NCBI GenBank assembly: GCA_025353105.1
Contig: JANXRG010000035.1
Location: 62,001-126,000, forward strand
DNA length: 64,000 nucleotides
Source of the DNA: Verrucomicrobiota bacterium
GTDB taxonomy: Bacteria; Verrucomicrobiota; Verrucomicrobiia; Chthoniobacterales; SZAS-18
Reading direction: 5' to 3'
Positions within the stretch are counted from its first letter, which is position 1; each line of letters opens with the position of its first letter. Below are positions 1 to 64,000 of the stretch, piece by piece. The notes under the pieces are model-generated. The model searched no databases, was not told the origin of the DNA, and saw only the letters and a program-made list of their open reading frames with translations. The position numbers were made by a program, and so were the translations under genes.

Positions 1-2
1 CG

Positions 3-2387
3 ATGCTCGCGGTGAACGACGCGGCGCTGCGTCACTACGGCTACTCCCGCGAGGAATTCATGGCGTTGCGCGTCGAGGATTTGTGGACCGCCGACGATGT
101 GCCGGCTTTTCGGGCGCACATTTCGCGACGCGAGAAGCTGCCCGTGCGAACCGTCTGGCGCCACCGCAAGCGCAGCGGCGACATCATCGTCGTGGAGGTG
201 AGCACCTCGACGGTCGACTTCTTCGGCAGCAAGGCGCACCTCGTCGCGGTGCAGGACATCACGGAGCGCGCGAACGCAGTGGAGAGCCTGCGGTTGCGCA
301 ATCGCTACATGGCGGCGCAGGTCGAGATGCAGCTGGAATTGTTGAAGCCGCGGCCGCTCGAAGAGTGCGTCCAGGCGTTGCTCGCCGCGCTGGGCAAGGC
401 CATCGGCGCGAGCCGCGCGTATTACTACGTCAACGGCTCCGACGCGCGCTCGGGCCGGCTTTACGCGGCCCCTTCGCAAGAATGGTGCGCCCCCGGAATT
501 TTTGCGGAGATGGAGGTCTTCCCCCAGGAGCGGATTTCGTACGACGCGTACGACCCGACATGGCTGAAAGCGTTGAAATCCGGCCAGAAGCTCGCGCTCG
601 TGATCGAGCAGCTCGCGGAGCCGGAGCGCTCGCTGTTTTCCGCTGGCGGCGTCCGGTCCGCGCTCCTCGCGCCCGTGCTGGTGCGGGGTGGCTTCATCGG
701 TTTCCTCGGGCTCGATGACTGCGTGGCCACGCGAGTGTGGGATCGATCCGAGGCGGATCTGCTCCAGGCCGCGGCGGCGGCGCTCGCGCTGGCGCTGGAG
801 GCCGAGGCGGTGTCGCAATCGCTCGACGAGGAAAAGGACCGGTTCGCCGTCACGCTCGCATCGATCGCGGACGGGGTGATTACGACGGACGCGGGCGGCC
901 GCGTCATCTTCGCGAACCGCGTCGCGGAAAATCTGCTCGGCCGCAGCCAGCAGGAACTGGCCGGCTGCGAGTTGTCCGGATTTTTCCAGATGGGCAGCAG
1001 CAACTCGAATCGTAGCGACGCATTGTGGCGGGTGCTCGAGAGCGGCGAGGTCGTCATCCAGCCCAGCGGAGCGTTCGCCGCGCACAAGAACGGGATGCGC
1101 ATCCCGGTCGCGAAGAGCACCGCACCGATTCGCAACCGCGCGGGGAAAATCATTGGCGCGGTGCGCGTATTCCGCGACATCACGCAGGACCAGCGCATGG
1201 CGGCCGAGATGGCCAAGGCGTCGAAACTGGAGTCCGTCGGCCTGCTTGCCGGCGGCATCGCGCACGACTTTAACAATATCCTCACGGCGGTGGTCGGCAA
1301 CATTTCGCTCGCCAAGATGTTTCTGCACGATCCGGCGCGCGCTGCGGCGAAGCTCGACGAGGCGGAGCGCGCCAGTTTCCGCGCGCGCGACCTGACGACG
1401 CAATTATTGACCTTTTCGAAGGGTGGCGCGCCGATCAAGAAGCTCGCCCGGTTGCAGGACATCATTCGTGAATCGATTGGATTTGCTCTCCACGGTTCGA
1501 AGGTGGTGTGCCGGTTCAGCCTGCCGGACACGCTCCCGCCGGTGGAGGCGGATGCCGGCCAGCTCTCGCAGGTGATCAATAATCTCGCCATCAACGCGGT
1601 GCAGGCGATGCCGAACGGCGGCACGCTCGACGTCTGGGCGCAGGAACGGGACCTCGAGGACGGGCATCCGACCGGCCTGCCGCCCGGGCCCTACGTGAAG
1701 ATTTGCGTGGAGGATTCCGGCGCCGGCATTCCACCCGAGGATCAGGTGAAGATTTTCGACCCGTTCTTCACGACCAAGGATCACGGCAGCGGCCTCGGCC
1801 TTGCGACGTCGTATTCGATCATCAAGAACCACGGTGGGCTCATCAACTTCGACTCCATCGTCGACGTCGGATCCATTTTCCGGGTTTATCTGCCGGTGTC
1901 GGACCGTCCGCTTGATCGAACGGAGGTGGTGGTGGGCACGTTTGTCGCCGGCGGCGAAGCCCAGCGCGGAGATGGCCGCGTTCTGGTGATGGACGACGAG
2001 GCTGACATTCGCCAGCTCGCCTCGGGTATGCTCGAGCAATTGGGCTACGAGGTGTCGGCCGTGCCGGATGGGCAGATGGCGATCGAGCGATTTCAGCGTG
2101 CGCGGGACCAGGGCACCCCGTACGACGTTGTCATCCTCGATCTGACCGTGCCCGGCGGTCTCGGTGGGCTGGAAGTCATCGAACGCCTGCGCGCGCTGGC
2201 CCCTCATGTGCGCGCGATTGTGTCGAGCGGTTACGCGAATGCGCCGATCATGGCGGACTATTCCCGCCACGGTTTTGCGGATATTTTGTCCAAGCCGTAC
2301 CGCATTGAGGAGATCGCGGCGGTGGTGCATCGCGTGCTCAACGGGGACGCCAACATCAGTCCGGAAATCGTGCCGGAGGCCGTCTGA
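3..2387 (+). CDS. Hybrid sensor histidine kinase (PAS-GAF-PAS-HisKA-HATPase-REC), 5' end possibly cut by window
   Basis: Multi-domain sensor kinase of at least 794 residues. An N-terminal PAS fold covers roughly residues 1-90 and ends in the PAC-like VAVQDITER. A GAF-like region follows (about 105-275), then a second PAS (about 283-400). The dimerisation and phosphoacceptor region contains GGIAHDFNNIL with His421. The ATPase domain (about 520-645) has the N box INNLAINAVQAMP and the G box GSGLGLATSYSI. A C-terminal receiver domain (about 665-785) has phospho-acceptor Asp713 in VVILDLTVPG. No membrane segment is visible, so it is probably cytosolic, sensing a small molecule or redox state. The terminal REC makes it a hybrid kinase; no separate regulator gene lies next to it. 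The first base of the window is inside or just before the gene, so the ATG at base 3 may be internal. nagA starts 6 bp downstream, but a shared function is not evident. Confidence 0.9.
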   Translation: MLAVNDAALRHYGYSREEFMALRVEDLWTADDVPAFRAHISRREKLPVRTVWRHRKRSGDIIVVEVSTSTVDFFGSKAHLVAVQDITERANAVESLRLRNRYMAAQVEMQLELLKPRPLEECVQALLAALGKAIGASRAYYYVNGSDARSGRLYAAPSQEWCAPGIFAEMEVFPQERISYDAYDPTWLKALKSGQKLALVIEQLAEPERSLFSAGGVRSALLAPVLVRGGFIGFLGLDDCVATRVWDRSEADLLQAAAAALALALEAEAVSQSLDEEKDRFAVTLASIADGVITTDAGGRVIFANRVAENLLGRSQQELAGCELSGFFQMGSSNSNRSDALWRVLESGEVVIQPSGAFAAHKNGMRIPVAKSTAPIRNRAGKIIGAVRVFRDITQDQRMAAEMAKASKLESVGLLAGGIAHDFNNILTAVVGNISLAKMFLHDPARAAAKLDEAERASFRARDLTTQLLTFSKGGAPIKKLARLQDIIRESIGFALHGSKVVCRFSLPDTLPPVEADAGQLSQVINNLAINAVQAMPNGGTLDVWAQERDLEDGHPTGLPPGPYVKICVEDSGAGIPPEDQVKIFDPFFTTKDHGSGLGLATSYSIIKNHGGLINFDSIVDVGSIFRVYLPVSDRPLDRTEVVVGTFVAGGEAQRGDGRVLVMDDEADIRQLASGMLEQLGYEVSAVPDGQMAIERFQRARDQGTPYDVVILDLTVPGGLGGLEVIERLRALAPHVRAIVSSGYANAPIMADYSRHGFADILSKPYRIEEIAAVVHRVLNGDANISPEIVPEAV

Positions 2388-2393
2388 TCGCGG

Positions 2394-3560
2394 ATGGTTT
2401 TCGCGAACGTCGGCCTGATTCTGCCGGACCGCGTCATCCCGCGCGGCTGGCTCCGCGTGGAAAACGGAATCATCGCGGGATTCGATAATGACGATCCTCC
2501 GCCGACGTCGTCCCCAACGATGCAGGACGGCGCCGGAGGTTGGCTCGCGCCGGGATTCATCGATTTACATGTGCACGGCGCACGCGGCCGCGATTTCATG
2601 GAGGCCAGCGACGAGGCCTTCACGGAAATCCTGCGGCACCACGCGAAAGGCGGGACGACGACCCTCGCCGCGACGAGCCTGACGGCGCCGTGGTTGGGGA
2701 TCGAGTCGATGATCGAGACGGCCCGGCGCTTTCGCGACCATCCGGCGCTGCCGCGCGTGGCGGGGGTGCACCTCGAGGGACCGTGGCTGTCGCCCGCGAA
2801 GCCCGGGGCGCACGAGGTCGGGGCGTTCTCGCTTCCGGATCGCAATGCGGTGGAGCGCGTGGCCGCGTGGCGCGACGTCGTACTGCTGGTGACGCTGGCC
2901 CCGGAGTTGCCGGGTGCGGTGACGGCAATCCATGAGCTGACGGCGGCGGGCATGGTGACGAGCGCAGGGCACAGCGATGCGTGGGATGAGGATGTGGCGC
3001 GGGCGATGTCCGCCGGACTGGGGCGGGTGACGCATCTTTTCAACGCGATGTCGCGCGCCCGGCGACGTGGCGCCTATCGCGTGGCGGGTCTGCTCGAGTG
3101 CGCGCTCGCCGAGTCGCAAATTTCGGCGGAAATCATTGCTGACGGCCATCACGTCTCGCCCACGCTCCTGCGTCTCGCGCATCGAGCGAAGGGAACCGAC
3201 GGACTTTGCCTGGTGACGGACGCTACCGCGGCGTGCGGCCTGCCGGAAGAAACTGAATATCGGTTGGGCGGCTTGCGCTGCGTCGCGCGCCGCGGCGCGG
3301 GATTTCTCGCGGACAAAGAGGTGCTGGCGGGCAGCGCCGCGCGCATGATCGATTGTGTTCGTAACATGGTGTGGCACGCAGGGATCTCGCTGGCCGAAGC
3401 CGTCCGCATGGCAACGGGCGTCCCGGCGCGAATGATCGGCCGGCGCGTGAGTGGTCCGCCGATCGGCCGGCTGGAGGTGGGCGCGGCGGCGGATCTCGTG
3501 TGGATGACGCCGGAGCTGGAGGTCGTCGGTACATGGCGCGGCGGCGCGCGAATCGCGTGA
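2394..3560 (+). CDS. nagA: N-acetylglucosamine-6-phosphate deacetylase
   Basis: Deacetylates N-acetylglucosamine-6-phosphate to glucosamine-6-phosphate and acetate in the cytosol, during amino-sugar and cell-wall recycling. The 388 aa length is normal for NagA of the amidohydrolase superfamily. Visible metal and substrate motifs are the N-terminal HVHGARG, the Glu of HLEGPW, His in AGHSDA, HLFNAMS and the catalytic Asp region LVTDATAA. It starts 6 bp after the sensor kinase stop with no clear Shine-Dalgarno sequence. It ends 5 bp from the convergent ptsI stop. nagB is not in view. Its neighbourhood with PTS proteins fits amino-sugar use, though it is on the opposite strand from the pts genes. 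Confidence 0.93.
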   Translation: MVFANVGLILPDRVIPRGWLRVENGIIAGFDNDDPPPTSSPTMQDGAGGWLAPGFIDLHVHGARGRDFMEASDEAFTEILRHHAKGGTTTLAATSLTAPWLGIESMIETARRFRDHPALPRVAGVHLEGPWLSPAKPGAHEVGAFSLPDRNAVERVAAWRDVVLLVTLAPELPGAVTAIHELTAAGMVTSAGHSDAWDEDVARAMSAGLGRVTHLFNAMSRARRRGAYRVAGLLECALAESQISAEIIADGHHVSPTLLRLAHRAKGTDGLCLVTDATAACGLPEETEYRLGGLRCVARRGAGFLADKEVLAGSAARMIDCVRNMVWHAGISLAEAVRMATGVPARMIGRRVSGPPIGRLEVGAAADLVWMTPELEVVGTWRGGARIA

Positions 3561-3565
3561 GCCGG

Positions 3566-5344
3566 CTACGCGAGCAACTCGCCGTAGCGCTCGCGCGCAA
3601 GCGCTTCGCAGGCCTTGAGATTTTCCGGGGCCGAGTCGTGTTCGAGCGCGCGCGCGGCCAGCTCGCGGCAGGACTTGAGATCGAGAGTCTGCACGGCGCG
3701 CTTGATGCGGGGGACGAGCAGGGCGGCCGCGCTGAGTTCATCGACCCCCAGCCCGAGCAAGAGCGGGACGAGCACGATGTCCGAAGCCATCTCGCCGCAC
3801 ACGCCCACCCAGATGCCGGCGGCGTGGGCGGCGTCGGTGACGTGCTTGATCAAGCGCAGCACGGCGGGATGCGTGGCTTCGTAAAGTGGGGCGACGGACT
3901 CGTTTAGTCGATCCACGGCGAGCGTGTACTGCACGAGGTCGTTCGTGCCAATGCTGAAGAACTGGACCTCGCAGGCGATGTGCTCGGCGCACAGCGCGGC
4001 GGCGGGCACCTCGATCATCACACCGACTTCCAACCGTTCGTCGAAGGCGTGACCCTCGGCGCGGAGTTCGTGGCGGCATTCCTCGAGCAGCGCGTTGGCG
4101 CGCTTGACCTCGCCCGGGCTGGTGACCATCGGGTACATCAGGCGCACGTTGCCACCTGCGCTGGCCCGGAGAATGGCGCGGAGCTGCGACTTGAAGATGT
4201 CGCAATGCTCGAGGCAGAGCCGGACGCCACGCAGACCGAGAAACGGATTCGATTCCGCCGGCAGCGGCAGGCTGTCGAGAGGTTTGTCGCCCCCGACGTC
4301 GAGGGTGCGAATAATGATCTTCTGCGGATGCAGCTCGGCCGCGATGCGGCGGTAGTTCTCGAACTGCTCGTCTTCCGTGGGCAGCGAGTCGCGATTAAAG
4401 AAGAACACCTCGGTGCGGTAAAGGCCCACGCCCTCCGCGCCGCTGAGTTTATGCAAGGGCAGATCGTCCGCAAATTCGAGGTTTGCCGCGAGCGTGATGT
4501 GATGGCCGTCGCGGGTCGTCGACGCCGTCTCGCGCAGCGCGGAGAGATCCTGCTCCACCCGCGCGCGCTGATGCGAAAATTCCTCATACTCGAGCAGCGT
4601 CGCGGGGAGCGGATTCAGGACGAGGAGTCCGCGGTAGCCGTCGAGCAGGATGTCGTCGCCGGTCTGGAAGAGTTTTTCCACGCCGTGCAGTCCCGACACC
4701 GCCGGAATGCCGAGCGATCGCGCGAGGATGGCGGTGTGCGAGGTCTTGCTGCCGACGTCGGTCGCGAAGCCGAGGACGAGATCGCGGTTGAGCGAAGCGG
4801 TGTCGGACGGTGTCAGGTGATGGGCGACGAGGAGGTGCCGGGTCTGCACGGCGCCGAGGCCGGGATGAGCCTTGCCGGTGAGGTTCTGGATGATGCGGCG
4901 GGCGACGTCTGTGATGTCCAGCGAGCGCTCGCTGAGGTAGGGGTCATGGAGCTTGGCGAGCTCGGCCGCGAATTTGGACGCGGAGCGGTGCACGACGAAT
5001 TCGGCGTTGAGATGTTCCTGGTCGATGCCCCGCACGACCTCGTCGAGGAGCGACGCGTCCTCGATGACGAGCAGGTGCGCATCGAAAATACTGGCGTCCT
5101 TGGCGCCGACCGCGGCGGCGAGTTGGGACTGGATCAACGTGATCTGCGCGCGGGTGGCGCCGAGGGCGGCCTCAAGGCGCAGGATTTCTGAATCGACCTG
5201 CTCGGGTTGGATGGGATAGCGCGGCACCTCATCCTTGCCGGGGCGGTGGACATACGCGATGCCACGGGAGACGCCCGGGGAGACGGCGAAGCCGTGAAAG
5301 CGGCGTTCCTCACGCTGCTCGGGATGGGCATCGGGGCCGCTCAT
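3566..5344 (-). CDS. ptsI: Phosphoenolpyruvate-protein phosphotransferase (PTS Enzyme I)
   Basis: Cytosolic first enzyme of the phosphotransferase system: autophosphorylates from PEP and passes the phosphate to HPr. The 592 aa protein has the N-terminal HPr-binding domain, the phosphohistidine swivel domain with GSKTSHTAILARS (His203), and a C-terminal PEP-binding barrel with FFSIGTNDLVQYTLAVDR and the catalytic Cys motif VGVCGEMASD. All key residues are present. It is the last gene of a minus-strand series hprK-ptsH-ptsI. A gap of 238 bp separates it from ptsH, so it may have its own promoter; I see no strong promoter or terminator in that gap. No EIIA, EIIB or EIIC gene is in the window. 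Confidence 0.95.
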   Translation of the reverse strand: MSGPDAHPEQREERRFHGFAVSPGVSRGIAYVHRPGKDEVPRYPIQPEQVDSEILRLEAALGATRAQITLIQSQLAAAVGAKDASIFDAHLLVIEDASLLDEVVRGIDQEHLNAEFVVHRSASKFAAELAKLHDPYLSERSLDITDVARRIIQNLTGKAHPGLGAVQTRHLLVAHHLTPSDTASLNRDLVLGFATDVGSKTSHTAILARSLGIPAVSGLHGVEKLFQTGDDILLDGYRGLLVLNPLPATLLEYEEFSHQRARVEQDLSALRETASTTRDGHHITLAANLEFADDLPLHKLSGAEGVGLYRTEVFFFNRDSLPTEDEQFENYRRIAAELHPQKIIIRTLDVGGDKPLDSLPLPAESNPFLGLRGVRLCLEHCDIFKSQLRAILRASAGGNVRLMYPMVTSPGEVKRANALLEECRHELRAEGHAFDERLEVGVMIEVPAAALCAEHIACEVQFFSIGTNDLVQYTLAVDRLNESVAPLYEATHPAVLRLIKHVTDAAHAAGIWVGVCGEMASDIVLVPLLLGLGVDELSAAALLVPRIKRAVQTLDLKSCRELAARALEHDSAPENLKACEALARERYGELLA

Positions 5345-5582
5345 GTTCGCGTCGTCGGTCAGATGCGGCGCATCTACACCGGAAGCCCCTCAGTGCCAAA
5401 TGGGAAGGTGATGGAACCGGCCGCGCGGAGGTGGAGCACCGGAGGCGCGACGGGTGTTGGCTGGAAGCGACGGGGCGCGCGGGCGTGACGGGCTGGGAAA
5501 TCACGCGGTGTGGCCCGGGACGCGATCCCGCATTTCGTCTCATCGCCGCGGGTGGATCAAAGTCGACCCCTCCCGCGGTCCC

Positions 5583-5900
5583 TCAATGGTCCTCTTCGAA
5601 CCGGCTCTGGATAAGAGCCGCGAGCTCGTCGAGCGCCTTTTCGGCATCGTGGCCTTCGGCGGTGACCTTGAGCACGGAGCCCTGGCCCGCGGCCAGCATC
5701 ATTAATCCCATGATACTTTTGCCGTTGACCTGCTCGCCGTCCTTTTCGACCCAGATTTCCGATTTGAAACGGCTGGTTACCTTCACAAACCGCGCACTCG
5801 GCCGGGCGTGCATGCCAAGGCGATTCTCGATCGTGAACTCGCGGGTGTGCTTTTGACCGGGCGTGGGCGTGGAACCGGATTTGCGGTTCAGCAGGGACAT
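5583..5900 (-). CDS. ptsH: HPr phosphocarrier protein with N-terminal extension
   Basis: Small phosphocarrier between Enzyme I and EIIA, and a regulatory target of HPr kinase. The 105 aa protein carries the active-site motif GMHARPSA (His31) and the regulatory site NGKSIMG (Ser62). These are 16 residues later than E. coli His15 and Ser46, so the protein has a 16-residue N-terminal extension rich in polar residues (SGSTPTPGQKH). Start ATG is 10 bp after the hprK stop, giving a tight hprK-ptsH pair. Retention of both His and Ser sites means dual control by PEP (via Enzyme I) and by ATP (via HprK) is chemically possible. Confidence 0.94.
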   Translation of the reverse strand: MSLLNRKSGSTPTPGQKHTREFTIENRLGMHARPSARFVKVTSRFKSEIWVEKDGEQVNGKSIMGLMMLAAGQGSVLKVTAEGHDAEKALDELAALIQSRFEEDH

Positions 5901-5910
5901 GGGAAAAGAG

Positions 5911-6885
5911 TCAGGTGGATTTATCGGACTTCTGCTGCATCTGGTCGATCAGCCGCTGGTTGAACTCGGCCGCCCCGTCGTAACCGTGGCTTTTGAGTTT
6001 CTGATCCAGCGCCGCGACTTCCACCAACCGGGCCAGGTCGCGTCCCGGGCGGACCGGGATGGTCACACATGGCACGGTGATGTCGAGGATGGTGTAGGTC
6101 TCGGGATCGAGCCCGATTCTATCGATGTCCTGACATTCCTGCCAGTCCTTTAGCGTGACAACCAAATCGAGTCGCTTTTCGTCGCGGATCGCTCCGACGC
6201 CGAACACCGCCGCGACATTAATCACCCCCAGGCCGCGGATTTCCATATGATGCCGCGTGAGGGGCGGCGGCGCGCCCATTAATTCGCGATGCTCAATCGC
6301 GCGGAAGCGCGTGACGTCGTCCGCCACGAGACTGTAACCGCGCTCGATCAGGCTGAGAACGCACTCGCTCTTGCCGATGCCGCTGGCGCCGCGGATGAAG
6401 ACCCCGATGCCCATGATGTCGACCATGCTGCCGTGCTCGATCTTCGAGGGCGCAAAGTCATTCTCGAGCGCGATGGTCGCGGCGTTGATGAAATGTTTGG
6501 TGACCATGGGCGTGCGAAACATCGCGACGCGCGCCGCCTTCGCCTCATCGAGCAGGGCGGGGGGGATGATGGCCGAGCGCGAGAAGACGGCGCACGGAAT
6601 GTGGAGCTGGCAAAGCGCGTGGAAGCGCTGCCGCATTTCCGCCTCCGAGAGGCTTTTCAAGTAGGCGAGCTCGGCGCTGCCAAGAACCTGGATGCGCTTC
6701 CACGCGAAGTAGCGGTGGAAGCCGGCGAGGCCGAGTCCCGGGCGGTTGATCGTGGCTTCGCGGATCTTGCGATCCATGCCCGCCTCGGGCCCGACTAACT
6801 TCAGGTGCAGAGACTCGCCGTGCGCGCGAAAAAATTCGCCGACGGTGATTCCCCCGGGGCCGCTGTTTGGGGGAATCGTTTCCAC
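5911..6885 (-). CDS. hprK: HPr kinase/phosphorylase
   Basis: Bifunctional enzyme that phosphorylates and dephosphorylates HPr on the regulatory Ser, linking carbon state to gene control. The 324 aa protein has an N-terminal HprK domain (about 12-140) and a C-terminal kinase domain with Walker A GASGIGKS (166-173) and the family signature MEIRGLGVINVAAVFG. The start codon is GTG. The gene lies 27 bp after the small lipoprotein gene and 10 bp before ptsH. HprK occurs in Firmicutes and in many Gram-negatives with incomplete PTS, where it is thought to be regulatory. Confidence 0.95.
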   Translation of the reverse strand: METIPPNSGPGGITVGEFFRAHGESLHLKLVGPEAGMDRKIREATINRPGLGLAGFHRYFAWKRIQVLGSAELAYLKSLSEAEMRQRFHALCQLHIPCAVFSRSAIIPPALLDEAKAARVAMFRTPMVTKHFINAATIALENDFAPSKIEHGSMVDIMGIGVFIRGASGIGKSECVLSLIERGYSLVADDVTRFRAIEHRELMGAPPPLTRHHMEIRGLGVINVAAVFGVGAIRDEKRLDLVVTLKDWQECQDIDRIGLDPETYTILDITVPCVTIPVRPGRDLARLVEVAALDQKLKSHGYDGAAEFNQRLIDQMQQKSDKST

Positions 6886-6912
6886 CGCGTACAGGCGCCT
6901 CGGGTGGCTCGC

Positions 6913-7380
6913 TTAGGCGCCCACTCCGACTTTCGCGACGCCAACAAAAATGGCGTCGAAGTCCTGAAATTGAATGGTCGACGGCACCGGCGGCGGGTTT
7001 ACCAGCTCGTAGGTGTTGTTGCCGACGAAGCTCTGCGTCTGCGTGTCCCACGCCATGCACGTCACCTTGCCCTTGCTGTCGGGAGCTTGGGTCGTGCAAA
7101 CGCAGACATAACGCTTCTTCCTGAGAACCTCCTTGTCCTCGGCGCTCAAGCTGTCGATGTAATTTGTGATCCGTGTCACGGCGACCTGCACCTGGGCCGG
7201 ATTGGCCTTCCTCTGCCTCGCGACGACCACTCCCTTGGAGGGCGCGGCGGCTTTGCCCTCGACGGCGCGGTAGCTCGACCTGCTTAGATTTGCGAATTGG
7301 TTCGTTGGCGCGGTCGCGCATGAGCTCAAAATCATTGCGGCCGAGAGGGTCGCTACGGAGGAAAACAAGGGAGCTTTCAT
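6913..7380 (-). CDS. Small putative lipoprotein of unknown function
   Basis: A 155 aa protein with a lipoprotein signal peptide: Lys near the N-terminus, a hydrophobic stretch and the lipobox LSSC (Cys about residue 21). The mature part has no domain I recognise. It is Lys/Arg-rich at first and then contains a Cys-containing segment (RYVCVCTTQ, VTCMAWD) and a conserved-looking hydrophobic C-terminus. Probably anchored in the inner leaflet of the outer membrane or in the inner membrane. It sits between tsaE and hprK on the same strand with a 27 bp gap to hprK, so it may be co-transcribed with the PTS genes. The ATG is at the 5' end of the ORF and is the only sensible start. Confidence 0.72.
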   Translation of the reverse strand: MKAPLFSSVATLSAAMILSSCATAPTNQFANLSRSSYRAVEGKAAAPSKGVVVARQRKANPAQVQVAVTRITNYIDSLSAEDKEVLRKKRYVCVCTTQAPDSKGKVTCMAWDTQTQSFVGNNTYELVNPPPVPSTIQFQDFDAIFVGVAKVGVGA

Positions 7381-7389
7381 AACCCGTTA

Positions 7390-7418
7390 ATTCTAGGTTC
7401 TGGTTTTTTTCAAGTCAC
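7390..7418 (-). promoter_or_regulatory. Candidate sigma70-type promoter for the lipoprotein-hprK-ptsH unit
   Basis: On the minus strand, GTGACT and TAGAAT are separated by exactly 17 bp (AT-rich spacer with seven A in a row). TAGAAT matches the -10 consensus at 5 of 6 positions and GTGACT matches the -35 at 4 of 6. The -10 ends only 9 bp before the lipoprotein ATG, so the transcript would be nearly leaderless. This is a sequence match only. Confidence 0.35.
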
Positions 7419-7467
7419 GCACAATCTATAAAGCAAGGGAGTCCTGGCTTCCCGCTGACGCATCGAC

Positions 7468-7884
7468 TCAAGAATCGCTCGCGATCGCCCGGGTCCCGTC
7501 CGCGCGGTGGACCAGGCGAAACCAGCGCGTGCCGGCCGGGAGCAGGTCCGGAAATTTGTCTGCCCATTCGATCACGCTGACGCCGGTACCGTCCAGGTAT
7601 TCGTCCAACCCGAGGGCGATTGCCTCCGCGGCGGAATCCAAGCGGTAAAAATCGAAATGATAAACGGGCAGTCGTCCGCCGTCGTATTCGTGGATCAGGG
7701 TGAATGTCGGACTTGTCACTTCTGACGTCGCCCCGAGGCCGGCGACGAGGCCCTTCACAAATTGCGTCTTGCCCGCGCCGAGGTCGCCGCACAACGCCAC
7801 GACATCACCGGCCGCGCAGCGCGCGCCCTCGGCGCGGCCCAGCGCCTGCGTTTCCGCCGGGTCATGAGAAATGTTCGTACCCAC
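7468..7884 (-). CDS. tsaE: tRNA threonylcarbamoyladenosine biosynthesis ATPase TsaE
   Basis: P-loop ATPase that works with TsaB, TsaC and TsaD to make the t6A37 modification of ANN-decoding tRNAs. The 138 aa protein has Walker A GDLGAGKT, the switch region [13 protein letters not shown] and the family motif YHFDFYRL, then [13 protein letters not shown]. The start is GTG and lies inside the end of thiL (23 bp overlap), suggesting translational coupling. tsaB and tsaD are not in the window. Confidence 0.93.
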
Positions 7885-8782
7885 GTGGCAATTCAGCGCC
7901 CGCGCCCGGCGCGGTCAACTGCCCAATTTGCGTCAGCGCGACGTCCGGAAAATGAACAGTCCAGCCGGCGAGCAGCGCCGGCGCTTCGTCAGGCGAGACG
8001 GCGAAAAGTAACTCGTAGTCCTCGCCGTCGCAGATGGCTTGGTCCTCGGAGACGCTCCCCGCGCGTGGCAGGCGCTCGCGGTCGACGCGAAAACCCACTC
8101 CACTCGCCAGTGCGAGACGCGGGAGATCCGCCCCCAACCCGTCGCTGAGGTCCATCATCGCGTGCACGGCGAAATGTTTCGCGAGCCAGCGTGCCTCGGT
8201 GAGTCGCGGTCGGAATTCCAAATGATGTCCGCTCGCCAGCGAGCCGCCGAGTACCCCGGTCACAAACAGGGCGTCGCCCGCCCGCCCGCCCGAGCGCAGA
8301 CAGCAACGCTTCGGCGAGACCTCGCCGGTGAGCGAGACGGCAATCATCGCGGGACCATCCATTTGCGCGGTCTCGCCGCCCACCACGAGCACGCCGAACT
8401 CCGCCGCGCACCGCCCGAGTCCGCGGTAAATGCCCCGCGCCCGGGCGGTCGGGGTGTCGGCCGGGAGCGCAATCGTCACGAGCGCGTGCAACGGTCGCCC
8501 CGCGCAGGCCGCAATGTCGCTGAGGGGACGGGCGAGCGCCTTCCAGCCGATTTGGGCCGCGGGCGTCGAAGCCAGAAAATGCCGGCCCTCGATCACGCAG
8601 TCGGACTTGAGCAGGAGATATTTTCCACCGCGCAGCGCGCCCCGCACGACTGCGCAATCGTCCCCGTCGGTCGCGTCGGCGACGAGCGATTTATCCATCA
8701 CCACCGCCGGCGTCAATTCGGCGAGTAACCGGCGCACGAGGCGGTCCTCGCCGAAGCCCGACAGCGTGCGCGGTTCGCTCAT
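7862..8782 (-). CDS. thiL: Thiamine-monophosphate kinase
   Basis: Phosphorylates thiamine monophosphate to thiamine pyrophosphate, the last step of TPP synthesis, in the cytosol. I start at the ATG giving [16 protein letters not shown] (306 aa), because the track ORF adds an unlikely 19-residue lead that overlaps the upstream gene. This start leaves 4 bp after the CPBP gene stop. Motifs include DGDDCAVV (metal and ATP binding), the P-loop-like [12 protein letters not shown] and [15 protein letters not shown], typical of the PurM/ThiL fold. It overlaps tsaE by 23 bp downstream. No other thi gene is nearby. Confidence 0.93.
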
Positions 8783-8786
8783 GGGG

Positions 8787-9644
8787 TCAAGGTTTGGGTG
8801 TGGCGGGGTCGAGAAGCATCTGCACAAGTTGCGTGGCATTGAAGCACGCGTGCATGGCGATCGGGACGTACAATGTTCCGGAAAATTCGTACGCGACCGT
8901 CAGGCACACGGCGAGCGCAAAGAGCCCGCCAAACGCGGGGAGACTGCCGTGGATGAAGGCGAAGAGCGCGGCATTGAAGACGATGGCGGCGGCCAACCCG
9001 CCGTATTTCTTGGCCACGCCGTAGATCAGGCCGCGAAAGAAAAGTTCCTCGCTGAAGGGCGCGATGATGACGGCGGAAACGGCGACCGCGATTTTCTCCC
9101 GACCCTGCCCCGCGCCGCGAAAAATTTTCACGAGCTCCTGCAAGTCATCTGGTCCAGTCGAAAAACTCTGCGTCAGGAGCGAGCCGAGCACGACGATGGG
9201 GAAAGCGGCAAAAGTGAGCAGGAGCCCAATGCCGAACGCCTTCCAGATTGGCTGTCGGTCCAGACCAAACAGCAGGCTGAGATTTCGACCGCGCGACTTT
9301 AGCACCGCGAGCACTCCGCCCGTAAAGAGCACCGTCATTGTCTCAAAGAGGAGAATCGAAGAGAACGTCAACTCCGTCTTCGGCGCGGCCGGGAGCGCGA
9401 TGTACTGCACACCTCCGAGCGACACGTAAAAGAACGACAGCATCAGCGCGAGACCCAGCTCCACGGGTCCAAAATCGGAAACCTCCACGGCATCGCTGCC
9501 CGCGCGAAATACGCGCCGGCAGACGTAGCCAAAAACAACGGCCGAGAACGCGAACCAGGCGTAGTCCACCCAGTCGATCGACTCGACCGACGGAGCGGCG
9601 GCGGAAGCGGCGGCAGCGAGAATTTCCACGGGCGGACCATCCAC
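8787..9644 (-). CDS. CPBP family intramembrane glutamic endopeptidase-like protein
   Basis: Integral membrane protein of 285 aa with about seven to eight hydrophobic segments. It carries the CPBP (Abi/CAAX) motifs: EELFFRG (EExxxR), a downstream FIHGS (FxxxH-type) and HACFNAT near the C-terminus (HxxxN/D). Family members are Rce1-like proteases or are involved in bacteriocin self-immunity and protein modification; the substrate cannot be told from sequence. The start codon is GTG. Located 4 bp upstream of thiL, so probably first or internal in the CPBP-thiL-tsaE transcription unit. Confidence 0.85.
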   Translation of the reverse strand: MDGPPVEILAAAASAAAPSVESIDWVDYAWFAFSAVVFGYVCRRVFRAGSDAVEVSDFGPVELGLALMLSFFYVSLGGVQYIALPAAPKTELTFSSILLFETMTVLFTGGVLAVLKSRGRNLSLLFGLDRQPIWKAFGIGLLLTFAAFPIVVLGSLLTQSFSTGPDDLQELVKIFRGAGQGREKIAVAVSAVIIAPFSEELFFRGLIYGVAKKYGGLAAAIVFNAALFAFIHGSLPAFGGLFALAVCLTVAYEFSGTLYVPIAMHACFNATQLVQMLLDPATPKP

Positions 9645-9662
9645 CGCTGGCGATCATGCGCA

Positions 9663-9690
9663 AGACCCGGCGGTCGCGCGGTCGGGTCCT
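9663..9690 (-). terminator. Weak hairpin after the ABC ATPase gene
   Basis: Inverted repeat with seven to eight paired bases (AGGACCCG / CGGGTCTT on the minus strand, one G-U) and a 13-base GC-rich loop, starting right at the stop of the ABC ATPase gene. There is no real U tract afterwards, so termination strength is doubtful. Confidence 0.3.
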
Positions 9691-10683
9691 TTACAAATTA
9701 ATTTCCTTGAGCCGCAGGCAGGTCGCGCGGCGTTCGACGTTGAAATCGATCCAGCCCGGCACCTCGGTCCGGCACGCGTCGATGACGTGCGAGCAGCGCG
9801 GGTGGAACGGGCAACCCTTCGGGGGATTCAGCGGAGACGGCGGGTCGCCCGCGAGAATGATCCGCCGACGCGTCTTCTCCCGCACGGGATCGGGCACGGG
9901 CACCGCGCTGACGAGTGCCTTTGTGTACGGATGCAGCGGACGCTCGAAGACCTCCACCGCGGGTCCAACCTCTACGATGCGGCCGAGGTACATCACGGCG
10001 ATGCGATCGGCGATGTGCTTCACGACTGAGAGATCGTGCGAGATGAAAATCATCGTGAGCTTCATCTCACGGACGAGCCGGAAAATCAGGTTCAGGATCT
10101 GCGCCTGAATCGAGACATCGAGCGCGCTGACGGGTTCGTCGGCGATGATGAGCTTCGGCTCGACCGCGAGAGCACGCGCGATGGCGATGCGCTGGCGCTG
10201 GCCGCCGCTGAACTCATGCGGGTACTTGCGTTGAAACCGCGCGGCGAGGCCCACCTTTTCGAGGAGCGCACTCACGCGCTTCGGCAGTTGGTTGGAGGGC
10301 ACCGACTGATGCGTGGAGATGGCCTCCGCGAGCGTGTCGTAAACCGTCATGCGCGGATTGAGCGACGCATACGGATCCTGGAAGATCATCTGGAAATCCG
10401 TGCGCGCCTTGCGCAGGGACTCGCCGTGCAACGAGGCGAGATCGCGCCCGGCGAGCAACACGCGGCCGGCGGTGGGCGGAATCAACTGCAGGATCGTCCG
10501 ACCGAGCGTCGATTTACCGCAGCCCGATTCGCCCACGAGGCCGACGACCTCCCCCTTGGCGAGCGAGAGATCAATGCCATCGACGGCCTTCACGGTGCCG
10601 ACCTGTTTCTTGAACAGGAAGCCCTTCTCGACGGGGAAGTGCGTCCTGACGTTTTCCAGCTCAAGAAACGCGTCGGTCGGCAT
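9691..10683 (-). CDS. Oligopeptide/dipeptide-type ABC transporter ATP-binding protein (OppF/DppF-like)
   Basis: ATPase subunit of a peptide or nickel-type ABC importer. The 330 aa protein has Walker A GESGCGKST, the signature SGGQRQRIAIARAL, Walker B LIIADEPVSALD and the C-terminal oligopeptide-transporter extension starting HPYTKAL. That extension has a Cys cluster (CPFHPRCSHVIDAC) that binds a metal cluster in some family members. The F-type subunit normally pairs with a D-type ATPase, two permeases and a binding protein. None of these is in the window: the neighbours are a CPBP protease and an FKBP isomerase. Its partners must therefore be elsewhere. Confidence 0.9.
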   Translation of the reverse strand: MPTDAFLELENVRTHFPVEKGFLFKKQVGTVKAVDGIDLSLAKGEVVGLVGESGCGKSTLGRTILQLIPPTAGRVLLAGRDLASLHGESLRKARTDFQMIFQDPYASLNPRMTVYDTLAEAISTHQSVPSNQLPKRVSALLEKVGLAARFQRKYPHEFSGGQRQRIAIARALAVEPKLIIADEPVSALDVSIQAQILNLIFRLVREMKLTMIFISHDLSVVKHIADRIAVMYLGRIVEVGPAVEVFERPLHPYTKALVSAVPVPDPVREKTRRRIILAGDPPSPLNPPKGCPFHPRCSHVIDACRTEVPGWIDFNVERRATCLRLKEINL

Positions 10684-10701
10684 GGCGGACGCGCGGCGAC
10701 G

Positions 10702-11481
10702 TTACTTTTGACCTTCGATGCCGAGCAGTTCGACCTCGAAAATCAGCGTCGTATTGGGTCCGATCTCGGGACCGGCGCCGTTCTCGCGGTAGGCGAGATC
10801 CGAGGGGACAAAGAGCTGGTATTTCGAACCAACCTTCATGAGTTGAATGGCCTCCGTCCAGCCCGGAATGACGCGGGTGACGGGAAACTTGAGCGGCTCG
10901 TTGCGCTTGTAGGAGCTGTCGAATTCTTTGCCGTTGATGAGCGTGCCGCGGTAGTGGGCCGACACCGTGTCGGTGGATTTCGGCGTCGCGCCCGTGCCTT
11001 CCTTGATCACCTTGTATTGGAGGCCGCTCGCGGTCGTCTTCACCCCCTCTTTGGTCTTGTTCGTGGCGAGGAAGGCCTCACCCTCCTTCTTGTTGGCTTC
11101 GCCGGTGGTTTTCATCTTGGCCATTTGCTTGTTTTGATTCTCCGTTTGGATCGCGGTCAGGGTGTCCTGAATTTCGCGTTCCGACATCTTCTGCGGCGAG
11201 CCCGTCAACGCATCCGTGACGGCAGTGATGATCGTCTGGGGATCGGCATCGACGCCCTGTTCCTTCAGCGTCGTCAAATCGCGTCCGACCTTGGCCCCGA
11301 TCGCATAGCCGGACTTCTCGCGATTGGTCTTGTAAAATGAAGCCGGGGCCGCCGTGGCCGCGGGTGACGCGGCGGGGCTTGCCACCGGGGCGGCGGGCTT
11401 CTCTTGCGCAGGGGCCAGCGCGGCAATTCCGAGCAGCCCGGAGGCAAACAGGGGGAGACGAAGAATGGAGCGGGAAGTCAT
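10702..11481 (-). CDS. Exported FKBP-type peptidyl-prolyl cis-trans isomerase
   Basis: Periplasmic folding catalyst of 259 aa. It has a signal peptide (SRSILRLPLFASGLLGIAALAPAQ), an Ala/Pro-rich linker, an FKBP N-terminal dimerisation domain (about 50-150, including YAIGAKVGRDL) and a C-terminal FKBP domain (about 155-257). The FKBP core shows VSAHYRGTLINGKEFDSSY, VIPGWTEAIQLMKVGSKY and the closing LIFEVELLGIE. Similar in layout to FkpA/Mip. It is followed after 18 bp by the lone ABC ATPase gene and is divergent from ugd across about 200 bp. Confidence 0.92.
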   Translation of the reverse strand: MTSRSILRLPLFASGLLGIAALAPAQEKPAAPVASPAASPAATAAPASFYKTNREKSGYAIGAKVGRDLTTLKEQGVDADPQTIITAVTDALTGSPQKMSEREIQDTLTAIQTENQNKQMAKMKTTGEANKKEGEAFLATNKTKEGVKTTASGLQYKVIKEGTGATPKSTDTVSAHYRGTLINGKEFDSSYKRNEPLKFPVTRVIPGWTEAIQLMKVGSKYQLFVPSDLAYRENGAGPEIGPNTTLIFEVELLGIEGQK

Positions 11482-11681
11482 AAAGGGTCGGGAGTTTTAA
11501 ACGCATCCGGCAGGGAATGCGAAAGGAATTTTTCGAGACGACCTGCGGCCTGCGTGGCACGGACCGGCGTCGGTTGCGGGTTGTCGACTGAATAATTCGG
11601 GGTTAAAAGCGTCCCTCTCTGCCCGACTTGCGGCGGCCTGCTGCCGTCGCCCGATACCAACCCAAACCCCCTCTCCCAGTC

Positions 11682-13004
11682 ATGGACCTTTGCATCATCG
11701 GCTCGGGCTACGTCGGACTCGTTTCCGGTGCCTGTTTCGCGGAAGTCGGCCACCACGTGATTTGCGTCGACAACGATCCGCGCAAGCTCACGGCGCTCAA
11801 GTCGGGCCAGATTCCCATCTACGAACCGGGCTTGGAGGATCTCGTGAAGCGCAACGTCGCCGCGCATCGCCTTCATTTCACCGGCAGCATCGGCGAGGCC
11901 GTCGAAAAATCGCAGGTGGTCTTCATCGCCGTGCCGACGCCGCCGCAGCCGGATGGCAGCGTGGATTTGAGCTACATCGAGCGGGTGGCGCGGGAAATCG
12001 CGGGCGTGCTCAAGCCGGGCGAGTACCGCGTCGTGGTCGACAAAAGCACGGTGCCGGTGAAGACCGGCGATAACGTGACGGACACGATCAAGCGTTACGC
12101 GAAGCCGGGCGTGGAGTTCGACGTGGTCAGCAACCCGGAATTCCTGCGCGAAGGCTGCGCCGTGGCGGATTTGATGAAGCCGGATCGCGTGGTCGTCGGC
12201 TCGAACAGCGACCGGGCGCTCAATCTGATGAAGAAGATCTACGAGCCGTTCATGGCGCCGATCATCGTCACCGACGTGAACTCGGCCGAGCTGATCAAGC
12301 ACGCGGCAAATTCCTTCCTGGCGCTGAAGATTTCATACGCGAACGCCTTGAGCGCGATTTGCGAGGCGAGCGGCGCCGACATCGAGAAGGTCGTGGACGG
12401 CATCGGCAGCGACAAGCGCATCGGCCGGCATTTTCTCAATGCGGGCCTGGGCTACGGCGGATCCTGCTTCCCCAAGGACATCGCGGCGTTCATCGCGATC
12501 GCGGATCAATTGGGGCGGCCCTTTACGCTGCTCAAGGAGGTCCAGCGCATCAACCGCGAGCAAAAGGAACGCTTCATTCAGAAGATGCGCGATGCGTTGT
12601 GGATTTTGCGCGACAAGAAAATTGCGGTCTGGGGACTCACCTTCAAGCCGGACACCGACGATGTCCGTTCCTCGGTGGCGATCGATTTGGTCAACGATCT
12701 GTGCCGGGAAGGCGCGCACGTCACGGCCTATGATCCGAAAGGCATGGAGAAGGCCGTGGAATTCAAACTGATTCCCGCCAGCGTCAAGCTGGCGAAGTCG
12801 CCGCTCGAAGCGGTGGACGGGGCCGAGGCGCTGGTGCTCGCGACGGAGTGGCGGGAGTTCAAGGAAGTGGATCTCACGGCGATCAAGGCCCGGATGCACA
12901 CCCCCCTGGTGTTCGACGGCCGAAATCTCTTTGATCCGGCGACGATGAAGGAACTCGGCTTTAACTACCGTTGCATCGGCCGGCCCGCGATGGAAACGCG
13001 CTGA
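11682..13004 (+). CDS. ugd: UDP-glucose 6-dehydrogenase
   Basis: NAD-dependent four-electron oxidation of UDP-glucose to UDP-glucuronate, a precursor for capsule, exopolysaccharide or modified LPS. I start at the ATG giving MDLCIIGSGYVGLVSG (440 aa), which places the Rossmann GxGYVG at the N-terminus as in the family; the track ORF adds 18 unlikely residues. Catalytic Cys is in YGGSCFPKD. The C-terminal UDP-binding domain contains VWGLTFKPDTDDVRSS. Convergent with lpxD, and no polysaccharide export genes are adjacent. Confidence 0.95.
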   Translation: MDLCIIGSGYVGLVSGACFAEVGHHVICVDNDPRKLTALKSGQIPIYEPGLEDLVKRNVAAHRLHFTGSIGEAVEKSQVVFIAVPTPPQPDGSVDLSYIERVAREIAGVLKPGEYRVVVDKSTVPVKTGDNVTDTIKRYAKPGVEFDVVSNPEFLREGCAVADLMKPDRVVVGSNSDRALNLMKKIYEPFMAPIIVTDVNSAELIKHAANSFLALKISYANALSAICEASGADIEKVVDGIGSDKRIGRHFLNAGLGYGGSCFPKDIAAFIAIADQLGRPFTLLKEVQRINREQKERFIQKMRDALWILRDKKIAVWGLTFKPDTDDVRSSVAIDLVNDLCREGAHVTAYDPKGMEKAVEFKLIPASVKLAKSPLEAVDGAEALVLATEWREFKEVDLTAIKARMHTPLVFDGRNLFDPATMKELGFNYRCIGRPAMETR

Positions 13005-13072
13005 CCGAGCCGGGGCGCGCCGACGTTTTTTTGTCGGTTGCGCGGGTCGAAAAACGTGATGTCGCCGCGCGA

Positions 13073-14122
13073 TCAGGCGTGCGGCTCCGCGAGTTGCCGC
13101 TTGAGGGCGGCCACCTCGGATTCCAGTTGGTTGACGCGTTCGATCAATTTCGGCAGGCGACGCATGCGCGTGTTGTATTCAATCGCTGCGAGCATCGGCT
13201 TGGCCGGCGTCCCGAACATTTTTGCGCCGGCCGGCACGCTTTTGGTGATGCCACTTTGGGCGCTCACGAGCACGCCATCGCCGAGCGTGATGTGGCCGAC
13301 GACGCCGACCTGCCCGGCGAGAATGACGCCTTTTCCGAGGCGGGTGCTCCCGGAGATGCCGGCCTGCGCGACGATGAGGCAATGCGGGCCAATGACCACG
13401 TTGTGGGCGATCTGAACGAGGTTGTCGATTTTTGTGCCTTCGCCGATGCGCGTCATGCCGAAGCGGGCGCGATCGATCGTGACCCCCGCGCCGATTTCTA
13501 CGTCGTCCCCGATTTCCACCCCGCCCACCTGGGGCACCTTGACGTGGCGGCCCTCGACCGTGGTAAACCCAAATCCGTCGCCGCCGATGACGGCGCCGCT
13601 GTGCACGAGACAGCGCCGCCCGATACTTACGCGTTCGCGGATGGTCACGAGCGGATGGACGAATGATTCGTCACCGATGCGGCTCTCTCGGCCGACAAAA
13701 GAGTGCGCGCCGAGGCAGACGCGATCGCCAAGCACGGCCCCGGCCTCAATGACGGCGTACGGTTGAATCGAGACATCGCGACCGATCTGCGCCGTGGAAG
13801 AAACCACGGCGGTCGGGTGGATGCCGGTCGCGGGCGGAGGCACGGGTGGCTGCAGGGCGGCCACGACGGACGTAAAGGCCAGCGAGGGATTCGGCACCGC
13901 GATGACCGCGCCAACGTCCGGCAGCGGCTCCGTGAAATCGTCCGGCACCAGCGCGACTCCGGCCTTCGACTTCCGCAGGGCGGGGAGGTATTTTGGGTTG
14001 CTAAAAAATGTGGCATCATCGGGTGTCGCATCCTCGAGCGCGGCCACACCGTGGACAATTGCCTCACTGCGGCCAGCGACAAGGCGGCCACCAACGAGCT
14101 GGGCGAGCTGGGAAGCGGTCAT
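13073..14122 (-). CDS. lpxD: UDP-3-O-(3-hydroxyacyl)glucosamine N-acyltransferase
   Basis: Third step of lipid A synthesis: transfers a hydroxyacyl chain from acyl-ACP to the amine of UDP-3-O-acylglucosamine in the cytosol. The 349 aa protein has the N-terminal uridine-binding LpxD domain, a left-handed beta-helix of hexapeptide repeats and a C-terminal helix (IERVNQLESEVAALKRQL) typical of the trimer. The catalytic His lies in VQIAHNVVIG. It is the third gene of the minus-strand set bamA-ompH-lpxD, an arrangement also found in Proteobacteria, and shows that the organism makes LPS. Confidence 0.95.
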   Translation of the reverse strand: MTASQLAQLVGGRLVAGRSEAIVHGVAALEDATPDDATFFSNPKYLPALRKSKAGVALVPDDFTEPLPDVGAVIAVPNPSLAFTSVVAALQPPVPPPATGIHPTAVVSSTAQIGRDVSIQPYAVIEAGAVLGDRVCLGAHSFVGRESRIGDESFVHPLVTIRERVSIGRRCLVHSGAVIGGDGFGFTTVEGRHVKVPQVGGVEIGDDVEIGAGVTIDRARFGMTRIGEGTKIDNLVQIAHNVVIGPHCLIVAQAGISGSTRLGKGVILAGQVGVVGHITLGDGVLVSAQSGITKSVPAGAKMFGTPAKPMLAAIEYNTRMRRLPKLIERVNQLESEVAALKRQLAEPHA

Positions 14123-14201
14123 GCGATGGAGTTAAGATCGATTGGAGGCGGCGTCGAGCGCGAAGGTGCGTCGCGCGCATCGCAACGGGCGCCGCCGGGC
14201 C

Positions 14202-14245
14202 CAAACGCAACAAACCCGCGCGGCCCCAAAAAAGGGCGGCGCGGG
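14202..14245 (-). terminator. Putative intrinsic terminator between ompH and lpxD
   Basis: On the minus strand an 11 bp GC stem with one G-G mismatch (CCCGCGC-x-GCCC type) closes on a T-rich loop and is followed by TTTGTTGCGTTTG. It lies just after the ompH stop and before lpxD, so it may reduce read-through from bamA-ompH into lpxD. Confidence 0.5.
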
Positions 14246-14270
14246 CGTTGGGGGAATTCGACGGGACGCG

Positions 14271-14915
14271 TTACTTCTTGGGCGTCGCGGCCGGCTTGGC
14301 GGCGGCGGGAGCATCGGACTTCGGCGTCGCGGCGGCGGCGGGCTTCGTTTTGTTCAAGGCGATCACCACCTCGTTCGTGAAGTCCATGCCGTCCTTGGCA
14401 AACAGAATGAGGGGCACGCCATTGAGGCTGGAGCCGGATTTGTCGAAGACCATGTCGTAGGCGTCCGTCTTCTGGCGGTCGTTCACGATTTTCATGATTT
14501 CCTCGACGATGCCATTGCGCATGCGCACGGCCTGTTCCTGGAGCTGGCGCTCGCGGGTGTTCTTGAACTCCGTGATTTCGCGCTCGAGGTTGCACACCTC
14601 GGCAATCTTGTCGTCGCGCTGCTTGGATTTTTCCTCGCGGGCTGGGGCGCCGAGGGACTTGTTTTCCATGTCCTTGTTCAGCGTGTTGATTTCCTCCAGC
14701 ATCTTGTTCCGGGCTTCCATGCGGTCATCCATCTCCTTCTTGGCGGCGCCGCGGGCTTCGTTAATGCGGGTTTCGGCGTCCTTCGTCTTGTAGTAGTCGG
14801 AGAAGACCTTGTTCATGTCGACCACGCCGACCTTCATCTGGGCCTGCGCCGGAGTGGCGGCGAGGAAGCACAGGGCGAGGAGGGCGGGGACGAGAGCTAG
14901 AGTGCGTTTAATCAT
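14271..14915 (-). CDS. OmpH/Skp family periplasmic chaperone
   Basis: Periplasmic holdase for unfolded outer-membrane proteins on their way to the BAM complex. The 214 aa protein has a signal peptide (IKRTLALVPALLALCFLAATPAQA), then MKVGVVDMNKVFSDYYKT typical of the OmpH N-terminus, a long charged helical-hairpin region (about 50-140) and a C-terminal beta part. The last about 30 residues are Ala/Pro/Lys-rich (AAAATPKSDAPAAAKPAATPKK), a low-complexity tail that is not part of the fold. Follows bamA by 90 bp on the same strand. Confidence 0.9.
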   Translation of the reverse strand: MIKRTLALVPALLALCFLAATPAQAQMKVGVVDMNKVFSDYYKTKDAETRINEARGAAKKEMDDRMEARNKMLEEINTLNKDMENKSLGAPAREEKSKQRDDKIAEVCNLEREITEFKNTRERQLQEQAVRMRNGIVEEIMKIVNDRQKTDAYDMVFDKSGSSLNGVPLILFAKDGMDFTNEVVIALNKTKPAAAATPKSDAPAAAKPAATPKK

Positions 14916-15005
14916 GTTGATGCTGGCAAATACTGCTTGCTGGATTACGGGGTGTTGAGGTCTGGGGAATCATCTCTGACGCCCCGGGTTGGGAATCGTT
15001 CAAAC

Positions 15006-17420
15006 TCAGAACTGGTAGCCGACGTTGAAGTTAAATTTGCCGCTCTTGGATGGATTGGTCGTCCCCGGCGGGCCCTGGTTCGGAGTGGTGATGGGGATGC
15101 CGTAGTCGACGCGGATCGGGCCCACGGGAAGATCCAGGCGCAGGCCCAAGCCAAAGTCCGAGGCGTAACTCTGGAAGCCAAAACTGTAGGACTTGCGATG
15201 ATTGATGCCGCCGTCGTAAAAGACCGCGCCGCGAACCCGCTCGATGATGGGGAAAGTCAATTCCGTCGTGACTCTCCCCACCGTGCGCCCGCCCAAGGGC
15301 TGGTTGAATTGGTTTCTGGGTCCGACGTCGCGATAGTCGAAGCCGCGCAGGTTATTCGCGCCGCCGAGGAAGAATCGATCTTGGAGCGGGACGACGCGCT
15401 GGGAGTTCGCCTGCTCGAACGAGGTAATCTCGGCGCCGTGCAGTGTCGCCACGGTGGAGATTTGCCCGTTGAAGAGCAGGATCATGTCGAAGGGAAGGGG
15501 AATGTAGTGAGAGCCCTCGATATTCCAGCCATAGATTTGCGTGTTGCCCCCGAACGGGCCGCCCGCGATAAATCCACCCGCATCTACCTTGGTGCCGCGG
15601 CGGGTCAGAAAGACGTTATCGCGCGAATCATACGTCAGTCCCCCGGCCACAGCGCTGCGAATGCGCGAGCCCTTCTCCGCCGCGTAGACGCTGTTCGGAT
15701 CCTGCAGGTTGCCAATCGTGATGCGTTCCAGTCGATACTCACTGCGCACCGACACATAACGCCAGAGCGGCCGGCGGAACCCGATCGCGCCGCCCGCATT
15801 GGACTGCGTGTAGAGGTTGGTCTGGTAATTGGTCTTGTGATAGAAGCCTTCGACAGTCATGGCGAATTGCGTGTCGAAGATGTAGGGCTCGGTGAACGCG
15901 ATCACGAAGTCCGAGCGCGTGGTGCCGTAGACCGCGCTGAGGCGGAATTTCTGCCCGCCCCCCGTGAAGGAAGGCCAGTTCGTGATGTCGAAATTACCCT
16001 GCGTCAGCGTGGCTTGCCCGACGAGGCTGTCCACCGAGCTGAAGCCCGCGCCGAAACTGAGTTCGCCGGTACGCTTCTCCTCGACGATGACGTTCATGTC
16101 CTTGCGGCCGGGCACGAGGGTGTCGGAAGGCACGACTTCGACCTTTGAGAAGTAGTTCAGGTTTTCGAGTCGCTTCTTGCTCGCGTCGGCGTAGGGCACG
16201 GCGTAAATGTCGCCCGGGGCGAGGGCGAGTTCCCGGCGGATGACCTTGTCCTTGGTAATCGAGTTTCCCTCGATGTTGATGCGCTCGATGTAGGAAACGA
16301 TGCCCTGGTCGACCGTGTAGGTGAGGTCGACGAGGCCGGGTCCGGCCGGGACGGCATCGGTGCGAACCTGGACGTCGACGTATCCGCGCGAACCATAAAA
16401 ATCATTGAAAATCTTCAGGTCAGCCTTCAGGCCCTTGGGCGTGTAGAGGCTCTTCTCCTGCATCTTGAGGAATTTCCGGAAGGCAGCTTCCGAGAGCAGC
16501 GCGTTGCCCTTGATGTTGAGGTGGGAAATCCGGTATTGGTTGCCCTCGTTGATGACGATGACGAGCGTGGTCTTCCCCCTGGCATCGGTGTCGGTGCGGG
16601 TCTGCACGACCTCCATGTCGATGTAGCCCTTATTCTGGTACAGCTCGCGCACCTCATCGAGATCTTCGCGGAGCTTTGCCTGATCCAGCCGGCCATCCTT
16701 GGTGATGAAGGAGAAGATGGTCTTCGGTTTCGTGTTCTTCATCACCTTGCGAATGGCGCGCGTCTTGATGTTCGCGTTGCCCTCGAACCGGATGGCATTC
16801 AGCACGGCTTTGCCGCCCTCGTTGATCGAGAAATACACCACCGAGCTGCCCGCGGCCTCGTCGCGGCTGACGCGAAATTGCACGTCGATGTTGTTGTAGC
16901 CCTTGCCCTGATACAACTCGATGATTTTCTGGCGGTCACTCTCGAGCACTTCCTCGTTCAGCGCGTTGCCCGTTTTCGCCGAGATCAATTTAAGGATCCT
17001 CTTCGTCTTGAAGACGCTCGCGCCTTCGATCACGATTTCCTTCACGACGTCGCGGCTCTGGATGATCACGATGACTCTTACGCCCCCGTTTGTGGGCTCG
17101 CCGAAGATGCGGACGTTGGTCACGTCACCCGTTGCATAAAGGTTGCGAATATCCTCTTCCAGGCCCGCCTGACTGAAGGGCTGGCCCACGGTCGTGCGCA
17201 TGTTGGACAGGATGCGCTCCCGGCTGACTGTGACGGGCCCCGCGTACTTGATTTCGATCGCCCGCACGATGGCGCCGTCGCGTGGGCTCGTGGCCGGCTG
17301 CTGGGCTGGGAGCCGACCCGGCATGGCCGCGCACGCGATGAGGACGATGGCGACCAGTTGAACGAAGGTGGTCAGCCCGCGCGGGCTCGTTCCGGCAGTG
17401 CGGGGGAAAGCGAATTTCAT
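15006..17420 (-). CDS. bamA: Outer membrane protein assembly factor BamA
   Basis: Central outer-membrane component that inserts beta-barrel proteins. I start at the ATG giving MKFAFPRTAGTSPRG (804 aa), because a signal peptide then follows directly (FVQLVAIVLIACAAMPGRLPAQ). Successive POTRA domains occupy roughly residues 50-420, with motifs such as VREIVIEG-like segments and YFSINEGGKAVLN. A 16-strand barrel (about 450-804) ends with FNFNVGYQF, whose C-terminal Phe is the usual barrel signature. RGFDYRDVGPRN matches the conserved loop-6 (V/I)RG(F/Y) motif. Length equals that of the family. Heads the bamA-ompH-lpxD cluster. Confidence 0.95.
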   Translation of the reverse strand: MKFAFPRTAGTSPRGLTTFVQLVAIVLIACAAMPGRLPAQQPATSPRDGAIVRAIEIKYAGPVTVSRERILSNMRTTVGQPFSQAGLEEDIRNLYATGDVTNVRIFGEPTNGGVRVIVIIQSRDVVKEIVIEGASVFKTKRILKLISAKTGNALNEEVLESDRQKIIELYQGKGYNNIDVQFRVSRDEAAGSSVVYFSINEGGKAVLNAIRFEGNANIKTRAIRKVMKNTKPKTIFSFITKDGRLDQAKLREDLDEVRELYQNKGYIDMEVVQTRTDTDARGKTTLVIVINEGNQYRISHLNIKGNALLSEAAFRKFLKMQEKSLYTPKGLKADLKIFNDFYGSRGYVDVQVRTDAVPAGPGLVDLTYTVDQGIVSYIERINIEGNSITKDKVIRRELALAPGDIYAVPYADASKKRLENLNYFSKVEVVPSDTLVPGRKDMNVIVEEKRTGELSFGAGFSSVDSLVGQATLTQGNFDITNWPSFTGGGQKFRLSAVYGTTRSDFVIAFTEPYIFDTQFAMTVEGFYHKTNYQTNLYTQSNAGGAIGFRRPLWRYVSVRSEYRLERITIGNLQDPNSVYAAEKGSRIRSAVAGGLTYDSRDNVFLTRRGTKVDAGGFIAGGPFGGNTQIYGWNIEGSHYIPLPFDMILLFNGQISTVATLHGAEITSFEQANSQRVVPLQDRFFLGGANNLRGFDYRDVGPRNQFNQPLGGRTVGRVTTELTFPIIERVRGAVFYDGGINHRKSYSFGFQSYASDFGLGLRLDLPVGPIRVDYGIPITTPNQGPPGTTNPSKSGKFNFNVGYQF

Positions 17421-17567
17421 AAGGAAAAATCTGGCGCCGGGGGCATCGACGGGCAAATGCCGGCGACCGCGTAAAGTGGCGCCAAATTTGGTGGAGGACA
17501 GGGAAACGTCAAGAAGATAGACGGCCCGCGCGGGGTGGGGCGTTCGGGTTTGACGGCGCCGCGTACG

Positions 17568-19391
17568 TTACGCTGGTTTTACGCTCGCGATCCAAGTGTT
17601 TACCTGCTCCTCAAGAATGTCGAGCGGCAGCGAGCCGGTTTTTAGGACGACGTCGTGAAAATCCTTGAGGTCGAACTTCGCGCCGAGGGCGGCTTCCGCC
17701 CGGCGGCGGAGTTCCTGAATCTTGAGCATCCCGACCTTGTAGGCGCACGCCTGGCCTAGCATGACGATGTAACGCTCGATCTCGGAAGTGACTTCCTTTT
17801 CGCCCATGCCGGTCTGACCCCGCATGTAGTCGATGGCCTGTTCTCGGGTCCAGCGCTTGTGATGGATGCCGGTGTCGACGACGAGGCGCACGGCGCGGAA
17901 CAGTTCCGCCTGTAGTCGCCCGAGGTCGCCGTACGGATCGTCCCGGTACCAGCCCGCTTCCTTGGCGAGCCATTCCGTATAAAGCGCCCAGCCTTCCGCG
18001 TACGCTGTAAAGGGCAGAATCTTGCGGAAGGTCGGCACGCCGGTCAGCTCCTGCGCGATCGTGATCTGGAAATGATGACCCGGCACGGCCTCGTGGTACG
18101 CCAGGGTCGGCATCCCGAACTTCGCAATCTCCTTCATGTCCCGCAGATTACAGTAAAAGACGCCCGGCCGGCTGCCATCGAATGCGCCCGGCTCATAGTA
18201 CGCGCCCGGGGCCGTTTTCTCCTTGAACTCGGGGATGCGACGCACCTCGACTTTCGCCCTCGGCAGGACGCGGAAGAATTCCTTCGAGCGCTCCAACGCC
18301 TGCCTGATCAGCCGGCTGTATTCCCCGATCGCAGCGGCGCGACCCTCGTCGCTGTCGGGGAACTGGAATTTTTCGTCCTTGGTGAGCTCCTGCATCCATT
18401 CACCCACCGTCCGTCCCAAGTGACCCTGCGCGTCGAGAATCGTCCGCATCTCGCCCTCGATCCGCGCAACTTCACGCAGGCCAAGATCATGAATCTCCGC
18501 CGGCTTCAGTTTCGTCGTCGTGTTCTGCCGCAGCATGAAGGCGTAGAATTCGTCGCCATGGGGCAGCTTCCACACGCCGTCGTCCGTCGTCGTCTTCGGC
18601 CGCAGGGCGGTAAAATAGTCAATCAACTTCCCGTAGGCCGGATACACCTTGTCCGTCACGGTCCGCTGCACGGCCGCATTCAGATCCGCGCGCTGGGCGT
18701 CGGTGAGATCCGGCGCCTTGACCAGCCGGGTTTGGAAGGATTTCGCCAGGATGTTTTCGGCGACCGGCTGGGCGACGAATTCATTCATTTCCCTGAGCAC
18801 GCGCTCCACCACGAAGCGCGGCGGCAGGATGTCCATCGACTCGCGCAGGCGCAGGCCCTCGAGCACCTGGTCGAATTTTTTTGGAATCGCCTCCAGCCGC
18901 TGGAGATAATAGCGCGCATCGCGCTCCCGCTGCAGCCGGTGCGTGTTCGCCATAAACGATGGAATCCCATTCTGCACGCCGAAGAGCTGGTTCACCGGGT
19001 AGTTGTGGAACTGGAATTTTTCCCCGTCGACCGCCACCTGCAGGAACCACTCGAGCAGGTGCGTCGAGAGCTTCTCGGACTCGTTCTGTTTTGCGAGCGG
19101 ATACGCGCGAAGTTCAGCGAGATTTTGCTTGGTCCGCGCCATCACCTCCTTCTGCTTCGCGACTGACGAATCAGACAACCTGCCGCTGTGGCCGGTGATG
19201 CCGAATTGCTCGAGCAGGCCGAGCGCGGTCAGAATTTCGGGATTCTCAAAGGCAAACTCGAGAAATACCTTTTCGTAGAAAACCCGCAACGACCACGGAC
19301 GAAAGTAGATGGCGTTGATCGCAAAGATGCCGATGACGGCGACGACGACCGCGAGAAGGCCGGCGAGCCACTTGAAAATTCGCTTGAGCAT
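17568..19391 (-). CDS. DUF885 family membrane-anchored putative metallopeptidase
   Basis: A 607 aa protein when started at the ATG giving MLKRIFKWLAGLLAVVVAVIG. This start exposes an N-terminal transmembrane anchor; the track ORF adds 20 residues. The C-terminal half contains YHEAVPGHHFQ, matching the HExxPGH zinc-type motif of DUF885 proteins, plus the downstream YAEGWALYTEWLAKE that supplies further ligands in related peptidases. DUF885 members are thought to be gluzincin-like peptidases; the substrate is unknown. A second DUF885 gene lies at 36.4 kb. Divergent from the GNAT gene. Confidence 0.85.
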   Translation of the reverse strand: MLKRIFKWLAGLLAVVVAVIGIFAINAIYFRPWSLRVFYEKVFLEFAFENPEILTALGLLEQFGITGHSGRLSDSSVAKQKEVMARTKQNLAELRAYPLAKQNESEKLSTHLLEWFLQVAVDGEKFQFHNYPVNQLFGVQNGIPSFMANTHRLQRERDARYYLQRLEAIPKKFDQVLEGLRLRESMDILPPRFVVERVLREMNEFVAQPVAENILAKSFQTRLVKAPDLTDAQRADLNAAVQRTVTDKVYPAYGKLIDYFTALRPKTTTDDGVWKLPHGDEFYAFMLRQNTTTKLKPAEIHDLGLREVARIEGEMRTILDAQGHLGRTVGEWMQELTKDEKFQFPDSDEGRAAAIGEYSRLIRQALERSKEFFRVLPRAKVEVRRIPEFKEKTAPGAYYEPGAFDGSRPGVFYCNLRDMKEIAKFGMPTLAYHEAVPGHHFQITIAQELTGVPTFRKILPFTAYAEGWALYTEWLAKEAGWYRDDPYGDLGRLQAELFRAVRLVVDTGIHHKRWTREQAIDYMRGQTGMGEKEVTSEIERYIVMLGQACAYKVGMLKIQELRRRAEAALGAKFDLKDFHDVVLKTGSLPLDILEEQVNTWIASVKPA

Positions 19392-19521
19392 GCGGCGAAC
19401 AAGTCCCCGGTCCGCGTGCTGCGTCAACCCGCCATTCTTGCTCACAGCCATCGTGGGGGCGTTCGAAATCCAGTCTTGCCGGATTTGTGTTCATTCGTGT
19501 GAAATTCGTCGTTCCCAATCC

Positions 19522-19998
19522 ATGAATGCGTCCCTCCCCGATCCGTATCTTCTCGTCCGCCGGGCGACGGAGTCTGATTTGGAAGCAATCGTCGACTTGC
19601 TTGCCGACGATGATCTCGGCCGCACGAGGGAGGCGCCGGCGAGGCCGCTGGCGAAATCGTACCGGGACGCCTTCGCGGAGATTCAGCGGGATCCGAACGC
19701 CGAGCTCGTCGTGCTCGACCGCGGCGGTGAAGTGATCGGCACGTTGCAATTGAACTTTCTTCGCGGTCTCTCGCTCCAAAGCGCCCGCCGCGCGCAGATC
19801 GAAGCGGTCCGCATCAACGCCTCCGCGCGCGGCCGGCGGCTCGGCGAATTCCTCATCCGGTGGGCGATCGATCGAGCCCGCGGGAACGGCTGCCAGGTCG
19901 TGCAACTTACGACCCACCTGTCGCGGGTCGACGCGCAGCGCTTCTACGAGCGTCTCGGGTTTCGCTCGACGCACGCCGGCCTGAAGCTCGCCCTCTAG
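19522..19998 (+). CDS. GNAT family N-acetyltransferase
   Basis: A 158 aa acetyl-CoA-dependent acyltransferase. The start at MNASLPDPYLLVRRATESDLEAI puts the GNAT beta1-alpha1 element at the N-terminus; the longer track ORF is not GNAT-like. The acetyl-CoA binding motif A is RINASARGRRLGEFLIRWAI (Q/RxxGxG/A type) and the C-terminal region has RFYERLGFRSTHAGLKL. The substrate cannot be predicted. The stop is 12 bp from the convergent mqnC stop. Confidence 0.85.
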   Translation: MNASLPDPYLLVRRATESDLEAIVDLLADDDLGRTREAPARPLAKSYRDAFAEIQRDPNAELVVLDRGGEVIGTLQLNFLRGLSLQSARRAQIEAVRINASARGRRLGEFLIRWAIDRARGNGCQVVQLTTHLSRVDAQRFYERLGFRSTHAGLKLAL

Positions 19999-20010
19999 CG
20001 GAACGGCGGA

Positions 20011-21144
20011 CTACACGAGTTGATACCAGTTGTTGCGCCGGCGCGGCTCATAGCCCATTTCGCCGACGAGACGCTCGATCTCCGGGGCGTCGATTTTGAA
20101 ACTCGCCCCCGCCTGGCTGACGACGTTCTCTTCCATCATCACACTGCCGAAATCGTTGGCGCCATAGCGCAGCGCGATCTGCCCGATCTTCGGCCCCTGC
20201 GTCACCCACGAACTTTGCACGTTGTCGAAATTGTCGAGGTAAATGCGCGAGAGGGCCTGCATGCGCAGGTACTCCGCGGAACCGACCGGCGTCGCCTTAA
20301 GCACGACATTTTCGGGTTGAAACGTCCAGCAGATGAAGGCGGTAAACCCCTTGGAGGCGTCCTGCTGGTCGCGCAGCCGGCGAAGGTGCTCGATGCGATC
20401 CTCCACCGTCTCGACGTGGCCGAACATCATCGTCGCACTCGTGGCAAGGCCGAGGTCATGTGCGATGGCCATCACCTCGAGCCAGTGGTCGGAATCGCAC
20501 TTGAGCGGCGCGATGCGGTTGCGCACGCGATCGACCAGGATTTCGCCGCCGCCGCCGGGGATGGATCCGAGGCCGGCCTCCTTGAACTTCACGATCACCT
20601 CGCGCAGGGGCATGCCAAACACCTCCGCGAAGTGGTTGAACTCCGGGGGGCTGAACGCGTGAATGTTGATGTGCGGGTATTTTTCCCGGATGTGCGAGAG
20701 CAGATTCAGGTAATGGTCGATGCCCAGTTTCGGGTGATGTCCGCCCTGCATCAAAATTTGGATGCCGCCCGCGGCCGTGAGCTCGTCGAGTTTCTGGTCG
20801 ATCTCCTCGTGCGTGAGGACGTAGTGGTCCGCGTCTTTTTCCGTGCGGTAAAACGCGCAGAACTTGCAGTACACGTTGCAGACGTTCGTGTAGTTGATGT
20901 TGCGATCGATGATGTAAGTGACGATTTCGTTGCCGCGTCCGTCGAACGCGGCGGCGCGGGCGAGATTGCGGCGGTGGTCGGCGAGCGTGCCCAAATCGGC
21001 CAGCGGCGCCCGGTACAACTCAAGGGCTTCCGCGTCCGTGATCCGCGCACCCGTCATTACGCGGTCCACCAGACCCGCCCGCATCGGGGAGGGAGCAAGG
21101 GTCTCCAAGGGCGGAGACAGCGGGGCGGGCAGCAACGTCGTCAT
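20011..21144 (-). CDS. mqnC: Cyclic dehypoxanthinyl futalosine synthase (radical SAM)
   Basis: Radical SAM enzyme that cyclises dehypoxanthinyl futalosine in the futalosine route to menaquinone. The 377 aa protein has the cluster motif CNVYCKFCAFYR (CxxxCxxC), the substrate-side ILMQGGHHP and SIPGGGGEILVDRVR, and the C-terminal FGSVMMEENVVSQAG typical of MqnC as opposed to MqnE. mqnE and mqnA are 25 kb away in this window, so the pathway is split. Starts near an upstream tRNA-His gene on the other strand. Confidence 0.9.
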   Translation of the reverse strand: MTTLLPAPLSPPLETLAPSPMRAGLVDRVMTGARITDAEALELYRAPLADLGTLADHRRNLARAAAFDGRGNEIVTYIIDRNINYTNVCNVYCKFCAFYRTEKDADHYVLTHEEIDQKLDELTAAGGIQILMQGGHHPKLGIDHYLNLLSHIREKYPHINIHAFSPPEFNHFAEVFGMPLREVIVKFKEAGLGSIPGGGGEILVDRVRNRIAPLKCDSDHWLEVMAIAHDLGLATSATMMFGHVETVEDRIEHLRRLRDQQDASKGFTAFICWTFQPENVVLKATPVGSAEYLRMQALSRIYLDNFDNVQSSWVTQGPKIGQIALRYGANDFGSVMMEENVVSQAGASFKIDAPEIERLVGEMGYEPRRRNNWYQLV

Positions 21145-21230
21145 GCGTGGGAAGAATTTAAGGCGGCGGCCGCGATAGGCAACTGGTGGATCGGGCGCGG
21201 GGACGTTCGCGCGCGACCCTTGGATTTGAT

Positions 21231-21260
21231 TTGCGACCGCGCCTGAAGCTGGCAGATTAT
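21231..21260 (+). promoter_or_regulatory. Candidate promoter for tRNA-His
   Basis: TTGCGA and GATTAT are spaced by 18 bp, each matching the sigma70 consensus at 4 of 6 positions. The -10 ends 11 bp before the tRNA, which would give a 5' leader of about 5 nt. Sequence match only. Confidence 0.35.
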
Positions 21261-21271
21261 CGGCTCCAAAC

Positions 21272-21344
21272 GGTGGCCATAGCTCAATGGTAGAGCTCCA
21301 GATTGTGATTCTGGCTGTTGCGGGTTCGAGTCCCGTTGGCCACC
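21272..21344 (+). tRNA. tRNA-His (anticodon GTG)
   Basis: A complete cloverleaf can be drawn by hand. The acceptor stem is GTGGCCA/TGGCCAC, preceded by the extra G(-1) opposite C73 that is diagnostic of tRNA-His. The D stem is GCTC/GAGC, and the anticodon stem CCAGA/TCTGG carries loop TTGTGAT with GTG at 21305-21307. The variable loop has five bases and the T arm is GCGGG-TTCGAGT-CCCGT. The CCA end is not encoded. Confidence 0.96.
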
Positions 21345-21370
21345 CGGAGCCCGCGCCGGCGGGGTGCGGG

Positions 21371-21400
21371 AAACTCGAGGGTTCAAACTCGAAACTCGAA
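21371..21400 (+). repeat. Short AAACTCGA repeats downstream of tRNA-His
   Basis: Three copies of AAACTCGA lie within 29 bp just after the tRNA, the last two overlapping by one base. No function is evident. Confidence 0.5.
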
Positions 21401-21452
21401 GGAAATTTCCAGGCGGAAGATTTGGAAGACGGAGTTGTCGCCGCGGCCCCGC

Positions 21453-21884
21453 TTATTTGGCGAGATACTCGATCATCGGCTTGGAGAGCTCCTGTGATTC
21501 CTTGGATTTCTTCTGCTCCTTGCGTTTCTTTTCCTGATCGGCCAGCCGCAGCTTGTTCTCGTATTCGTCCAGCTTGCCGTCACCGTTCAAATCGTACTTC
21601 TTGATCTCGGCCTTGCGCTCCGCCGCCATTTGCGCGGCGAGCGCCTTGCGCTCCTTCTTGGTGAGCTTCATCTCCGGATTCATCAACTGCCAACGGAGGA
21701 CCGTGGCGATTTCGTAGTCGCTGATGATGCCGTCGCCATTGAGGTCAAAGGCTTTGAATTGCTCGTTTTTCTGTTGCTGCGCCCGCGCCGCGCTCCCGTC
21801 GCCGCCTTGGGCTCGGGCGCGATCGACCGCGAGGAGACAGCCGCAAAATAGAAGGATCGAGGGGATCCACCGGGGCATTTTCAT
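21453..21884 (-). CDS. Exported protein with two EF-hands
   Basis: A 143 aa protein when started at MKMPRWIPSILLFCGCLLAVDRARAQ, which gives a signal peptide; the 38 extra residues of the track ORF overlap the PhoD-like gene and look random. It carries two canonical EF-hand loops, DLNGDGIISDYE and DLNGDGKLDEYE, each with the expected Asp/Asn/Asp/Glu ligands. The two EF-hands are separated by a Lys-rich helix, and a Lys/Glu-rich stretch follows the second (DQEKKRKEQKKSKESQE). Probably a periplasmic calcium-binding protein; the partner is unknown. It is downstream of the PhoD-like phosphatase on the same strand, an enzyme class that uses Ca2+ in some members, which may be coincidence. Confidence 0.78.
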   Translation of the reverse strand: MKMPRWIPSILLFCGCLLAVDRARAQGGDGSAARAQQQKNEQFKAFDLNGDGIISDYEIATVLRWQLMNPEMKLTKKERKALAAQMAAERKAEIKKYDLNGDGKLDEYENKLRLADQEKKRKEQKKSKESQELSKPMIEYLAK

Positions 21885-21937
21885 GGTAAGAAGTACGCCC
21901 GTCCCAGCGACATTCAAGCTCCGGCTGCGGCGCCGGA

Positions 21938-23287
21938 CTATTGCAGCTCCCGCGCCGGGATGACCCGCTCCCAGGCCACGCTCCCGTCCGTCCGGCACAA
22001 TTGGACGGTCAGTACCCGCTCCTTCCGGGGGCCATTGAACTTCAACAGGGCGAAATTTCGTTCCTTCAAATAGGTATCCGGCACGCGCCAGGTGTTGGCC
22101 TCGCTCTCGCCGCGGACGGAGACCCCGGCGGTGAGCGGCGACGTTGTGATGTCATAGAGCGGATAGGTGCCCTCGCGCGGCATCCGCGTCAGTTCGGCGT
22201 GGTGCCGGTCGCCCGTGACAAAGATGACGCCATGGATGCCCTCCGCCGCGATGGTGTCGAGCAGTTCCTTTTGTTCCACTGCGAAATGAGCGTACGTCTC
22301 GATGCCGGCGGCGCGCGCGGGGTTCAGCACTTGATTGCCGATGCAAACGATTTTGAAGGTAGCGAGGCTCGAGATTAGCGAGTCCACCAGCCACCGCACC
22401 TGCGCTTGGCCGAGGTAAGGCTTCTCCCCGGTTTTGCGCTGATTCGGCGCGCGATCGGTGCGGTCGTCCATCAGGAAAAAATCGACGTCGCCCCACGAAA
22501 ACATTGTGGTCGTGAGCTGTGGCCGCTCGGGAAAACCGTAGGTGGGATTCGCGGTGAAGAGCTCAAACGCCGCGCGCGTGTTGAGCTTGTCACGATACGC
22601 GCGGTCGCTGTCGTTTGGCCCGTAGTCGTGATCGTCCCAGATCGCATAGTGGCTGCACGCGGCGAGGAGCGGCTGCATCTCAGGCGTGGAACGGCTGTGA
22701 GTGTAGCGGTACAGCACCGTCTCGCGACTGCCGGAATCCGCCTCTCGCAGATAACAGTTGTCGCCGAGCCAGATCATCGCCTGCGGCTGCTTCGCGGCGA
22801 TGGCGGGAAAAATCTGGTAATCGCCGCCATAGGGCGTGCCGGGCCGGTCGTAGGGCGGGTCGTTGATATAGGTGCAGCTCCCGATCGCCACCGTGAATTC
22901 GGGCGGCTCCGTGCGCCACTGCCAGAGCGGCGGAGTCTGGAATTTGAGCGGGTACGGGCGGGCCACGCGGCGGCCATCAACGACGACGGCGTACCGGTAC
23001 GTCCGCCCGGGCTCGAGGAGGGAGATTACGGACTTTGCGATGAATGCATTTTCGCGTGTCGTACGAATCTCCGGCGTGGTCAGGACCTTTCTGGGCGTGG
23101 CTTCGTCCCAGTATTCAAAGCGCACGCCGACCGGGCGCTTCGTTTGTAACCAGAGCTGGGCGGCTCGCATTTCGGCGTGGCCAACCATCGGGCCAGATTG
23201 AATCGGCGCGTCGCCCGCGCTTTGAGCCCCGCCGACGGCGGGTGCGAGCAGCGCGAGCGTGGCAAGCAGGCGGGCGAATCGAGGCAT
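21938..23287 (-). CDS. PhoD-like alkaline phosphatase/phosphodiesterase, exported
   Basis: Exported metallophosphatase of 449 aa. I start at MPRFARLLATLALLAPAVGGAQS, which is a signal peptide; the track ORF runs 223 codons upstream through the TVP38 gene in another frame and cannot be real there. After an N-terminal Fn3-like domain (about 30-125) the catalytic domain shows WLGDNCYLRE, HYAIWDDHDYGPND, FLMDDRTDR and later TGDRHHAELTRM. These are the metal-binding motifs of the PhoD/metallophosphatase fold. Likely periplasmic, releasing phosphate from organic phosphodiesters or monoesters. No Pho box was looked for beyond visual inspection. Confidence 0.87.
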   Translation of the reverse strand: MPRFARLLATLALLAPAVGGAQSAGDAPIQSGPMVGHAEMRAAQLWLQTKRPVGVRFEYWDEATPRKVLTTPEIRTTRENAFIAKSVISLLEPGRTYRYAVVVDGRRVARPYPLKFQTPPLWQWRTEPPEFTVAIGSCTYINDPPYDRPGTPYGGDYQIFPAIAAKQPQAMIWLGDNCYLREADSGSRETVLYRYTHSRSTPEMQPLLAACSHYAIWDDHDYGPNDSDRAYRDKLNTRAAFELFTANPTYGFPERPQLTTTMFSWGDVDFFLMDDRTDRAPNQRKTGEKPYLGQAQVRWLVDSLISSLATFKIVCIGNQVLNPARAAGIETYAHFAVEQKELLDTIAAEGIHGVIFVTGDRHHAELTRMPREGTYPLYDITTSPLTAGVSVRGESEANTWRVPDTYLKERNFALLKFNGPRKERVLTVQLCRTDGSVAWERVIPARELQ

Positions 23288-23331
23288 GGCGCGAGGATAC
23301 ATGAATTTCCGCGCGCGCCGAGCGCAGCGCG

Positions 23332-24099
23332 TCAGGCCGCGTTTTCCAGCGCGGGTTGGGGGGAGGCGGTCACCGCGGCTTCGTCCGCCAGAGCGCGGGC
23401 CTGGGCCTCCTCGAGCAGGCGCAAGGCGATGCGCGCGAGCGCCACCGTGAGCGCGAGCGTGAGGACGAGACCCGCGATCCAAAGCCAGTACGCGCCTTCC
23501 CGGAAACCCGCGCCCTCCCGCCAGAGTCTCCAGCTCAGCCGGCCCATCGAACCAAGGTACGCGTACAGAAACATGCCGGGAATCTGGCCAAGCGCGACCC
23601 ACATCATGCACTGCCCGAACCGCATCCGCGTTGCCCCGTAAAAATAATTGATCAGGCTGGTCGGAGAGAGTGGGTTCAATTGCGTCAGGAAGACGATCTT
23701 CCAGCCTTCGCGCGCAATCGCGAGATCGAGCGCGCGCCATTTTGGATTGCGCAAAAACCGTTGTTCGACCCAGCCCCGCGCGAAGCGGCGCGTGAGGAGG
23801 AAGGCGGCAGCCGCACCGGCCAGATTGCCGGCGAGCACGAGCAGGAAACCGCGCCAAAGCCCAAAGAGAAAACCCCCGCCCACGATGAGCAGACCGCCGG
23901 GCAGCAACAACAGGTTCGCGAGGGCGAGGGCGAGCGGATAGAGCACCGTGCTCCACGGCTGGTGCTGGGCGACGGATTCACCGAGCCGGAAAATGATTTG
24001 ATCCAGCGGAAGAAACTGTCCCAGGATCACGGCCAGCACGGCGACGATCGCCAGGCCCCCAATCTGAATCAAAACGGCGCGGGCAGGCTTCAGGAGCAT
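23332..24099 (-). CDS. TVP38/TMEM64 (VTT domain) family membrane protein
   Basis: Inner-membrane protein of 255 aa with about five to six hydrophobic segments and the VTT/SNARE-associated core, including LLLLPGGLLIVGGGFLFG, AAAAFLLTRRFARGWV and the family-typical LTQLNPLSPTSLINYFYG with a conserved GxxxRM-type segment. Relatives belong to the DedA/TVP38 group, proposed lipid scramblases or undecaprenyl-phosphate-related transporters. Follows ribE on the same strand; upstream of the PhoD-like gene. Confidence 0.83.
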   Translation of the reverse strand: MLLKPARAVLIQIGGLAIVAVLAVILGQFLPLDQIIFRLGESVAQHQPWSTVLYPLALALANLLLLPGGLLIVGGGFLFGLWRGFLLVLAGNLAGAAAAFLLTRRFARGWVEQRFLRNPKWRALDLAIAREGWKIVFLTQLNPLSPTSLINYFYGATRMRFGQCMMWVALGQIPGMFLYAYLGSMGRLSWRLWREGAGFREGAYWLWIAGLVLTLALTVALARIALRLLEEAQARALADEAAVTASPQPALENAA

Positions 24100-24121
24100 C
24101 GGGGGGAATCAGCTGGTCGAG

Positions 24122-24149
24122 CAAAAAAACGGAGGCTTCAGACCCTCCG
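24122..24149 (-). terminator. Intrinsic terminator containing the ribE stop codon
   Basis: On the minus strand CGGAGG and CCTCCG form a 6 bp stem with an 8-base loop followed directly by seven T. The ribE TGA stop (24138-24140) is in the loop, so the last two codons of the gene form the 5' arm. Separates ribE from the TVP38 gene. Confidence 0.75.
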
Positions 24150-24737
24150 GATGAGCATCATGCGCTCCACGTACTTCGCGATGATGTCGAATTCGAGATT
24201 GGCAAAGTCGCCCGCCTGCGTGGTCCGGAGACCGGTCACGCTGCGGGTGTGCGGGATAATCCACACCGCAAAGCTCCGGTCGAGCACTTCGGCGATGGTC
24301 AGGCTGACACCGTCGATCGCGATCGATCCCTTGAAGGCAAGATAGTGCGCAAAGTCGTCGGGGGTCTCCAGTTCGAGCCGGTGGTCGTCCCCGCGGGCCT
24401 CGAACGAGAGAATCCGGGCGGCACAATCCACGTGACCCTGCACAAAATGTCCGCCCAGACGGCCATCAGCCGGGAGCGCACGCTCGAGATTGACCACCGA
24501 ATCCGGTCGCAACAGCCGCAGATTCGTCCGGTCCAGCGTTTCCTGCAGCAGGTCGAACGTGATGAACTCGTTCCGGTGCAACGCGACCGTCAGGCAGCAA
24601 CCGTTCACCGCGATGCTCTCACCGTTGCGGACCGATTTTCCGATTTGCGGCGCGACGACTTGAAGTTGGATGCCCTTTTCGCGGCTGTGCCGAAGCCACG
24701 CGACGCGGCCCGCTTCCTCGATTAATCCAGTGAACAT
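24138..24737 (-). CDS. ribE: Riboflavin synthase alpha subunit
   Basis: Dismutates two 6,7-dimethyl-8-ribityllumazine molecules to riboflavin and a pyrimidinedione. The 199 aa protein consists of two homologous lumazine-binding domains, the first starting MFTGLIEEAGRV with ESIAVNGCCLTV, the second with GHFVQGHVDCAARI and SIAIDGVSLTIAEV. The MFTG(L/I)IE N-terminus is conserved and contacts the ligand. Other rib genes are not adjacent. Its stop codon lies inside the terminator hairpin. Also called ribC in some species. Confidence 0.94.
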   Translation of the reverse strand: MFTGLIEEAGRVAWLRHSREKGIQLQVVAPQIGKSVRNGESIAVNGCCLTVALHRNEFITFDLLQETLDRTNLRLLRPDSVVNLERALPADGRLGGHFVQGHVDCAARILSFEARGDDHRLELETPDDFAHYLAFKGSIAIDGVSLTIAEVLDRSFAVWIIPHTRSVTGLRTTQAGDFANLEFDIIAKYVERMMLIRRV

Positions 24738-24793
24738 GGCTCGTTACGTCCGCCGAGCCCCCGCCGGCGTCAAGCGCCAGACCGGGCTGCGCC

Positions 24794-25648
24794 TCAGCCG
24801 AGAAAATCGAGGCCGAAATCGACCGCGACGGCGGAGTGCGTCAACGCGCCGACGGAAATCGCATCGACGCCCGTATCCGCGATGGCGCGCACCGTGGCGA
24901 GATTGACGCCGCCGCTGGCCTCGAATTGCACCCGCTCCAGGCCGAGCTGAGCGCGCAGAGCGACCGCTTGGCGAAGTTGCGCCGTGGTCATGTTGTCGAG
25001 CAGAATGACATCCACGTTATCGAGCGGGAGAAAGGCGGCAACCTGGTCCAGTCCGTCGGCCTCCAGCTCAATCCGGACGTCCGGGCGCGAGGCGCGAACG
25101 CGGGCAATCGCATCGCGCAGCGCCTGAATGTCAGGGGTGCCCGCGAGGTGATTGTCCTTCACCAGCACCATGTCGTGCAGGCCCATTCGGTGATTTGTGC
25201 CACCGCCGGCTTTCACGGCCGCCTTTTCCAGCACGCGCAGACCGGGCGTGGTCTTGCGCGTATCGAGCAGGCGGACGCCCGTGCCGGCCACCGCCTCGAC
25301 GAATCGCGCCGTGAGCGTCGCGATGCCCGACAGGCGCTGCACGAAGTTCAGCGCGACTCGTTCCGCGCCGAGTACGGAACGCGCCCGGCCCGCGACGCGC
25401 ACGACTTGATCGCCGGCGATCAATTTCGTGCCGTCCGGCTTCAGGACATGGACCGAAAGCAACGGATCGACGCGGAGAAAAGTCTTGCCCGCCACCTCCC
25501 CTCCGGCGAAGACGCAGGCTTGCCGCGCGACAATCACGGCGTTTGCGATGCGGTCGGGCTCGACGAAAAATTCGGAGGTGACGTCGCCGGGGCCAAGGTC
25601 CTCCGCGAGTGCCGCCGCGATCGGATCGTGGGGTTCCAAGGCATCCAT
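24794..25648 (-). CDS. nadC: Nicotinate-nucleotide pyrophosphorylase (carboxylating)
   Basis: Converts quinolinate and PRPP to nicotinate mononucleotide in de novo NAD synthesis. The 284 aa protein has the N-terminal LAEDLGPGDVTSE, the catalytic barrel signature LNFVQRLSGIATLT, LLDTRKTTPGLRVLEKAAVKAGGG and KDNH (active-site Lys/His), then IELEADGLDQV and VILLDNM. All expected residues are seen. It lies 56 bp upstream of ribE on the same strand, so the two cofactor genes may be co-transcribed. Confidence 0.95.
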   Translation of the reverse strand: MDALEPHDPIAAALAEDLGPGDVTSEFFVEPDRIANAVIVARQACVFAGGEVAGKTFLRVDPLLSVHVLKPDGTKLIAGDQVVRVAGRARSVLGAERVALNFVQRLSGIATLTARFVEAVAGTGVRLLDTRKTTPGLRVLEKAAVKAGGGTNHRMGLHDMVLVKDNHLAGTPDIQALRDAIARVRASRPDVRIELEADGLDQVAAFLPLDNVDVILLDNMTTAQLRQAVALRAQLGLERVQFEASGGVNLATVRAIADTGVDAISVGALTHSAVAVDFGLDFLG

Positions 25649-25727
25649 TTCCCGGGAGCCTCACGCAGATGCCGGCGCGGCGCAAAGCCGCCTTTGCGCG
25701 GACGTCCAACGCGTCGATGTTCGAGCG

Positions 25728-26468
25728 ATGCCGGACCTCGTGACCTCGACGCATCGCCTCGCGGCACGCCGTGAGCCGGCTGGCCGCCCCGTGATGTTCC
25801 AGCGCTGGGAGGATTTGCTCTTTCTCCATTGGAAATGGGACCCCGTCGAGATTCAATGCACGCTGCCGGCGGGTCTCACGGTCGACACGTTTTGCGGCGA
25901 GGCGTGGCTGGGAGTCGTCCCGTTCTTCATGCGTTCGATCCGGCCCGCACGGCTTCCACCGGTGCCATGGCTTTCGTATTTTCTAGAGTTGAATGTGCGG
26001 ACGTACGTAGTCGATGATCGGGGGCGCCCGGGGGTTTGGTTCTACTCGCTCGATTGCAATCGGAGCATCGCCGTTTGGCTCGCGCGAAATCGCTTTCACC
26101 TGCCGTATGAGCATGCCGCGATGCGCGCGACGCGTGGAGGAGGTGTGGTTGTCTACCATTCCCGGCGCCGCGGCGCAGAGGGTGAATCCCATTTCGCCTA
26201 TCGCGCCGCGTCCGCACCGGTGGAGTCCGCCGCCGGTTCGCTGGAATTTTTCCTCGTGGAGCGGTACCGCCTCTTCGCCGCCGCTGGTCCCGTGATTCGA
26301 TCCGGTCGCGTGCACCACGTGCCCTACCGGTTGTCGACCGCAACGGTCGATGCGTTCAGCACGGATCTCTTTTCCTTGAATGGATTTTCCGATCCGGGCC
26401 GTCCCGCGGATCACGCGCTCGTGTCGCCGGGCGTGACCGTCAGCGTCTATGCGCTCGGGGCCGATTGA
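25728..26468 (+). CDS. DUF2071 (YqjF-like) family protein
   Basis: A 246 aa soluble protein matching the DUF2071 pattern: an N-terminal WEDLLFLHWKWDPVEIQCTLP, the WLGVVPFFM segment, ELNVRTYV, GVWFYSLDCNRS and the late DHALVSPGVTVSVY. The family resembles acetoacetate decarboxylase folds; its function is not known. The ATG at 25728 is the first sensible start (MPDLVTSTHRL), since the upstream part of the track ORF is the nadC shadow; MFQRWEDL is a possible later start. It overlaps the convergent kinase stop by 22 bp. Confidence 0.8.
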   Translation: MPDLVTSTHRLAARREPAGRPVMFQRWEDLLFLHWKWDPVEIQCTLPAGLTVDTFCGEAWLGVVPFFMRSIRPARLPPVPWLSYFLELNVRTYVVDDRGRPGVWFYSLDCNRSIAVWLARNRFHLPYEHAAMRATRGGGVVVYHSRRRGAEGESHFAYRAASAPVESAAGSLEFFLVERYRLFAAAGPVIRSGRVHHVPYRLSTATVDAFSTDLFSLNGFSDPGRPADHALVSPGVTVSVYALGAD

Positions 26469-28207
26469 GCGGCCGCGCGCAACGGCAGCTCAAGGATGAA
26501 GCAGGCGCCTTTGCCGCCCGCCGCGGGCTCACACCAGACGCGGCCGCCCATCGCCGTCACAAAGTGCTTCACAATCGACAGACCGAGACCCGTCGAGGAC
26601 TCGCGGGCCGTCGGGCGTGATTTCAACTTGGTAAAGCGCGTGAAGAGCTTGGGCAGGTCCTCGTCGCTGATGCCGGGACCGTCGTCGTGCACTTCAAGCC
26701 GCACGTGACCGTCTGCCGCAAGAACCTGCATTCGGACGAGGCCGTCGGGCGGGGTGAATTTGATCGCGTTCGAGATGAGATTGTCGAGCACTTGATCGAT
26801 CGCGCCGGAGTCGCCCGTCACGTGTGCCGCGGTGGTCGCATCCTCCGCGGCAAGCGTGATGCGCTTGAGCGCCGCTTCCGGCGTGTGCCGCTCGATTGCG
26901 CGCTCCACGGCGGCGCGAAAGTCGATCAAATCACTCGCGAGTTCGCCATCGCCGTGCGCGATGACCTGGGCGCTGAGGAAATTCTGAACCAGTCCATTCA
27001 TGCGAAGGACACTTTCTTTGATGCCATCGATGAGTCGCTGTGACGGCAGCGTTTTCGCGTCGGTGCCGCCGACCGTCGCGGCCGCCTGCGTCTCGAGCAT
27101 CTCGCAGCTGAGAAGGATGATGTTGAGCGGACTGCGCAAATCATGCGCGGCGATGTTCATGAACATTTCGCTCTCCTCGTTCAACTGCCGCAGCCGCGTA
27201 TTGGCGGCCTCGAGCCGGAGGTTGGCGTCGGCGAGCTCCTCCTGGATGCGCCGCCGCTTGTTGAGTTCGCCGGCGAGCCGACGGTTCCAAAAAAAGATCA
27301 AACCAAGCATCGCCAGGGCGCCCAGCGCGGCCCACATGCCCCGGCGCCCGTAGCGCGACCAACTGTCGTCCATCGCGAATTCCACCGGAATCCAGCGATC
27401 GCAAATGCGGGCGAATTGATCCGCTGGGAGTCCCTTCAGGACCTGGTTGACGAGCGACGCGAGTTCCGGTTGGTCTTCCGCCACCGCAAAACGCAGTTCG
27501 AAGCGGTAGTCGGTGATGCCGGCAATCTTCAGATTCGTAAATCCGTTCGTCTTGATCAGGTAGGTGGCGGTCGCCAGGTTTTCAACCGTGGCATACGCCT
27601 CCCCGCGGGCGACGAGGGTCAACGCCTCATTCGCGTCCTTGGTCAGCGTGACCCGAAGTCGGGGATAATCGCGCTGGACGTTGAGCGTGGTGACGTAGTC
27701 GCGCGGGAGGGCGAGTTTTTCATCCGACAGTTCGCGCAGGTTCACGTGGAACGGTCCGTCCGTGCGCGTCACGATGGCGACGGGAAACGAAAGGTACGGT
27801 TCGGTGTAGCTATAACCGGGGGTGCGGCCGGCATGATAGGCGACGCCGGGCACAAGTTGCACCTGCCGGGCGGTCATTTGCTGCATGGTTTGATGCCAGC
27901 TTTCGGTCTTCGCGACCTGAAAATTCAACCCGAGCCGGGACGCCACGAGCCGGACCAGATCCGCGTCGATGCCCTGGTGCGCCCCGCTACGATCAACGAA
28001 GGAAAACGGTGGCCAGGATGGATCGATTCCGACGGTCACCGTGGGCTTCCGCTCAAGCCACGCCTGCTCGGCGGGGCTGGGCGCCAACGGCGTGGCAGCC
28101 GACGTGCGACTGGTCGTCGGGGTCGACGACTGCGCCGCGGCCTGCTGCCCGATGAAAAAGCAGAGGCAGAGGCTCCCGAGGTGGATTCTCTGGGCGATGG
28201 CCAGCAT
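26447..28207 (-). CDS. Sensor histidine kinase with periplasmic solute-binding (SBP_bac_3) domain
   Basis: A 586 aa membrane kinase. A signal sequence and short linker are followed by a family-3 solute-binding domain (about 45-280; VTVGIDPSWPPFSFVDRSG and GIDADLVRLVASRLGL are typical). One membrane helix follows (about 290-312, WAALGALAMLGLIFFWN), then a coiled coil (KRRRIQEELADANLRLEAANTRL). HisKA has His in NIAAHDLRSPLN. The ATPase domain has DNLISNAIKFTP, DDGPGISDED and STGLGLSIVKHF. The layout resembles EvgS/BvgS sensors but lacks PAS, receiver and Hpt domains. It presumably senses an amino acid or similar ligand in the periplasm. No response regulator gene is adjacent. Confidence 0.9.
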   Translation of the reverse strand: MLAIAQRIHLGSLCLCFFIGQQAAAQSSTPTTSRTSAATPLAPSPAEQAWLERKPTVTVGIDPSWPPFSFVDRSGAHQGIDADLVRLVASRLGLNFQVAKTESWHQTMQQMTARQVQLVPGVAYHAGRTPGYSYTEPYLSFPVAIVTRTDGPFHVNLRELSDEKLALPRDYVTTLNVQRDYPRLRVTLTKDANEALTLVARGEAYATVENLATATYLIKTNGFTNLKIAGITDYRFELRFAVAEDQPELASLVNQVLKGLPADQFARICDRWIPVEFAMDDSWSRYGRRGMWAALGALAMLGLIFFWNRRLAGELNKRRRIQEELADANLRLEAANTRLRQLNEESEMFMNIAAHDLRSPLNIILLSCEMLETQAAATVGGTDAKTLPSQRLIDGIKESVLRMNGLVQNFLSAQVIAHGDGELASDLIDFRAAVERAIERHTPEAALKRITLAAEDATTAAHVTGDSGAIDQVLDNLISNAIKFTPPDGLVRMQVLAADGHVRLEVHDDGPGISDEDLPKLFTRFTKLKSRPTARESSTGLGLSIVKHFVTAMGGRVWCEPAAGGKGACFILELPLRAAAQSAPSA

Positions 28208-28262
28208 GAAAAGACGACTGAACCACCCCGTGACTAGCAGGCGGCTTGCCGCGCGGCCATGG

Positions 28263-28284
28263 AAAATAAAAACGCGCCCACGCG
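28263..28284 (-). terminator. Putative intrinsic terminator after the PBP2 gene
   Basis: On the minus strand CGCG-TGGG-CGCG (extendable by one G-U pair) is followed by TTTTTATTTT, beginning 4 bp after the transpeptidase stop. Short stem but strong U tract. Confidence 0.5.
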
Positions 28285-28288
28285 CATC

Positions 28289-30298
28289 TCAGTCCTGGTT
28301 CTCTTCGTCGTCCGCCATTTCGCTGTCCTTGGCAGAAGTCTTCTTCTCGGGCTTGAGATTCTCCTTGAGTACCCGCCCGATCATCGGGGCGGCGAAGCGG
28401 CCGCCGTGGATGCCGGTCTGGCCGCGCTCGGATTCGTAGAGGGCCGCAAAGGCGTAAACCGGATTGTCGGCCGGCGCAAAGCCCGCAAACCAGGCAGCGT
28501 AGCGTTGCTTCTCCTTGTGCTTGTCGGTGCCGCCCCACTGCGCCGTACCGGTCTTACCGGCGACCGTCACGCCTGGGACGGCCGCGCGATGGGCCGTGCC
28601 GCCGCCGCCGTTGACGACGTGGATCATCGCGTCCCGCAGCGTCTGGCGCGTGGTGTCGCTGAGCCCGAGCTCACTCTTGGCGCGTGGCGGATAGGCCGCC
28701 ACGACGCGGTTCTCGACGTTTTGAATCTGCTGCACGAGCCGCAGCGCAAGGAGCGTTCCACCGTTGGCAATGCTGCAGTAGGCCTGCGCCATCTGGATGG
28801 GCGTGACGAGGAGATCGCCCTGGCCGATCGAGAGATTTGCGACGTCGCCGTCGCTCAGCCGCCGCTTGTGGACGCGTTTCATGTATTCGTGAGTGGGCAG
28901 ATTACCGGAATCCTCGTCCTCCAGCGTGATGCCGGTCTTGCGCCCGAAACCGAAACGCTGGCTCCAGTCGATCACCCGATCCGCGCCGCAGCGAATGCCG
29001 ACCTGATAAAACCAGGTGTTGATCGACATGGTGAAGGCGCGATCGAAGTTCAGGTTGCCAAAATCCTTCGCCTTGGAGTTGCCCATGACGATGTTGCCGA
29101 TTTGGAACGTCGCGGGCGCGTGAATTTCCTCGTCCTTGCGAATAACGCCGTCCTGCAGCGCCGCGGTGCCGACCACGAGCTTGTAGGTCGAGCCCGCGGG
29201 ATACGAGGCGCGGAAGGCCCGCGGAATCAGGGGTTGATCCGGGTCCTTGTCGAGCCGCTCAAAATCCGCCTGCGAAATCGCCGGGACAAAAATGTTCGGA
29301 TCAAAGCTCGGCCACGACGCCATGGCGAGGATGTCGCCGGTGCCGGGCGAGAGGAAGACCATCGCGCCGCGCTTGCAACCGGCAGCGAGCGCGTTCTCGC
29401 AGTCGCGCTGCAGCTTCACGTCGAGCGTCGTAACCACGTTGTCGCCGGGAATCGGCGCCTGCAGCACCGATTCACTGACCTTCCGGCCTTGCGCGTCGAA
29501 CGTCATGTTCAGGATGCCGTTCTTGCCGGTCAGCTTGTCATTGAAGATCTTTTCCAAGCCGTCTCGTCCCTCGAGCCCCGGCCACAGCGCCTCGTTGTTC
29601 TGGATGGGACCCTCGGCCTGCTTCCCCGTCTTGCCGACGTACCCGATGATGTGCGCGGCCAGCTTGCCCTGCGGATAAACACGCGTGTAGACCGGCCGCA
29701 GCGTCAGGTAGCCCGTGAGACGCGGCTTGATCCGGTCGACCTCCTCCGGCGGCAGGAACGTGGCCAGGTCCATCGGCAGGATGCGGCGCTCGTGATAATG
29801 ATCGAGGAGTTGCGCCGTTGTCATTTCGACCGGGCGCTTCAACAATTCCGCGGCGGCCGACAGATGTTGCTTCGCGAAATCCACGACCTGCGCGTCGGTC
29901 ATCAGCGCCCCGGTGGGAAACGCGAGGGAAAGATGGTGGGCGACGCGCGACTGGGCCAGCGGCTCGCCGTTGCGATCCGTGATGAGACCGCGCGGGGCGG
30001 GAATCTCAAAATAGTACGTGCGGAAGTCGGTGCGTGATTCCCAGGCCGGCGCAATCGTTTCCGGCACCTTGGCGCCCACGCCCGGCGCGAACATGGGCGC
30101 GATCGGCATCGTGGGAATCGTGGCCGCCGGACTCTTTGCGGGAGTCATGACCGCGGGATTTTTCACCGGGGTGGAGGCGACGGGATTGGCGACTCGCTGG
30201 GCGGGCACCGCGGGTTGCTGCGCGGTGAGAGAGCGGACGAGCAACGGAGCCGCGCAGGCAAGAATGAGGGACGACACCAACTTCATGATCGCAATCAT
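28289..30298 (-). CDS. mrdA: Penicillin-binding protein 2-type transpeptidase with long Pro/Ala linker
   Basis: Class B penicillin-binding protein that cross-links peptidoglycan during elongation. I start at MIAIMKLVSSLILACAAPLLV (669 aa; a second ATG four codons later is equally possible). The 182 upstream residues in the track ORF are a shadow of the neighbouring gene. Motifs are the PBP dimer region (APRGLITDRNGEPLA, about 101-115, and VYPQGKLAAHIIGYVGK), the catalytic SxxK at Ser370-Lys373 (PAGSTYK), SxN at 425-427 (SIN) and KTG at 582-584. Unusual: after a short hydrophobic N-terminus that could be cleaved (LTAQ-Q), about 60 residues of Pro/Ala/Val/Thr-rich sequence precede the dimer domain. 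PBP2 normally has only a membrane helix there. rodA is not next to it; instead a periplasmic protein, a putative anti-sigma factor and an ECF sigma factor precede it. Confidence 0.88.
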   Translation of the reverse strand: MIAIMKLVSSLILACAAPLLVRSLTAQQPAVPAQRVANPVASTPVKNPAVMTPAKSPAATIPTMPIAPMFAPGVGAKVPETIAPAWESRTDFRTYYFEIPAPRGLITDRNGEPLAQSRVAHHLSLAFPTGALMTDAQVVDFAKQHLSAAAELLKRPVEMTTAQLLDHYHERRILPMDLATFLPPEEVDRIKPRLTGYLTLRPVYTRVYPQGKLAAHIIGYVGKTGKQAEGPIQNNEALWPGLEGRDGLEKIFNDKLTGKNGILNMTFDAQGRKVSESVLQAPIPGDNVVTTLDVKLQRDCENALAAGCKRGAMVFLSPGTGDILAMASWPSFDPNIFVPAISQADFERLDKDPDQPLIPRAFRASYPAGSTYKLVVGTAALQDGVIRKDEEIHAPATFQIGNIVMGNSKAKDFGNLNFDRAFTMSINTWFYQVGIRCGADRVIDWSQRFGFGRKTGITLEDEDSGNLPTHEYMKRVHKRRLSDGDVANLSIGQGDLLVTPIQMAQAYCSIANGGTLLALRLVQQIQNVENRVVAAYPPRAKSELGLSDTTRQTLRDAMIHVVNGGGGTAHRAAVPGVTVAGKTGTAQWGGTDKHKEKQRYAAWFAGFAPADNPVYAFAALYESERGQTGIHGGRFAAPMIGRVLKENLKPEKKTSAKDSEMADDEENQD

Positions 30299-30330
30299 CG
30301 GCGAGGCGCCACCGGCTGCAACTGTCTTGT

Positions 30331-30948
30331 CTAGACAGTCGGGACGGCCGCGGGCCCGGAGCTGGGGCCCGGCACCGGCGTGCTCACGGGCGAGGACATG
30401 GGCGCTGGCGCCGGCGCGGCCGCGGGTTTGGCGGCAGGCGCTTTCGGCTTGGGCCAGGCGGATTCTCTTGCACAAACCAGCGCGATGATCAGCTGACCGT
30501 TTCCAACCTGCGGGCCACGGATGTAAAGCGGGTTCCCGCGCGCAAGTTTGACGGTTGCTTCCACGAGAACGTTGTCGTCCTGATAAAGTTGCAGCCCGAC
30601 GAGGTAGCCGTTGGGAATTGGGTTCTTCGTATCGACCCTCAGGTAAAAGCGCTTGCTGGGGACCAGCCAGTCCTCCTCGCCGGTCTTGATTTTCTGCTGG
30701 GCTTGTCCGATCACGCGCAAATTCTTGTAGCCGAAAATCCGACCAATCTGTTTCTCGCGCCCGGCCAGCGCCGGCGGCAACTTCGGCGAAACGTTCGGTC
30801 CGCCATCCTTGGGCGGATTTTCCGCCACAATCAGCCCGCCCCACATCAGATCCTCGGCGCGCGCGGCGGTCGCACCCGCGATACTGAGAAGAAAAAACAG
30901 CGCCGCAAACAACGCCCGCCAGCCGGTGCCAGAATCCCGTCGTACCAT
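30331..30948 (-). CDS. Exported hypothetical protein with Pro/Ala-rich tail
   Basis: A 205 aa protein when started at MVRRDSGTGWRALFAALFFLLSIAGATAARAED, which gives a clear signal peptide. The longer track ORF overlaps the anti-sigma gene. The middle part (about 35-155) has no domain I can name; it contains IGRIFGYKNLRVIGQAQ and RFYLRVDTKNPIPNGYLV and looks like a small beta-rich periplasmic domain. The last about 40 residues are Pro/Ala/Ser-rich (KAPAAKPAAAPAPAPMSSP), like the linker of the next gene product, PBP2. It starts 4 bp after the putative anti-sigma gene, so they are probably translated together. Confidence 0.7.
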   Translation of the reverse strand: MVRRDSGTGWRALFAALFFLLSIAGATAARAEDLMWGGLIVAENPPKDGGPNVSPKLPPALAGREKQIGRIFGYKNLRVIGQAQQKIKTGEEDWLVPSKRFYLRVDTKNPIPNGYLVGLQLYQDDNVLVEATVKLARGNPLYIRGPQVGNGQLIIALVCARESAWPKPKAPAAKPAAAPAPAPMSSPVSTPVPGPSSGPAAVPTV

Positions 30949-30952
30949 GGGA

Positions 30953-31510
30953 TCAGGGAGCCGCGTCGGGGTCCAGGTTTTCATCCGCCGCGGCGTAAGA
31001 CTCGGGCACGTGCGACATTCCATCGAGCCACAGCACGGCGGCCTGCTCTTCCTTGGCATTGGCGTTGAAGGAGGACGCGGTGACTTCCGGCGTCGACGAT
31101 TTCGCCTCGAGAACCTGCGTGAGGTAGGCCGTCTCCGGCCGTTCCTCAAGCTGCGGGGAAATCAGGCCCCGGTACGTGGCGACGCCAAGCAGAAGCGCGG
31201 TTGCGCCGGCCAGCGTGAGCTTCACGATGATCGAGTGGAACCATCCCGCCGCGGCCGGTGCGCGCGGCGCGGTCACGTGACGATCAGCCTCGATGCGCTC
31301 GAGCAGGCGATGGTTGAAGAAATCGGGATTCGGCATTCGAGTCTGCGCCAGATGTCCGCGCAGCGCGAGTTTCAGGCGGTCGAGTTCCGCGTGTTCCGCC
31401 ACCGGATCGAGCTGAAGCTGGCCGGCGAGTTCGCGTTCGAAAATGGCCCGCTCCGTTTCATCAAGGTGCCCGTCGAGCCAGGCCGCATGGCGCTCTTCAA
31501 ACGTTTTCAT
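30953..31510 (-). CDS. Putative anti-sigma factor (single-pass membrane protein)
   Basis: A 185 aa protein overlapping the end of the upstream ECF sigma gene by 14 bp, the classic sigma/anti-sigma arrangement. The N-terminal about 90 residues are charged and helical (FEERHAAWLDGHLDETERAIFERELAG), resembling the sigma-binding region of anti-sigma factors. I see no HxxxCxxC zinc motif. One membrane helix lies at about 95-117 (IIVKLTLAGATALLLGVATYRGL), and the rest would be periplasmic. The role is inferred mainly from position. Confidence 0.7.
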   Translation of the reverse strand: MKTFEERHAAWLDGHLDETERAIFERELAGQLQLDPVAEHAELDRLKLALRGHLAQTRMPNPDFFNHRLLERIEADRHVTAPRAPAAAGWFHSIIVKLTLAGATALLLGVATYRGLISPQLEERPETAYLTQVLEAKSSTPEVTASSFNANAKEEQAAVLWLDGMSHVPESYAAADENLDPDAAP

Positions 31511-32126
31511 GGAGATCCTTCAACAGGGTTTGGAGTTTCTTGCGGGCGTAAAACAGGCGTGACATCACCGTGCCGATGGAGCAGCCGACCGCATCGGCGA
31601 TCTCGTGATACTGCATCCCCTCCACTTCCTTCAAAAGGACGACCGCCCGGTGTTCGGGCGAGAGCTTTGCGATGGCCGCGTCGAGACGGTCGCGCAATTC
31701 CGCGCGTTCCATCTGGCGCTGCGGCGAGACCCCGGCCTTCGGCGTCACATCCGCGGTGGGCTCGATATCCGTGCGCGCGATCGTGTCATCGAATTCCCCC
31801 TCGGGCCGCAGCGTGCGTTTGCGCAGCCAGTCGATGGAGACATTCGTGACGATGCGATAGAGCCAGGTGTAGAACGAGGATTGGAAGCGGAATTTGTCCA
31901 GCGACTTCCAAGCCTTGAAGAACCCGTCCTGCGCGAGGTCCCAGGCGTCCTGCTCGTTTCTGACCATTTGATAAACCATCGCGTAAATCCGGGTGCGGTA
32001 TTTGGTGACCAGTTCGTCGAAGGCCCGCGTGTCCCCCCCCTGGCTGCGGCGGACAAGATCCAAATCGTCACTTTCCGCGCCCGAAGGCGGCCCGCTTTGC
32101 ATCGTTGGGGTTTCAGACGAAGACAT
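31497..32126 (-). CDS. ECF-family RNA polymerase sigma factor (RpoE-like)
   Basis: A 209 aa sigma factor when started at the ATG giving MSSSETPTMQSG; a TTG five codons earlier is the track start. Region 2 shows AFDELVTKYRTRIYAMVYQMV, DAWDLAQDGFFKAWKSL and FQSSFYTWLYRIVTNVSIDWLRK. Region 4 shows LSPEHRAVVLLKEVEGMQYHEIADAVGCSIGTVMSRLFYARKKL. Regions 1.1 and 3 are absent, as in ECF factors. It heads a minus-strand set with the putative anti-sigma factor, a periplasmic protein and PBP2, suggesting control of an envelope response. Confidence 0.92.
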   Translation of the reverse strand: MSSSETPTMQSGPPSGAESDDLDLVRRSQGGDTRAFDELVTKYRTRIYAMVYQMVRNEQDAWDLAQDGFFKAWKSLDKFRFQSSFYTWLYRIVTNVSIDWLRKRTLRPEGEFDDTIARTDIEPTADVTPKAGVSPQRQMERAELRDRLDAAIAKLSPEHRAVVLLKEVEGMQYHEIADAVGCSIGTVMSRLFYARKKLQTLLKDLHENV

Positions 32127-32168
32127 GGCCGGGTTATTCAATCAGAGACGGGCTTCTGGGACGCCGGG

Positions 32169-32843
32169 TCACCCGTTGCTACCATTGCGACGGCGGAATT
32201 CACCCCGCAGATTGCCCATTATTTCGATGATGCCGCCCCGGACGGCAAAGATCCTCGTTTCTAACTCGGTCGCCTGGGCCGCGGTGATGAGGCCGCTCTT
32301 GCGACATGGTTCGATGGCGTCCAGGCCCCCCATGATCGATTTCAACCCGCGCTTCAGGTATGCGAGTGTCATGCCCAGCTCGTCGTAATCGTCTCCCAAG
32401 GCGGCGGATAGCTTGGCCCCACAATTCGAAACGCCCGCAAAAAGCTGGCTTGCGGCCGCGTCGCCCTCCGATGAATGCGACTCAGTGCCAATCCATTTCG
32501 AGACCTGCAGCGTGAGGTTGAAGGCGTCCGACGCCAGCGGATGTCGCTCGCGGTTGACCAGTAAATCCAGTGTCTGCCCGGGTTTCTCGTCGTCGACGTC
32601 GGCGACTTCCTCCGAAAAAACTTCGTCCAGCTCGTCTCCCCAATCGTGCCCGGATTCATCCTCCAGATCGTCCCAGCCCATCTCCTTGGCGACGATCGCA
32701 TCGCGGTCCGGATGGTCCGCGTATTTCTCCAGCAGGCGCAGATATTCGTCCGTCTTGCGGTCCTGCTGCTGGAGAAATCGCTCCCAATCGTATTCATCCC
32801 ACGGTCGCCCGGACTGGGGCTCTGGGAATTCGTCGTCGGGCAT
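32169..32843 (-). CDS. Acidic hypothetical protein
   Basis: A 224 aa protein from the ATG giving MPDDEFPEPQSGRPWDEYDWERFLQQQ; upstream codons of the track ORF are out of context. The N-terminal about 90 residues are very acidic (DDLEDESGHDWGDELDEVFSEE). The C-terminal part is predicted helical, with conserved-looking AFNLTLQVSKWI and a repeated-Leu region ending in GEFRRRNGSNG. No signal peptide or membrane segment. I do not recognise the family. It lies between rlmN and the ECF sigma gene on the same strand, 42 bp from the sigma start and 47 bp from the rlmN stop. Confidence 0.7.
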   Translation of the reverse strand: MPDDEFPEPQSGRPWDEYDWERFLQQQDRKTDEYLRLLEKYADHPDRDAIVAKEMGWDDLEDESGHDWGDELDEVFSEEVADVDDEKPGQTLDLLVNRERHPLASDAFNLTLQVSKWIGTESHSSEGDAAASQLFAGVSNCGAKLSAALGDDYDELGMTLAYLKRGLKSIMGGLDAIEPCRKSGLITAAQATELETRIFAVRGGIIEIMGNLRGEFRRRNGSNG

Positions 32844-32890
32844 GGCGCAGACGATGTATCGCAGGGCTTCCCTTGCCGCAAGGCGGGCCG

Positions 32891-33961
32891 TCACGCAGTT
32901 TGCATCGTCTGGCGCCGGAGTTGGCCGCAGGCGGCGTCGATGTCGTGCCCCTTTTCGCGGCGCAAGGTGACGTCGAGATCGCCGCGACGCAGGATCCGGT
33001 GGAAGGCGTCCTGCCGGTCGATCGCCGGCCGCTCCCAATCGAGACCCGTCACCGTGTTGTACGGAATCAGATTGATCTTCGCCTTGAGCGGATCCGCCAG
33101 ACGCGCGAGGCGCTCGGCTTGCGCGTCGCCGTCGTTCACGCCCGCGATGAGAATGTACTCGAAGGTTAGACGCTGTTTTTTCCGCTCGTGCCAGTACTGA
33201 CAGGCTTCCATGAGCGCGGCGACGTTGTAGCGCTGGTTGACGGGCATGATGCGGCCGCGCACGTCGTCGGTCGCGCCGTGGAGTGAGATGGCGAGGCGCA
33301 CCTGGATGGGTTGATCCGCCAGTTCGCGGATGCGCGGGACAAGGCCGCTGGTGGAAATCGTGATGTGCCGCGCGCCGATGCCCACGCCCCAGGCCTGGTT
33401 ATTGAGGATCTGGATGGACTGCATCAAGTTTTCGAAATTCGCGAGCGGCTCGCCCATGCCCATGAACACGACGTTGTCCACGCGCTCGTGGCTGATCGCT
33501 TCCGCCTGGAGAATCTGCTCGACGATTTCGCCGGCGGTGAGATTGCGCGTGAAGCCGTCGAGCCCGCTCGCGCAGAATTTGCAACCGTAGGCGCAACCCA
33601 CCTGCGTGGAGACGCACAGCGTGCGGCGGTCCGAACGCTCGCCGTAAAGCGAGGTCGAAGCCGGAATGAGGACGCTTTCGATGAGCTGGCCATCGCCGAG
33701 CTTGAAAAGAAACTTTTGCGTGGTGTCGTTCGAACCGAGACGGCGGACAAGCGCGATCGAGGACAGCGAAAATTGCTCCGCGAGCGCCGCGCGCAGCGGG
33801 GCGGGCAGATCGGTCATGCGCTCCCAGGCGTCCACGCGCATGCGGTAACGCCAGTGCAGCACCTGTTTCGCGCGGTACGCCGGTTGCCCGAGCGCGCCGA
33901 ATCGCGCCGCGAGTTCGTCGTGCGTGAGCGAGAGCAGATTCTGGAGGACGGGCGAGGACAT
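32891..33961 (-). CDS. rlmN: 23S rRNA (adenine2503-C2) and tRNA methyltransferase RlmN
   Basis: Radical SAM methylase acting on A2503 of 23S rRNA and A37 of some tRNAs. I start at MSSPVLQNLLSLTHDELAARFG (356 aa); the track ORF adds an upstream part antisense to the glycosyltransferase region. It has the cluster motif CAYGCKFCA (CxxxCxxC), the substrate motifs FMGMGEPLANFENL and SLHGATDDVR, and the C-terminal methyl-carrier Cys in IDAACGQL. All hallmark residues are present. Divergent from the GT2 gene. Confidence 0.94.
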   Translation of the reverse strand: MSSPVLQNLLSLTHDELAARFGALGQPAYRAKQVLHWRYRMRVDAWERMTDLPAPLRAALAEQFSLSSIALVRRLGSNDTTQKFLFKLGDGQLIESVLIPASTSLYGERSDRRTLCVSTQVGCAYGCKFCASGLDGFTRNLTAGEIVEQILQAEAISHERVDNVVFMGMGEPLANFENLMQSIQILNNQAWGVGIGARHITISTSGLVPRIRELADQPIQVRLAISLHGATDDVRGRIMPVNQRYNVAALMEACQYWHERKKQRLTFEYILIAGVNDGDAQAERLARLADPLKAKINLIPYNTVTGLDWERPAIDRQDAFHRILRRGDLDVTLRREKGHDIDAACGQLRRQTMQTA

Positions 33962-34097
33962 GAAGGGGGCGGCGGAGGCCATTCTACGCCGGGAAACGGC
34001 CGGCTCCAAGGCGGCGATCGGCTTTGAATATTGCCCCCCGTGCACCGGCCTTGATGCAAGAGTCTTCCGCGCTATGCTCGCGTTCGACCGCCCGTTC

Positions 34098-34793
34098 ATG
34101 AAGCTCTCCATCGTCATCCCCTTTTTCAACGAGGAGGAGAACGCCGAGATGGTTTTGCGCGAGGCGCGCGCGGCCCAGCCCGACGCCGAGATCATCGCGG
34201 TGAACGACGGCAGCACCGACCGCACGCCCGAGATCATCGCAGCGCTGCCCGACATCCTGCTCATCACGTTCCCGCGCAATCTCGGCCAAAGCGCCGCGCT
34301 CTATGCCGGCATCGTCAACGCCACCGGCGATTTCATCGTCCCGATGGACGGCGACGGCCAGAATGATCCGGCCGACATCCAGCATCTGCTCGCGCGACGG
34401 GATGAATTCGATGTCGTGTGCGGCTATCGCCGGGAACGAAAGGATTCGTGGAGCATCCGCATGGCATCGAAAATCGCGAATCGCACCCGGCAGCTTTTCA
34501 CGCACGACGGCATTCGTGACGCGGGCTGTACGTTGAAATTGATCCGCCGCGAGCACCTGCGATACTTCACGCCGTTCGGCGAAATGCAGTGCTACATGAT
34601 GGCGATGCTCCGGAAGAACGGCCTGCGCATCGGCGAGATTCCCGTCAACCACCGCCCGCGCCGTTTCGGCCGGTCAAAGTACACGATCGCCAGACGCGCG
34701 TGGCGCGGCATCTGGGATCTTATCGGCGTTTCATGGCTGCTCCGGCGCAACATTCCGTGGCCGCAGGGGTTCCCTCGACCGGACGCGCGATGA
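34098..34793 (+). CDS. Family 2 glycosyltransferase (polyprenyl-phosphate type)
   Basis: A 231 aa GT2 enzyme similar to polyprenyl-phosphate mannosyl/glucosyltransferases. The start at MKLSIVIPFFNEEEN is canonical; an ATG eight codons earlier is an alternative. It has the GT-A motifs VNDGSTDRTPEI, PMDGDGQNDP (DxD region) and PVNHRPRRFGRSKYTI, which is typical of dolichol- or undecaprenyl-phosphate sugar transferases. No C-terminal membrane helices. The stop overlaps the ATG of the following GT39 gene (ATGA), so the two are translationally coupled. Likely role: make a lipid-linked sugar donor for the next enzyme. Confidence 0.87.
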   Translation: MKLSIVIPFFNEEENAEMVLREARAAQPDAEIIAVNDGSTDRTPEIIAALPDILLITFPRNLGQSAALYAGIVNATGDFIVPMDGDGQNDPADIQHLLARRDEFDVVCGYRRERKDSWSIRMASKIANRTRQLFTHDGIRDAGCTLKLIRREHLRYFTPFGEMQCYMMAMLRKNGLRIGEIPVNHRPRRFGRSKYTIARRAWRGIWDLIGVSWLLRRNIPWPQGFPRPDAR

Positions 34794-36295
34794 TCGACTC
34801 CGCCCCGCCACAACAGACCTGGGGCGGCCTCACGCTCTGGCGATGGGCGATTTTGTTTTCGGTCGCGGCCTTCGCGTTCCGCCTTTGGTATGCCACGCGT
34901 CCCGAGCTGGTCGGCGACGAGGCCTACTACTGGCTGCTCTCGCACCGGCTCGACATGAGCTACTTCGACAAAGGCCCCGGCGTCGCGTGGACCATCGCGC
35001 TTGGCCGGAGTCTGTTCGGCGACACGGTGCTCGGCGTGCGCATTTTTTCGGTGCTGCTGTCGGTGGCCACGGGCTGGTGGCTGTTTCTGCTGGCGCGGCG
35101 CTTGTTTGACGAGCGGATCGCGCTCGGCGCGTTAGTGCTGACGGGAATCATTCCGTTGTTCGCCACCGGCGCGATCCTGATGACCATCGATCCGCTGAGC
35201 GTCTTTTTTTGGACGACCGCCGCGTACGCCTTCTGGGTGGCAATCGAGCGCGACAGCCTTTGGCTCTGGATGCTCACCGGCGTGCTCGTCGGCGCCGGCG
35301 CGCTCTGCAAGTACATCAATCTCTTCCAAATCGTCTGCTTCATCATTTTCCTGGCGATGGACTCGACGCGCCGTCGCCGGCTTTGGAGTCCGGGATTCTT
35401 CCTCATGGTCTTCACGGCATTGTTGATGTGCGTGCCGATGATCGTTTGGAACGCGCAGCATCATTGGGTGGCGGTGCGCCACCTCGCGGAGCGCGGCGCG
35501 CTGGATCGGGCGTGGCGATTCTCGCTGACCGAGCCGCTTTCGTTTCTTGGGCAGCAGGCGGGAGTGATCAGCCCGGTGTTTTTTGTCGGAATCCTGGTCG
35601 CGGTTTTTTCCCGCGGACCAGAACCGCAATCGGATCCGCGCTCCAGGGCCGCGCGTTATTTGAAGACGCTCTTCATTCCGATTTTCCTGATGTACCTCGC
35701 CTTGAGCGTGAACAAGGCGGGTCAGCCGAATTGGACGGCGCCGGCGTATGTGGCGGGCGTCATCCTGCTTTCCGCGCGGTTCCTGCCTGGGTTGCGGGAG
35801 GCGCGAAGCTGGCGCAAGACGGCGATGGCGGGTGCGGTGCTCGCGTTTCTCACCACGTTTCTGATGCACGGCAACACGGCGATGCTGCATTTACCGCCGA
35901 AGCGCGACCCGCTCGATCGCGTGCGCGGGTCCGTGGACCTTTCCACGAAGGTCGATGCGTGGATGCCAGGCAGCGGCGCGACTTACGTCATCGCGAATAA
36001 GTACAGTACCGCGAGCCTGCTGAAGTTCTACATGCAGGGGAATCCGCGCAGCTACCTGCCGGACACGTTGCCGCGGATCGACAATCAATTTTCGATCTGG
36101 CCCGGCTACGCGAGCGAACCGGTGGGATCCACCGCGCTGCTTGTCACCGATTTCGATTTCCTGCCCGAGCCCGTAAAGCGCGATTTCGAAAAGGTGGAAT
36201 GGCTGGCCGATGTTGAGTCGGTCGGCGAAGGTCGCAAAGTGGGGACGTATCACGTGTACGTTTGTCGGGGTCGTTTGGCTCGACCGTCAAACTGA
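34790..36295 (+). CDS. Family 39-type glycosyltransferase (ArnT/PMT-like), integral membrane
   Basis: A 501 aa membrane enzyme starting in the ATGA overlap with the GT2 gene. The N-terminal helix is followed by ELVGDEAYYWLLSHRLDMSYFDKGP, a periplasmic loop with the catalytic acidic residues (D-E) typical of GT39/GT83, then about ten further membrane segments and a C-terminal periplasmic domain (from about residue 370). It would transfer a sugar from a polyprenyl-phosphate donor, made by the GT2 partner, to lipid A, a glycan or a protein outside the inner membrane. The acceptor is unknown. Confidence 0.88.
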   Translation: MIDSAPPQQTWGGLTLWRWAILFSVAAFAFRLWYATRPELVGDEAYYWLLSHRLDMSYFDKGPGVAWTIALGRSLFGDTVLGVRIFSVLLSVATGWWLFLLARRLFDERIALGALVLTGIIPLFATGAILMTIDPLSVFFWTTAAYAFWVAIERDSLWLWMLTGVLVGAGALCKYINLFQIVCFIIFLAMDSTRRRRLWSPGFFLMVFTALLMCVPMIVWNAQHHWVAVRHLAERGALDRAWRFSLTEPLSFLGQQAGVISPVFFVGILVAVFSRGPEPQSDPRSRAARYLKTLFIPIFLMYLALSVNKAGQPNWTAPAYVAGVILLSARFLPGLREARSWRKTAMAGAVLAFLTTFLMHGNTAMLHLPPKRDPLDRVRGSVDLSTKVDAWMPGSGATYVIANKYSTASLLKFYMQGNPRSYLPDTLPRIDNQFSIWPGYASEPVGSTALLVTDFDFLPEPVKRDFEKVEWLADVESVGEGRKVGTYHVYVCRGRLARPSN

Positions 36296-36352
36296 GGCGT
36301 TCCCGCCCACTCACTCGCGTCAACCGGGTTTCCCAACCTCCCTATTCCATCC

Positions 36353-38104
36353 ATGAAATTCACTTCCATCCGGCGGTCCGTCCTTGCTCTTCTTGCCTCC
36401 ATGGCCAGCCTTCCCGCCCTCGGCGCCCCGGCCGACGACGTCAAATTCGAAACCGTCGCGAGCGCGTTCATCGAACAGTATCTCGCGTTCGCGCCCGGCG
36501 ATGCCACGCAATTGGGCGATCATCGTTTCGACGACCGCCTGACCGACTATGGCAACTCCGCCCGCCAGGTGCGGCTCAAGGTCTGTCGCGAAACGCTCGT
36601 GCAGCTCGCGCTGCTCAAGCCCTCGCAGTTGTCGCCCGAAAACCGCGTCGATCTGAAAATTCTCCGGCTGAATATCGGGGCGATCATTTTTAACGATTCG
36701 GATCTCAAGGAGTGGTCTTGGAATCCCGTCCTTTATAACGACAGTCTGGCCCAATCGATTTATCTCCTCGTCGCGCGGGATTTCGCACCCGCCGACATTA
36801 GGCTGCGCAATATCGAAGCGCGTTTGGCGCTGTTTCCGCGGGTGATCGCCCAGGCGAAGGAAAATTTGAAGCGCCCGCCGCGGATTCACACGGAGACCGC
36901 CATCCGGCAACTCAGCGGCGCGATCGGGCTGGTCCGCGACGGTCTTCGGGCGCTGGTCGACCAAGCGTCACCTGAACGCCGCCAGAGCATTGAACGCGCG
37001 CAGACCGCCGCGGCGGCAGCGCTGGAGGAATACAAGACGTGGATGGAAAAGGACCTCCTGCCGCGATCCGACGGTGATTTTCGGATCGGCGATCGGCTCT
37101 TCCGCCGGAAACTTCGCTTCGCGCTCGATTCCACGCTCGGCAAGGAGCAGGTGATGGTGCGGGCGGAGGCGGACCTGAAAGCCACCCGTGGCGCGATGTA
37201 CGAGACCGCGCTGCCGCTCTACCGAAAGTTGTTTCCCCAGGTGCAGGAAGCCGAGGTTGTCGCGATGGATCGGAAGAAGATTTCCCGTGTCGTGCTCGCG
37301 AAACTTGGGGAGAATCACCCAGACAACGACACGATTGTGGCCTGGGCCGAGAAGACCTTTACGACGACGACCGACTTCGTGCGGGCAAAGGACATCGTGC
37401 GGATTCCGGCCACGCCGTTGCGTGTGATTGTGATGCCGGAGTTTCAGCGCGGCGTGGCCATCGCGTATTGCGATTCGCCCGGACCGTTGGAAAAGGGCGG
37501 CCAGGCATTCTACGCGATTGAGCCGACCCCGACCGACTGGAAACCGGAGCGCGTGGAATCATTCTTCCGCGAGTACAACGAGTACATGCTGCAGGATCTG
37601 ACGATTCACGAGGCAATGCCGGGCCACTTTCTGCAGGGCGCGCACTCGAATGAATTCAAGGCGCCGACGCTGGTGCGCGCCATCTTTCAAAGCGGGACGA
37701 TGGTCGAAGGCTGGGCATGCTATGGCGAGCAGGTGATGGCGGAATTGGGCTACGGCGGTCCCGAGGTCAGGATGCAACAGCTCAAAATGCGTTTGCGATT
37801 GATCATCAATGCCATCATCGACCAGAAAATTCACACCGCCGGGATGACGGAAAAGGAAGCGCTGGATCTGATGATGAACGAGGGATTTCAGGAGGAGGGC
37901 GAAGCCGTCGCAAAGTGGCGTCGCGCTCGGCTGACCTCCGCTCAACTCTCGACCTATTTCGTGGGCGTGACCGAGATGCTGGATCTTCGGGCCGCGGCGG
38001 TCGCGAAGCAGAAAAATTCCTTCAGCCTGCGTCGCTACCACGACGCGCTCCTCTCGCACGGCAGCCCGGCGCCGCGATATTTGCGCGAGCTGCTCGGACT
38101 CTAA
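36353..38104 (+). CDS. DUF885 family exported putative metallopeptidase (second copy)
   Basis: A 583 aa exported protein: signal peptide MKFTSIRRSVLALLASMASLPALGAPA, helical N-terminal region and a C-terminal catalytic part with IHEAMPGHFLQGAHS (HExxPGH) and MVEGWACYGEQVMAELGYG. The family is shared with the gene at 17.6 kb, but this copy has a cleavable signal peptide instead of a membrane anchor. Many DUF885 proteins in Gram-negatives are periplasmic. Followed by 271 bp without a gene, holding two small GC hairpins (38118-38140; GGCCC-GCG-GGGCC near 38305) and no clear terminator. Confidence 0.87.
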   Translation: MKFTSIRRSVLALLASMASLPALGAPADDVKFETVASAFIEQYLAFAPGDATQLGDHRFDDRLTDYGNSARQVRLKVCRETLVQLALLKPSQLSPENRVDLKILRLNIGAIIFNDSDLKEWSWNPVLYNDSLAQSIYLLVARDFAPADIRLRNIEARLALFPRVIAQAKENLKRPPRIHTETAIRQLSGAIGLVRDGLRALVDQASPERRQSIERAQTAAAAALEEYKTWMEKDLLPRSDGDFRIGDRLFRRKLRFALDSTLGKEQVMVRAEADLKATRGAMYETALPLYRKLFPQVQEAEVVAMDRKKISRVVLAKLGENHPDNDTIVAWAEKTFTTTTDFVRAKDIVRIPATPLRVIVMPEFQRGVAIAYCDSPGPLEKGGQAFYAIEPTPTDWKPERVESFFREYNEYMLQDLTIHEAMPGHFLQGAHSNEFKAPTLVRAIFQSGTMVEGWACYGEQVMAELGYGGPEVRMQQLKMRLRLIINAIIDQKIHTAGMTEKEALDLMMNEGFQEEGEAVAKWRRARLTSAQLSTYFVGVTEMLDLRAAAVAKQKNSFSLRRYHDALLSHGSPAPRYLRELLGL

Positions 38105-38375
38105 GTGACGGGCCGAGCCGCGGTCGGTCCCGGTCGACCGAGCCCGGTGCGGGATCGGCTTCGTCCTTCCATCATACGAAAGCTTGCCAACCGCTGGGAA
38201 ATTGGCTGCAATGGCGGGTTGTTCCCACAACGAATTTGTCAGCCCGTTGAACGTGCTCCCGAAATTGCGTCCCGTCGGAGGAGTCGCGCTCAGCACCGGT
38301 GGATCGGCCCGCGGGGCCGCCCCGGATGGCTGACGAAGTCGAAAAACTTGGCCTGGTCCGCTTGAAAATCCCCCT

Positions 38376-39785
38376 ATGAAAACAATCCCCGTAAAATTAA
38401 GCCGCCTTGGAATCGCGCTTTGCCTTGGGCTGAGCGTTTGCCTTGCTGCACCCGTCGGCGCCGCAGGACCAACGACCGTATTCACGGGAGCGCGGATGAT
38501 CGATGGAACCGGCCGCGCGCCGGTCGAGAATGCCATTCTGGTAATCCAAGACGGAAAAATCATTTCCGCCGGGCCGGCCGCGACAACGACCTACCCGAAG
38601 GGCGCCGACACAAAAATCGTCGACCTCAAGGGTCGAACGATTATGCCGGGCCTCGTGAATGCGCACGGCCATCTTGGGCTGACCAAAGGCGATTCGCTCG
38701 CGCCCGAAAACTACTCGCGCGAGAACGTCGCAAAACAACTGGCGCAGTACGAGGCGTATGGTGTCACGGGAATTCTCTCGCTCGGGCTGAATCGCGCCAT
38801 CATCTACGACTGGCGCAATGAACAGAAAGCCGGAAAGCTGCCCGGCGCGGATATCTTTATCGGCGACCGGGGAATTGGCGTCATCAAGGGTGCGCCGCCG
38901 CTGAACGTGGCCGACGAACAGGTTTATCGCCCCACGACGCCCGAAGAAGCGCGTGCCGCCGTGCGCGAGATGGCGGCCCGGCATCCGGACATGTTGAAGA
39001 TCTGGCTCGACGATCTTTTTGGCAGCGCCGCAAAGATGCCGCCGGAAATTTTTTCGGCCCTGATCGCGGAGGCGCACGCGGCGGTGGACGAAGCGCACAA
39101 GAAGGGATTGCGCGTGGCGGCGCACGTGTTCTATCTCGCGGACGCCAAGGCGCTCCTGCAGGCCAACGTGGATGCCTTTGCTCATAGCGTGCGGGATCAG
39201 GTCGTCGATGAGGAATTCATCAAGGACATCAAGGCGCGTGGCGTGACGTATATCCCCACTCTGTCGCTGGACGAGTCACAGTTCATCTACGCGGAGGATC
39301 CAGCGTGGGCGGCGGAACCTTTTTTTACGGCGGCGGTCGATCCCGCGCTGATTGCGAAATGGAAGAGCGAGGATTACCGCACCAAGCTCGCGGCCCATCC
39401 CAACACATCGAAGAACCGGGCCGCCTCGGCGAACGGCTTGAAAAACGTGAAGCTGCTCTTTGACAATGGGGTGCCAATTGCGCTGGGCACAGATTCGGGG
39501 GGGTTGATGTCGCGCATCCAGGGCTTCGGCGAGCATCGGGAACTGCAGCTCCTGGTCCAGGCGGGACTCAAGCCGATGGACGCGATCCTTTGCGGTACGC
39601 GGAACAGTTCCATTTTCATCGGGGCGACGGATCGCGGCACCTTGGAACCGGGCAAGCGCGCCGACTTCCTCGTGCTGGCGGGCAATCCGCTCGAGGACAT
39701 CCGCAACACGACGCGAATGGTGACGATCTATCATGACGGCAAGCCGGTGACGCCCATGGTTCCCGCCGACACGGCGGTCAAGTAG
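38376..39785 (+). CDS. Exported metal-dependent amidohydrolase
   Basis: A 469 aa amidohydrolase-superfamily enzyme with a signal peptide (ALCLGLSVCLAAPVGAA), so probably periplasmic. Metal ligands are visible: NAHGHLG (HxH), LKIWLDDLF (candidate carboxylated Lys), VAAHVF and DAFAHSV (two His) and LGTDSGG (Asp). The imidazolonepropionase-like composite domain closes with LEPGKRADFLVLAGNPLEDI. Close relatives include secreted prolidases and imidazolonepropionase-like hydrolases; the substrate is not predictable. Only 4 bp precede the isomerase gene, so the two form an operon. Confidence 0.88.
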   Translation: MKTIPVKLSRLGIALCLGLSVCLAAPVGAAGPTTVFTGARMIDGTGRAPVENAILVIQDGKIISAGPAATTTYPKGADTKIVDLKGRTIMPGLVNAHGHLGLTKGDSLAPENYSRENVAKQLAQYEAYGVTGILSLGLNRAIIYDWRNEQKAGKLPGADIFIGDRGIGVIKGAPPLNVADEQVYRPTTPEEARAAVREMAARHPDMLKIWLDDLFGSAAKMPPEIFSALIAEAHAAVDEAHKKGLRVAAHVFYLADAKALLQANVDAFAHSVRDQVVDEEFIKDIKARGVTYIPTLSLDESQFIYAEDPAWAAEPFFTAAVDPALIAKWKSEDYRTKLAAHPNTSKNRAASANGLKNVKLLFDNGVPIALGTDSGGLMSRIQGFGEHRELQLLVQAGLKPMDAILCGTRNSSIFIGATDRGTLEPGKRADFLVLAGNPLEDIRNTTRMVTIYHDGKPVTPMVPADTAVK

Positions 39786-39789
39786 TCGG

Positions 39790-40515
39790 ATGCCGCCGAA
39801 CCCGTTTGCTTGGAGATCTGAACTCGCGACGGCGGACGCGAAACCCGCCCGTCTCGAATTCTGGTTCGATTTTGCGAGCACGTATTCGTACGTGGCCGCG
39901 ATGCGGATTGAAGGAATGTGTCGCGACGCCGGAGTGGATCTCATGTGGAAACCGTTTCTGCTTGGTCCGATTTTCGCTCAGCAGGGCTCCAGCGACTCAC
40001 CCTTTAATCTCCATCCCCATCGGGGTGCGTACATGTGGCGCGACCTGGATCGCCTCTGTGCGAAATTCGACCTGCCGTGGCGGCGTCCGTCGCATTTTCC
40101 ACGAGCCTCCACGCTCGCGGCGCGGGTCGCGTGCGAAATCGCGGACAAACCCTGGGCGGGCGATTACATCGGTGGGGTTTTCGCGGCGAATTTTGGCGAG
40201 GATCGGGAAATCGGCGAACGCGCCGTGATCGTGGAAATCCTCACTGGTTTGGGTCACGACGCTGGCGAAGTCCTCGCGCTTGCGGAATCGCCGGAACGGC
40301 GCGGAATGTTGCGCGCGAATACGGAACGGGCATTTGCGATCGGCGTGTTTGGCGCACCAAATTGTTACGTCGGCGACGAGTTATTTTGGGGTGAGGAAGC
40401 GCTCGAGGACGCCGTCGCGTGGGCGCTGGGCGTGCGTCCGGTAGGCCGCACGGGATCCCCAAAAGAAAACCGCCGCCAAGCTCCGGGTAACACGGGCGAG
40501 GCGGCGGGAGGTTAG
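39790..40515 (+). CDS. 2-hydroxychromene-2-carboxylate isomerase/DsbA-like thioredoxin-fold protein with extended C-terminus
   Basis: A 241 aa cytosolic protein of the kappa-GST/DsbA fold. The family pattern is clear: LEFWFDFASTYSYVAAMRIE (Ser in the catalytic position rather than CxxC), a middle helical domain (WRRPSHFPRASTLAARVA) and the conserved FGAPNCYVGDELFWGEEALEDAVAWAL. Relatives isomerise hydroxychromene carboxylates in naphthalene breakdown with glutathione, but most homologues have unknown substrates. The last about 27 residues (VRPVGRTGSPKENRRQAPGNTGEAAGG) go beyond the family and are encoded by the nrdB terminator on the other strand. Confidence 0.85.
   Translation: MPPNPFAWRSELATADAKPARLEFWFDFASTYSYVAAMRIEGMCRDAGVDLMWKPFLLGPIFAQQGSSDSPFNLHPHRGAYMWRDLDRLCAKFDLPWRRPSHFPRASTLAARVACEIADKPWAGDYIGGVFAANFGEDREIGERAVIVEILTGLGHDAGEVLALAESPERRGMLRANTERAFAIGVFGAPNCYVGDELFWGEEALEDAVAWALGVRPVGRTGSPKENRRQAPGNTGEAAGG
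40461..40507 (-). terminator. Intrinsic terminator of nrdB, inside the 3' end of the isomerase gene
   Basis: On the minus strand CCGCCGCC and GGCGGCGG form a perfect 8 bp stem with a 22-base loop, followed by TTTTCTTTT. It starts 34 bp after the nrdB stop. The same bases encode the C-terminal tail of the convergent gene. Confidence 0.75.
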
Positions 40516-40541
40516 GTGGGGGTCCCAGGGAAGTCTGATTC

Positions 40542-41603
40542 TCACCAGTCCAGCGACGCGGTTTTCTGGTACTCGGTCACTCGCGTTTCGAAGAAGTTCT
40601 TTTCTTTGCCGAGATCGATCGTTTCACCGAGCCAGGGAAACGGATTGCGGCTGCCCCAGCGGGACTTCATGCCGATGCGCTCGAGGCGTCGATCCGCGAT
40701 GTGCTCGACGTATTCATTGAAGACGTTCGCGTTCAACCCAAGGATGCCGGTGGGCAGGCAATCCTGCGCGTAGGCAATCTCGAGTTCGACGGCTTTCTCG
40801 ATCATCGCGAGGATTTCCGCCTGCAATTCCGACGTCCACGCCTCAGGGTTCTCCTCCTTCACGCCGTTGATGAGGTCGATGCCAAAGTTCAGGTGGATCG
40901 ACTCGTCGCGCATGATGTACTCGAACTGCTCGCCGATTCCGACCATGCGGTTCTGGCGCTTGAACGAGAGCATCATGACGAAGCCCGAGTAGAAGAAGAT
41001 GCCTTCCATGATGACGTAGAAGCCGACGAGGTTCTTGATGAACTTCTGGATGCCTTCGAGGCTGTCCGTCGTGAAATTCGGATTCGCCAGATCCTCGGTG
41101 AGCGTCATTTCGAACGCGTCCTTGTCGTTGATGCTGTTCACCTCGTGATACATGTTGAAGACCTCGCGCTGGTCAAGCGAGAGCGACTCCACGATGTAAT
41201 GGAAAGTGTGCGTGTGGATGGCCTCCTCGAAGGCCTGGCGCAGCAGGTACTGCCGGCATTCCGGGTTTGTGACGTGCTTGAAGACCGCGAGTACGATGTT
41301 ATTGCCGACCAGCGACTCGGCGGTCGAGAAGAAGCCAAGATTGCGCATGATCACGCGGCGTTCGTCCGGCGTGAGGCGGTTGGATTTCCAGAGCTCGACG
41401 TCGCGCTGCATGGGCACCTCGGTGGGCATCCAATGGTTGGCGCAACCGTTGAGGTAATGCTCCCAGGCCCACTGGTATTTCAGCGGCATGAGTTGGTTCA
41501 CATCGACCGACTTGCAGTTGATGAGGCGCTTGTCCTCGGGATTGATGCGTTTGCTCAGATCGTGAGAGGTTGGGCGTTCGCCCGTGGCGTTACAGCAGGA
41601 CAT
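40542..41603 (-). CDS. nrdB: Ribonucleotide reductase beta subunit, class Ic (Phe in place of radical Tyr)
   Basis: R2 subunit of class I ribonucleotide reductase, 353 aa. Metal ligands by eye are Glu96 (TAESLVG), Glu127 and His130 (EEAIHTH), Glu200 (VIMEGIFF), Glu234 and His237 (DESIHLN). The position that is the radical Tyr in class Ia (four residues after the His of ExxH) is Phe134 (IHTHTF). Each of these sits exactly seven residues later than the published Chlamydia trachomatis set (E89, E120, H123, F127, E193, E227, H230). This identifies class Ic, which uses a Mn(IV)/Fe(III) cofactor instead of a tyrosyl radical. It follows nrdA by 55 bp. Confidence 0.95.
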
Positions 41604-41658
41604 ATACAGCTAGGTTCCTTGGATGGTTAGGTGAGGTGACGGGGGAGGTGAAATCCGG

Positions 41659-44586
41659 CTATTGGCACGCTTCGCACGTGGGATCGAGCACGCTGCAGGC
41701 CTGAACATTGGTCATGTCGGTGGCTGCGGCGATGACCACGGCGGGTGCGTCGACGCGTGCCGCGGGCGTGGCGGGATCGCGATCGATCTTGATGTTCGCC
41801 GACGCGCTCTTGTTTTTCATCCAGCGTGGCTGCATCCCGCGCTTGTTGATATCGAGCGTGGACTTCTCGATCTGCGTGGCGGCAAGGGTGCGCAGGTAAT
41901 AGGTCGTCTTCAGACCCTTGCGCCACCCCAGCAAATACATGTCGTTCAGCTTTCGGCCGTTCGGCGCCGCCATGTAGAGGTTGAGTGACTGGCCCATGTC
42001 GATCCACTTCTGCCGCCGGCTCGCGCACTCGATGAGCCAGTGCGTATCGATCTGAAAGGCGGTGCGGAATGTTTCCTTGATGTCGTCGGGGATGCGCTCG
42101 ATTTCACCGAGTTCGCCGTCAAAATACTTGAGGTCATTGACCATCTCGTCGTCCCACAACTGGCGCGCCTTGAGCGCCTCGATGAGGTAATCGTTGATCG
42201 TCGTGAAATCGCCCGAGAGGTTCGCTTTTACGAACAGGTTCTTGTACATCGGCTCGATCGACTGGCTTACCCCGACAATGTTCGAGATCGTTGCGGTGGG
42301 CGCGATGGCCATGCAGTTGGAGTTGCGCATGCCGTGCGCCTTAATCGCCTCGCGCACCCTGGCCCAGTCCATCGTGATGGAACGATCCACGTCCACGTTG
42401 CCGCCGCGCTCCTTCAAGAGCAAATCGGCGCTGTCGTAGGGCAGCAGTCCGCGGTCCCACTTCGAGCCGCGGAAGCTCTGGTAGGAGCCGCGCTCACGGG
42501 CGAGCTCGGTGCTGGCGAGGATGGCGAAGTACGAAATCGCCTCCATGGATCGATCCGCGAATTCCACGGCCGCGTCGCTCGCGTAACCAATCCCGAGCTT
42601 GTAAAGCGCGTCCTGGAAACCCATCAGTCCCAGGCCAACCGGGCGATGCTTGAGATTGGCGTTTCGCGCCTCGGCAATCGGGTAATAATTGATGTCGATG
42701 ACGTTATCGAGCATCCGCATCGCGGTGCGAATCGTGTCGCCGAGCAGCGCGTGATCGATGCCGTCCGCCGTGACGTGGGCGGAGAGGTTGATCGATCCGA
42801 GATTGCAGACCGCGACCTCATCTTCCGACGTATTCAAGAGTATCTCGGTGCAAAGATTCGATGAATGCACCACGCCCATGTGGTCCTGCGGCGAGCAGAT
42901 GTTCGAGGGATCCTTGAACGTGATCCAAGGATGTCCCGTCTCGAAGAGCAGCGTGAGCATCTTGCGCCAGAGCTGGACGGCCTCGAGCCGGCGGAAATGC
43001 TTGAGCTCGCCGCGATCCGCCATCGCCTCGTATTCGGTGTAGCGCTCCTCGAACGCGCGGCCGTAAAGATCATGCAGATCCGGCACGTCGGCCGGGCTGA
43101 AGAGCGTCCAGGGACCGCCTTGCGCCACGCGCTTCATGAACAAATCGGGAATCCAGTTCGCCGTGTTCATGTCGTGCGTGCGTCGCCGCTCGTCGCCGGT
43201 GTTCTTGCGCAGTTCGAGGAAATCCTCGATGTCGAGGTGCCACGTCTCGAGGTACGCGCACATCGCGCCCTTGCGCTTGCCGCCCTGGTTCACCGCCACC
43301 GCCGTGTCGTTGGCCACCTTGAGAAACGGCACCACGCCCTGACTCTCGCCGTTCGTGCCGCGGATCAGCGTGCCGGTTGCGCGCACGTTGGTCCAATCGT
43401 TACCGAGGCCGCCCGCCCATTTCGAGAGCTTGGCGTCGTCGGAGATGACCTTGAAAATATGGTCGAGGTCGTCCATCACCGTGCTCAGGTAGCACGAGGA
43501 AAGCTGCGGATGGAGCGTGCCGCTGTTGAAAAGCGTGGGCGTGCTCGAGGTGAACCGGAACGTGGAGAGCAACTCGTAGAACTCGATCGCCTTCTCGTTT
43601 TTCGCGTCGCCTTCCACGATGGCCAGGCCCATCGCCACCCGCATCCAGAAAAATTGCGGCACCTCGAAACGACGCCCGCGATGATGCAGCAGGTAGCGGT
43701 CATACACCGTCTGGATGCCCATGTATTGGAACTGCCGGTCGCGTTCCGGCTTCATCGCCGCAGACAGCCGCGGGAGATCAAAATTCAATAGGCTGGAGTC
43801 CAGCCGGCCGACCTCGACGCCGAACTCGATGTGCTGCGCGAAGCGCTCCCGGTGCGCCTGGGCGACATTCGTCGGATCGATGTTGGTGGTGGTGAAGACC
43901 TCTCGGTAAATCGCGTTCAGCAGCAGGCGCGCGGAGACGTAGCTGTACGTCGGGTCGCGTTCGACCCGCGCCTTGGCGGCAAAGAGCATCGCCTTCTCGA
44001 CCTCGTGCAACTGCAGGCCGTCGTACACGTTGCGCAAGGTTTCCTGCGCGAGTTCGCGCCAATCGCAAATCGACTCGTAGCCCGCGCACGCGCGAATCAG
44101 TTCCCGGCGGATCTCCTGCACGTCCAGCGGCTGCTGGGTGCCGTCGGCCAGCGTCACGGCAATTTGCGGCTCCGTGGAAGCCGGCGCGCCATCTTTCGTC
44201 CCGTTCAGCAGTCGGGCCTTCCGGCGTTCCTCGCGGAACAGGATGTAGCCGCGCGCCACGGCGTGCTTCCCGGCAAACATCAGCTCCGTCTCGACGAGGT
44301 CCTGGATCAACTCGATTTCTAGGTCGCGGCCCGACCGTGCGGCCGTCACGGACTTCTGCACGACGGATTGCGTCAGGCAATCGACATCGAGCCGGACGGA
44401 ATCGGGCAGGAGGGCGTCGCGACCCAGCTCAAGCACGTCGCGAAAGGCGCCTTCGATGGCCAGCGAGACGCGGGCCTCATCGAACGGTACGGCGCGGCCG
44501 TCCCGCTTTCGCACCGTCAAGGGCGCGGCTTCGGGGGCGACGGGGATTTCGAGCTTGAAGAGCGGCTGGGATTCGGGCGCGGGCAT
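41659..44586 (-). CDS. nrdA: Ribonucleoside-diphosphate reductase alpha subunit with two ATP-cones
   Basis: Catalytic R1 subunit reducing NDPs to dNDPs, 975 aa. Residues about 20-115 form an ATP-cone ([26 protein letters not shown]), and a second ATP-cone-like segment follows at about 148-240 ([23 protein letters not shown]). Such repeats account for the length beyond the about 760 aa of E. coli NrdA. The active site is seen as LSSCYLST (first redox Cys), SSNLCTEI (Asn, thiyl Cys and Glu) and [10 protein letters not shown] (second redox Cys). The C-terminus ends with the mobile Cys pair CEACQ. Pairs with the class Ic nrdB downstream. Its 5' leader is long and structured. Confidence 0.96.
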
Positions 44587-44623
44587 GGACGGGACAACGG
44601 GTTAAGGGTGCTGGCAGGGGGGA

Positions 44624-44680
44624 GGGCGAGCGGTACAACAGGTGGGATGTTCCTGACGGCGTCCGAGACCGCTCTTGCCC
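44624..44680 (-). promoter_or_regulatory. Long stem-loop upstream of nrdA
   Basis: On the minus strand GGGC-AA-GAGCGGT pairs with ACCGCTC-GCCC: 11 bp with a two-base bulge, around a 33-base loop. It is 38 nt upstream of the nrdA start and would lie in the mRNA leader. Not followed by a U tract, so it is not an intrinsic terminator. Confidence 0.45.
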
Positions 44681-44802
44681 GCCCGGCATCCCCCAATCTT
44701 AACGAGGGCACCGCACGAGACCGCAGAATCGGCTGGACCTCCCTTCGTCGGCGAACAAGCGGCTTCAGAAGTCATCTTCCGAATCCGCTCTCTCACCGAC
44801 GC

Positions 44803-44822
44803 AGCTACTACAGGTAGTAGCT
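44803..44822. promoter_or_regulatory. Palindrome AGCTACTAC-AG-GTAGTAGCT upstream of nrdA
   Basis: Perfect nine-base arms around a two-base centre, 217 bp upstream of the nrdA ATG. The loop is too tight for a good hairpin, so a dimeric DNA-binding protein site is more likely. The sequence does not match the NrdR consensus. Confidence 0.5.
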
Positions 44823-44935
44823 AGGCTTCATTCGAAGCGCAACGAGTAGAGCATTCCGCAGAAATGCGATCAACATAATTCGCTTCTCAAAAGTGAATTT
44901 TTCAGAGCGGAAGCCCTAAATTTTACTTGCGCTAT

Positions 44936-44960
44936 GGCCAAAGCATCACCCGTCTTGGCC
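44936..44960. repeat. Inverted repeat GGCCAA-N13-TTGGCC
   Basis: Perfect 6 bp arms. On the plus strand it is followed by TGATTTTTCT, like an intrinsic terminator, but no plus-strand gene precedes it. On the minus strand it lies 22 bp after the hldD stop without a U tract. Confidence 0.4.
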
Positions 44961-44982
44961 TGATTTTTCTCGCGTCGCAGAA

Positions 44983-46011
44983 TTACTTTGCGGCGGATTC
45001 GTCGCCGAGATATTCACCGGTCGCGAGATAGCTCGTGACGTAGTCCGCGACACTTTCGGCCAAGGGAGACGCGGCGGGTAGTGTGGGAGCCGCGTCCCGC
45101 AATTTGGCAACGTCGGCTTGCGTGAAATATTGATATTTTCCGCGCAGCTCCTCCGGCATCTCAATGAATTCAACCTTTGCGGGTTTTCCCAGCGCCTTGA
45201 AAATAGCGTCGGTGAGCTGGAGCCACGTGCTGGCGACGCCCGAGCCGACATTAAACAGGCCCGTCGCCGCGGGGTTTTCCGCCAGCGCGAGCGTCATCGC
45301 GACCGCGTCCTTCACGTACAGAAAATCGCGCTTCTGTTCGCCGTCGCGGTAATCGGGCCGGTAGCTCTTGAACAATTGCACGCGGCCGGTCTCGACGATT
45401 TGGCCATACGCCTTGTGCACGAGCGAGCGCATGTCGCCCTTGTGCGACTCGTTGGGTCCAAACACGTTAAAATACTTTATTCCCGTGATGCGGTGCAGCA
45501 TTCCGCGGCGCAATGCGTGGAGATCGAAGAGGTGTTTCGAGTAGCCATACATGTTGAGTGGCCGGAGCGGAGCGAGCTTGGACTCGTCGCGGTCGTCCAT
45601 GCCCCGTGTGCCGTCGCCGTAGGTCGCCGCGGAGGATGCGTAGACGAAGCGTGCCCCGCGACGCAGCGCCCAGTCGGCGAGGAATTTGGTGTAGTTGAAA
45701 TTGTTTCCGATGAGATAGGACGCATCCTTCTGGGTCGTGGACGAGCAGGCACCGAGGTGAAAGACGGTGGTGATATCCTCCAGAGTGGTGCGCTCTTCCT
45801 CGACGCGGCGCGCCAGATCGTCAGCTTCAAGATAGTCATCGAACCGCAACGGGGTGAGGTTTTTCCACTTTTCGTCGTGGCCGAGAAAATCGGTGACCAG
45901 GATGCGGTCAAGGCCGCGGCGATTAAGCCCCCAGATCAGCGCGGAGCCGATGAATCCGGCGCCTCCGGTGACGAGGATGCGGCCTCTGCTCAAATCGTGC
46001 TCGGTCGGCAT
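44983..46011 (-). CDS. hldD: ADP-L-glycero-D-manno-heptose-6-epimerase
   Basis: Short-chain dehydrogenase-type epimerase making ADP-L-glycero-beta-D-manno-heptose for the LPS inner core. The 342 aa protein has the NADP-binding ILVTGGAGFIGSAL, the family-specific VTDFLGHDEKWKNLTPLRFDDYL, the catalytic YGYSKHLFD (YxxxK) and YFNVFGPNESHKG. Length is slightly above E. coli HldD (310 aa). Other hld genes are not adjacent. Together with lpxD it shows heptose-containing LPS. Confidence 0.94.
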   Translation of the reverse strand: MPTEHDLSRGRILVTGGAGFIGSALIWGLNRRGLDRILVTDFLGHDEKWKNLTPLRFDDYLEADDLARRVEEERTTLEDITTVFHLGACSSTTQKDASYLIGNNFNYTKFLADWALRRGARFVYASSAATYGDGTRGMDDRDESKLAPLRPLNMYGYSKHLFDLHALRRGMLHRITGIKYFNVFGPNESHKGDMRSLVHKAYGQIVETGRVQLFKSYRPDYRDGEQKRDFLYVKDAVAMTLALAENPAATGLFNVGSGVASTWLQLTDAIFKALGKPAKVEFIEMPEELRGKYQYFTQADVAKLRDAAPTLPAASPLAESVADYVTSYLATGEYLGDESAAK

Positions 46012-46093
46012 GGTCTGAGATTAGGCCGGGATGCGCCGCGTGCAATCGCGGCGGTGAGAACGAGCTGGAACGTCCACGTCGCCCGCCTCCGCC

Positions 46094-46882
46094 CTAAATC
46101 CACCGCGGCTTCCCGGGCGCGCCCTCGATCAACTCGTGTTTGTGCAGCAGCCGGCCGAACTCGCCGATCGCGCGCTTCTCCGCCTCACCCAAATCGTAAC
46201 GAATGCATTGCATGAGGTAAAAGCGCGCAAATTCGGGATGGGCCCCGCCGTGCCGGCCAATCACCGCCTCCAATCGTCTCATGTTTTCCTGTTTCCATCT
46301 GCGCAGCATCCGCGCGAGCCGCGTCGCCCCCCTCACGCCCTCCCGCACGAGCCAGGCCGCGAAGACAAATGGCAGCCCGGTCATCCGGTGCCACTCCGCG
46401 CCAAGATCCAGAATTTCAAAGCGATCGCCGTGCGCCGCGCGAAAACGATTCGCCTGGTCGCCAATCAACAGCAGGCCTTCGTCCCGCCGCGGCTCGGGCG
46501 GCGTCTCCAGAACCGAAGCGTCAAAATCCTCGTACCGCGGGTGAAGCGAGTGAAACTCCGCGAGCAACACGCGCAACAGGTGCGACGACGAGCGCGACGA
46601 CGGATCGAGCCGGACGCGGCGGAGCGACTGGATCGGCCCGCGATGCGCGAGAAAAACCGAGTGCACCGACCCGTGGCACGCGATCGCGGCGCGGTCGACG
46701 ATCGCGTAATGCGGATTTCGCATCCACTCAAAGATCGGACAGAGCCCGGCGTCGAGTTCGCCCGCCGCGAGCTTGTCCGCCAACGCCGCAGGCTGATGAA
46801 AGCTGACCTCACGCGCATGGCCGTAGATCAGCGGCTTGGCGTTGAGATAGCGCACGCAGCCAATGCGGGGGAGCCGTTGCAC
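46094..46882 (-). CDS. mqnA: Chorismate dehydratase (futalosine pathway)
   Basis: Dehydrates chorismate to 3-enolpyruvylbenzoate, entry step of the futalosine menaquinone pathway. The 262 aa protein has a periplasmic-binding-protein-like fold: IGCVRYLNAKPLIYG at the N-terminus, VSFHQPAALADKLAAGELDAGLCPIFE, SSHLLRVLL and LDLGAEWHRMTGLPFVFAAWL are typical of MqnA. The start codon is GTG, 6 bp after the mqnE stop, so mqnE and mqnA are one unit. Confidence 0.92.
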   Translation of the reverse strand: MQRLPRIGCVRYLNAKPLIYGHAREVSFHQPAALADKLAAGELDAGLCPIFEWMRNPHYAIVDRAAIACHGSVHSVFLAHRGPIQSLRRVRLDPSSRSSSHLLRVLLAEFHSLHPRYEDFDASVLETPPEPRRDEGLLLIGDQANRFRAAHGDRFEILDLGAEWHRMTGLPFVFAAWLVREGVRGATRLARMLRRWKQENMRRLEAVIGRHGGAHPEFARFYLMQCIRYDLGEAEKRAIGEFGRLLHKHELIEGAPGKPRWI

Positions 46883-46888
46883 GGGGAG

Positions 46889-48034
46889 TCAGGAGGCGAG
46901 GGCTGGCTTCTCGTTCGGGGCGCCCTCCGGCCGGGTCGACGCGATGCGCCGGTAATACGAGTCACGCTGCCGTGGCTCGCGGCCGGCTTCGCGGATCGCG
47001 CGCTCGAGCGTGCCGACCGTTTGCTCCTGCGGGGTTTTCGCGCCGGCCATGTGGAAGATTTTTTCCTCCATGATCGTCCCGTGGAGGTCGTCCACGCCGT
47101 AGTTCAACGCGATTTGCGCGAGCGGCAGGCCAAGGCTCACCCAGTACGCGGTGACGTGATCGAAATTATCGAGATAGATCCGGCTCACTGCGAGATTGCG
47201 CAATTCCTCGAAGCCCGTCGCGTGACGGATGTGCCGCAGTTCCGGACGCGCGCCCTCCGGCTCGAACGCGAACGGCACGAAGCCGGTGAATCCGTGGGTC
47301 TCATCCTGCAGCTCGCGCAGGCGGCGCAGATGATCGACGCGGTGCGCGTGCGTTTCGATGTGACCGTACAGCATGGTGCAGGTGCTGCGCCCACCCAGTT
47401 GGTGCCAGGTGCGATGCACTTCGGCCCACTCGTCCGCCGTTTCCTTGCCGCGACAAATTTGATCGCGCACGACCGGGTCGAAAATTTCCGCGCCACCGCC
47501 GGTCAAGGAGCCCAGCCCGGCTTCGCGCAGCGTCTCAAGCGTTTCGCGGATCGTGCGCTTGAACACCCGCTCGGCGAGATGCCGGATCTCGACCGCCGTG
47601 AAGCATTTCAAATGCAAGTTCGGATCGAGCGCGCGCATCGCGCGCAGCAATTCGAGATACCAGTCGGACTTCAGCGTCGGGTGCAGGCCGCCGACCATGT
47701 GCACCTCCGTGATTCCCTGCTCGAGCGACGATTTCACCGTCGCGGCAATTTCTGAAATCGAATGTTCAAACGCGTGCGCCTCGCGCTTCTTCGCCCCAAA
47801 CGCGCAGAACTGGCAGGAGAGAATGCAGACGTTCGCGTAATTGATGTACCGATTGAGAATGTAGGTGGCCACGTTCCCATTCTTCCGCTCGCGCACGAGG
47901 TCTGCGATGCGGCCGAGGGCGTTGATGTCCTGGGTTGCATACAAGATGAGCGCATCGGCGTCGGACACGCGCTGCCCAACGGTCACCTTTTCGTAAATGG
48001 GCCGCAATTCGCTCGGCAGCAGGACGGAATTCAT
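46889..48034 (-). CDS. mqnE: Aminofutalosine synthase (radical SAM)
   Basis: Radical SAM enzyme joining 3-enolpyruvylbenzoate and SAM into aminofutalosine. The 381 aa protein has CILSCQFCAFGAKK (CxxxCxxC) and ITEVHMVGGLHPTL with SLTGGGAEIFDPVVRDQIC. The Glu-containing C-terminal segment VDDLHGTIMEEKIFHMAGA distinguishes MqnE from MqnC. First gene of the mqnE-mqnA pair. Its ATG is 24 bp from a CRP-type palindrome that it shares with the divergent ECF sigma gene. Confidence 0.92.
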   Translation of the reverse strand: MNSVLLPSELRPIYEKVTVGQRVSDADALILYATQDINALGRIADLVRERKNGNVATYILNRYINYANVCILSCQFCAFGAKKREAHAFEHSISEIAATVKSSLEQGITEVHMVGGLHPTLKSDWYLELLRAMRALDPNLHLKCFTAVEIRHLAERVFKRTIRETLETLREAGLGSLTGGGAEIFDPVVRDQICRGKETADEWAEVHRTWHQLGGRSTCTMLYGHIETHAHRVDHLRRLRELQDETHGFTGFVPFAFEPEGARPELRHIRHATGFEELRNLAVSRIYLDNFDHVTAYWVSLGLPLAQIALNYGVDDLHGTIMEEKIFHMAGAKTPQEQTVGTLERAIREAGREPRQRDSYYRRIASTRPEGAPNEKPALAS

Positions 48035-48057
48035 AGGCGTCGCAGCCTCACCGCGGG

Positions 48058-48077
48058 CTTGTGAAAAGTTTCACAAG
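48058..48077. promoter_or_regulatory. CRP/FNR-family type operator between mqnE and an ECF sigma gene
   Basis: CTTGTGAAA-AG-TTTCACAAG is a perfect palindrome with nine-base arms. It contains TGTGA-N6-TCACA (48060-48075), the exact consensus of CRP-type regulators. It lies 24 bp upstream of the mqnE ATG and 144 bp upstream of the sigma ATG. No CRP/FNR gene is in the window. Confidence 0.65.
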
Positions 48078-48220
48078 GAACGGTCCCACACGATGGATTT
48101 CGTGCAACCAAAAGACGCATGGCACCGTCTTTCCGTCCGGCGGATCGAAACTTTCGCGACGGGAACCGGTTTCAATTGGTTCGACTCGTGCTCTTTTCAC
48201 CGGACCGGACCACCGATTTC

Positions 48221-48823
48221 ATGGAAAGCACTGTCACCCCCGAAGCCCAGGACATCGACTGGATGCAGCGGGTGAAGCGGGGCGACCGCGACGCGTTCGC
48301 GGAGTTGGTCGAGGCGCACCAGGGGCGCGTGATTGGCACGGTGGTGCGCATGCTCGGGCCGGAGACGATGGACGCGGAGGACATTTCGCAGCAGGTATTT
48401 CTGCGGGTGTGGAAATCGGCCGCGCGCTACGAGCCGACGGCGAAATTCACGACGTGGTTGTTCACGATCACGCGCAACCTCGTCTTCAACGAGTCGCGCC
48501 GGCGCAAGAATCGACCGACCTCAAGCCTGGATGCGCCGGGCGCGGGTGGCGATGAGGACGCGAGTCCGCGGCAATTCGCGGACGAAGCGACGCCTTCGCC
48601 GGAAGCGGCGTTGCTGGAGCGGGAGATGCGGGAGGCGATTGATGCAGCGATCGCGGAGCTGCCGGAGCAGCAGCGGATGGCCGTGGTGCTGCGGCGGTAC
48701 GAAGAGATGCCATACGACGAGATCGCGCGCGTGCTTGAGCTGACGGTGCCGGCGGTGAAGAGCCTGTTGTTTCGCGCGCGGACGTTTTTGCGCGAGCGGC
48801 TGGAGAAATATCTGGCGCAGTAG
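48221..48823 (+). CDS. ECF-family RNA polymerase sigma factor (second)
   Basis: A 200 aa sigma factor from the ATG giving MESTVTPEAQDIDWMQRVKRGD; the 34 upstream residues of the track ORF lack sigma features. Region 2 has AFAELVEAHQGRVIGTVVRML, DAEDISQQVFLRVWKSA and FTTWLFTITRNLVFNESRRRKN. Region 4 has LPEQQRMAVVLRRYEEMPYDEIARVLELTVPAVKSLLFRARTFLRERL. There is an acidic Pro/Ala linker between the regions. No anti-sigma gene follows: downstream are an intergenic repeat region and the convergent dnaA. It shares its upstream region, with the CRP-type site, with mqnE. Confidence 0.92.
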   Translation: MESTVTPEAQDIDWMQRVKRGDRDAFAELVEAHQGRVIGTVVRMLGPETMDAEDISQQVFLRVWKSAARYEPTAKFTTWLFTITRNLVFNESRRRKNRPTSSLDAPGAGGDEDASPRQFADEATPSPEAALLEREMREAIDAAIAELPEQQRMAVVLRRYEEMPYDEIARVLELTVPAVKSLLFRARTFLRERLEKYLAQ

Positions 48824-48902
48824 TGATGGCTCGCGTGCGCGAGACGCGAGCGGCCTGATCGCGCATGTGGGAATTCTGCGGCGTGAGCCGCTCCAAAAAA
48901 AT

Positions 48903-48950
48903 TTGTCGTCCTGAGCGAACCCGCCTGGCGGGTGAGTCGAAGGACCTCTT
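48903..48950 (+). repeat. REP-like extragenic element, copy 1
   Basis: TTGTCGTCCTGAGCGAA followed by a CCCGCC-TGG-CGGGT-type hairpin and GTCGAAGGACCT. The GTC(G/A)TCCTGAGCGAA...GAAGGACC pattern is a recurring extragenic type that I have seen in many bacterial genomes. A related copy in inverted orientation lies 60 bp downstream. Confidence 0.5.
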
Positions 48951-49010
48951 GCGGCCGCTCGGCGCGGTCGCCGCTGCGCACTTTGCCAGATCACCCGAGC
49001 CGGAAAGCAG

Positions 49011-49045
49011 TCTGCGGTCCCTCGGCTTCGCTCGGGCTGACAAGG
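49011..49045 (-). repeat. REP-like extragenic element, inverted copy 2
   Basis: Read on the minus strand: CTTGTCAGCCCGAGCGAAGC then CGAGGGACCGCAGA. It parallels copy 1 (TTGTCgtCCtGAGCGAA ... GAaGGACC) with several mismatches and without the internal hairpin insertion. Confidence 0.45.
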
Positions 49046-49104
49046 AACGAGGCGGTTCGCGCGAATCGCTTGGTGCGATCATCCCTTACGACGCGGGCGG
49101 GCGT

Positions 49105-49124
49105 TCGACCGTCGACCGTCGACC
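49105..49124 (+). repeat. Tandem TCGACCG repeat
   Basis: Two full copies and one near-complete copy of a 7-base unit just before the dnaA stop region. Confidence 0.45.
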
Positions 49125-49142
49125 TGCCGTTCCCCGGTCGTC

Positions 49143-50573
49143 TCACCGCTGCAACTGGCTGTCGAGCAGCGACACCACCTGCCGCAATTTTTCGTCCTCG
49201 CCGATCCGCTTTTTCACGAGGCGATGTCCGTGCAGCACGGTGCCGTGATCGCGGCCGCCGAACGCGTCGCCGATTTCGTTGAGCGAGCATTTCGTCAGCT
49301 CGCGCGCGAGATACATCGCCACCTGCCGCGGGAAGGCGATGTTCGCCGGCCGGCGCTTGCTCGTCATGTCGGCGAGCCGCACGTCGTAATGCTCCGCCAC
49401 GGCGCGCTGGATTTGTTCGATGGTCACGACGCGACGCGCCTCCTCCTGCAGAATGTCCTTCAGCAAATGCTCCACGCGTTCAAGCGTGAGTTCGCCGGAG
49501 CCGAGCGACGCGAACGACGCGACGCGCATCAACGCGCCCTCAAGCCGGCGGACATTCGAGCGGATCTTGCGGGCCAGAAATTCCAGGATCGCCGCGTCGA
49601 GTTTCACCTGCATCCCCTCGGCCTTCTTGCGCAGAATCGCGAGACGCGTCTCGATGTCCGGTGGCTGCAACTCGGCCGTCAGGCCCCATTCAAAGCGCGA
49701 GACGAGGCGTGCCTCCAGTCCGCCAATTTCCGCCGGCGGGCGATCGCTCGAGAGGACGATCTGTTTGTGACCGTCGAAGAGCGCGTTGAACGTGTGGAAG
49801 AATTCCTCCTGCGAGCGCTCCTTGCCCGCGAAGAACTGGATGTCATCGATCAGCAGCACGTCCGCGGCGCGGTAACGCTTCCGGAAACGGACCAGCTGGT
49901 TGTTCTGGATTGCGTCGATGAACTCGTTCGTGAACTTTTCGCTCGAGACGTAAACCACGCGGGACGTCCGTTTCCGTTCTGCAATCGTAAGTCCCACTGC
50001 CTGCATGAGATGCGTCTTCCCGAGACCGACGCCCCCGTAGATGAAGAGCGGGTTGTAGGTCTTGGACGGGGCCTGCGCGACGGCGTGCGCCGCCGCGTGC
50101 GCGAACTGGTTGTTCGGCCCCACGACGAACGTCTCAAACGTGTAGCGCGAGTTCAGCCCGGGCACGATGGGCGCCTCGACCGTTCCGTCCGCCAGCTCGG
50201 CCGGCGAAGCCATCGTGGCGGCGCGCGCGGCGATCGGCAACGCTTCCTCAAAGTGCTGTGGGATCGCACTGGCTCTCGGCTGCGATGACGCGTCGGCGAT
50301 CGTGAAGAGAATCTTGCGCGGCGCGCCGAGCACGCCGGCCACCGCCGATTGCAGCACCGCGAGATAGTTACTCTCGATCCAGAATTGATGGATGCTGTTG
50401 GGCGCGCGCAGTGTGAGGGTGTCCTCGTCGGCCTCGGCAATTTCCATCGAGGCGAACCAGCGCTGGTAGCCATCCGGGCTTAACTGCGGCCGCAGAAATT
50501 CGCCGATGCTCCGCCAGATGTCTTCATAGCGATTTGTCGCTTGGGCGGGGAACAGGGGAAGTTCTGACTCCAT
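49143..50573 (-). CDS. dnaA: Chromosomal replication initiator protein DnaA
   Basis: AAA+ initiator that binds DnaA boxes at oriC and opens the DNA. The 476 aa protein has domain I (about 15-90), a variable linker, the AAA+ domain with Walker A GGVGLGKTHL, Walker B LLIDDIQFFAGK and sensor segments. C-terminal domain IV has the signature FPRQVAMYLARELTKCSLNEIGDAFGGRDHGTVLHG. dnaN, recF and gyrB are not beside it; argA lies upstream on the same strand. A terminator-like hairpin sits just before the start codon, and there is no Shine-Dalgarno sequence in the 12 bases between. Confidence 0.96.
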   Translation of the reverse strand: MESELPLFPAQATNRYEDIWRSIGEFLRPQLSPDGYQRWFASMEIAEADEDTLTLRAPNSIHQFWIESNYLAVLQSAVAGVLGAPRKILFTIADASSQPRASAIPQHFEEALPIAARAATMASPAELADGTVEAPIVPGLNSRYTFETFVVGPNNQFAHAAAHAVAQAPSKTYNPLFIYGGVGLGKTHLMQAVGLTIAERKRTSRVVYVSSEKFTNEFIDAIQNNQLVRFRKRYRAADVLLIDDIQFFAGKERSQEEFFHTFNALFDGHKQIVLSSDRPPAEIGGLEARLVSRFEWGLTAELQPPDIETRLAILRKKAEGMQVKLDAAILEFLARKIRSNVRRLEGALMRVASFASLGSGELTLERVEHLLKDILQEEARRVVTIEQIQRAVAEHYDVRLADMTSKRRPANIAFPRQVAMYLARELTKCSLNEIGDAFGGRDHGTVLHGHRLVKKRIGEDEKLRQVVSLLDSQLQR

Positions 50574-50585
50574 GGTCTGAGGGGC

Positions 50586-50610
50586 AAAAAATCCCGTCGG
50601 GGGTGACGGG
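50586..50610 (-). terminator. Terminator-like hairpin in the dnaA leader (attenuator or argA terminator)
   Basis: On the minus strand CCCGTC-ACCCCC-GACGGG (perfect 6 bp stem) is followed by A and six T. It ends 12 bp before the dnaA ATG and begins 131 bp after the argA stop. It could end argA transcripts or attenuate dnaA transcription. Confidence 0.6.
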
Positions 50611-50741
50611 GAAGTCGACCGTAATGGAGGGTGTCACGCGAACAAGAAAAAATGGCGATTTCGTCACGACTTTTTTCACTGCGGTGGGCGAGAAACAGCT
50701 TGACGTTGCGGAGCGCGACGCGGACGCAGCACCGGAGCGGA

Positions 50742-52064
50742 TCACGCCCCCGTGGCCGCCGCGGGTTCCACCGATAAAACATTGTTGCCCACCGGTTTGA
50801 TGAGCACGCGGGCATGCCGTCCGCTCTCGTCGTATTTCTCGCGCCGCGCGGGCGGGAGAATATCGGGCGTCGCCTCACGGAATCCGCCTTTTTGCTGGAG
50901 ATAGACGAACGCCTGGGTGGAAAGCGCGAAGAGATTTCCCAGCCCTTTTTCGCGCGCGAGATTCTCCACGAACGCCATCAAGCGGCGGCCGTAGCCGGCG
51001 TGTTCGCTCGCGCGGTTGACGTACAAACAGGCAAGCTCGCCCATGTCCTCCTTCGGGTACGGGTGCAGCGCGATGCAGCCCACGATGTTGCGGTCGACCT
51101 CGAGGACCCAGTAGTCGTCCAGCTGGTTGAGGATGTCGCTGCGCGTGCGGCGCACCAGCTCCTCGTTCTGCACCGATTGCCGGATGAGCGAGATGATGCG
51201 GCGGACATCCTTCTTCTGCGCCTTGCGGATCTGCTGGTAGTCGTTCGAATAGATCATCGTGCCGATGCCCTCGCTGCTGAAAACCTCGGTGAGCAGCGCC
51301 TCGTTTTGATGGCCGTCGAGCAGATGCACTCGCGGGATGCCCTCGCGGCACGCGCGCGCGGCCCACTCGAGCTTGAGGGCGAGGTTGCGCGGCATCGAGC
51401 CCCGGCGCTTTTTCAGGGCCTCCTCCGCTTCGGTGATCGACAGCTGGCGCACGAGCTGGCCCTCGTCCTCCAGCACGCCGGTCTCGCAAAGGAATAGAAT
51501 TTTCGCCGCTTTGAGGGCGAGCGCCACCTCCACCGCGATGGCGTCGGAATTTACCCGGTAAGTCCGGCCGTCACCGTCGATCCCCAGCGGCGGCAGCACG
51601 GGCACGACCCCCTTTTCCAACAGAAACTGCAGCGTTTCGGTGTCCACCCGTTCGACCTTTCCCGTATGCTGCTGGTCCACCCCACCGATGATGCCTAGGG
51701 GGTAGGCAATGACCACGTTCGCGTATGCCGCGCGGAGATCGACCGAGGTCAGGCCCTCGAGCAACTCGTGCGTGAGCCGCGTCGCGGCGTCGAGTCCGAC
51801 CCGCAGCGTTGCGGCGTCCGTGATGCCGGAGCCATCGGTGTTGCTCAACGTGATGCCCTCGTCCCTGGCCCGGCGCTCGATCTGGTGGCGGGCGCCGTGG
51901 ACGAGGACGACGCGGATATTCAAGGACCGCAGGACCGCGAGATCGAGCAGGAGATTCGAGAAGTTTTCCGACTCGATGATCTCGCCGTCGATCGCGATGA
52001 CAAAAATTCGGTCGCGAAAGCGCGGAACGTATTGGAGAATGCCACGGAGGTCGGCGACTTGCAT
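50742..52064 (-). CDS. argA: Amino-acid N-acetyltransferase (N-acetylglutamate synthase), ArgA type
   Basis: First step of arginine synthesis: acetylates glutamate with acetyl-CoA. The 440 aa protein starts at the ATG giving MQVADLRGILQYVPRFRDRIFVIA; the track adds nine codons from a GTG. An amino-acid kinase-like domain (about 1-280; VVLVHGARHQIE, NSDAIAVEVALAL) is fused to a GNAT domain (about 290-435; ACLYVNRASEHAGYGRRLMAF, FALSTQAFVYLQQKGGF), the layout of classical ArgA. Divergent from rnr, 83 bp apart. Arginine feedback would act through the kinase-like domain. Confidence 0.94.
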   Translation of the reverse strand: MQVADLRGILQYVPRFRDRIFVIAIDGEIIESENFSNLLLDLAVLRSLNIRVVLVHGARHQIERRARDEGITLSNTDGSGITDAATLRVGLDAATRLTHELLEGLTSVDLRAAYANVVIAYPLGIIGGVDQQHTGKVERVDTETLQFLLEKGVVPVLPPLGIDGDGRTYRVNSDAIAVEVALALKAAKILFLCETGVLEDEGQLVRQLSITEAEEALKKRRGSMPRNLALKLEWAARACREGIPRVHLLDGHQNEALLTEVFSSEGIGTMIYSNDYQQIRKAQKKDVRRIISLIRQSVQNEELVRRTRSDILNQLDDYWVLEVDRNIVGCIALHPYPKEDMGELACLYVNRASEHAGYGRRLMAFVENLAREKGLGNLFALSTQAFVYLQQKGGFREATPDILPPARREKYDESGRHARVLIKPVGNNVLSVEPAAATGA

Positions 52065-52147
52065 TAGCGGCGGGCGGTTGGGCTCAGGCACAATTAAACG
52101 CGGAACCCACGATTGCCACCGTCCGATTTAGAAAATTTTCCCCGTCC

Positions 52148-54355
52148 ATGACCGATCGACCTCTCGCCGAACGCATCCTTGCGCTGTTGGCCACCCCGAA
52201 ATATCTGCCCGTCGACAAGGTCGGCCTCGCCCGCAAACTCAAGCTCCCACCCGACGATCGCTCCGGTCTCCGCGAGTCACTGCGGGGTCTGGAGGAGTCC
52301 GGCCAGATCGCGCGCCTGAGTAAGGAGCGGTACGCGCTGCCCGAGGCGGCCGGCATTTTTCAGGGAACGATTTCATTCACCGAGCGCGGTGCGGCGTTCA
52401 TCCGCACCGAGCGCGAGGACGCGCCGGATCTGTTTGTGCCGCCCGATCACGCCGGCACCGCTTTTCCGGGCGACCGCGTGGTCGTGCGCGTGACGTCGAG
52501 CGGGTCGCGTGGTCGTTCCGGTGGCGCTCGCGGCGAACGCCAGACGGCGCGCGTGGTCAAGGTCATCGAACGCGCGAGCGAAACCCTCGTTGGTACGCTG
52601 CAGGCGAAGGGACACGTCCATGAGGTGGTGGCCGACGACACGCGTTTTCCACAGCGCGTCCACGTGCGGATGAAAGATTCCGAGGCCAGGGGCCAGAAAC
52701 CGCTGCCGGGCTGGAAGGTCGTTGTGCGCCTGAAGCCGTGGGCGTCGCGCCATCATCCGCTAGAGGGCACAATTGTCGAGTCGCTCGGGCCGGCCGACGG
52801 CGCGGGCGTGGACATGCTTTCAATCATCCGGAAGCATCATTTGCCGCTCGAATTTCCCGCCGACGTGCAGGCCGAAGCTGATGCGATTTCCGAAAGCGTG
52901 CCGGCGTCCGCGCGCGCCGACCGCGAGGATCTGCGCTCCCGCCCGGTGTTCACGATTGATCCGGACGACGCGCGCGACTTCGATGACGCGATCGAGGTGG
53001 AGGCATTACCGGCGGGGGGCTGGCGCCTGCACGTCCACATCGCGGACGTTTCGCATTATGTCGCGCCCGGCACGGCGCTGGACCATGAGGCGCAGCGGCG
53101 CGGCAACAGCGTTTATCTCGCCGACCGCGTCATCCCGATGCTGCCCGAGCGCCTGAGCAACGGCGTGTGCAGCCTGCAGCCGCGCGTCGATCGGCTGGCG
53201 TTTTCCGCGTTCATCGATTTCGACCCGGACGCCCGGGTGCGCCGGGCCCGCTTCGGCCGCTCCGTCATTCGCAGCGCGCAGCGATACACTTACAAGGAAG
53301 CTTTTGCCGTGCTCCAGGGCCCGCGTGGCGAATCGCGGCTGAGTGAGCATTTGCACCGTGCCTGGGATCTGGCGTCGAAGCTCCGCGCGCGGCGGTTCCG
53401 CGAGGGCGCGCTCGATCTTGAGATGCCGGAAGTAAAGGTCTACCTCGATGCGACCGGCCGGCCGACGCACCTGGAAAAGGTGGTGCACGACGCCGCGCAT
53501 CAACTCATTGAGGAGTTCATGCTTGCGGCGAACGATGCCGTGGCGCACGCGCTCAAGCACCGGACCATCCCGACGATTTACCGCATCCACGAGGATCCGG
53601 ATCCGGAGCGGCTGCTCGATTTCCGCGAATTCGCGCGCACCTATGGCTACCGCGTCGGCGACGTCACGCAGCGGGCCGAAATCCAGCGCGTGCTCGAACT
53701 GGCGCGCGGCCGGCCGGAGGAACAGGCGATTCGAGTGGCCCTGTTGAAAAGCCTCAAGCGCGCCGGTTACCGCCAGGATCCGCTCGGCCATTACGGTCTC
53801 GCTAAAACCAATTACGCCCACTTCACCAGCCCGATTCGGCGGTATGCCGATCTCGTCGTCCACCGCTCGCTCGCGCAGATGATCCGCGCCGTGCCGGCCG
53901 GACGCGTCAAGTCGACCGACATGCGCGCCATCGCCCTGCACCTCTCGGGGACCGAGCGGACCGCGGCCGACGCCGAGAAGGAATCCGTGAAGCTGAAGAA
54001 ACTCGAATTCTTCCGCGACGAGGTGGAGCGCGGCGATCGCTTTCAGGCAATGATCATGGACGTCCGCGAATTCGGGGTCGTCGTCGAACTGCCGGATTTC
54101 GACGTGGGCGGCCGCGTGCGCATGAACGATATGGGCGACGATAATTTCTGGTTCGACCCCGCGCAGCGCACGATCGTAGCGCGTCGCTCGCGTCTGACGT
54201 ACAAGGCCGGTGACCGCGTCGAAGTGCAGGTGGCTGCGGTCGACCTCCTGCGACAGCAGATCGATTTTCGGTTCTTTGCGCCAGCCGCGGCGAAGGCACC
54301 GGCGCCGAAATCGAAGCCTGCGCCACCGTCGCACAAGCGCCGGCGGCGGTGCTGA
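52148..54355 (+). CDS. rnr: Ribonuclease R
   Basis: Processive 3'-5' exoribonuclease able to degrade structured RNA. The 735 aa protein has an N-terminal winged-helix domain (about 5-65), cold-shock/OB domains (about 70-230; GTISFTERGAAFIRTE), the RNB catalytic domain (about 255-580) with TIDPDDARDFDDAIEV supplying the metal-binding Asp residues, and a C-terminal S1 domain (about 630-715). Ends in a short basic tail (KPAPPSHKRRRRC). Followed by 680 bp without an intact gene. Confidence 0.95.
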   Translation: MTDRPLAERILALLATPKYLPVDKVGLARKLKLPPDDRSGLRESLRGLEESGQIARLSKERYALPEAAGIFQGTISFTERGAAFIRTEREDAPDLFVPPDHAGTAFPGDRVVVRVTSSGSRGRSGGARGERQTARVVKVIERASETLVGTLQAKGHVHEVVADDTRFPQRVHVRMKDSEARGQKPLPGWKVVVRLKPWASRHHPLEGTIVESLGPADGAGVDMLSIIRKHHLPLEFPADVQAEADAISESVPASARADREDLRSRPVFTIDPDDARDFDDAIEVEALPAGGWRLHVHIADVSHYVAPGTALDHEAQRRGNSVYLADRVIPMLPERLSNGVCSLQPRVDRLAFSAFIDFDPDARVRRARFGRSVIRSAQRYTYKEAFAVLQGPRGESRLSEHLHRAWDLASKLRARRFREGALDLEMPEVKVYLDATGRPTHLEKVVHDAAHQLIEEFMLAANDAVAHALKHRTIPTIYRIHEDPDPERLLDFREFARTYGYRVGDVTQRAEIQRVLELARGRPEEQAIRVALLKSLKRAGYRQDPLGHYGLAKTNYAHFTSPIRRYADLVVHRSLAQMIRAVPAGRVKSTDMRAIALHLSGTERTAADAEKESVKLKKLEFFRDEVERGDRFQAMIMDVREFGVVVELPDFDVGGRVRMNDMGDDNFWFDPAQRTIVARRSRLTYKAGDRVEVQVAAVDLLRQQIDFRFFAPAAAKAPAPKSKPAPPSHKRRRRC

Positions 54356-55035
54356 CGGCCGAAACTTTTTGCTTTTGGCGCGGATCAATGGGGCATGAAT
54401 CGTCTCGTGCTCCGCGTGATCGTCGGCATGCTTGCGCCGCGGCCCGGCGTGACGCAGACGCGGCTGTCCGAGGTGACAACGGTCGTGGTCACTATCACGA
54501 ACGGCGGCGGCAGCGGGACCTTCGACGCGGCCCGCTCGATGCACGTTTGGGTGGGCGCGCCGGGCATCGCCTGCGTCTTTGATCGCTGGCTTGGCGATAC
54601 CTATGCGCCAGTCGATCCCCTGCGCACACGATGCCACTTCCCGATGCGCTCCGGGCGGCGACCGGGATCCCGCCGTGATTTTGAATGTCCCACCCGGTGC
54701 CGACGCGGCAGGAGTGCGTGGGACGGCCGGCGTCCTCGGCGTCGCACGGGTGGAAGCGTACGAGCTTTTCTAGACGGCCCCGAGTCGTTCCGGTAATTTT
54801 AGCTGGCCGCGCGACGCCGCCAGTGAACGCGTCCGGCGAAACTTCGCTGAAATTGGGCTTGATTCGTGGGGATGGGATGCGCATTCTCTGGCGCGTTCAA
54901 GGCCCCGGGCGTCCCAGTCGATCCAGTTGGAGGCATTTGCTTTGCCGCGATGGTTCCGCCGATCGATGAAGGGTTTCCGCGGTGCTTCCTTAGCCCCCCA
55001 ACATCATCACCCCATCATTGTAGGAACCCCCTAAC
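54356..55035. other. 680 bp region without an intact gene
   Basis: Contains a decayed coding segment (54395-54773) related to InlB-B-repeat proteins, and about 260 bp before the MFS gene in which I see only a possible ribosome-binding sequence (TAGGAAC) shortly before the MFS ATG. No RNA gene or repeat recognised. Confidence 0.55.
54395..54773 (+). pseudogene. Degraded InlB B-repeat-like exported protein fragment
   Basis: The first frame reads MNRLVLRVIVGMLAP (a worn signal peptide), then VVVTITNGGGSGTFDAARSMHVWVGAPGIACVFDRWLGDTYAPVDPLRT and HFPM. This follows the divergent InlB B-repeat pattern (GSGTYaaGt-V-v-A-P-g-vFdrWtGDt ... tt-tMP) but several core positions are changed. After the MP position the frame no longer looks like protein. 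A second frame with better coding character (PAVILNVPPGADAAGVRGTAGVLGVARVEAYELF) runs to a stop at 54773, suggesting a frameshift. No downstream domain remains. Confidence 0.4.
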
Positions 55036-56772
55036 ATGGCATCACCGGCAGCATCCACCGCCCCAATCACACAGGGCCACAAGCTTGTTATCTTTGCATC
55101 GTCGCTCGGCACCGTGTTCGAGTGGTACGACTTTTATATTTACGGAACCCTGGCGGCGTTCTTCGGAAAATTATTCTTCCCCCCCGGGAATGAGACCGCC
55201 GGATATCTCGCGAGCCTGGCCCTGTTCGGGGTCGGGTTCTCCGTGCGTCCGTTCGGAGCGTTGTTCTTCGGACGACTGGGCGATCTCGTCGGCCGCAAGT
55301 ACACGTTTCTGATCACCATTGTCGTGATGGGCGCCTCGACCGCGTTTGTCGGTTTGCTGCCGACGTTTGCGCAGATCGGCTGGCTGGCCCCTTCCATCCT
55401 GATCTTGCTTCGCGTCTTGCAGGGCCTGGCGCTCGGCGGTGAGTACGGTGGTGCGGCGACGTACGTGGCTGAGCATTCTCCCATGGGACAGCGCGGTTCG
55501 TACACGGCCTGGATCCAAACCACGGCGACGTTGGGCTTCTTCCTTTCGCTGGCGGTCATCGGGCCGCTGCGGTACTACATGACGGACAAGGTCGACGCCA
55601 CAAATCCCGCGAGCCTGACCACGTTCGACGCTTGGGGCTGGCGCATTCCGTTCCTCGTGTCGTTCATTCTACTCGGCATTTCAGTCTACATCCGGCTTCG
55701 CTTGAATGAGTCCCCGCTGTTCCTCGAGATGAAAGCCAGCGGCAAGGGTTCGAAGAGTCCGCTGGCGGACAGCTTCACCAATCCGGCTAATTTGAAGCTG
55801 GTGGTTCTGGCGCTGCTGGGTTCCACCGCGGGCCAGGGCGTGGTGTGGTATTGCGGTCAGTTTTACGCGCTCTTCTTTCTGACGACGACCCTGAAGGTGA
55901 ACGTCTTGACGGCCTACATCCTCGTCGGCATTGGACTACTCATCGGCACGCCGTTCTTCATCTTCTTCGGCAAGCTTTCCGACCGGATCGGCCGCAAGAT
56001 CATCATTCTGGGAGGCTGTCTGCTCGCGGTTCTGACCTACCAACCGATCTTCAAGGCGATCACCCACTATGCCAATCCAACGCTGGAGGAAGCGGTGACG
56101 GCGACGCCGGTCACTCTCTTCAGCAATGAGGCGGAGGGTGCCGTAAAGACGACGTTTGACGCCATGGGAACGGCGTTTAAGCAAATTGGCGGCGGGAAGC
56201 TGGCCGCCACGCCCACGAACGAGGCGCGCGCTTATCTCAACAGCAAAGGCATTCCGTTCACGATCGCGCCAGCGAAGGGAAGTGATGCGCTCGTCATGCA
56301 GATTGGAGAAAAGTCGGTCAACGGCTTCGCCTTGGCGGCGGACAAGGCGGGCAACGTCGCGTCGAAGAAAGCCTATGACGAGGCGATCGCCGGCACCGGC
56401 TACACCAAGATTGCCGTCAAGCATCCGTTGGGTGGAAATGCGGCCGATGAATCGAGGATGAACAAGGTCATGCTCGTCGTGCTGCTGAGCGTCCTCATGA
56501 TCTACGTGACGATGGTGTACGGCCCGATCGCGGCGCAACTCGTGGAGTTGTTCCCGACGCGGATCCGCTACACCTCCATGTCGCTGCCGTATCACATCGG
56601 TAACGGCTGGTTCGGTGGCTTCCTTCCCTTCATCGCGACGTCCATCGTTCTGTTTACCGGCAATATTTACGCCGGTCTTTGGTATCCGATCGTAATCGCG
56701 GCCATGACCTTTGTCGTCGGCATGCTGTTCCTCCCGGAAACCAAGGACGTCGACATCAGCGCCGAAACCTAA
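55036..56772 (+). CDS. MFS transporter, MHS (metabolite:H+ symporter) family with large extracytoplasmic insert
   Basis: A 578 aa inner-membrane symporter. The MHS hallmark N-terminus SSLGTVFEWYDFYIYGTLAAFF is present, as are RPFGALFFGRLGDLVGRKYTF and the LQGLALGGEYGGAATYVAEH motif. About eight helices precede an insert of about 135 residues (roughly 340-475, starting FKAITHYANPTLEEA) lacking long hydrophobic segments. The last four helices follow, including ELFPTRIRYTSMSLPYHIGNGWFGG. Related MHS proteins carry dicarboxylates, proline/betaine or aromatic acids; the substrate is unclear. A strong terminator follows. Confidence 0.9.
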   Translation: MASPAASTAPITQGHKLVIFASSLGTVFEWYDFYIYGTLAAFFGKLFFPPGNETAGYLASLALFGVGFSVRPFGALFFGRLGDLVGRKYTFLITIVVMGASTAFVGLLPTFAQIGWLAPSILILLRVLQGLALGGEYGGAATYVAEHSPMGQRGSYTAWIQTTATLGFFLSLAVIGPLRYYMTDKVDATNPASLTTFDAWGWRIPFLVSFILLGISVYIRLRLNESPLFLEMKASGKGSKSPLADSFTNPANLKLVVLALLGSTAGQGVVWYCGQFYALFFLTTTLKVNVLTAYILVGIGLLIGTPFFIFFGKLSDRIGRKIIILGGCLLAVLTYQPIFKAITHYANPTLEEAVTATPVTLFSNEAEGAVKTTFDAMGTAFKQIGGGKLAATPTNEARAYLNSKGIPFTIAPAKGSDALVMQIGEKSVNGFALAADKAGNVASKKAYDEAIAGTGYTKIAVKHPLGGNAADESRMNKVMLVVLLSVLMIYVTMVYGPIAAQLVELFPTRIRYTSMSLPYHIGNGWFGGFLPFIATSIVLFTGNIYAGLWYPIVIAAMTFVVGMLFLPETKDVDISAET

Positions 56773-56792
56773 TCGGCAAATGAAGTGATTCG

Positions 56793-56829
56793 AGGCCGCC
56801 GGGTTCCAAGCCCGGCGGCCTTCGCTTTT
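56793..56829 (+). terminator. Strong intrinsic terminator after the MFS gene
   Basis: AGGCCGCCGGG-TTCCAAG-CCCGGCGGCCT forms a perfect 11 bp stem with a 7-base loop, then TCGCTTTTC. It begins 20 bp after the MFS stop. Confidence 0.8.
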
Positions 56830-56846
56830 CCCGCGTGCGGTCAGCC

Positions 56847-57341
56847 TCAGAAAGCCAACCGCGCGTCCTCGGCGAGCAGCTCGCCCAATGGCGGCCAGGC
56901 CGTCGGTTCCGAAACTTGAAACGCATGCAGGTACGCCTTCACGTGGTCGGCCGGGAACTTCGCGAAGAGCGAGTCGACCGCGGCCTTCAGCGCTTCCTTC
57001 GGGGGTGACGGAGGCAGCGTCTCGAGCGACCCCTTGCCGTCGTGCGCGATGCCGAGCGCGTCGAGAAAAGCGGCGAGCATGGGCGCCTGCGGACCGGTCA
57101 GCCAGAGGCCGAGAATATTGCCCGCGAGTTCCTCGTTCAGGCTGCGCCCGAGTTGCTGCTGCATCCAGGCGTGCCGTTCGACTGGCGGCTTTCGTTCGAT
57201 GAAGATGGGCCGAAACTTGCGCTGCGCCGCCAGCGTCTGCAGGGCGACCGCATACGAGGGCCGCTGCGCCTTCAGCATGTGGGAAAGGATTTCGTGCGCG
57301 AGCGGAGCCGGCAGGCGGCCAAAGATTTCGGATTGCGTCAT
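56847..57341 (-). CDS. Hypothetical helical protein
   Basis: A 164 aa protein from an ATG (MTQSEIFGRLPAPLAHEILSHMLKAQR). It looks fully alpha-helical and cytosolic, without signal peptide or membrane segments. Visible segments are RPSYAVALQTLAAQRKFRPIF, MQQQLGRSLNEELAGNILGLWL and PPSPPKEALKAAVDSLFAKFP. I do not recognise a family. It is a single gene between the MFS terminator and the divergent purH. Codon and GC character match the neighbours, which supports it being real. Confidence 0.7.
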   Translation of the reverse strand: MTQSEIFGRLPAPLAHEILSHMLKAQRPSYAVALQTLAAQRKFRPIFIERKPPVERHAWMQQQLGRSLNEELAGNILGLWLTGPQAPMLAAFLDALGIAHDGKGSLETLPPSPPKEALKAAVDSLFAKFPADHVKAYLHAFQVSEPTAWPPLGELLAEDARLAF

Positions 57342-57468
57342 GGTGGCCGCCAGTCAAGCGAGCGGAGTGCGGGCGTCAAATGCCGTTCGGCCGCACGCCG
57401 CCCAGTCGAAATTGTCGTAATCGCCATTTGGCAGAGGGCACGGACCATTCTTCATTGCCCTCTCCCGC

Positions 57469-59010
57469 ATGAAAATTACCCGCGCACTTCTCTCCGTTTC
57501 CGACAAGACCGGCCTGCTGCCCTTCGCGCAACGCATGGCTTCACTCGGCATCGAACTGCTCTCCACTGGTGGAACAGCGAAATTCCTGCGCGAGAACGGC
57601 GTGCCGGTCGTGGAGATTTCCGCCTTCACCGGTTTCCCGGAAATTCTCTCCGGCCGCGTGAAAACGCTGCATCCGACCGTGCACGGCGGGCTGCTCTACC
57701 GGCGCGGCGACGCGGAGCACGAGGAGCAGGCGGTGCGCAGCGGGATTCAGCCGATCGATTTGCTCGTGGTGAATCTTTACCCGTTCGAGCAGACCGTCGC
57801 GCGTGCTGAAACGACGCTGCCTGAGGCGATTGAGCAAATTGATATCGGAGGCCCCGCCATGCTGCGCAGCGCCGCGAAGAATTTCAGATCCGTGACGGTG
57901 GTGACAGATCCCGCGGACTATGAGCCGGTGCTTGCGGAGATGGCGCAGCTCGAAGGCGGCACAAGCGAGGCAACGCGGGCGCGTCTCGCGTTGAAGGTCT
58001 TCACCGTGACGGCGACATACGATCGGGCCATCGCGTCGTATCTCGGGATGAAACAAGGCGTCGATGACGGTCCGGCGTTGGCACATTCGGCGCTGCGCCC
58101 CGCGCCGCAGATCGCGTTGCGTTACGGCGAGAATCCCCACCAGCAGGCCGCGTTGGTCGGGCCGGATTTCGCCTCCTTTTTCACGCAGCTGCACGGCAAG
58201 GAGCTTTCCTATAATAACATCCTCGATCTTTCCGCCGCGGCGGAATTGATCGGTGAATTCGACGAGCCGGCCTGCGCGATCCTCAAGCACAACAATCCCT
58301 GCGGCGTCGGCACCGATGACGCGATGCTGCTGGCCGCGTGGCAGAAGGCGCTCGCGACCGATGGCCAGGCGCCGTTCGGCGGGATTATCGCCGTGAACCG
58401 GGCCCTCGACGAATCGCTCGCCGCCGCGATCGCCGAAATTTTCAGTGAGGTCATCATCGCGCCGGATTTCACCGCTGGTGCCCTCGCCGTGCTGCAGAAA
58501 AAGAAAAATTTACGCCTGCTCAAGCAATTGCGTCCCACGAGTGAAGATACCGCGCTGGAGGCGCGCTCAGTGGTCGGCGGCATGCTGGTGCAATCGCGCG
58601 ACCGCAGCCTCGTCGCGCCGGAGAAGGTCGCGACAAAGCGCGCGCCCACCGAAGCGGAGTTAAAGGCTCTGCACTTTGGCTGGCGCGTCGTGAAGCACGT
58701 CAAGTCCAATGCGATCGTCTTCTGCGGACCCGACCGCACGCTTGGCATCGGCGCGGGCCAAATGGCGCGAGTGGACTCGGTCAATCTCGCGATTTGGAAG
58801 GCGGGCCAGTCCCGTCTTTCGCTGGCGGGCAGCGTCGTGGCGAGCGACGCGTTTTTTCCGTTTCCGGATGGACTGGTCGCGGCGGTGCAGGCGGGCGCGA
58901 CGGCGGCGATTCAACCCGGCGGCAGCATGCGCGACGCCGAGGTCATTGCCGCCGCCGATGAGCATGGCGTCGCGATGATCTTCACGGGCATGCGCCACTT
59001 TCGGCACTGA
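57469..59010 (+). CDS. purH: Bifunctional AICAR formyltransferase/IMP cyclohydrolase
   Basis: Last two steps of de novo purine synthesis, giving IMP. The 513 aa protein has the N-terminal MGS-like cyclohydrolase domain (about 1-145; [48 protein letters not shown]) and the C-terminal AICAR transformylase domain with [36 protein letters not shown] and the terminal [14 protein letters not shown] with the final MRHFRH. Full length and intact. Divergent from the unknown gene, convergent with trxB. Confidence 0.97.
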
Positions 59011-59033
59011 GAATTAGCCGCCCTCCAAAAAGC

Positions 59034-59957
59034 TCACGCGCCGAGATTCGCGAGGTATTTCTCGGCGTCGAGCGCGGCGGCGCAGCCGTCGCCGGCCGCG
59101 GTGACCGCCTGACGGTAAACGTGATCCGAAACGTCGCCCGCCGCGAACACGCCCGGCACGTTGGTTGCGGTGGCGTGAGTCTTGAGCAGATAGCCGTTCT
59201 CGTCGGTCTGCAGCTTGCCCCGAAACGCCGCGGTGTTGGGGACGTGGCCAATCGCCGAGAAAACACACTTCACCTCAAGTTCCGACTCCACGCCCGTTTT
59301 CGTGTCCTTCAATTTCACCGCGCGCACTTCGCCCTCGGCGGTCGTGAGGTATTCGGAAATGGTCGAATTCCAGATCGGCTCGATCTTCGGATTCTTCAGG
59401 ACGCGATCCGCCATGATCTTGGAGGCGCGCAGCTTGTCGCGGCGGTGGATGAGATACACCTTCGACGCGAAGCGCGTCAGAAACGTCGCCTCCTCGCATG
59501 CGGAATCGCCGCCGCCAACCACACACACGGGCACGTTGCGATAGAATGCGCCGTCGCAGGTCGCACATGACGTGAGGCCGTGCCCAACCAATTTTTCCTC
59601 GCCCGGGAGATCGAGGTACCGCGCGGCCGCGCCACTGGCGACAATCAACGCGCGGGTTTCAATCCACTTATCATCGGCCTTGACGGCCACGCATCCGTCT
59701 CGCGGCTCGAACGCGGTCACTTCGGCGTAGGAGAACCGCGCGCCGAACCCCTCGGCCTGCTCCTTCATCTTTAGAACCAGGTCCGGGCCGTCGATGCCGC
59801 CCGGAAAGCCGGGAAAATTTTCCACGAGCGTCGTCGTGGTGAGTTGTCCGCCGGGCTGGCGGCCTTCGAGTACGAGCGGTTGGTGGCCGCCGCGCGCGGC
59901 GTAAATAGCGGCCGTGAGTCCGGCGCAGCCCGTGCCGATGATGACAATCTTCTCCAT
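59034..59957 (-). CDS. trxB: Thioredoxin-disulfide reductase
   Basis: NADPH-dependent FAD enzyme that reduces thioredoxin, supplying electrons to ribonucleotide reductase among others. The 307 aa protein has the FAD motif GTGCAGLTAAIYAARGG, the redox centre SCATCDGAF (CxxC), the NADPH motif VVGGGDSACEEATFL and the C-terminal GVFAAGDVSDHVYRQAVTAAGDGC. Normal length. Divergent from the NhaD-like antiporter gene across 111 bp. Confidence 0.96.
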   Translation of the reverse strand: MEKIVIIGTGCAGLTAAIYAARGGHQPLVLEGRQPGGQLTTTTLVENFPGFPGGIDGPDLVLKMKEQAEGFGARFSYAEVTAFEPRDGCVAVKADDKWIETRALIVASGAAARYLDLPGEEKLVGHGLTSCATCDGAFYRNVPVCVVGGGDSACEEATFLTRFASKVYLIHRRDKLRASKIMADRVLKNPKIEPIWNSTISEYLTTAEGEVRAVKLKDTKTGVESELEVKCVFSAIGHVPNTAAFRGKLQTDENGYLLKTHATATNVPGVFAAGDVSDHVYRQAVTAAGDGCAAALDAEKYLANLGA

Positions 59958-60068
59958 GGGTAAGGGTTGGGTAAGGGCGAAAGGTTGATCGCGCGCCCGC
60001 GTTGTCGAGCGAATTCAGTGTCAATTCGGCGGGGGTGGCGTTGCCGTCGCCGGATCGGTCTGCTAACG

Positions 60069-61394
60069 ATGCCGGACATGATTTCCGCTTTATTGCTCGC
60101 GTCGTTGGCTGGCGGAGCCATCCCGGATCCGCCGGGTTTGCTAATTGTACCATTTGCGCTCCTGCTGGCGGCCATCGCATTGATGCCATTCATCAACGGG
60201 CCCTGGTGGCACCAACACTATCCGAAGGTGGCCGCCGGACTCGGCGCACTCGTCGCCGTCTATTATCTCCTCGTCCTCCGCGCCCCGGGACGAATGCTCG
60301 ATGCCGGCCACGAATACGTCAGCTTCATTACTCTCGTCGGTTCCCTTTATGTTGTTGTCGGCGGTATCCACATCCGGGTGAAGGGCGAAGCCACGCCCGC
60401 CATCAATGTCCTCTATCTTTTGATCGGCGCCGTCGCCGCGAATTTTATCGGTACGACCGGCGCATCGATGCTCATGATCCGACCCTACCTCCGGATGAAC
60501 AAGATTCGGATCTCCGCGTATCACGTGGTATTTTTCATCTTCATCGTTTCAAATGTGGGAGGTGGCCTGACGCCGATCGGTGATCCGCCGCTCTTTCTCG
60601 GCTACCTCAAGGGCGTCCCGTTTTTCTGGGTGATGCAGAATTGCTGGGCGGCGTGGGCCGTCTGCATCGGCGGGTTGTTGGCCATTTTCTACGTCATCGA
60701 CGTGCGTAGCCTCCATCGGGCCCCGGAACGCATCCAGCACGAGGTCGAGGAGCCCGAGGAATGGCGTTTCGACGGCTTGATCAACCTCGTTTTCCTTGCG
60801 CTCGTCATCGCGTCGGTGTTCGTGACGAACCCGCTTTTCCTGCGCGAGGCCATCATGGTGGTTGCGGTCGCGGGCTCGCTTTATTTCACACCGCGCGACG
60901 TCCGCGCGGCCAATCATTTCAACTACGAACCACTGCGTGAGGTGGCCTGGCTCTTTGTCGGGATCTTTCTCACCATGGTGCCGGCGCTCGACTTTCTGAC
61001 GCGACATTCCAAGGCGCTCGGCCTCGACACCGAGCAGAAGTTTTTTTGGTTCACGGGGTTTCTCTCGGGGGTGCTCGACAATGCGCCGACCTACCTGACC
61101 TTCCTCGCGGCAGCGATGGGCAACCTTGGGCTGAGCGTGGAGAACCGCGACCACGTCCAGCAATTCATCCAGACGCACGACCATTTCCTGATCGCGATCT
61201 CGGTGGGTGCGGTGTTTTTCGGTGCGCTGACCTACATCGGCAACGCCCCGAATTTCATGGTGAAATCAATCGCGGAAAGCATGGGCGTGAAGGTGCCCGC
61301 GTTCCTGCCGTACATATACAAGTACGCGCTACCGCTGCTCATCCCGCTGTTCGCGATCATCTCGCTCGTGTTCTTCCATTTCAAGTGGCTGTAG
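60069..61394 (+). CDS. NhaD-like sodium:proton antiporter (ion transporter superfamily)
   Basis: A 441 aa inner-membrane protein starting at MPDMISALLLASLAGGAIPDPP; the upstream codons of the track ORF overlap the trxB promoter region. About twelve hydrophobic segments. Signatures are AANFIGTTGASMLMIRPYLR, IVSNVGGGLTPIGDPPLFLGYLKGVPF and SGVLDNAPTYLTFLAAA, typical of NhaD/ArsB-CitM-type ion transporters, with acidic residues in the half-helix motifs. Probably a Na+/H+ antiporter; citrate- or arsenite-type relatives are less likely given the GDPPLFLG motif. Confidence 0.85.
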   Translation: MPDMISALLLASLAGGAIPDPPGLLIVPFALLLAAIALMPFINGPWWHQHYPKVAAGLGALVAVYYLLVLRAPGRMLDAGHEYVSFITLVGSLYVVVGGIHIRVKGEATPAINVLYLLIGAVAANFIGTTGASMLMIRPYLRMNKIRISAYHVVFFIFIVSNVGGGLTPIGDPPLFLGYLKGVPFFWVMQNCWAAWAVCIGGLLAIFYVIDVRSLHRAPERIQHEVEEPEEWRFDGLINLVFLALVIASVFVTNPLFLREAIMVVAVAGSLYFTPRDVRAANHFNYEPLREVAWLFVGIFLTMVPALDFLTRHSKALGLDTEQKFFWFTGFLSGVLDNAPTYLTFLAAAMGNLGLSVENRDHVQQFIQTHDHFLIAISVGAVFFGALTYIGNAPNFMVKSIAESMGVKVPAFLPYIYKYALPLLIPLFAIISLVFFHFKWL

Positions 61395-61464
61395 CGGACG
61401 CCGGTGGGAATCCGGGCTGGAGCCGCCATGCTGCCCAGGGCCGTCCACCAGTGGAACCTTGATC

Positions 61465-63723
61465 ATGATTTCTCCCCGCGGAATCCAAAGCCGCCTGCTG
61501 GAGCCGGCGGCGCTCAATCCGGATTTCGCGCGGGCCATGCGGGCGGTCCTGTCGTTCGGTCTCGCCCTGCTCCTCTTCCACTCGGCAGGGCCGAGTGTCG
61601 ATGTTGCCTACATTGCGCTCACCGCGCAGGCGATCGCGTTGAATGATTTTCGCGGCGGTTATGGCCTGCGACTTGGGCTCATCGTCACGATGGCGCTGGT
61701 GATGGCCGCTTCCGCTGTGCTCGGGGCGTTCGCGGGAGGGTCAATCGTCATGGCCATGTTCGGTATGGCGGTGGTCGCGCTGCTGGGTGGGGTCTGGCGG
61801 CATCTGAGCGCGGACTACGGGCCGCTCCTCAGCGTGAATTCGGCGTTGCTCTTCCTGCTCGCCACGGCCCCGCCCACGGCGGGGACCAGCCCGTGGCGAC
61901 TGGCGGGGCTGGTGCTCTGCGGCGGTGCGCTCGCGGCACTGCTGCAGATGCTCTTCTGGCTTTACCGGCCGCAGCAACCGCTGCGCAACGAGGTGGGCGA
62001 GACTTGGGTGGCGGTTTCCGATCTCGTGGCCAGCCTGCGCCGCGACAATTCGGTCGCTGCCATCGCCAGTCCAGGCGCCCAAGCCGCCGCCGTGGCCGAG
62101 CGCGAGCAACTGCTGCGGGCCGCGCTCAATCGCACTTTCGATATTCTCGGCGCGGCCGAGGCTCGCGAGGCCAGCCCGCTGCTGGCGCACCTCGAGGAAA
62201 TGCGGCGGGAGGCGGTGCATTTCGCCATGCACGTCATGACGCTGCACTCGGCGCTCGAATCGCTCGACCGCACCGAGCTCGCCCGGCATGCGCCGACGAT
62301 TGATTCCGTGCTGAAGTCGCTGAGCGACGCCGCCCGCTCGGTCGCGATCACGCTCGTCACCTACGGCGAGGACAATCTTGCCCGCACGGAATTGCGACTG
62401 CGGCGCGCGCGACATCTCATGCGCGTCCTGCGGGACCAGTTCGCGTCGGCGCCGGGCAGCCTCGCGCTTCGCCTGGTGGACACGGTACTCGGTCAAATCG
62501 CGGAAAACTTGCAGCGCATTCGCGAAGGTCTGAGCCGGACCGTTGAGCACAGCAGCACGCGTTTTAGCGTGCCGGTGAAGCTGCCGGAAATCGGCGCGCG
62601 TTCCTTGCGCGCGTTGGTCGGGTGGACCGATCCAAGCCCCGAAATCGATCCAGTGTTGATCCGGTATTCACTGCGGCTTCTGGTGCTGACGGTTGGCGCC
62701 GTCGGGATTTACAAGGGGTTCGCGGTCCCGCGCGGCTATTGGATCGCTCTCACCGTCATCGTCGTGTTGCAGCCGGACTTTGGTTCCACCCGCCAGCGCG
62801 CGGCCGAGCGCATCCTCGGAACGCTCGCGGGCGTGGCGCTCGCGAGCGCGCTGCTTTCGATCCAGCTTCCGCTTTGGGTCGTATACGCGCTGCTCCCGCT
62901 CACGTCCTTTGGTTTCGCTTTTTACCTCCGACGCCGATATGCCGTCTCCGGTTTTTTTGTGACCGTGCTGCTGGTGCTTCTCACCGAAATCAGCGCGCCG
63001 GTGCACTGGGATTTCACGCTCGCGCGTTTGCTTTCCACCTTGCTCGGGGGCGGGGCGGCCCTTGTCGCCGCTCTCCTTTTTTGGCCCGCGTGGGAACGGG
63101 GAAAGCTGCTCGGCCTGCTCGCCTTCGCAATTCGCGCCAATGCCAGCTACCTGCGCTCGCTATTCGGGCTCGATGCAAACGTTGACCGAACGGTCCTGTG
63201 GACGAAGCGTGATGCGGAGGACGCCAATCGCCTGGCGGCTGCGTCACTCAAGCGCATGCTGAACGAACCCACCCGGCGTACCGCGAACTCGGGACGCTAC
63301 GTCGAATTGACCGCGTACAATCAGCGCCTCACGCGCGCTCTAACAGGCATTCTGGTCCATCAGCCGGATGGTACGACCCCAGACGTCGCCGCTCGTAATT
63401 CCGCGGATCACCTGCGCCAATCCGTCGACACCCTGGCCGATCTGATCGCCGTCGATGCAGGTGACGATTCTTTACCGGATCTTTCCGGGGCGAACTTGTC
63501 GGCGGTCGAAGCTGAGCTTGCCAAGGCGGATTCTGCGCTCACGCCGCTGCTGGGATCCGACGCGCCATTGCCGGCTCCGGAATCTCTTCGCCGCGAATTG
63601 ATTCGCACGCAGATCGCGAAGAGCATCGCCGAGGTCCGTGCCATGTGCCTCGCACTCGAAGCGGAGTCACCGGCGGCGCGGTCCCGTGAGGAGGGAGGGA
63701 CACGCTTACGCGCGGGTCCGTAG
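61465..63723 (+). CDS. FUSC family inner-membrane protein (YccS/AaeB-like)
   Basis: A 752 aa protein from the ATG giving MISPRGIQSRLLEPAALN; the track starts two codons earlier at TTG. It has two sets of about six membrane helices: about 25-165 and about 405-550. The second set contains YSLRLLVLTVGAVGIYKGF and GYWIALTVIVVLQPDFGSTRQRAAERILGT, the FUSC signature. Cytosolic helical domains follow each half. Relatives export aromatic acids (AaeB) or have unknown roles (YccS). The 3' end overlaps the convergent rdgB by 18 bp. Confidence 0.88.
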   Translation: MISPRGIQSRLLEPAALNPDFARAMRAVLSFGLALLLFHSAGPSVDVAYIALTAQAIALNDFRGGYGLRLGLIVTMALVMAASAVLGAFAGGSIVMAMFGMAVVALLGGVWRHLSADYGPLLSVNSALLFLLATAPPTAGTSPWRLAGLVLCGGALAALLQMLFWLYRPQQPLRNEVGETWVAVSDLVASLRRDNSVAAIASPGAQAAAVAEREQLLRAALNRTFDILGAAEAREASPLLAHLEEMRREAVHFAMHVMTLHSALESLDRTELARHAPTIDSVLKSLSDAARSVAITLVTYGEDNLARTELRLRRARHLMRVLRDQFASAPGSLALRLVDTVLGQIAENLQRIREGLSRTVEHSSTRFSVPVKLPEIGARSLRALVGWTDPSPEIDPVLIRYSLRLLVLTVGAVGIYKGFAVPRGYWIALTVIVVLQPDFGSTRQRAAERILGTLAGVALASALLSIQLPLWVVYALLPLTSFGFAFYLRRRYAVSGFFVTVLLVLLTEISAPVHWDFTLARLLSTLLGGGAALVAALLFWPAWERGKLLGLLAFAIRANASYLRSLFGLDANVDRTVLWTKRDAEDANRLAAASLKRMLNEPTRRTANSGRYVELTAYNQRLTRALTGILVHQPDGTTPDVAARNSADHLRQSVDTLADLIAVDAGDDSLPDLSGANLSAVEAELAKADSALTPLLGSDAPLPAPESLRRELIRTQIAKSIAEVRAMCLALEAESPAARSREEGGTRLRAGP

Positions 63724-64000
63724 GAAGGCAATGACCTTGGTCAGCGCGCGGCTGCGGTGGCTCATGCCGTTCTTCACCGCGGCGGGCAACTCGCCAAAGG
63801 TGTCCTGATAACCCTGCGGCACGAAAAGCGCATCGTAGCCAAATCCGCCGAGGCCGCGTTCACGGTCGATGATGGATCCCTCGACGACGCCGTCGAAACG
63901 GCCCTCGATGCAGGCGTTGCGGGCGAGCGCGATCACACAATGGAATCGCGCGGTCCGTGGGGCCGCGGCGCCGAGCTTCGCCAGATCGGCGATGAGCCTT
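63706..64000 (-). CDS. rdgB: Non-canonical purine NTP pyrophosphatase RdgB/HAM1, 3' part
   Basis: C-terminal about 97 codons of an ITP/XTP pyrophosphatase; the 5' part lies beyond the window. The frame continues past the track start (V rather than M at 63936). Family motifs are GRFDGVVEGSIIDRERGLGGFGYDALFVPQGY, TFGELPAAVKNGMSHRSRALTKVIAFL, including the SHR substrate-binding motif. It hydrolyses dITP, ITP and XTP to keep them out of nucleic acids. Convergent with the FUSC gene with an 18 bp overlap. Confidence 0.93.
   Translation of the reverse strand, partial: RLIADLAKLGAAAPRTARFHCVIALARNACIEGRFDGVVEGSIIDRERGLGGFGYDALFVPQGYQDTFGELPAAVKNGMSHRSRALTKVIAFLRTRA

Follow-up and report, generated by a model that had tools for sequence, protein, structure and literature searches.

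A 20-bp palindrome, CTTGTGAAA-AG-TTTCACAAG, at positions 48058-48077 of the window (the whole 64-kb stretch of DNA that was analysed) is best explained as an operator for Rex, a repressor that responds to the NADH/NAD+ balance; at this site, the NAD+-bound protein would repress mqnEA and NADH would relieve that repression. From sequence comparisons, we place the probability of this reading at about 0.93. A preliminary description of the region had assigned the palindrome to CRP. Its letters and coordinates were correct, as was its placement in the divergent region between mqnE-mqnA on the minus strand and an ECF sigma factor gene on the plus strand. The idea of a conserved operator at mqnEA, positioned for repression and tying quinone synthesis to a redox or respiratory signal, also held up, while CRP/FNR as the binding protein did not, given the match to the Rex consensus, the other sites in the genome, the co-occurrence of the operator with Rex, and a recognition helix that lacks the CRP arginine.

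The palindrome matches a published Rex operator

The palindrome has 9-bp arms and a 2-bp centre. Its 18-bp core, TTGTGAAAAGTTTCACAA (48059..48076, no strand assigned), is a predicted Rex operator that reads TTGTGAA-N4-TTCACAA and matches exactly the consensus TTGTGAANNNNTTCACAA reported for Rex of Streptomyces avermitilis (PMC5355995). The Rex operator reported for Staphylococcus aureus is TTGTGAAW4TTCACAA (PMC2883068), from which the core departs only by one G in the W4 spacer. We used base composition to estimate how often such patterns arise by chance. TGTGA-N6-TCACA by itself, which occurs exactly once in the window (at 48058-48077), is not very rare, with 0.03 exact matches expected in the window and about 1.5 in the genome. 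In contrast, the full 18-bp operator is rare, with expectations of 3e-5 and 0.002, respectively. The genome nevertheless contains four exact copies of TTGTGAA-N4-TTCACAA against the 0.002 expected, and a reversed control pattern gave none.

One of the four exact operators is that at mqnE. The others lie between nuoD and ndh2 (encoding NDH-2), ahead of atpB in the ATP synthase operon, and beside a gene for polyprenyl diphosphate synthase. In S. avermitilis, Rex has been proven to target the ndh2, nuo, and atp operons (PMC5355995). At L015, the Rex operator of the polyprenyl synthase gene separates it from a divergently oriented gene for an NMT1-like periplasmic binding protein (L015:3834-4973, minus strand). 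A Rex-like site with one mismatch, TCGTGAAAGTTTTCACAA (L016:5009-5026), is located in the genome that carries the window, between an RpoD/RpoS-like sigma gene (minus strand) and comM (plus strand). Sites with two mismatches (C1, C13, C37, and C102) look like chance matches because they fall inside long reading frames and have no evident respiratory link.

The genome encodes a single Rex of 207 amino acids (L017:4422-5045, minus strand), with matches to PF06971, PF02629, and the NCBIfam Rex models, all above cut-off, and to Rex structures in the PDB at E of about 1e-33. The structural literature lists 12 DNA-contact residues for T. maritima Rex and describes some of them as variable. In an alignment matched by hand, 10 of these 12 residues were identical in our protein, including the Arg-Lys pair (QLRKDL), and both differing residues belong to the set published as variable. 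The NAD-binding motif GxGxxG is present as GVGNLG, and the protein combines a winged helix, the DNA-contact Arg-Lys, and an NAD(H)-binding Rossmann domain. There was no Rex operator upstream of rex itself, where the best candidate had five mismatches.

The operator accompanies mqnE in relatives

The presumed Rex target is mqnE (46889-48034, minus strand; TIGR03700, 463 bits against a cut-off of 434.6), which encodes aminofutalosine synthase of the futalosine route to menaquinone. Its ATG is 24 bp from the operator, a spacing given in the preliminary description and correct when counted from the 18-bp core, with GAGG between the two as a possible ribosome-binding site. The menaquinone biosynthesis gene mqnA (46094-46882, minus strand; PF02621, 137 bits; GTG start) follows after a 6-bp gap and is presumably co-transcribed with mqnE. 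On the other side, the ECF-type sigma factor gene (48221..48823, plus strand; Sigma70_r2 and r4, TIGR02937) most likely starts at ATG 48221, 144 bp from the operator. No evident anti-sigma gene adjoins it, and the next long frame beyond it, on the opposite strand at 49143-50573, looks dnaA-like by eye.

To follow the palindrome upstream of mqnE orthologues, as the preliminary description had proposed, we compared 79 readable upstream regions. Eight of these contained an exact operator and one an operator with a single mismatch, all 17-61 bp before the start of the mqnE match, showing that the palindrome is kept in relatives. Two further regions had a version with three mismatches in the same place, and the reversed control pattern never came below four mismatches. 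In the class sample, G099 (L220) likewise has the operator at mqnE, again with a divergent ECF gene. The ECF-mqnE pair is itself kept in about 30 loci. Among divergent ECF-mqnE loci with known Rex status, the operator was present in 7 of 10 from genomes with Rex and 0 of 15 from genomes without (p = 2.5e-4, shared ancestry ignored), and so tracks Rex rather than the sigma gene. Over all 50 mqnE genomes tested, the link was weaker (8/30 with Rex versus 1/20 without; p = 0.07, shared ancestry ignored) because many Rex-bearing relatives have no operator at mqnE, which is therefore a changeable member of the regulon. One locus, L026, has a perfect operator in a genome where a Rex gene was not found; that genome may be incomplete.

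The preliminary description had also considered possible control of the ECF sigma gene by the palindrome, and a Rex operator could in principle act both ways, repressing the sigma factor as well as mqnEA. It lies within the shared divergent region, and the nuoD/ndh2 operator likewise sits between divergent genes, each of them a plausible target. However, the ECF start lies at a distance of 144 bp. In relatives, the operator is 17-61 bp from mqnE and more distant from the ECF gene, and the 15 genomes without Rex retain the ECF-mqnE pair but not the operator. As judged from these comparisons, the constant neighbour of the operator is mqnE; control of the sigma gene found no support, and we consider it unlikely that Rex regulates it.

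Rex, and not CRP, predicts the operator across the class

To ask which regulator accompanies the operator, we surveyed a sample of 286 genomes of the class, scoring Rex as present when a match exceeded the Pfam cut-off and a CRP helix-turn-helix (HTH) as strong at E of about 1e-9 or better. Exact operators occurred in 75 of 95 genomes with Rex compared to 7 of 191 without (p = 2e-41, Fisher, shared ancestry ignored), and 283 of the 292 exact sites fell in Rex-bearing genomes. A strong CRP/FNR HTH showed no link to the operator, which was found in 24 of 77 genomes with such a domain and 58 of 209 without (p = 0.56, Fisher, shared ancestry ignored), and Rex predicted the site even where CRP was absent (53/67). 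Twenty Rex-bearing genomes had no exact operator, including G073, G078, G116, G181, and G206 (one genus) as well as G005, G021, and G055. In some Rex-bearing lineages, a shifted operator consensus may account for the missing exact TTGTGAAN4TTCACAA. Genome G067 has three matches to the Rex N-terminal domain, two of which (C21:29398-29538, minus strand, and C21:30010-30138, plus strand) are close together and divergent.

We also examined 60 sites in relatives, using a search pattern that fixed only TTGTGAA-N4-TTCACAA. In 98%, the free positions adjoining the arms were A and T; A/T also predominated at the centre. In relatives from the same order, most sites adjoin atpB, nuoD/nuoE, ndh2, or the polyprenyl synthase gene. 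Others are located at cydA, at nuoG, nuoH, and other complex I genes, and at multihaem cytochrome genes that by eye resemble alternative complex III.

On the CRP reading, a cAMP-dependent or other CRP-family regulator would bind TGTGA-N6-TCACA and control both mqnEA and the sigma gene. The inner 16 bp of the palindrome do fit this pattern, the same core as in the E. coli CRP operator, and the genome encodes a single CRP/FNR-type protein (L018:3736-4458), in which a cNMP-binding domain is combined with a Crp HTH, the only full CRP-type HTH that the genome contains. A second match to PF13545 (L012/L019:4771-5226) was weak, and the protein looks by eye to be of the DtxR/MntR type rather than CRP. 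The E. coli CRP consensus arm, however, is ATGTGAT, from which the outer T and inner A of the TTGTGAA arm depart. CRP uses an arginine in its recognition helix to read TGTGA, whereas FNR-like helices have the form ExxSR. The helix of the L018 protein, ATSETLSR, lacks that arginine and resembles FNR rather than CRP; a CRP/FNR-family helix suited to TGTGA, which the preliminary description had called for, was not found in the genome. The genome-wide motif scan that it had suggested yielded just four exact matches to TGTGA-N6-TCACA, each of them a full Rex-type operator, and thus gave no indication of a distinct CRP regulon of this type. Taken together with the lack of association across the class, these results make CRP a very improbable binder, and the palindrome is almost certainly, on the sequence evidence, a Rex binding site. 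Least probable of all is that the palindrome arose by chance or forms an RNA hairpin and that no protein binds it: base pairing of its arms could give a small hairpin in the leader RNA, and a promoter scan recognised no sigma-70-like promoter at 47900-48300, yet four exact sites against 0.002 expected, and the retention of the palindrome in relatives in step with Rex, leave this reading next to no weight.

The operator may double as a start codon in some relatives

At six mqnE loci from relatives (L038-L041, L050, and L058), a GTG within the operator TTGTGAAA shares the reading frame of mqnE and is its apparent start codon, with no ATG, GTG, or TTG between it and the conserved mqnE region. Similarly, the in-frame operator GTG is the most apparent nearby start of the polyprenyl synthase gene at L015:5012-5029, L203, L210, L214, L230, L232, and L235. 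Starts of this kind give N-termini such as VKNFTS or VKNFTR. At most of the polyprenyl synthase loci examined the arrangement is similar, although in some of these another GTG or TTG lies in frame further on, or the open frame extends upstream. The arrangement does not apply to the window, because its mqnE ATG is out of frame with the operator GTG. We tentatively suggest, at somewhat less than even odds, that Verrucomicrobiota Rex directly couples synthesis of the menaquinone head group (mqnE) and the polyprenyl side chain to the NADH/NAD+ ratio, and that in several relatives the 18-bp operator doubles as the translation start.

Discussion

In the mechanism that we propose, dimeric Rex would bind just upstream of the mqnE start when NAD+ is plentiful and block transcription of mqnE-mqnA, with the NAD+-loaded protein acting on initiation or early elongation. 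When respiration is limited, NADH would build up and Rex would release the operator. Synthesis of the menaquinone head group would then rise in parallel with ATP synthase, complex I/NDH-2, and the enzyme for the quinone side chain. Experiments in S. aureus established that repression by Rex is enhanced by NAD+ and relieved by NADH (PMC2883068).

The operator and Rex themselves are well known, and the site is of an ordinary kind. The closest parallel is the respiratory Rex regulon of S. avermitilis, where the same 18-bp operator is found and the ndh2, nuo, and ATP synthase operons are targeted (PMC5355995). The system described here differs in its Verrucomicrobiota host, in the addition of the futalosine-pathway genes mqnEA and the polyprenyl diphosphate synthase gene, and in lacking an operator ahead of rex. 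In S. aureus, Rex governs genes that are induced under anaerobic conditions (PMC2883068), whereas the sites here adjoin genes for the respiratory chain and quinone synthesis. In the openly accessible papers searched, we found no report of Rex control of menaquinone or futalosine-pathway genes, nor of a Verrucomicrobiota Rex regulon. To judge from these papers, a Rex regulon of respiratory and menaquinone genes across a class of Verrucomicrobiota seems not to have been described before.

Collectively, these comparisons suggest that menaquinone synthesis joins the respiratory chain and ATP synthase genes under Rex in this bacterium and its relatives, as it appears from the distribution of operators. 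They correct the regulator of the mqnE palindrome from CRP to Rex and lead us to propose a circuit by which redox state would set quinone supply in a phylum that has received little study.
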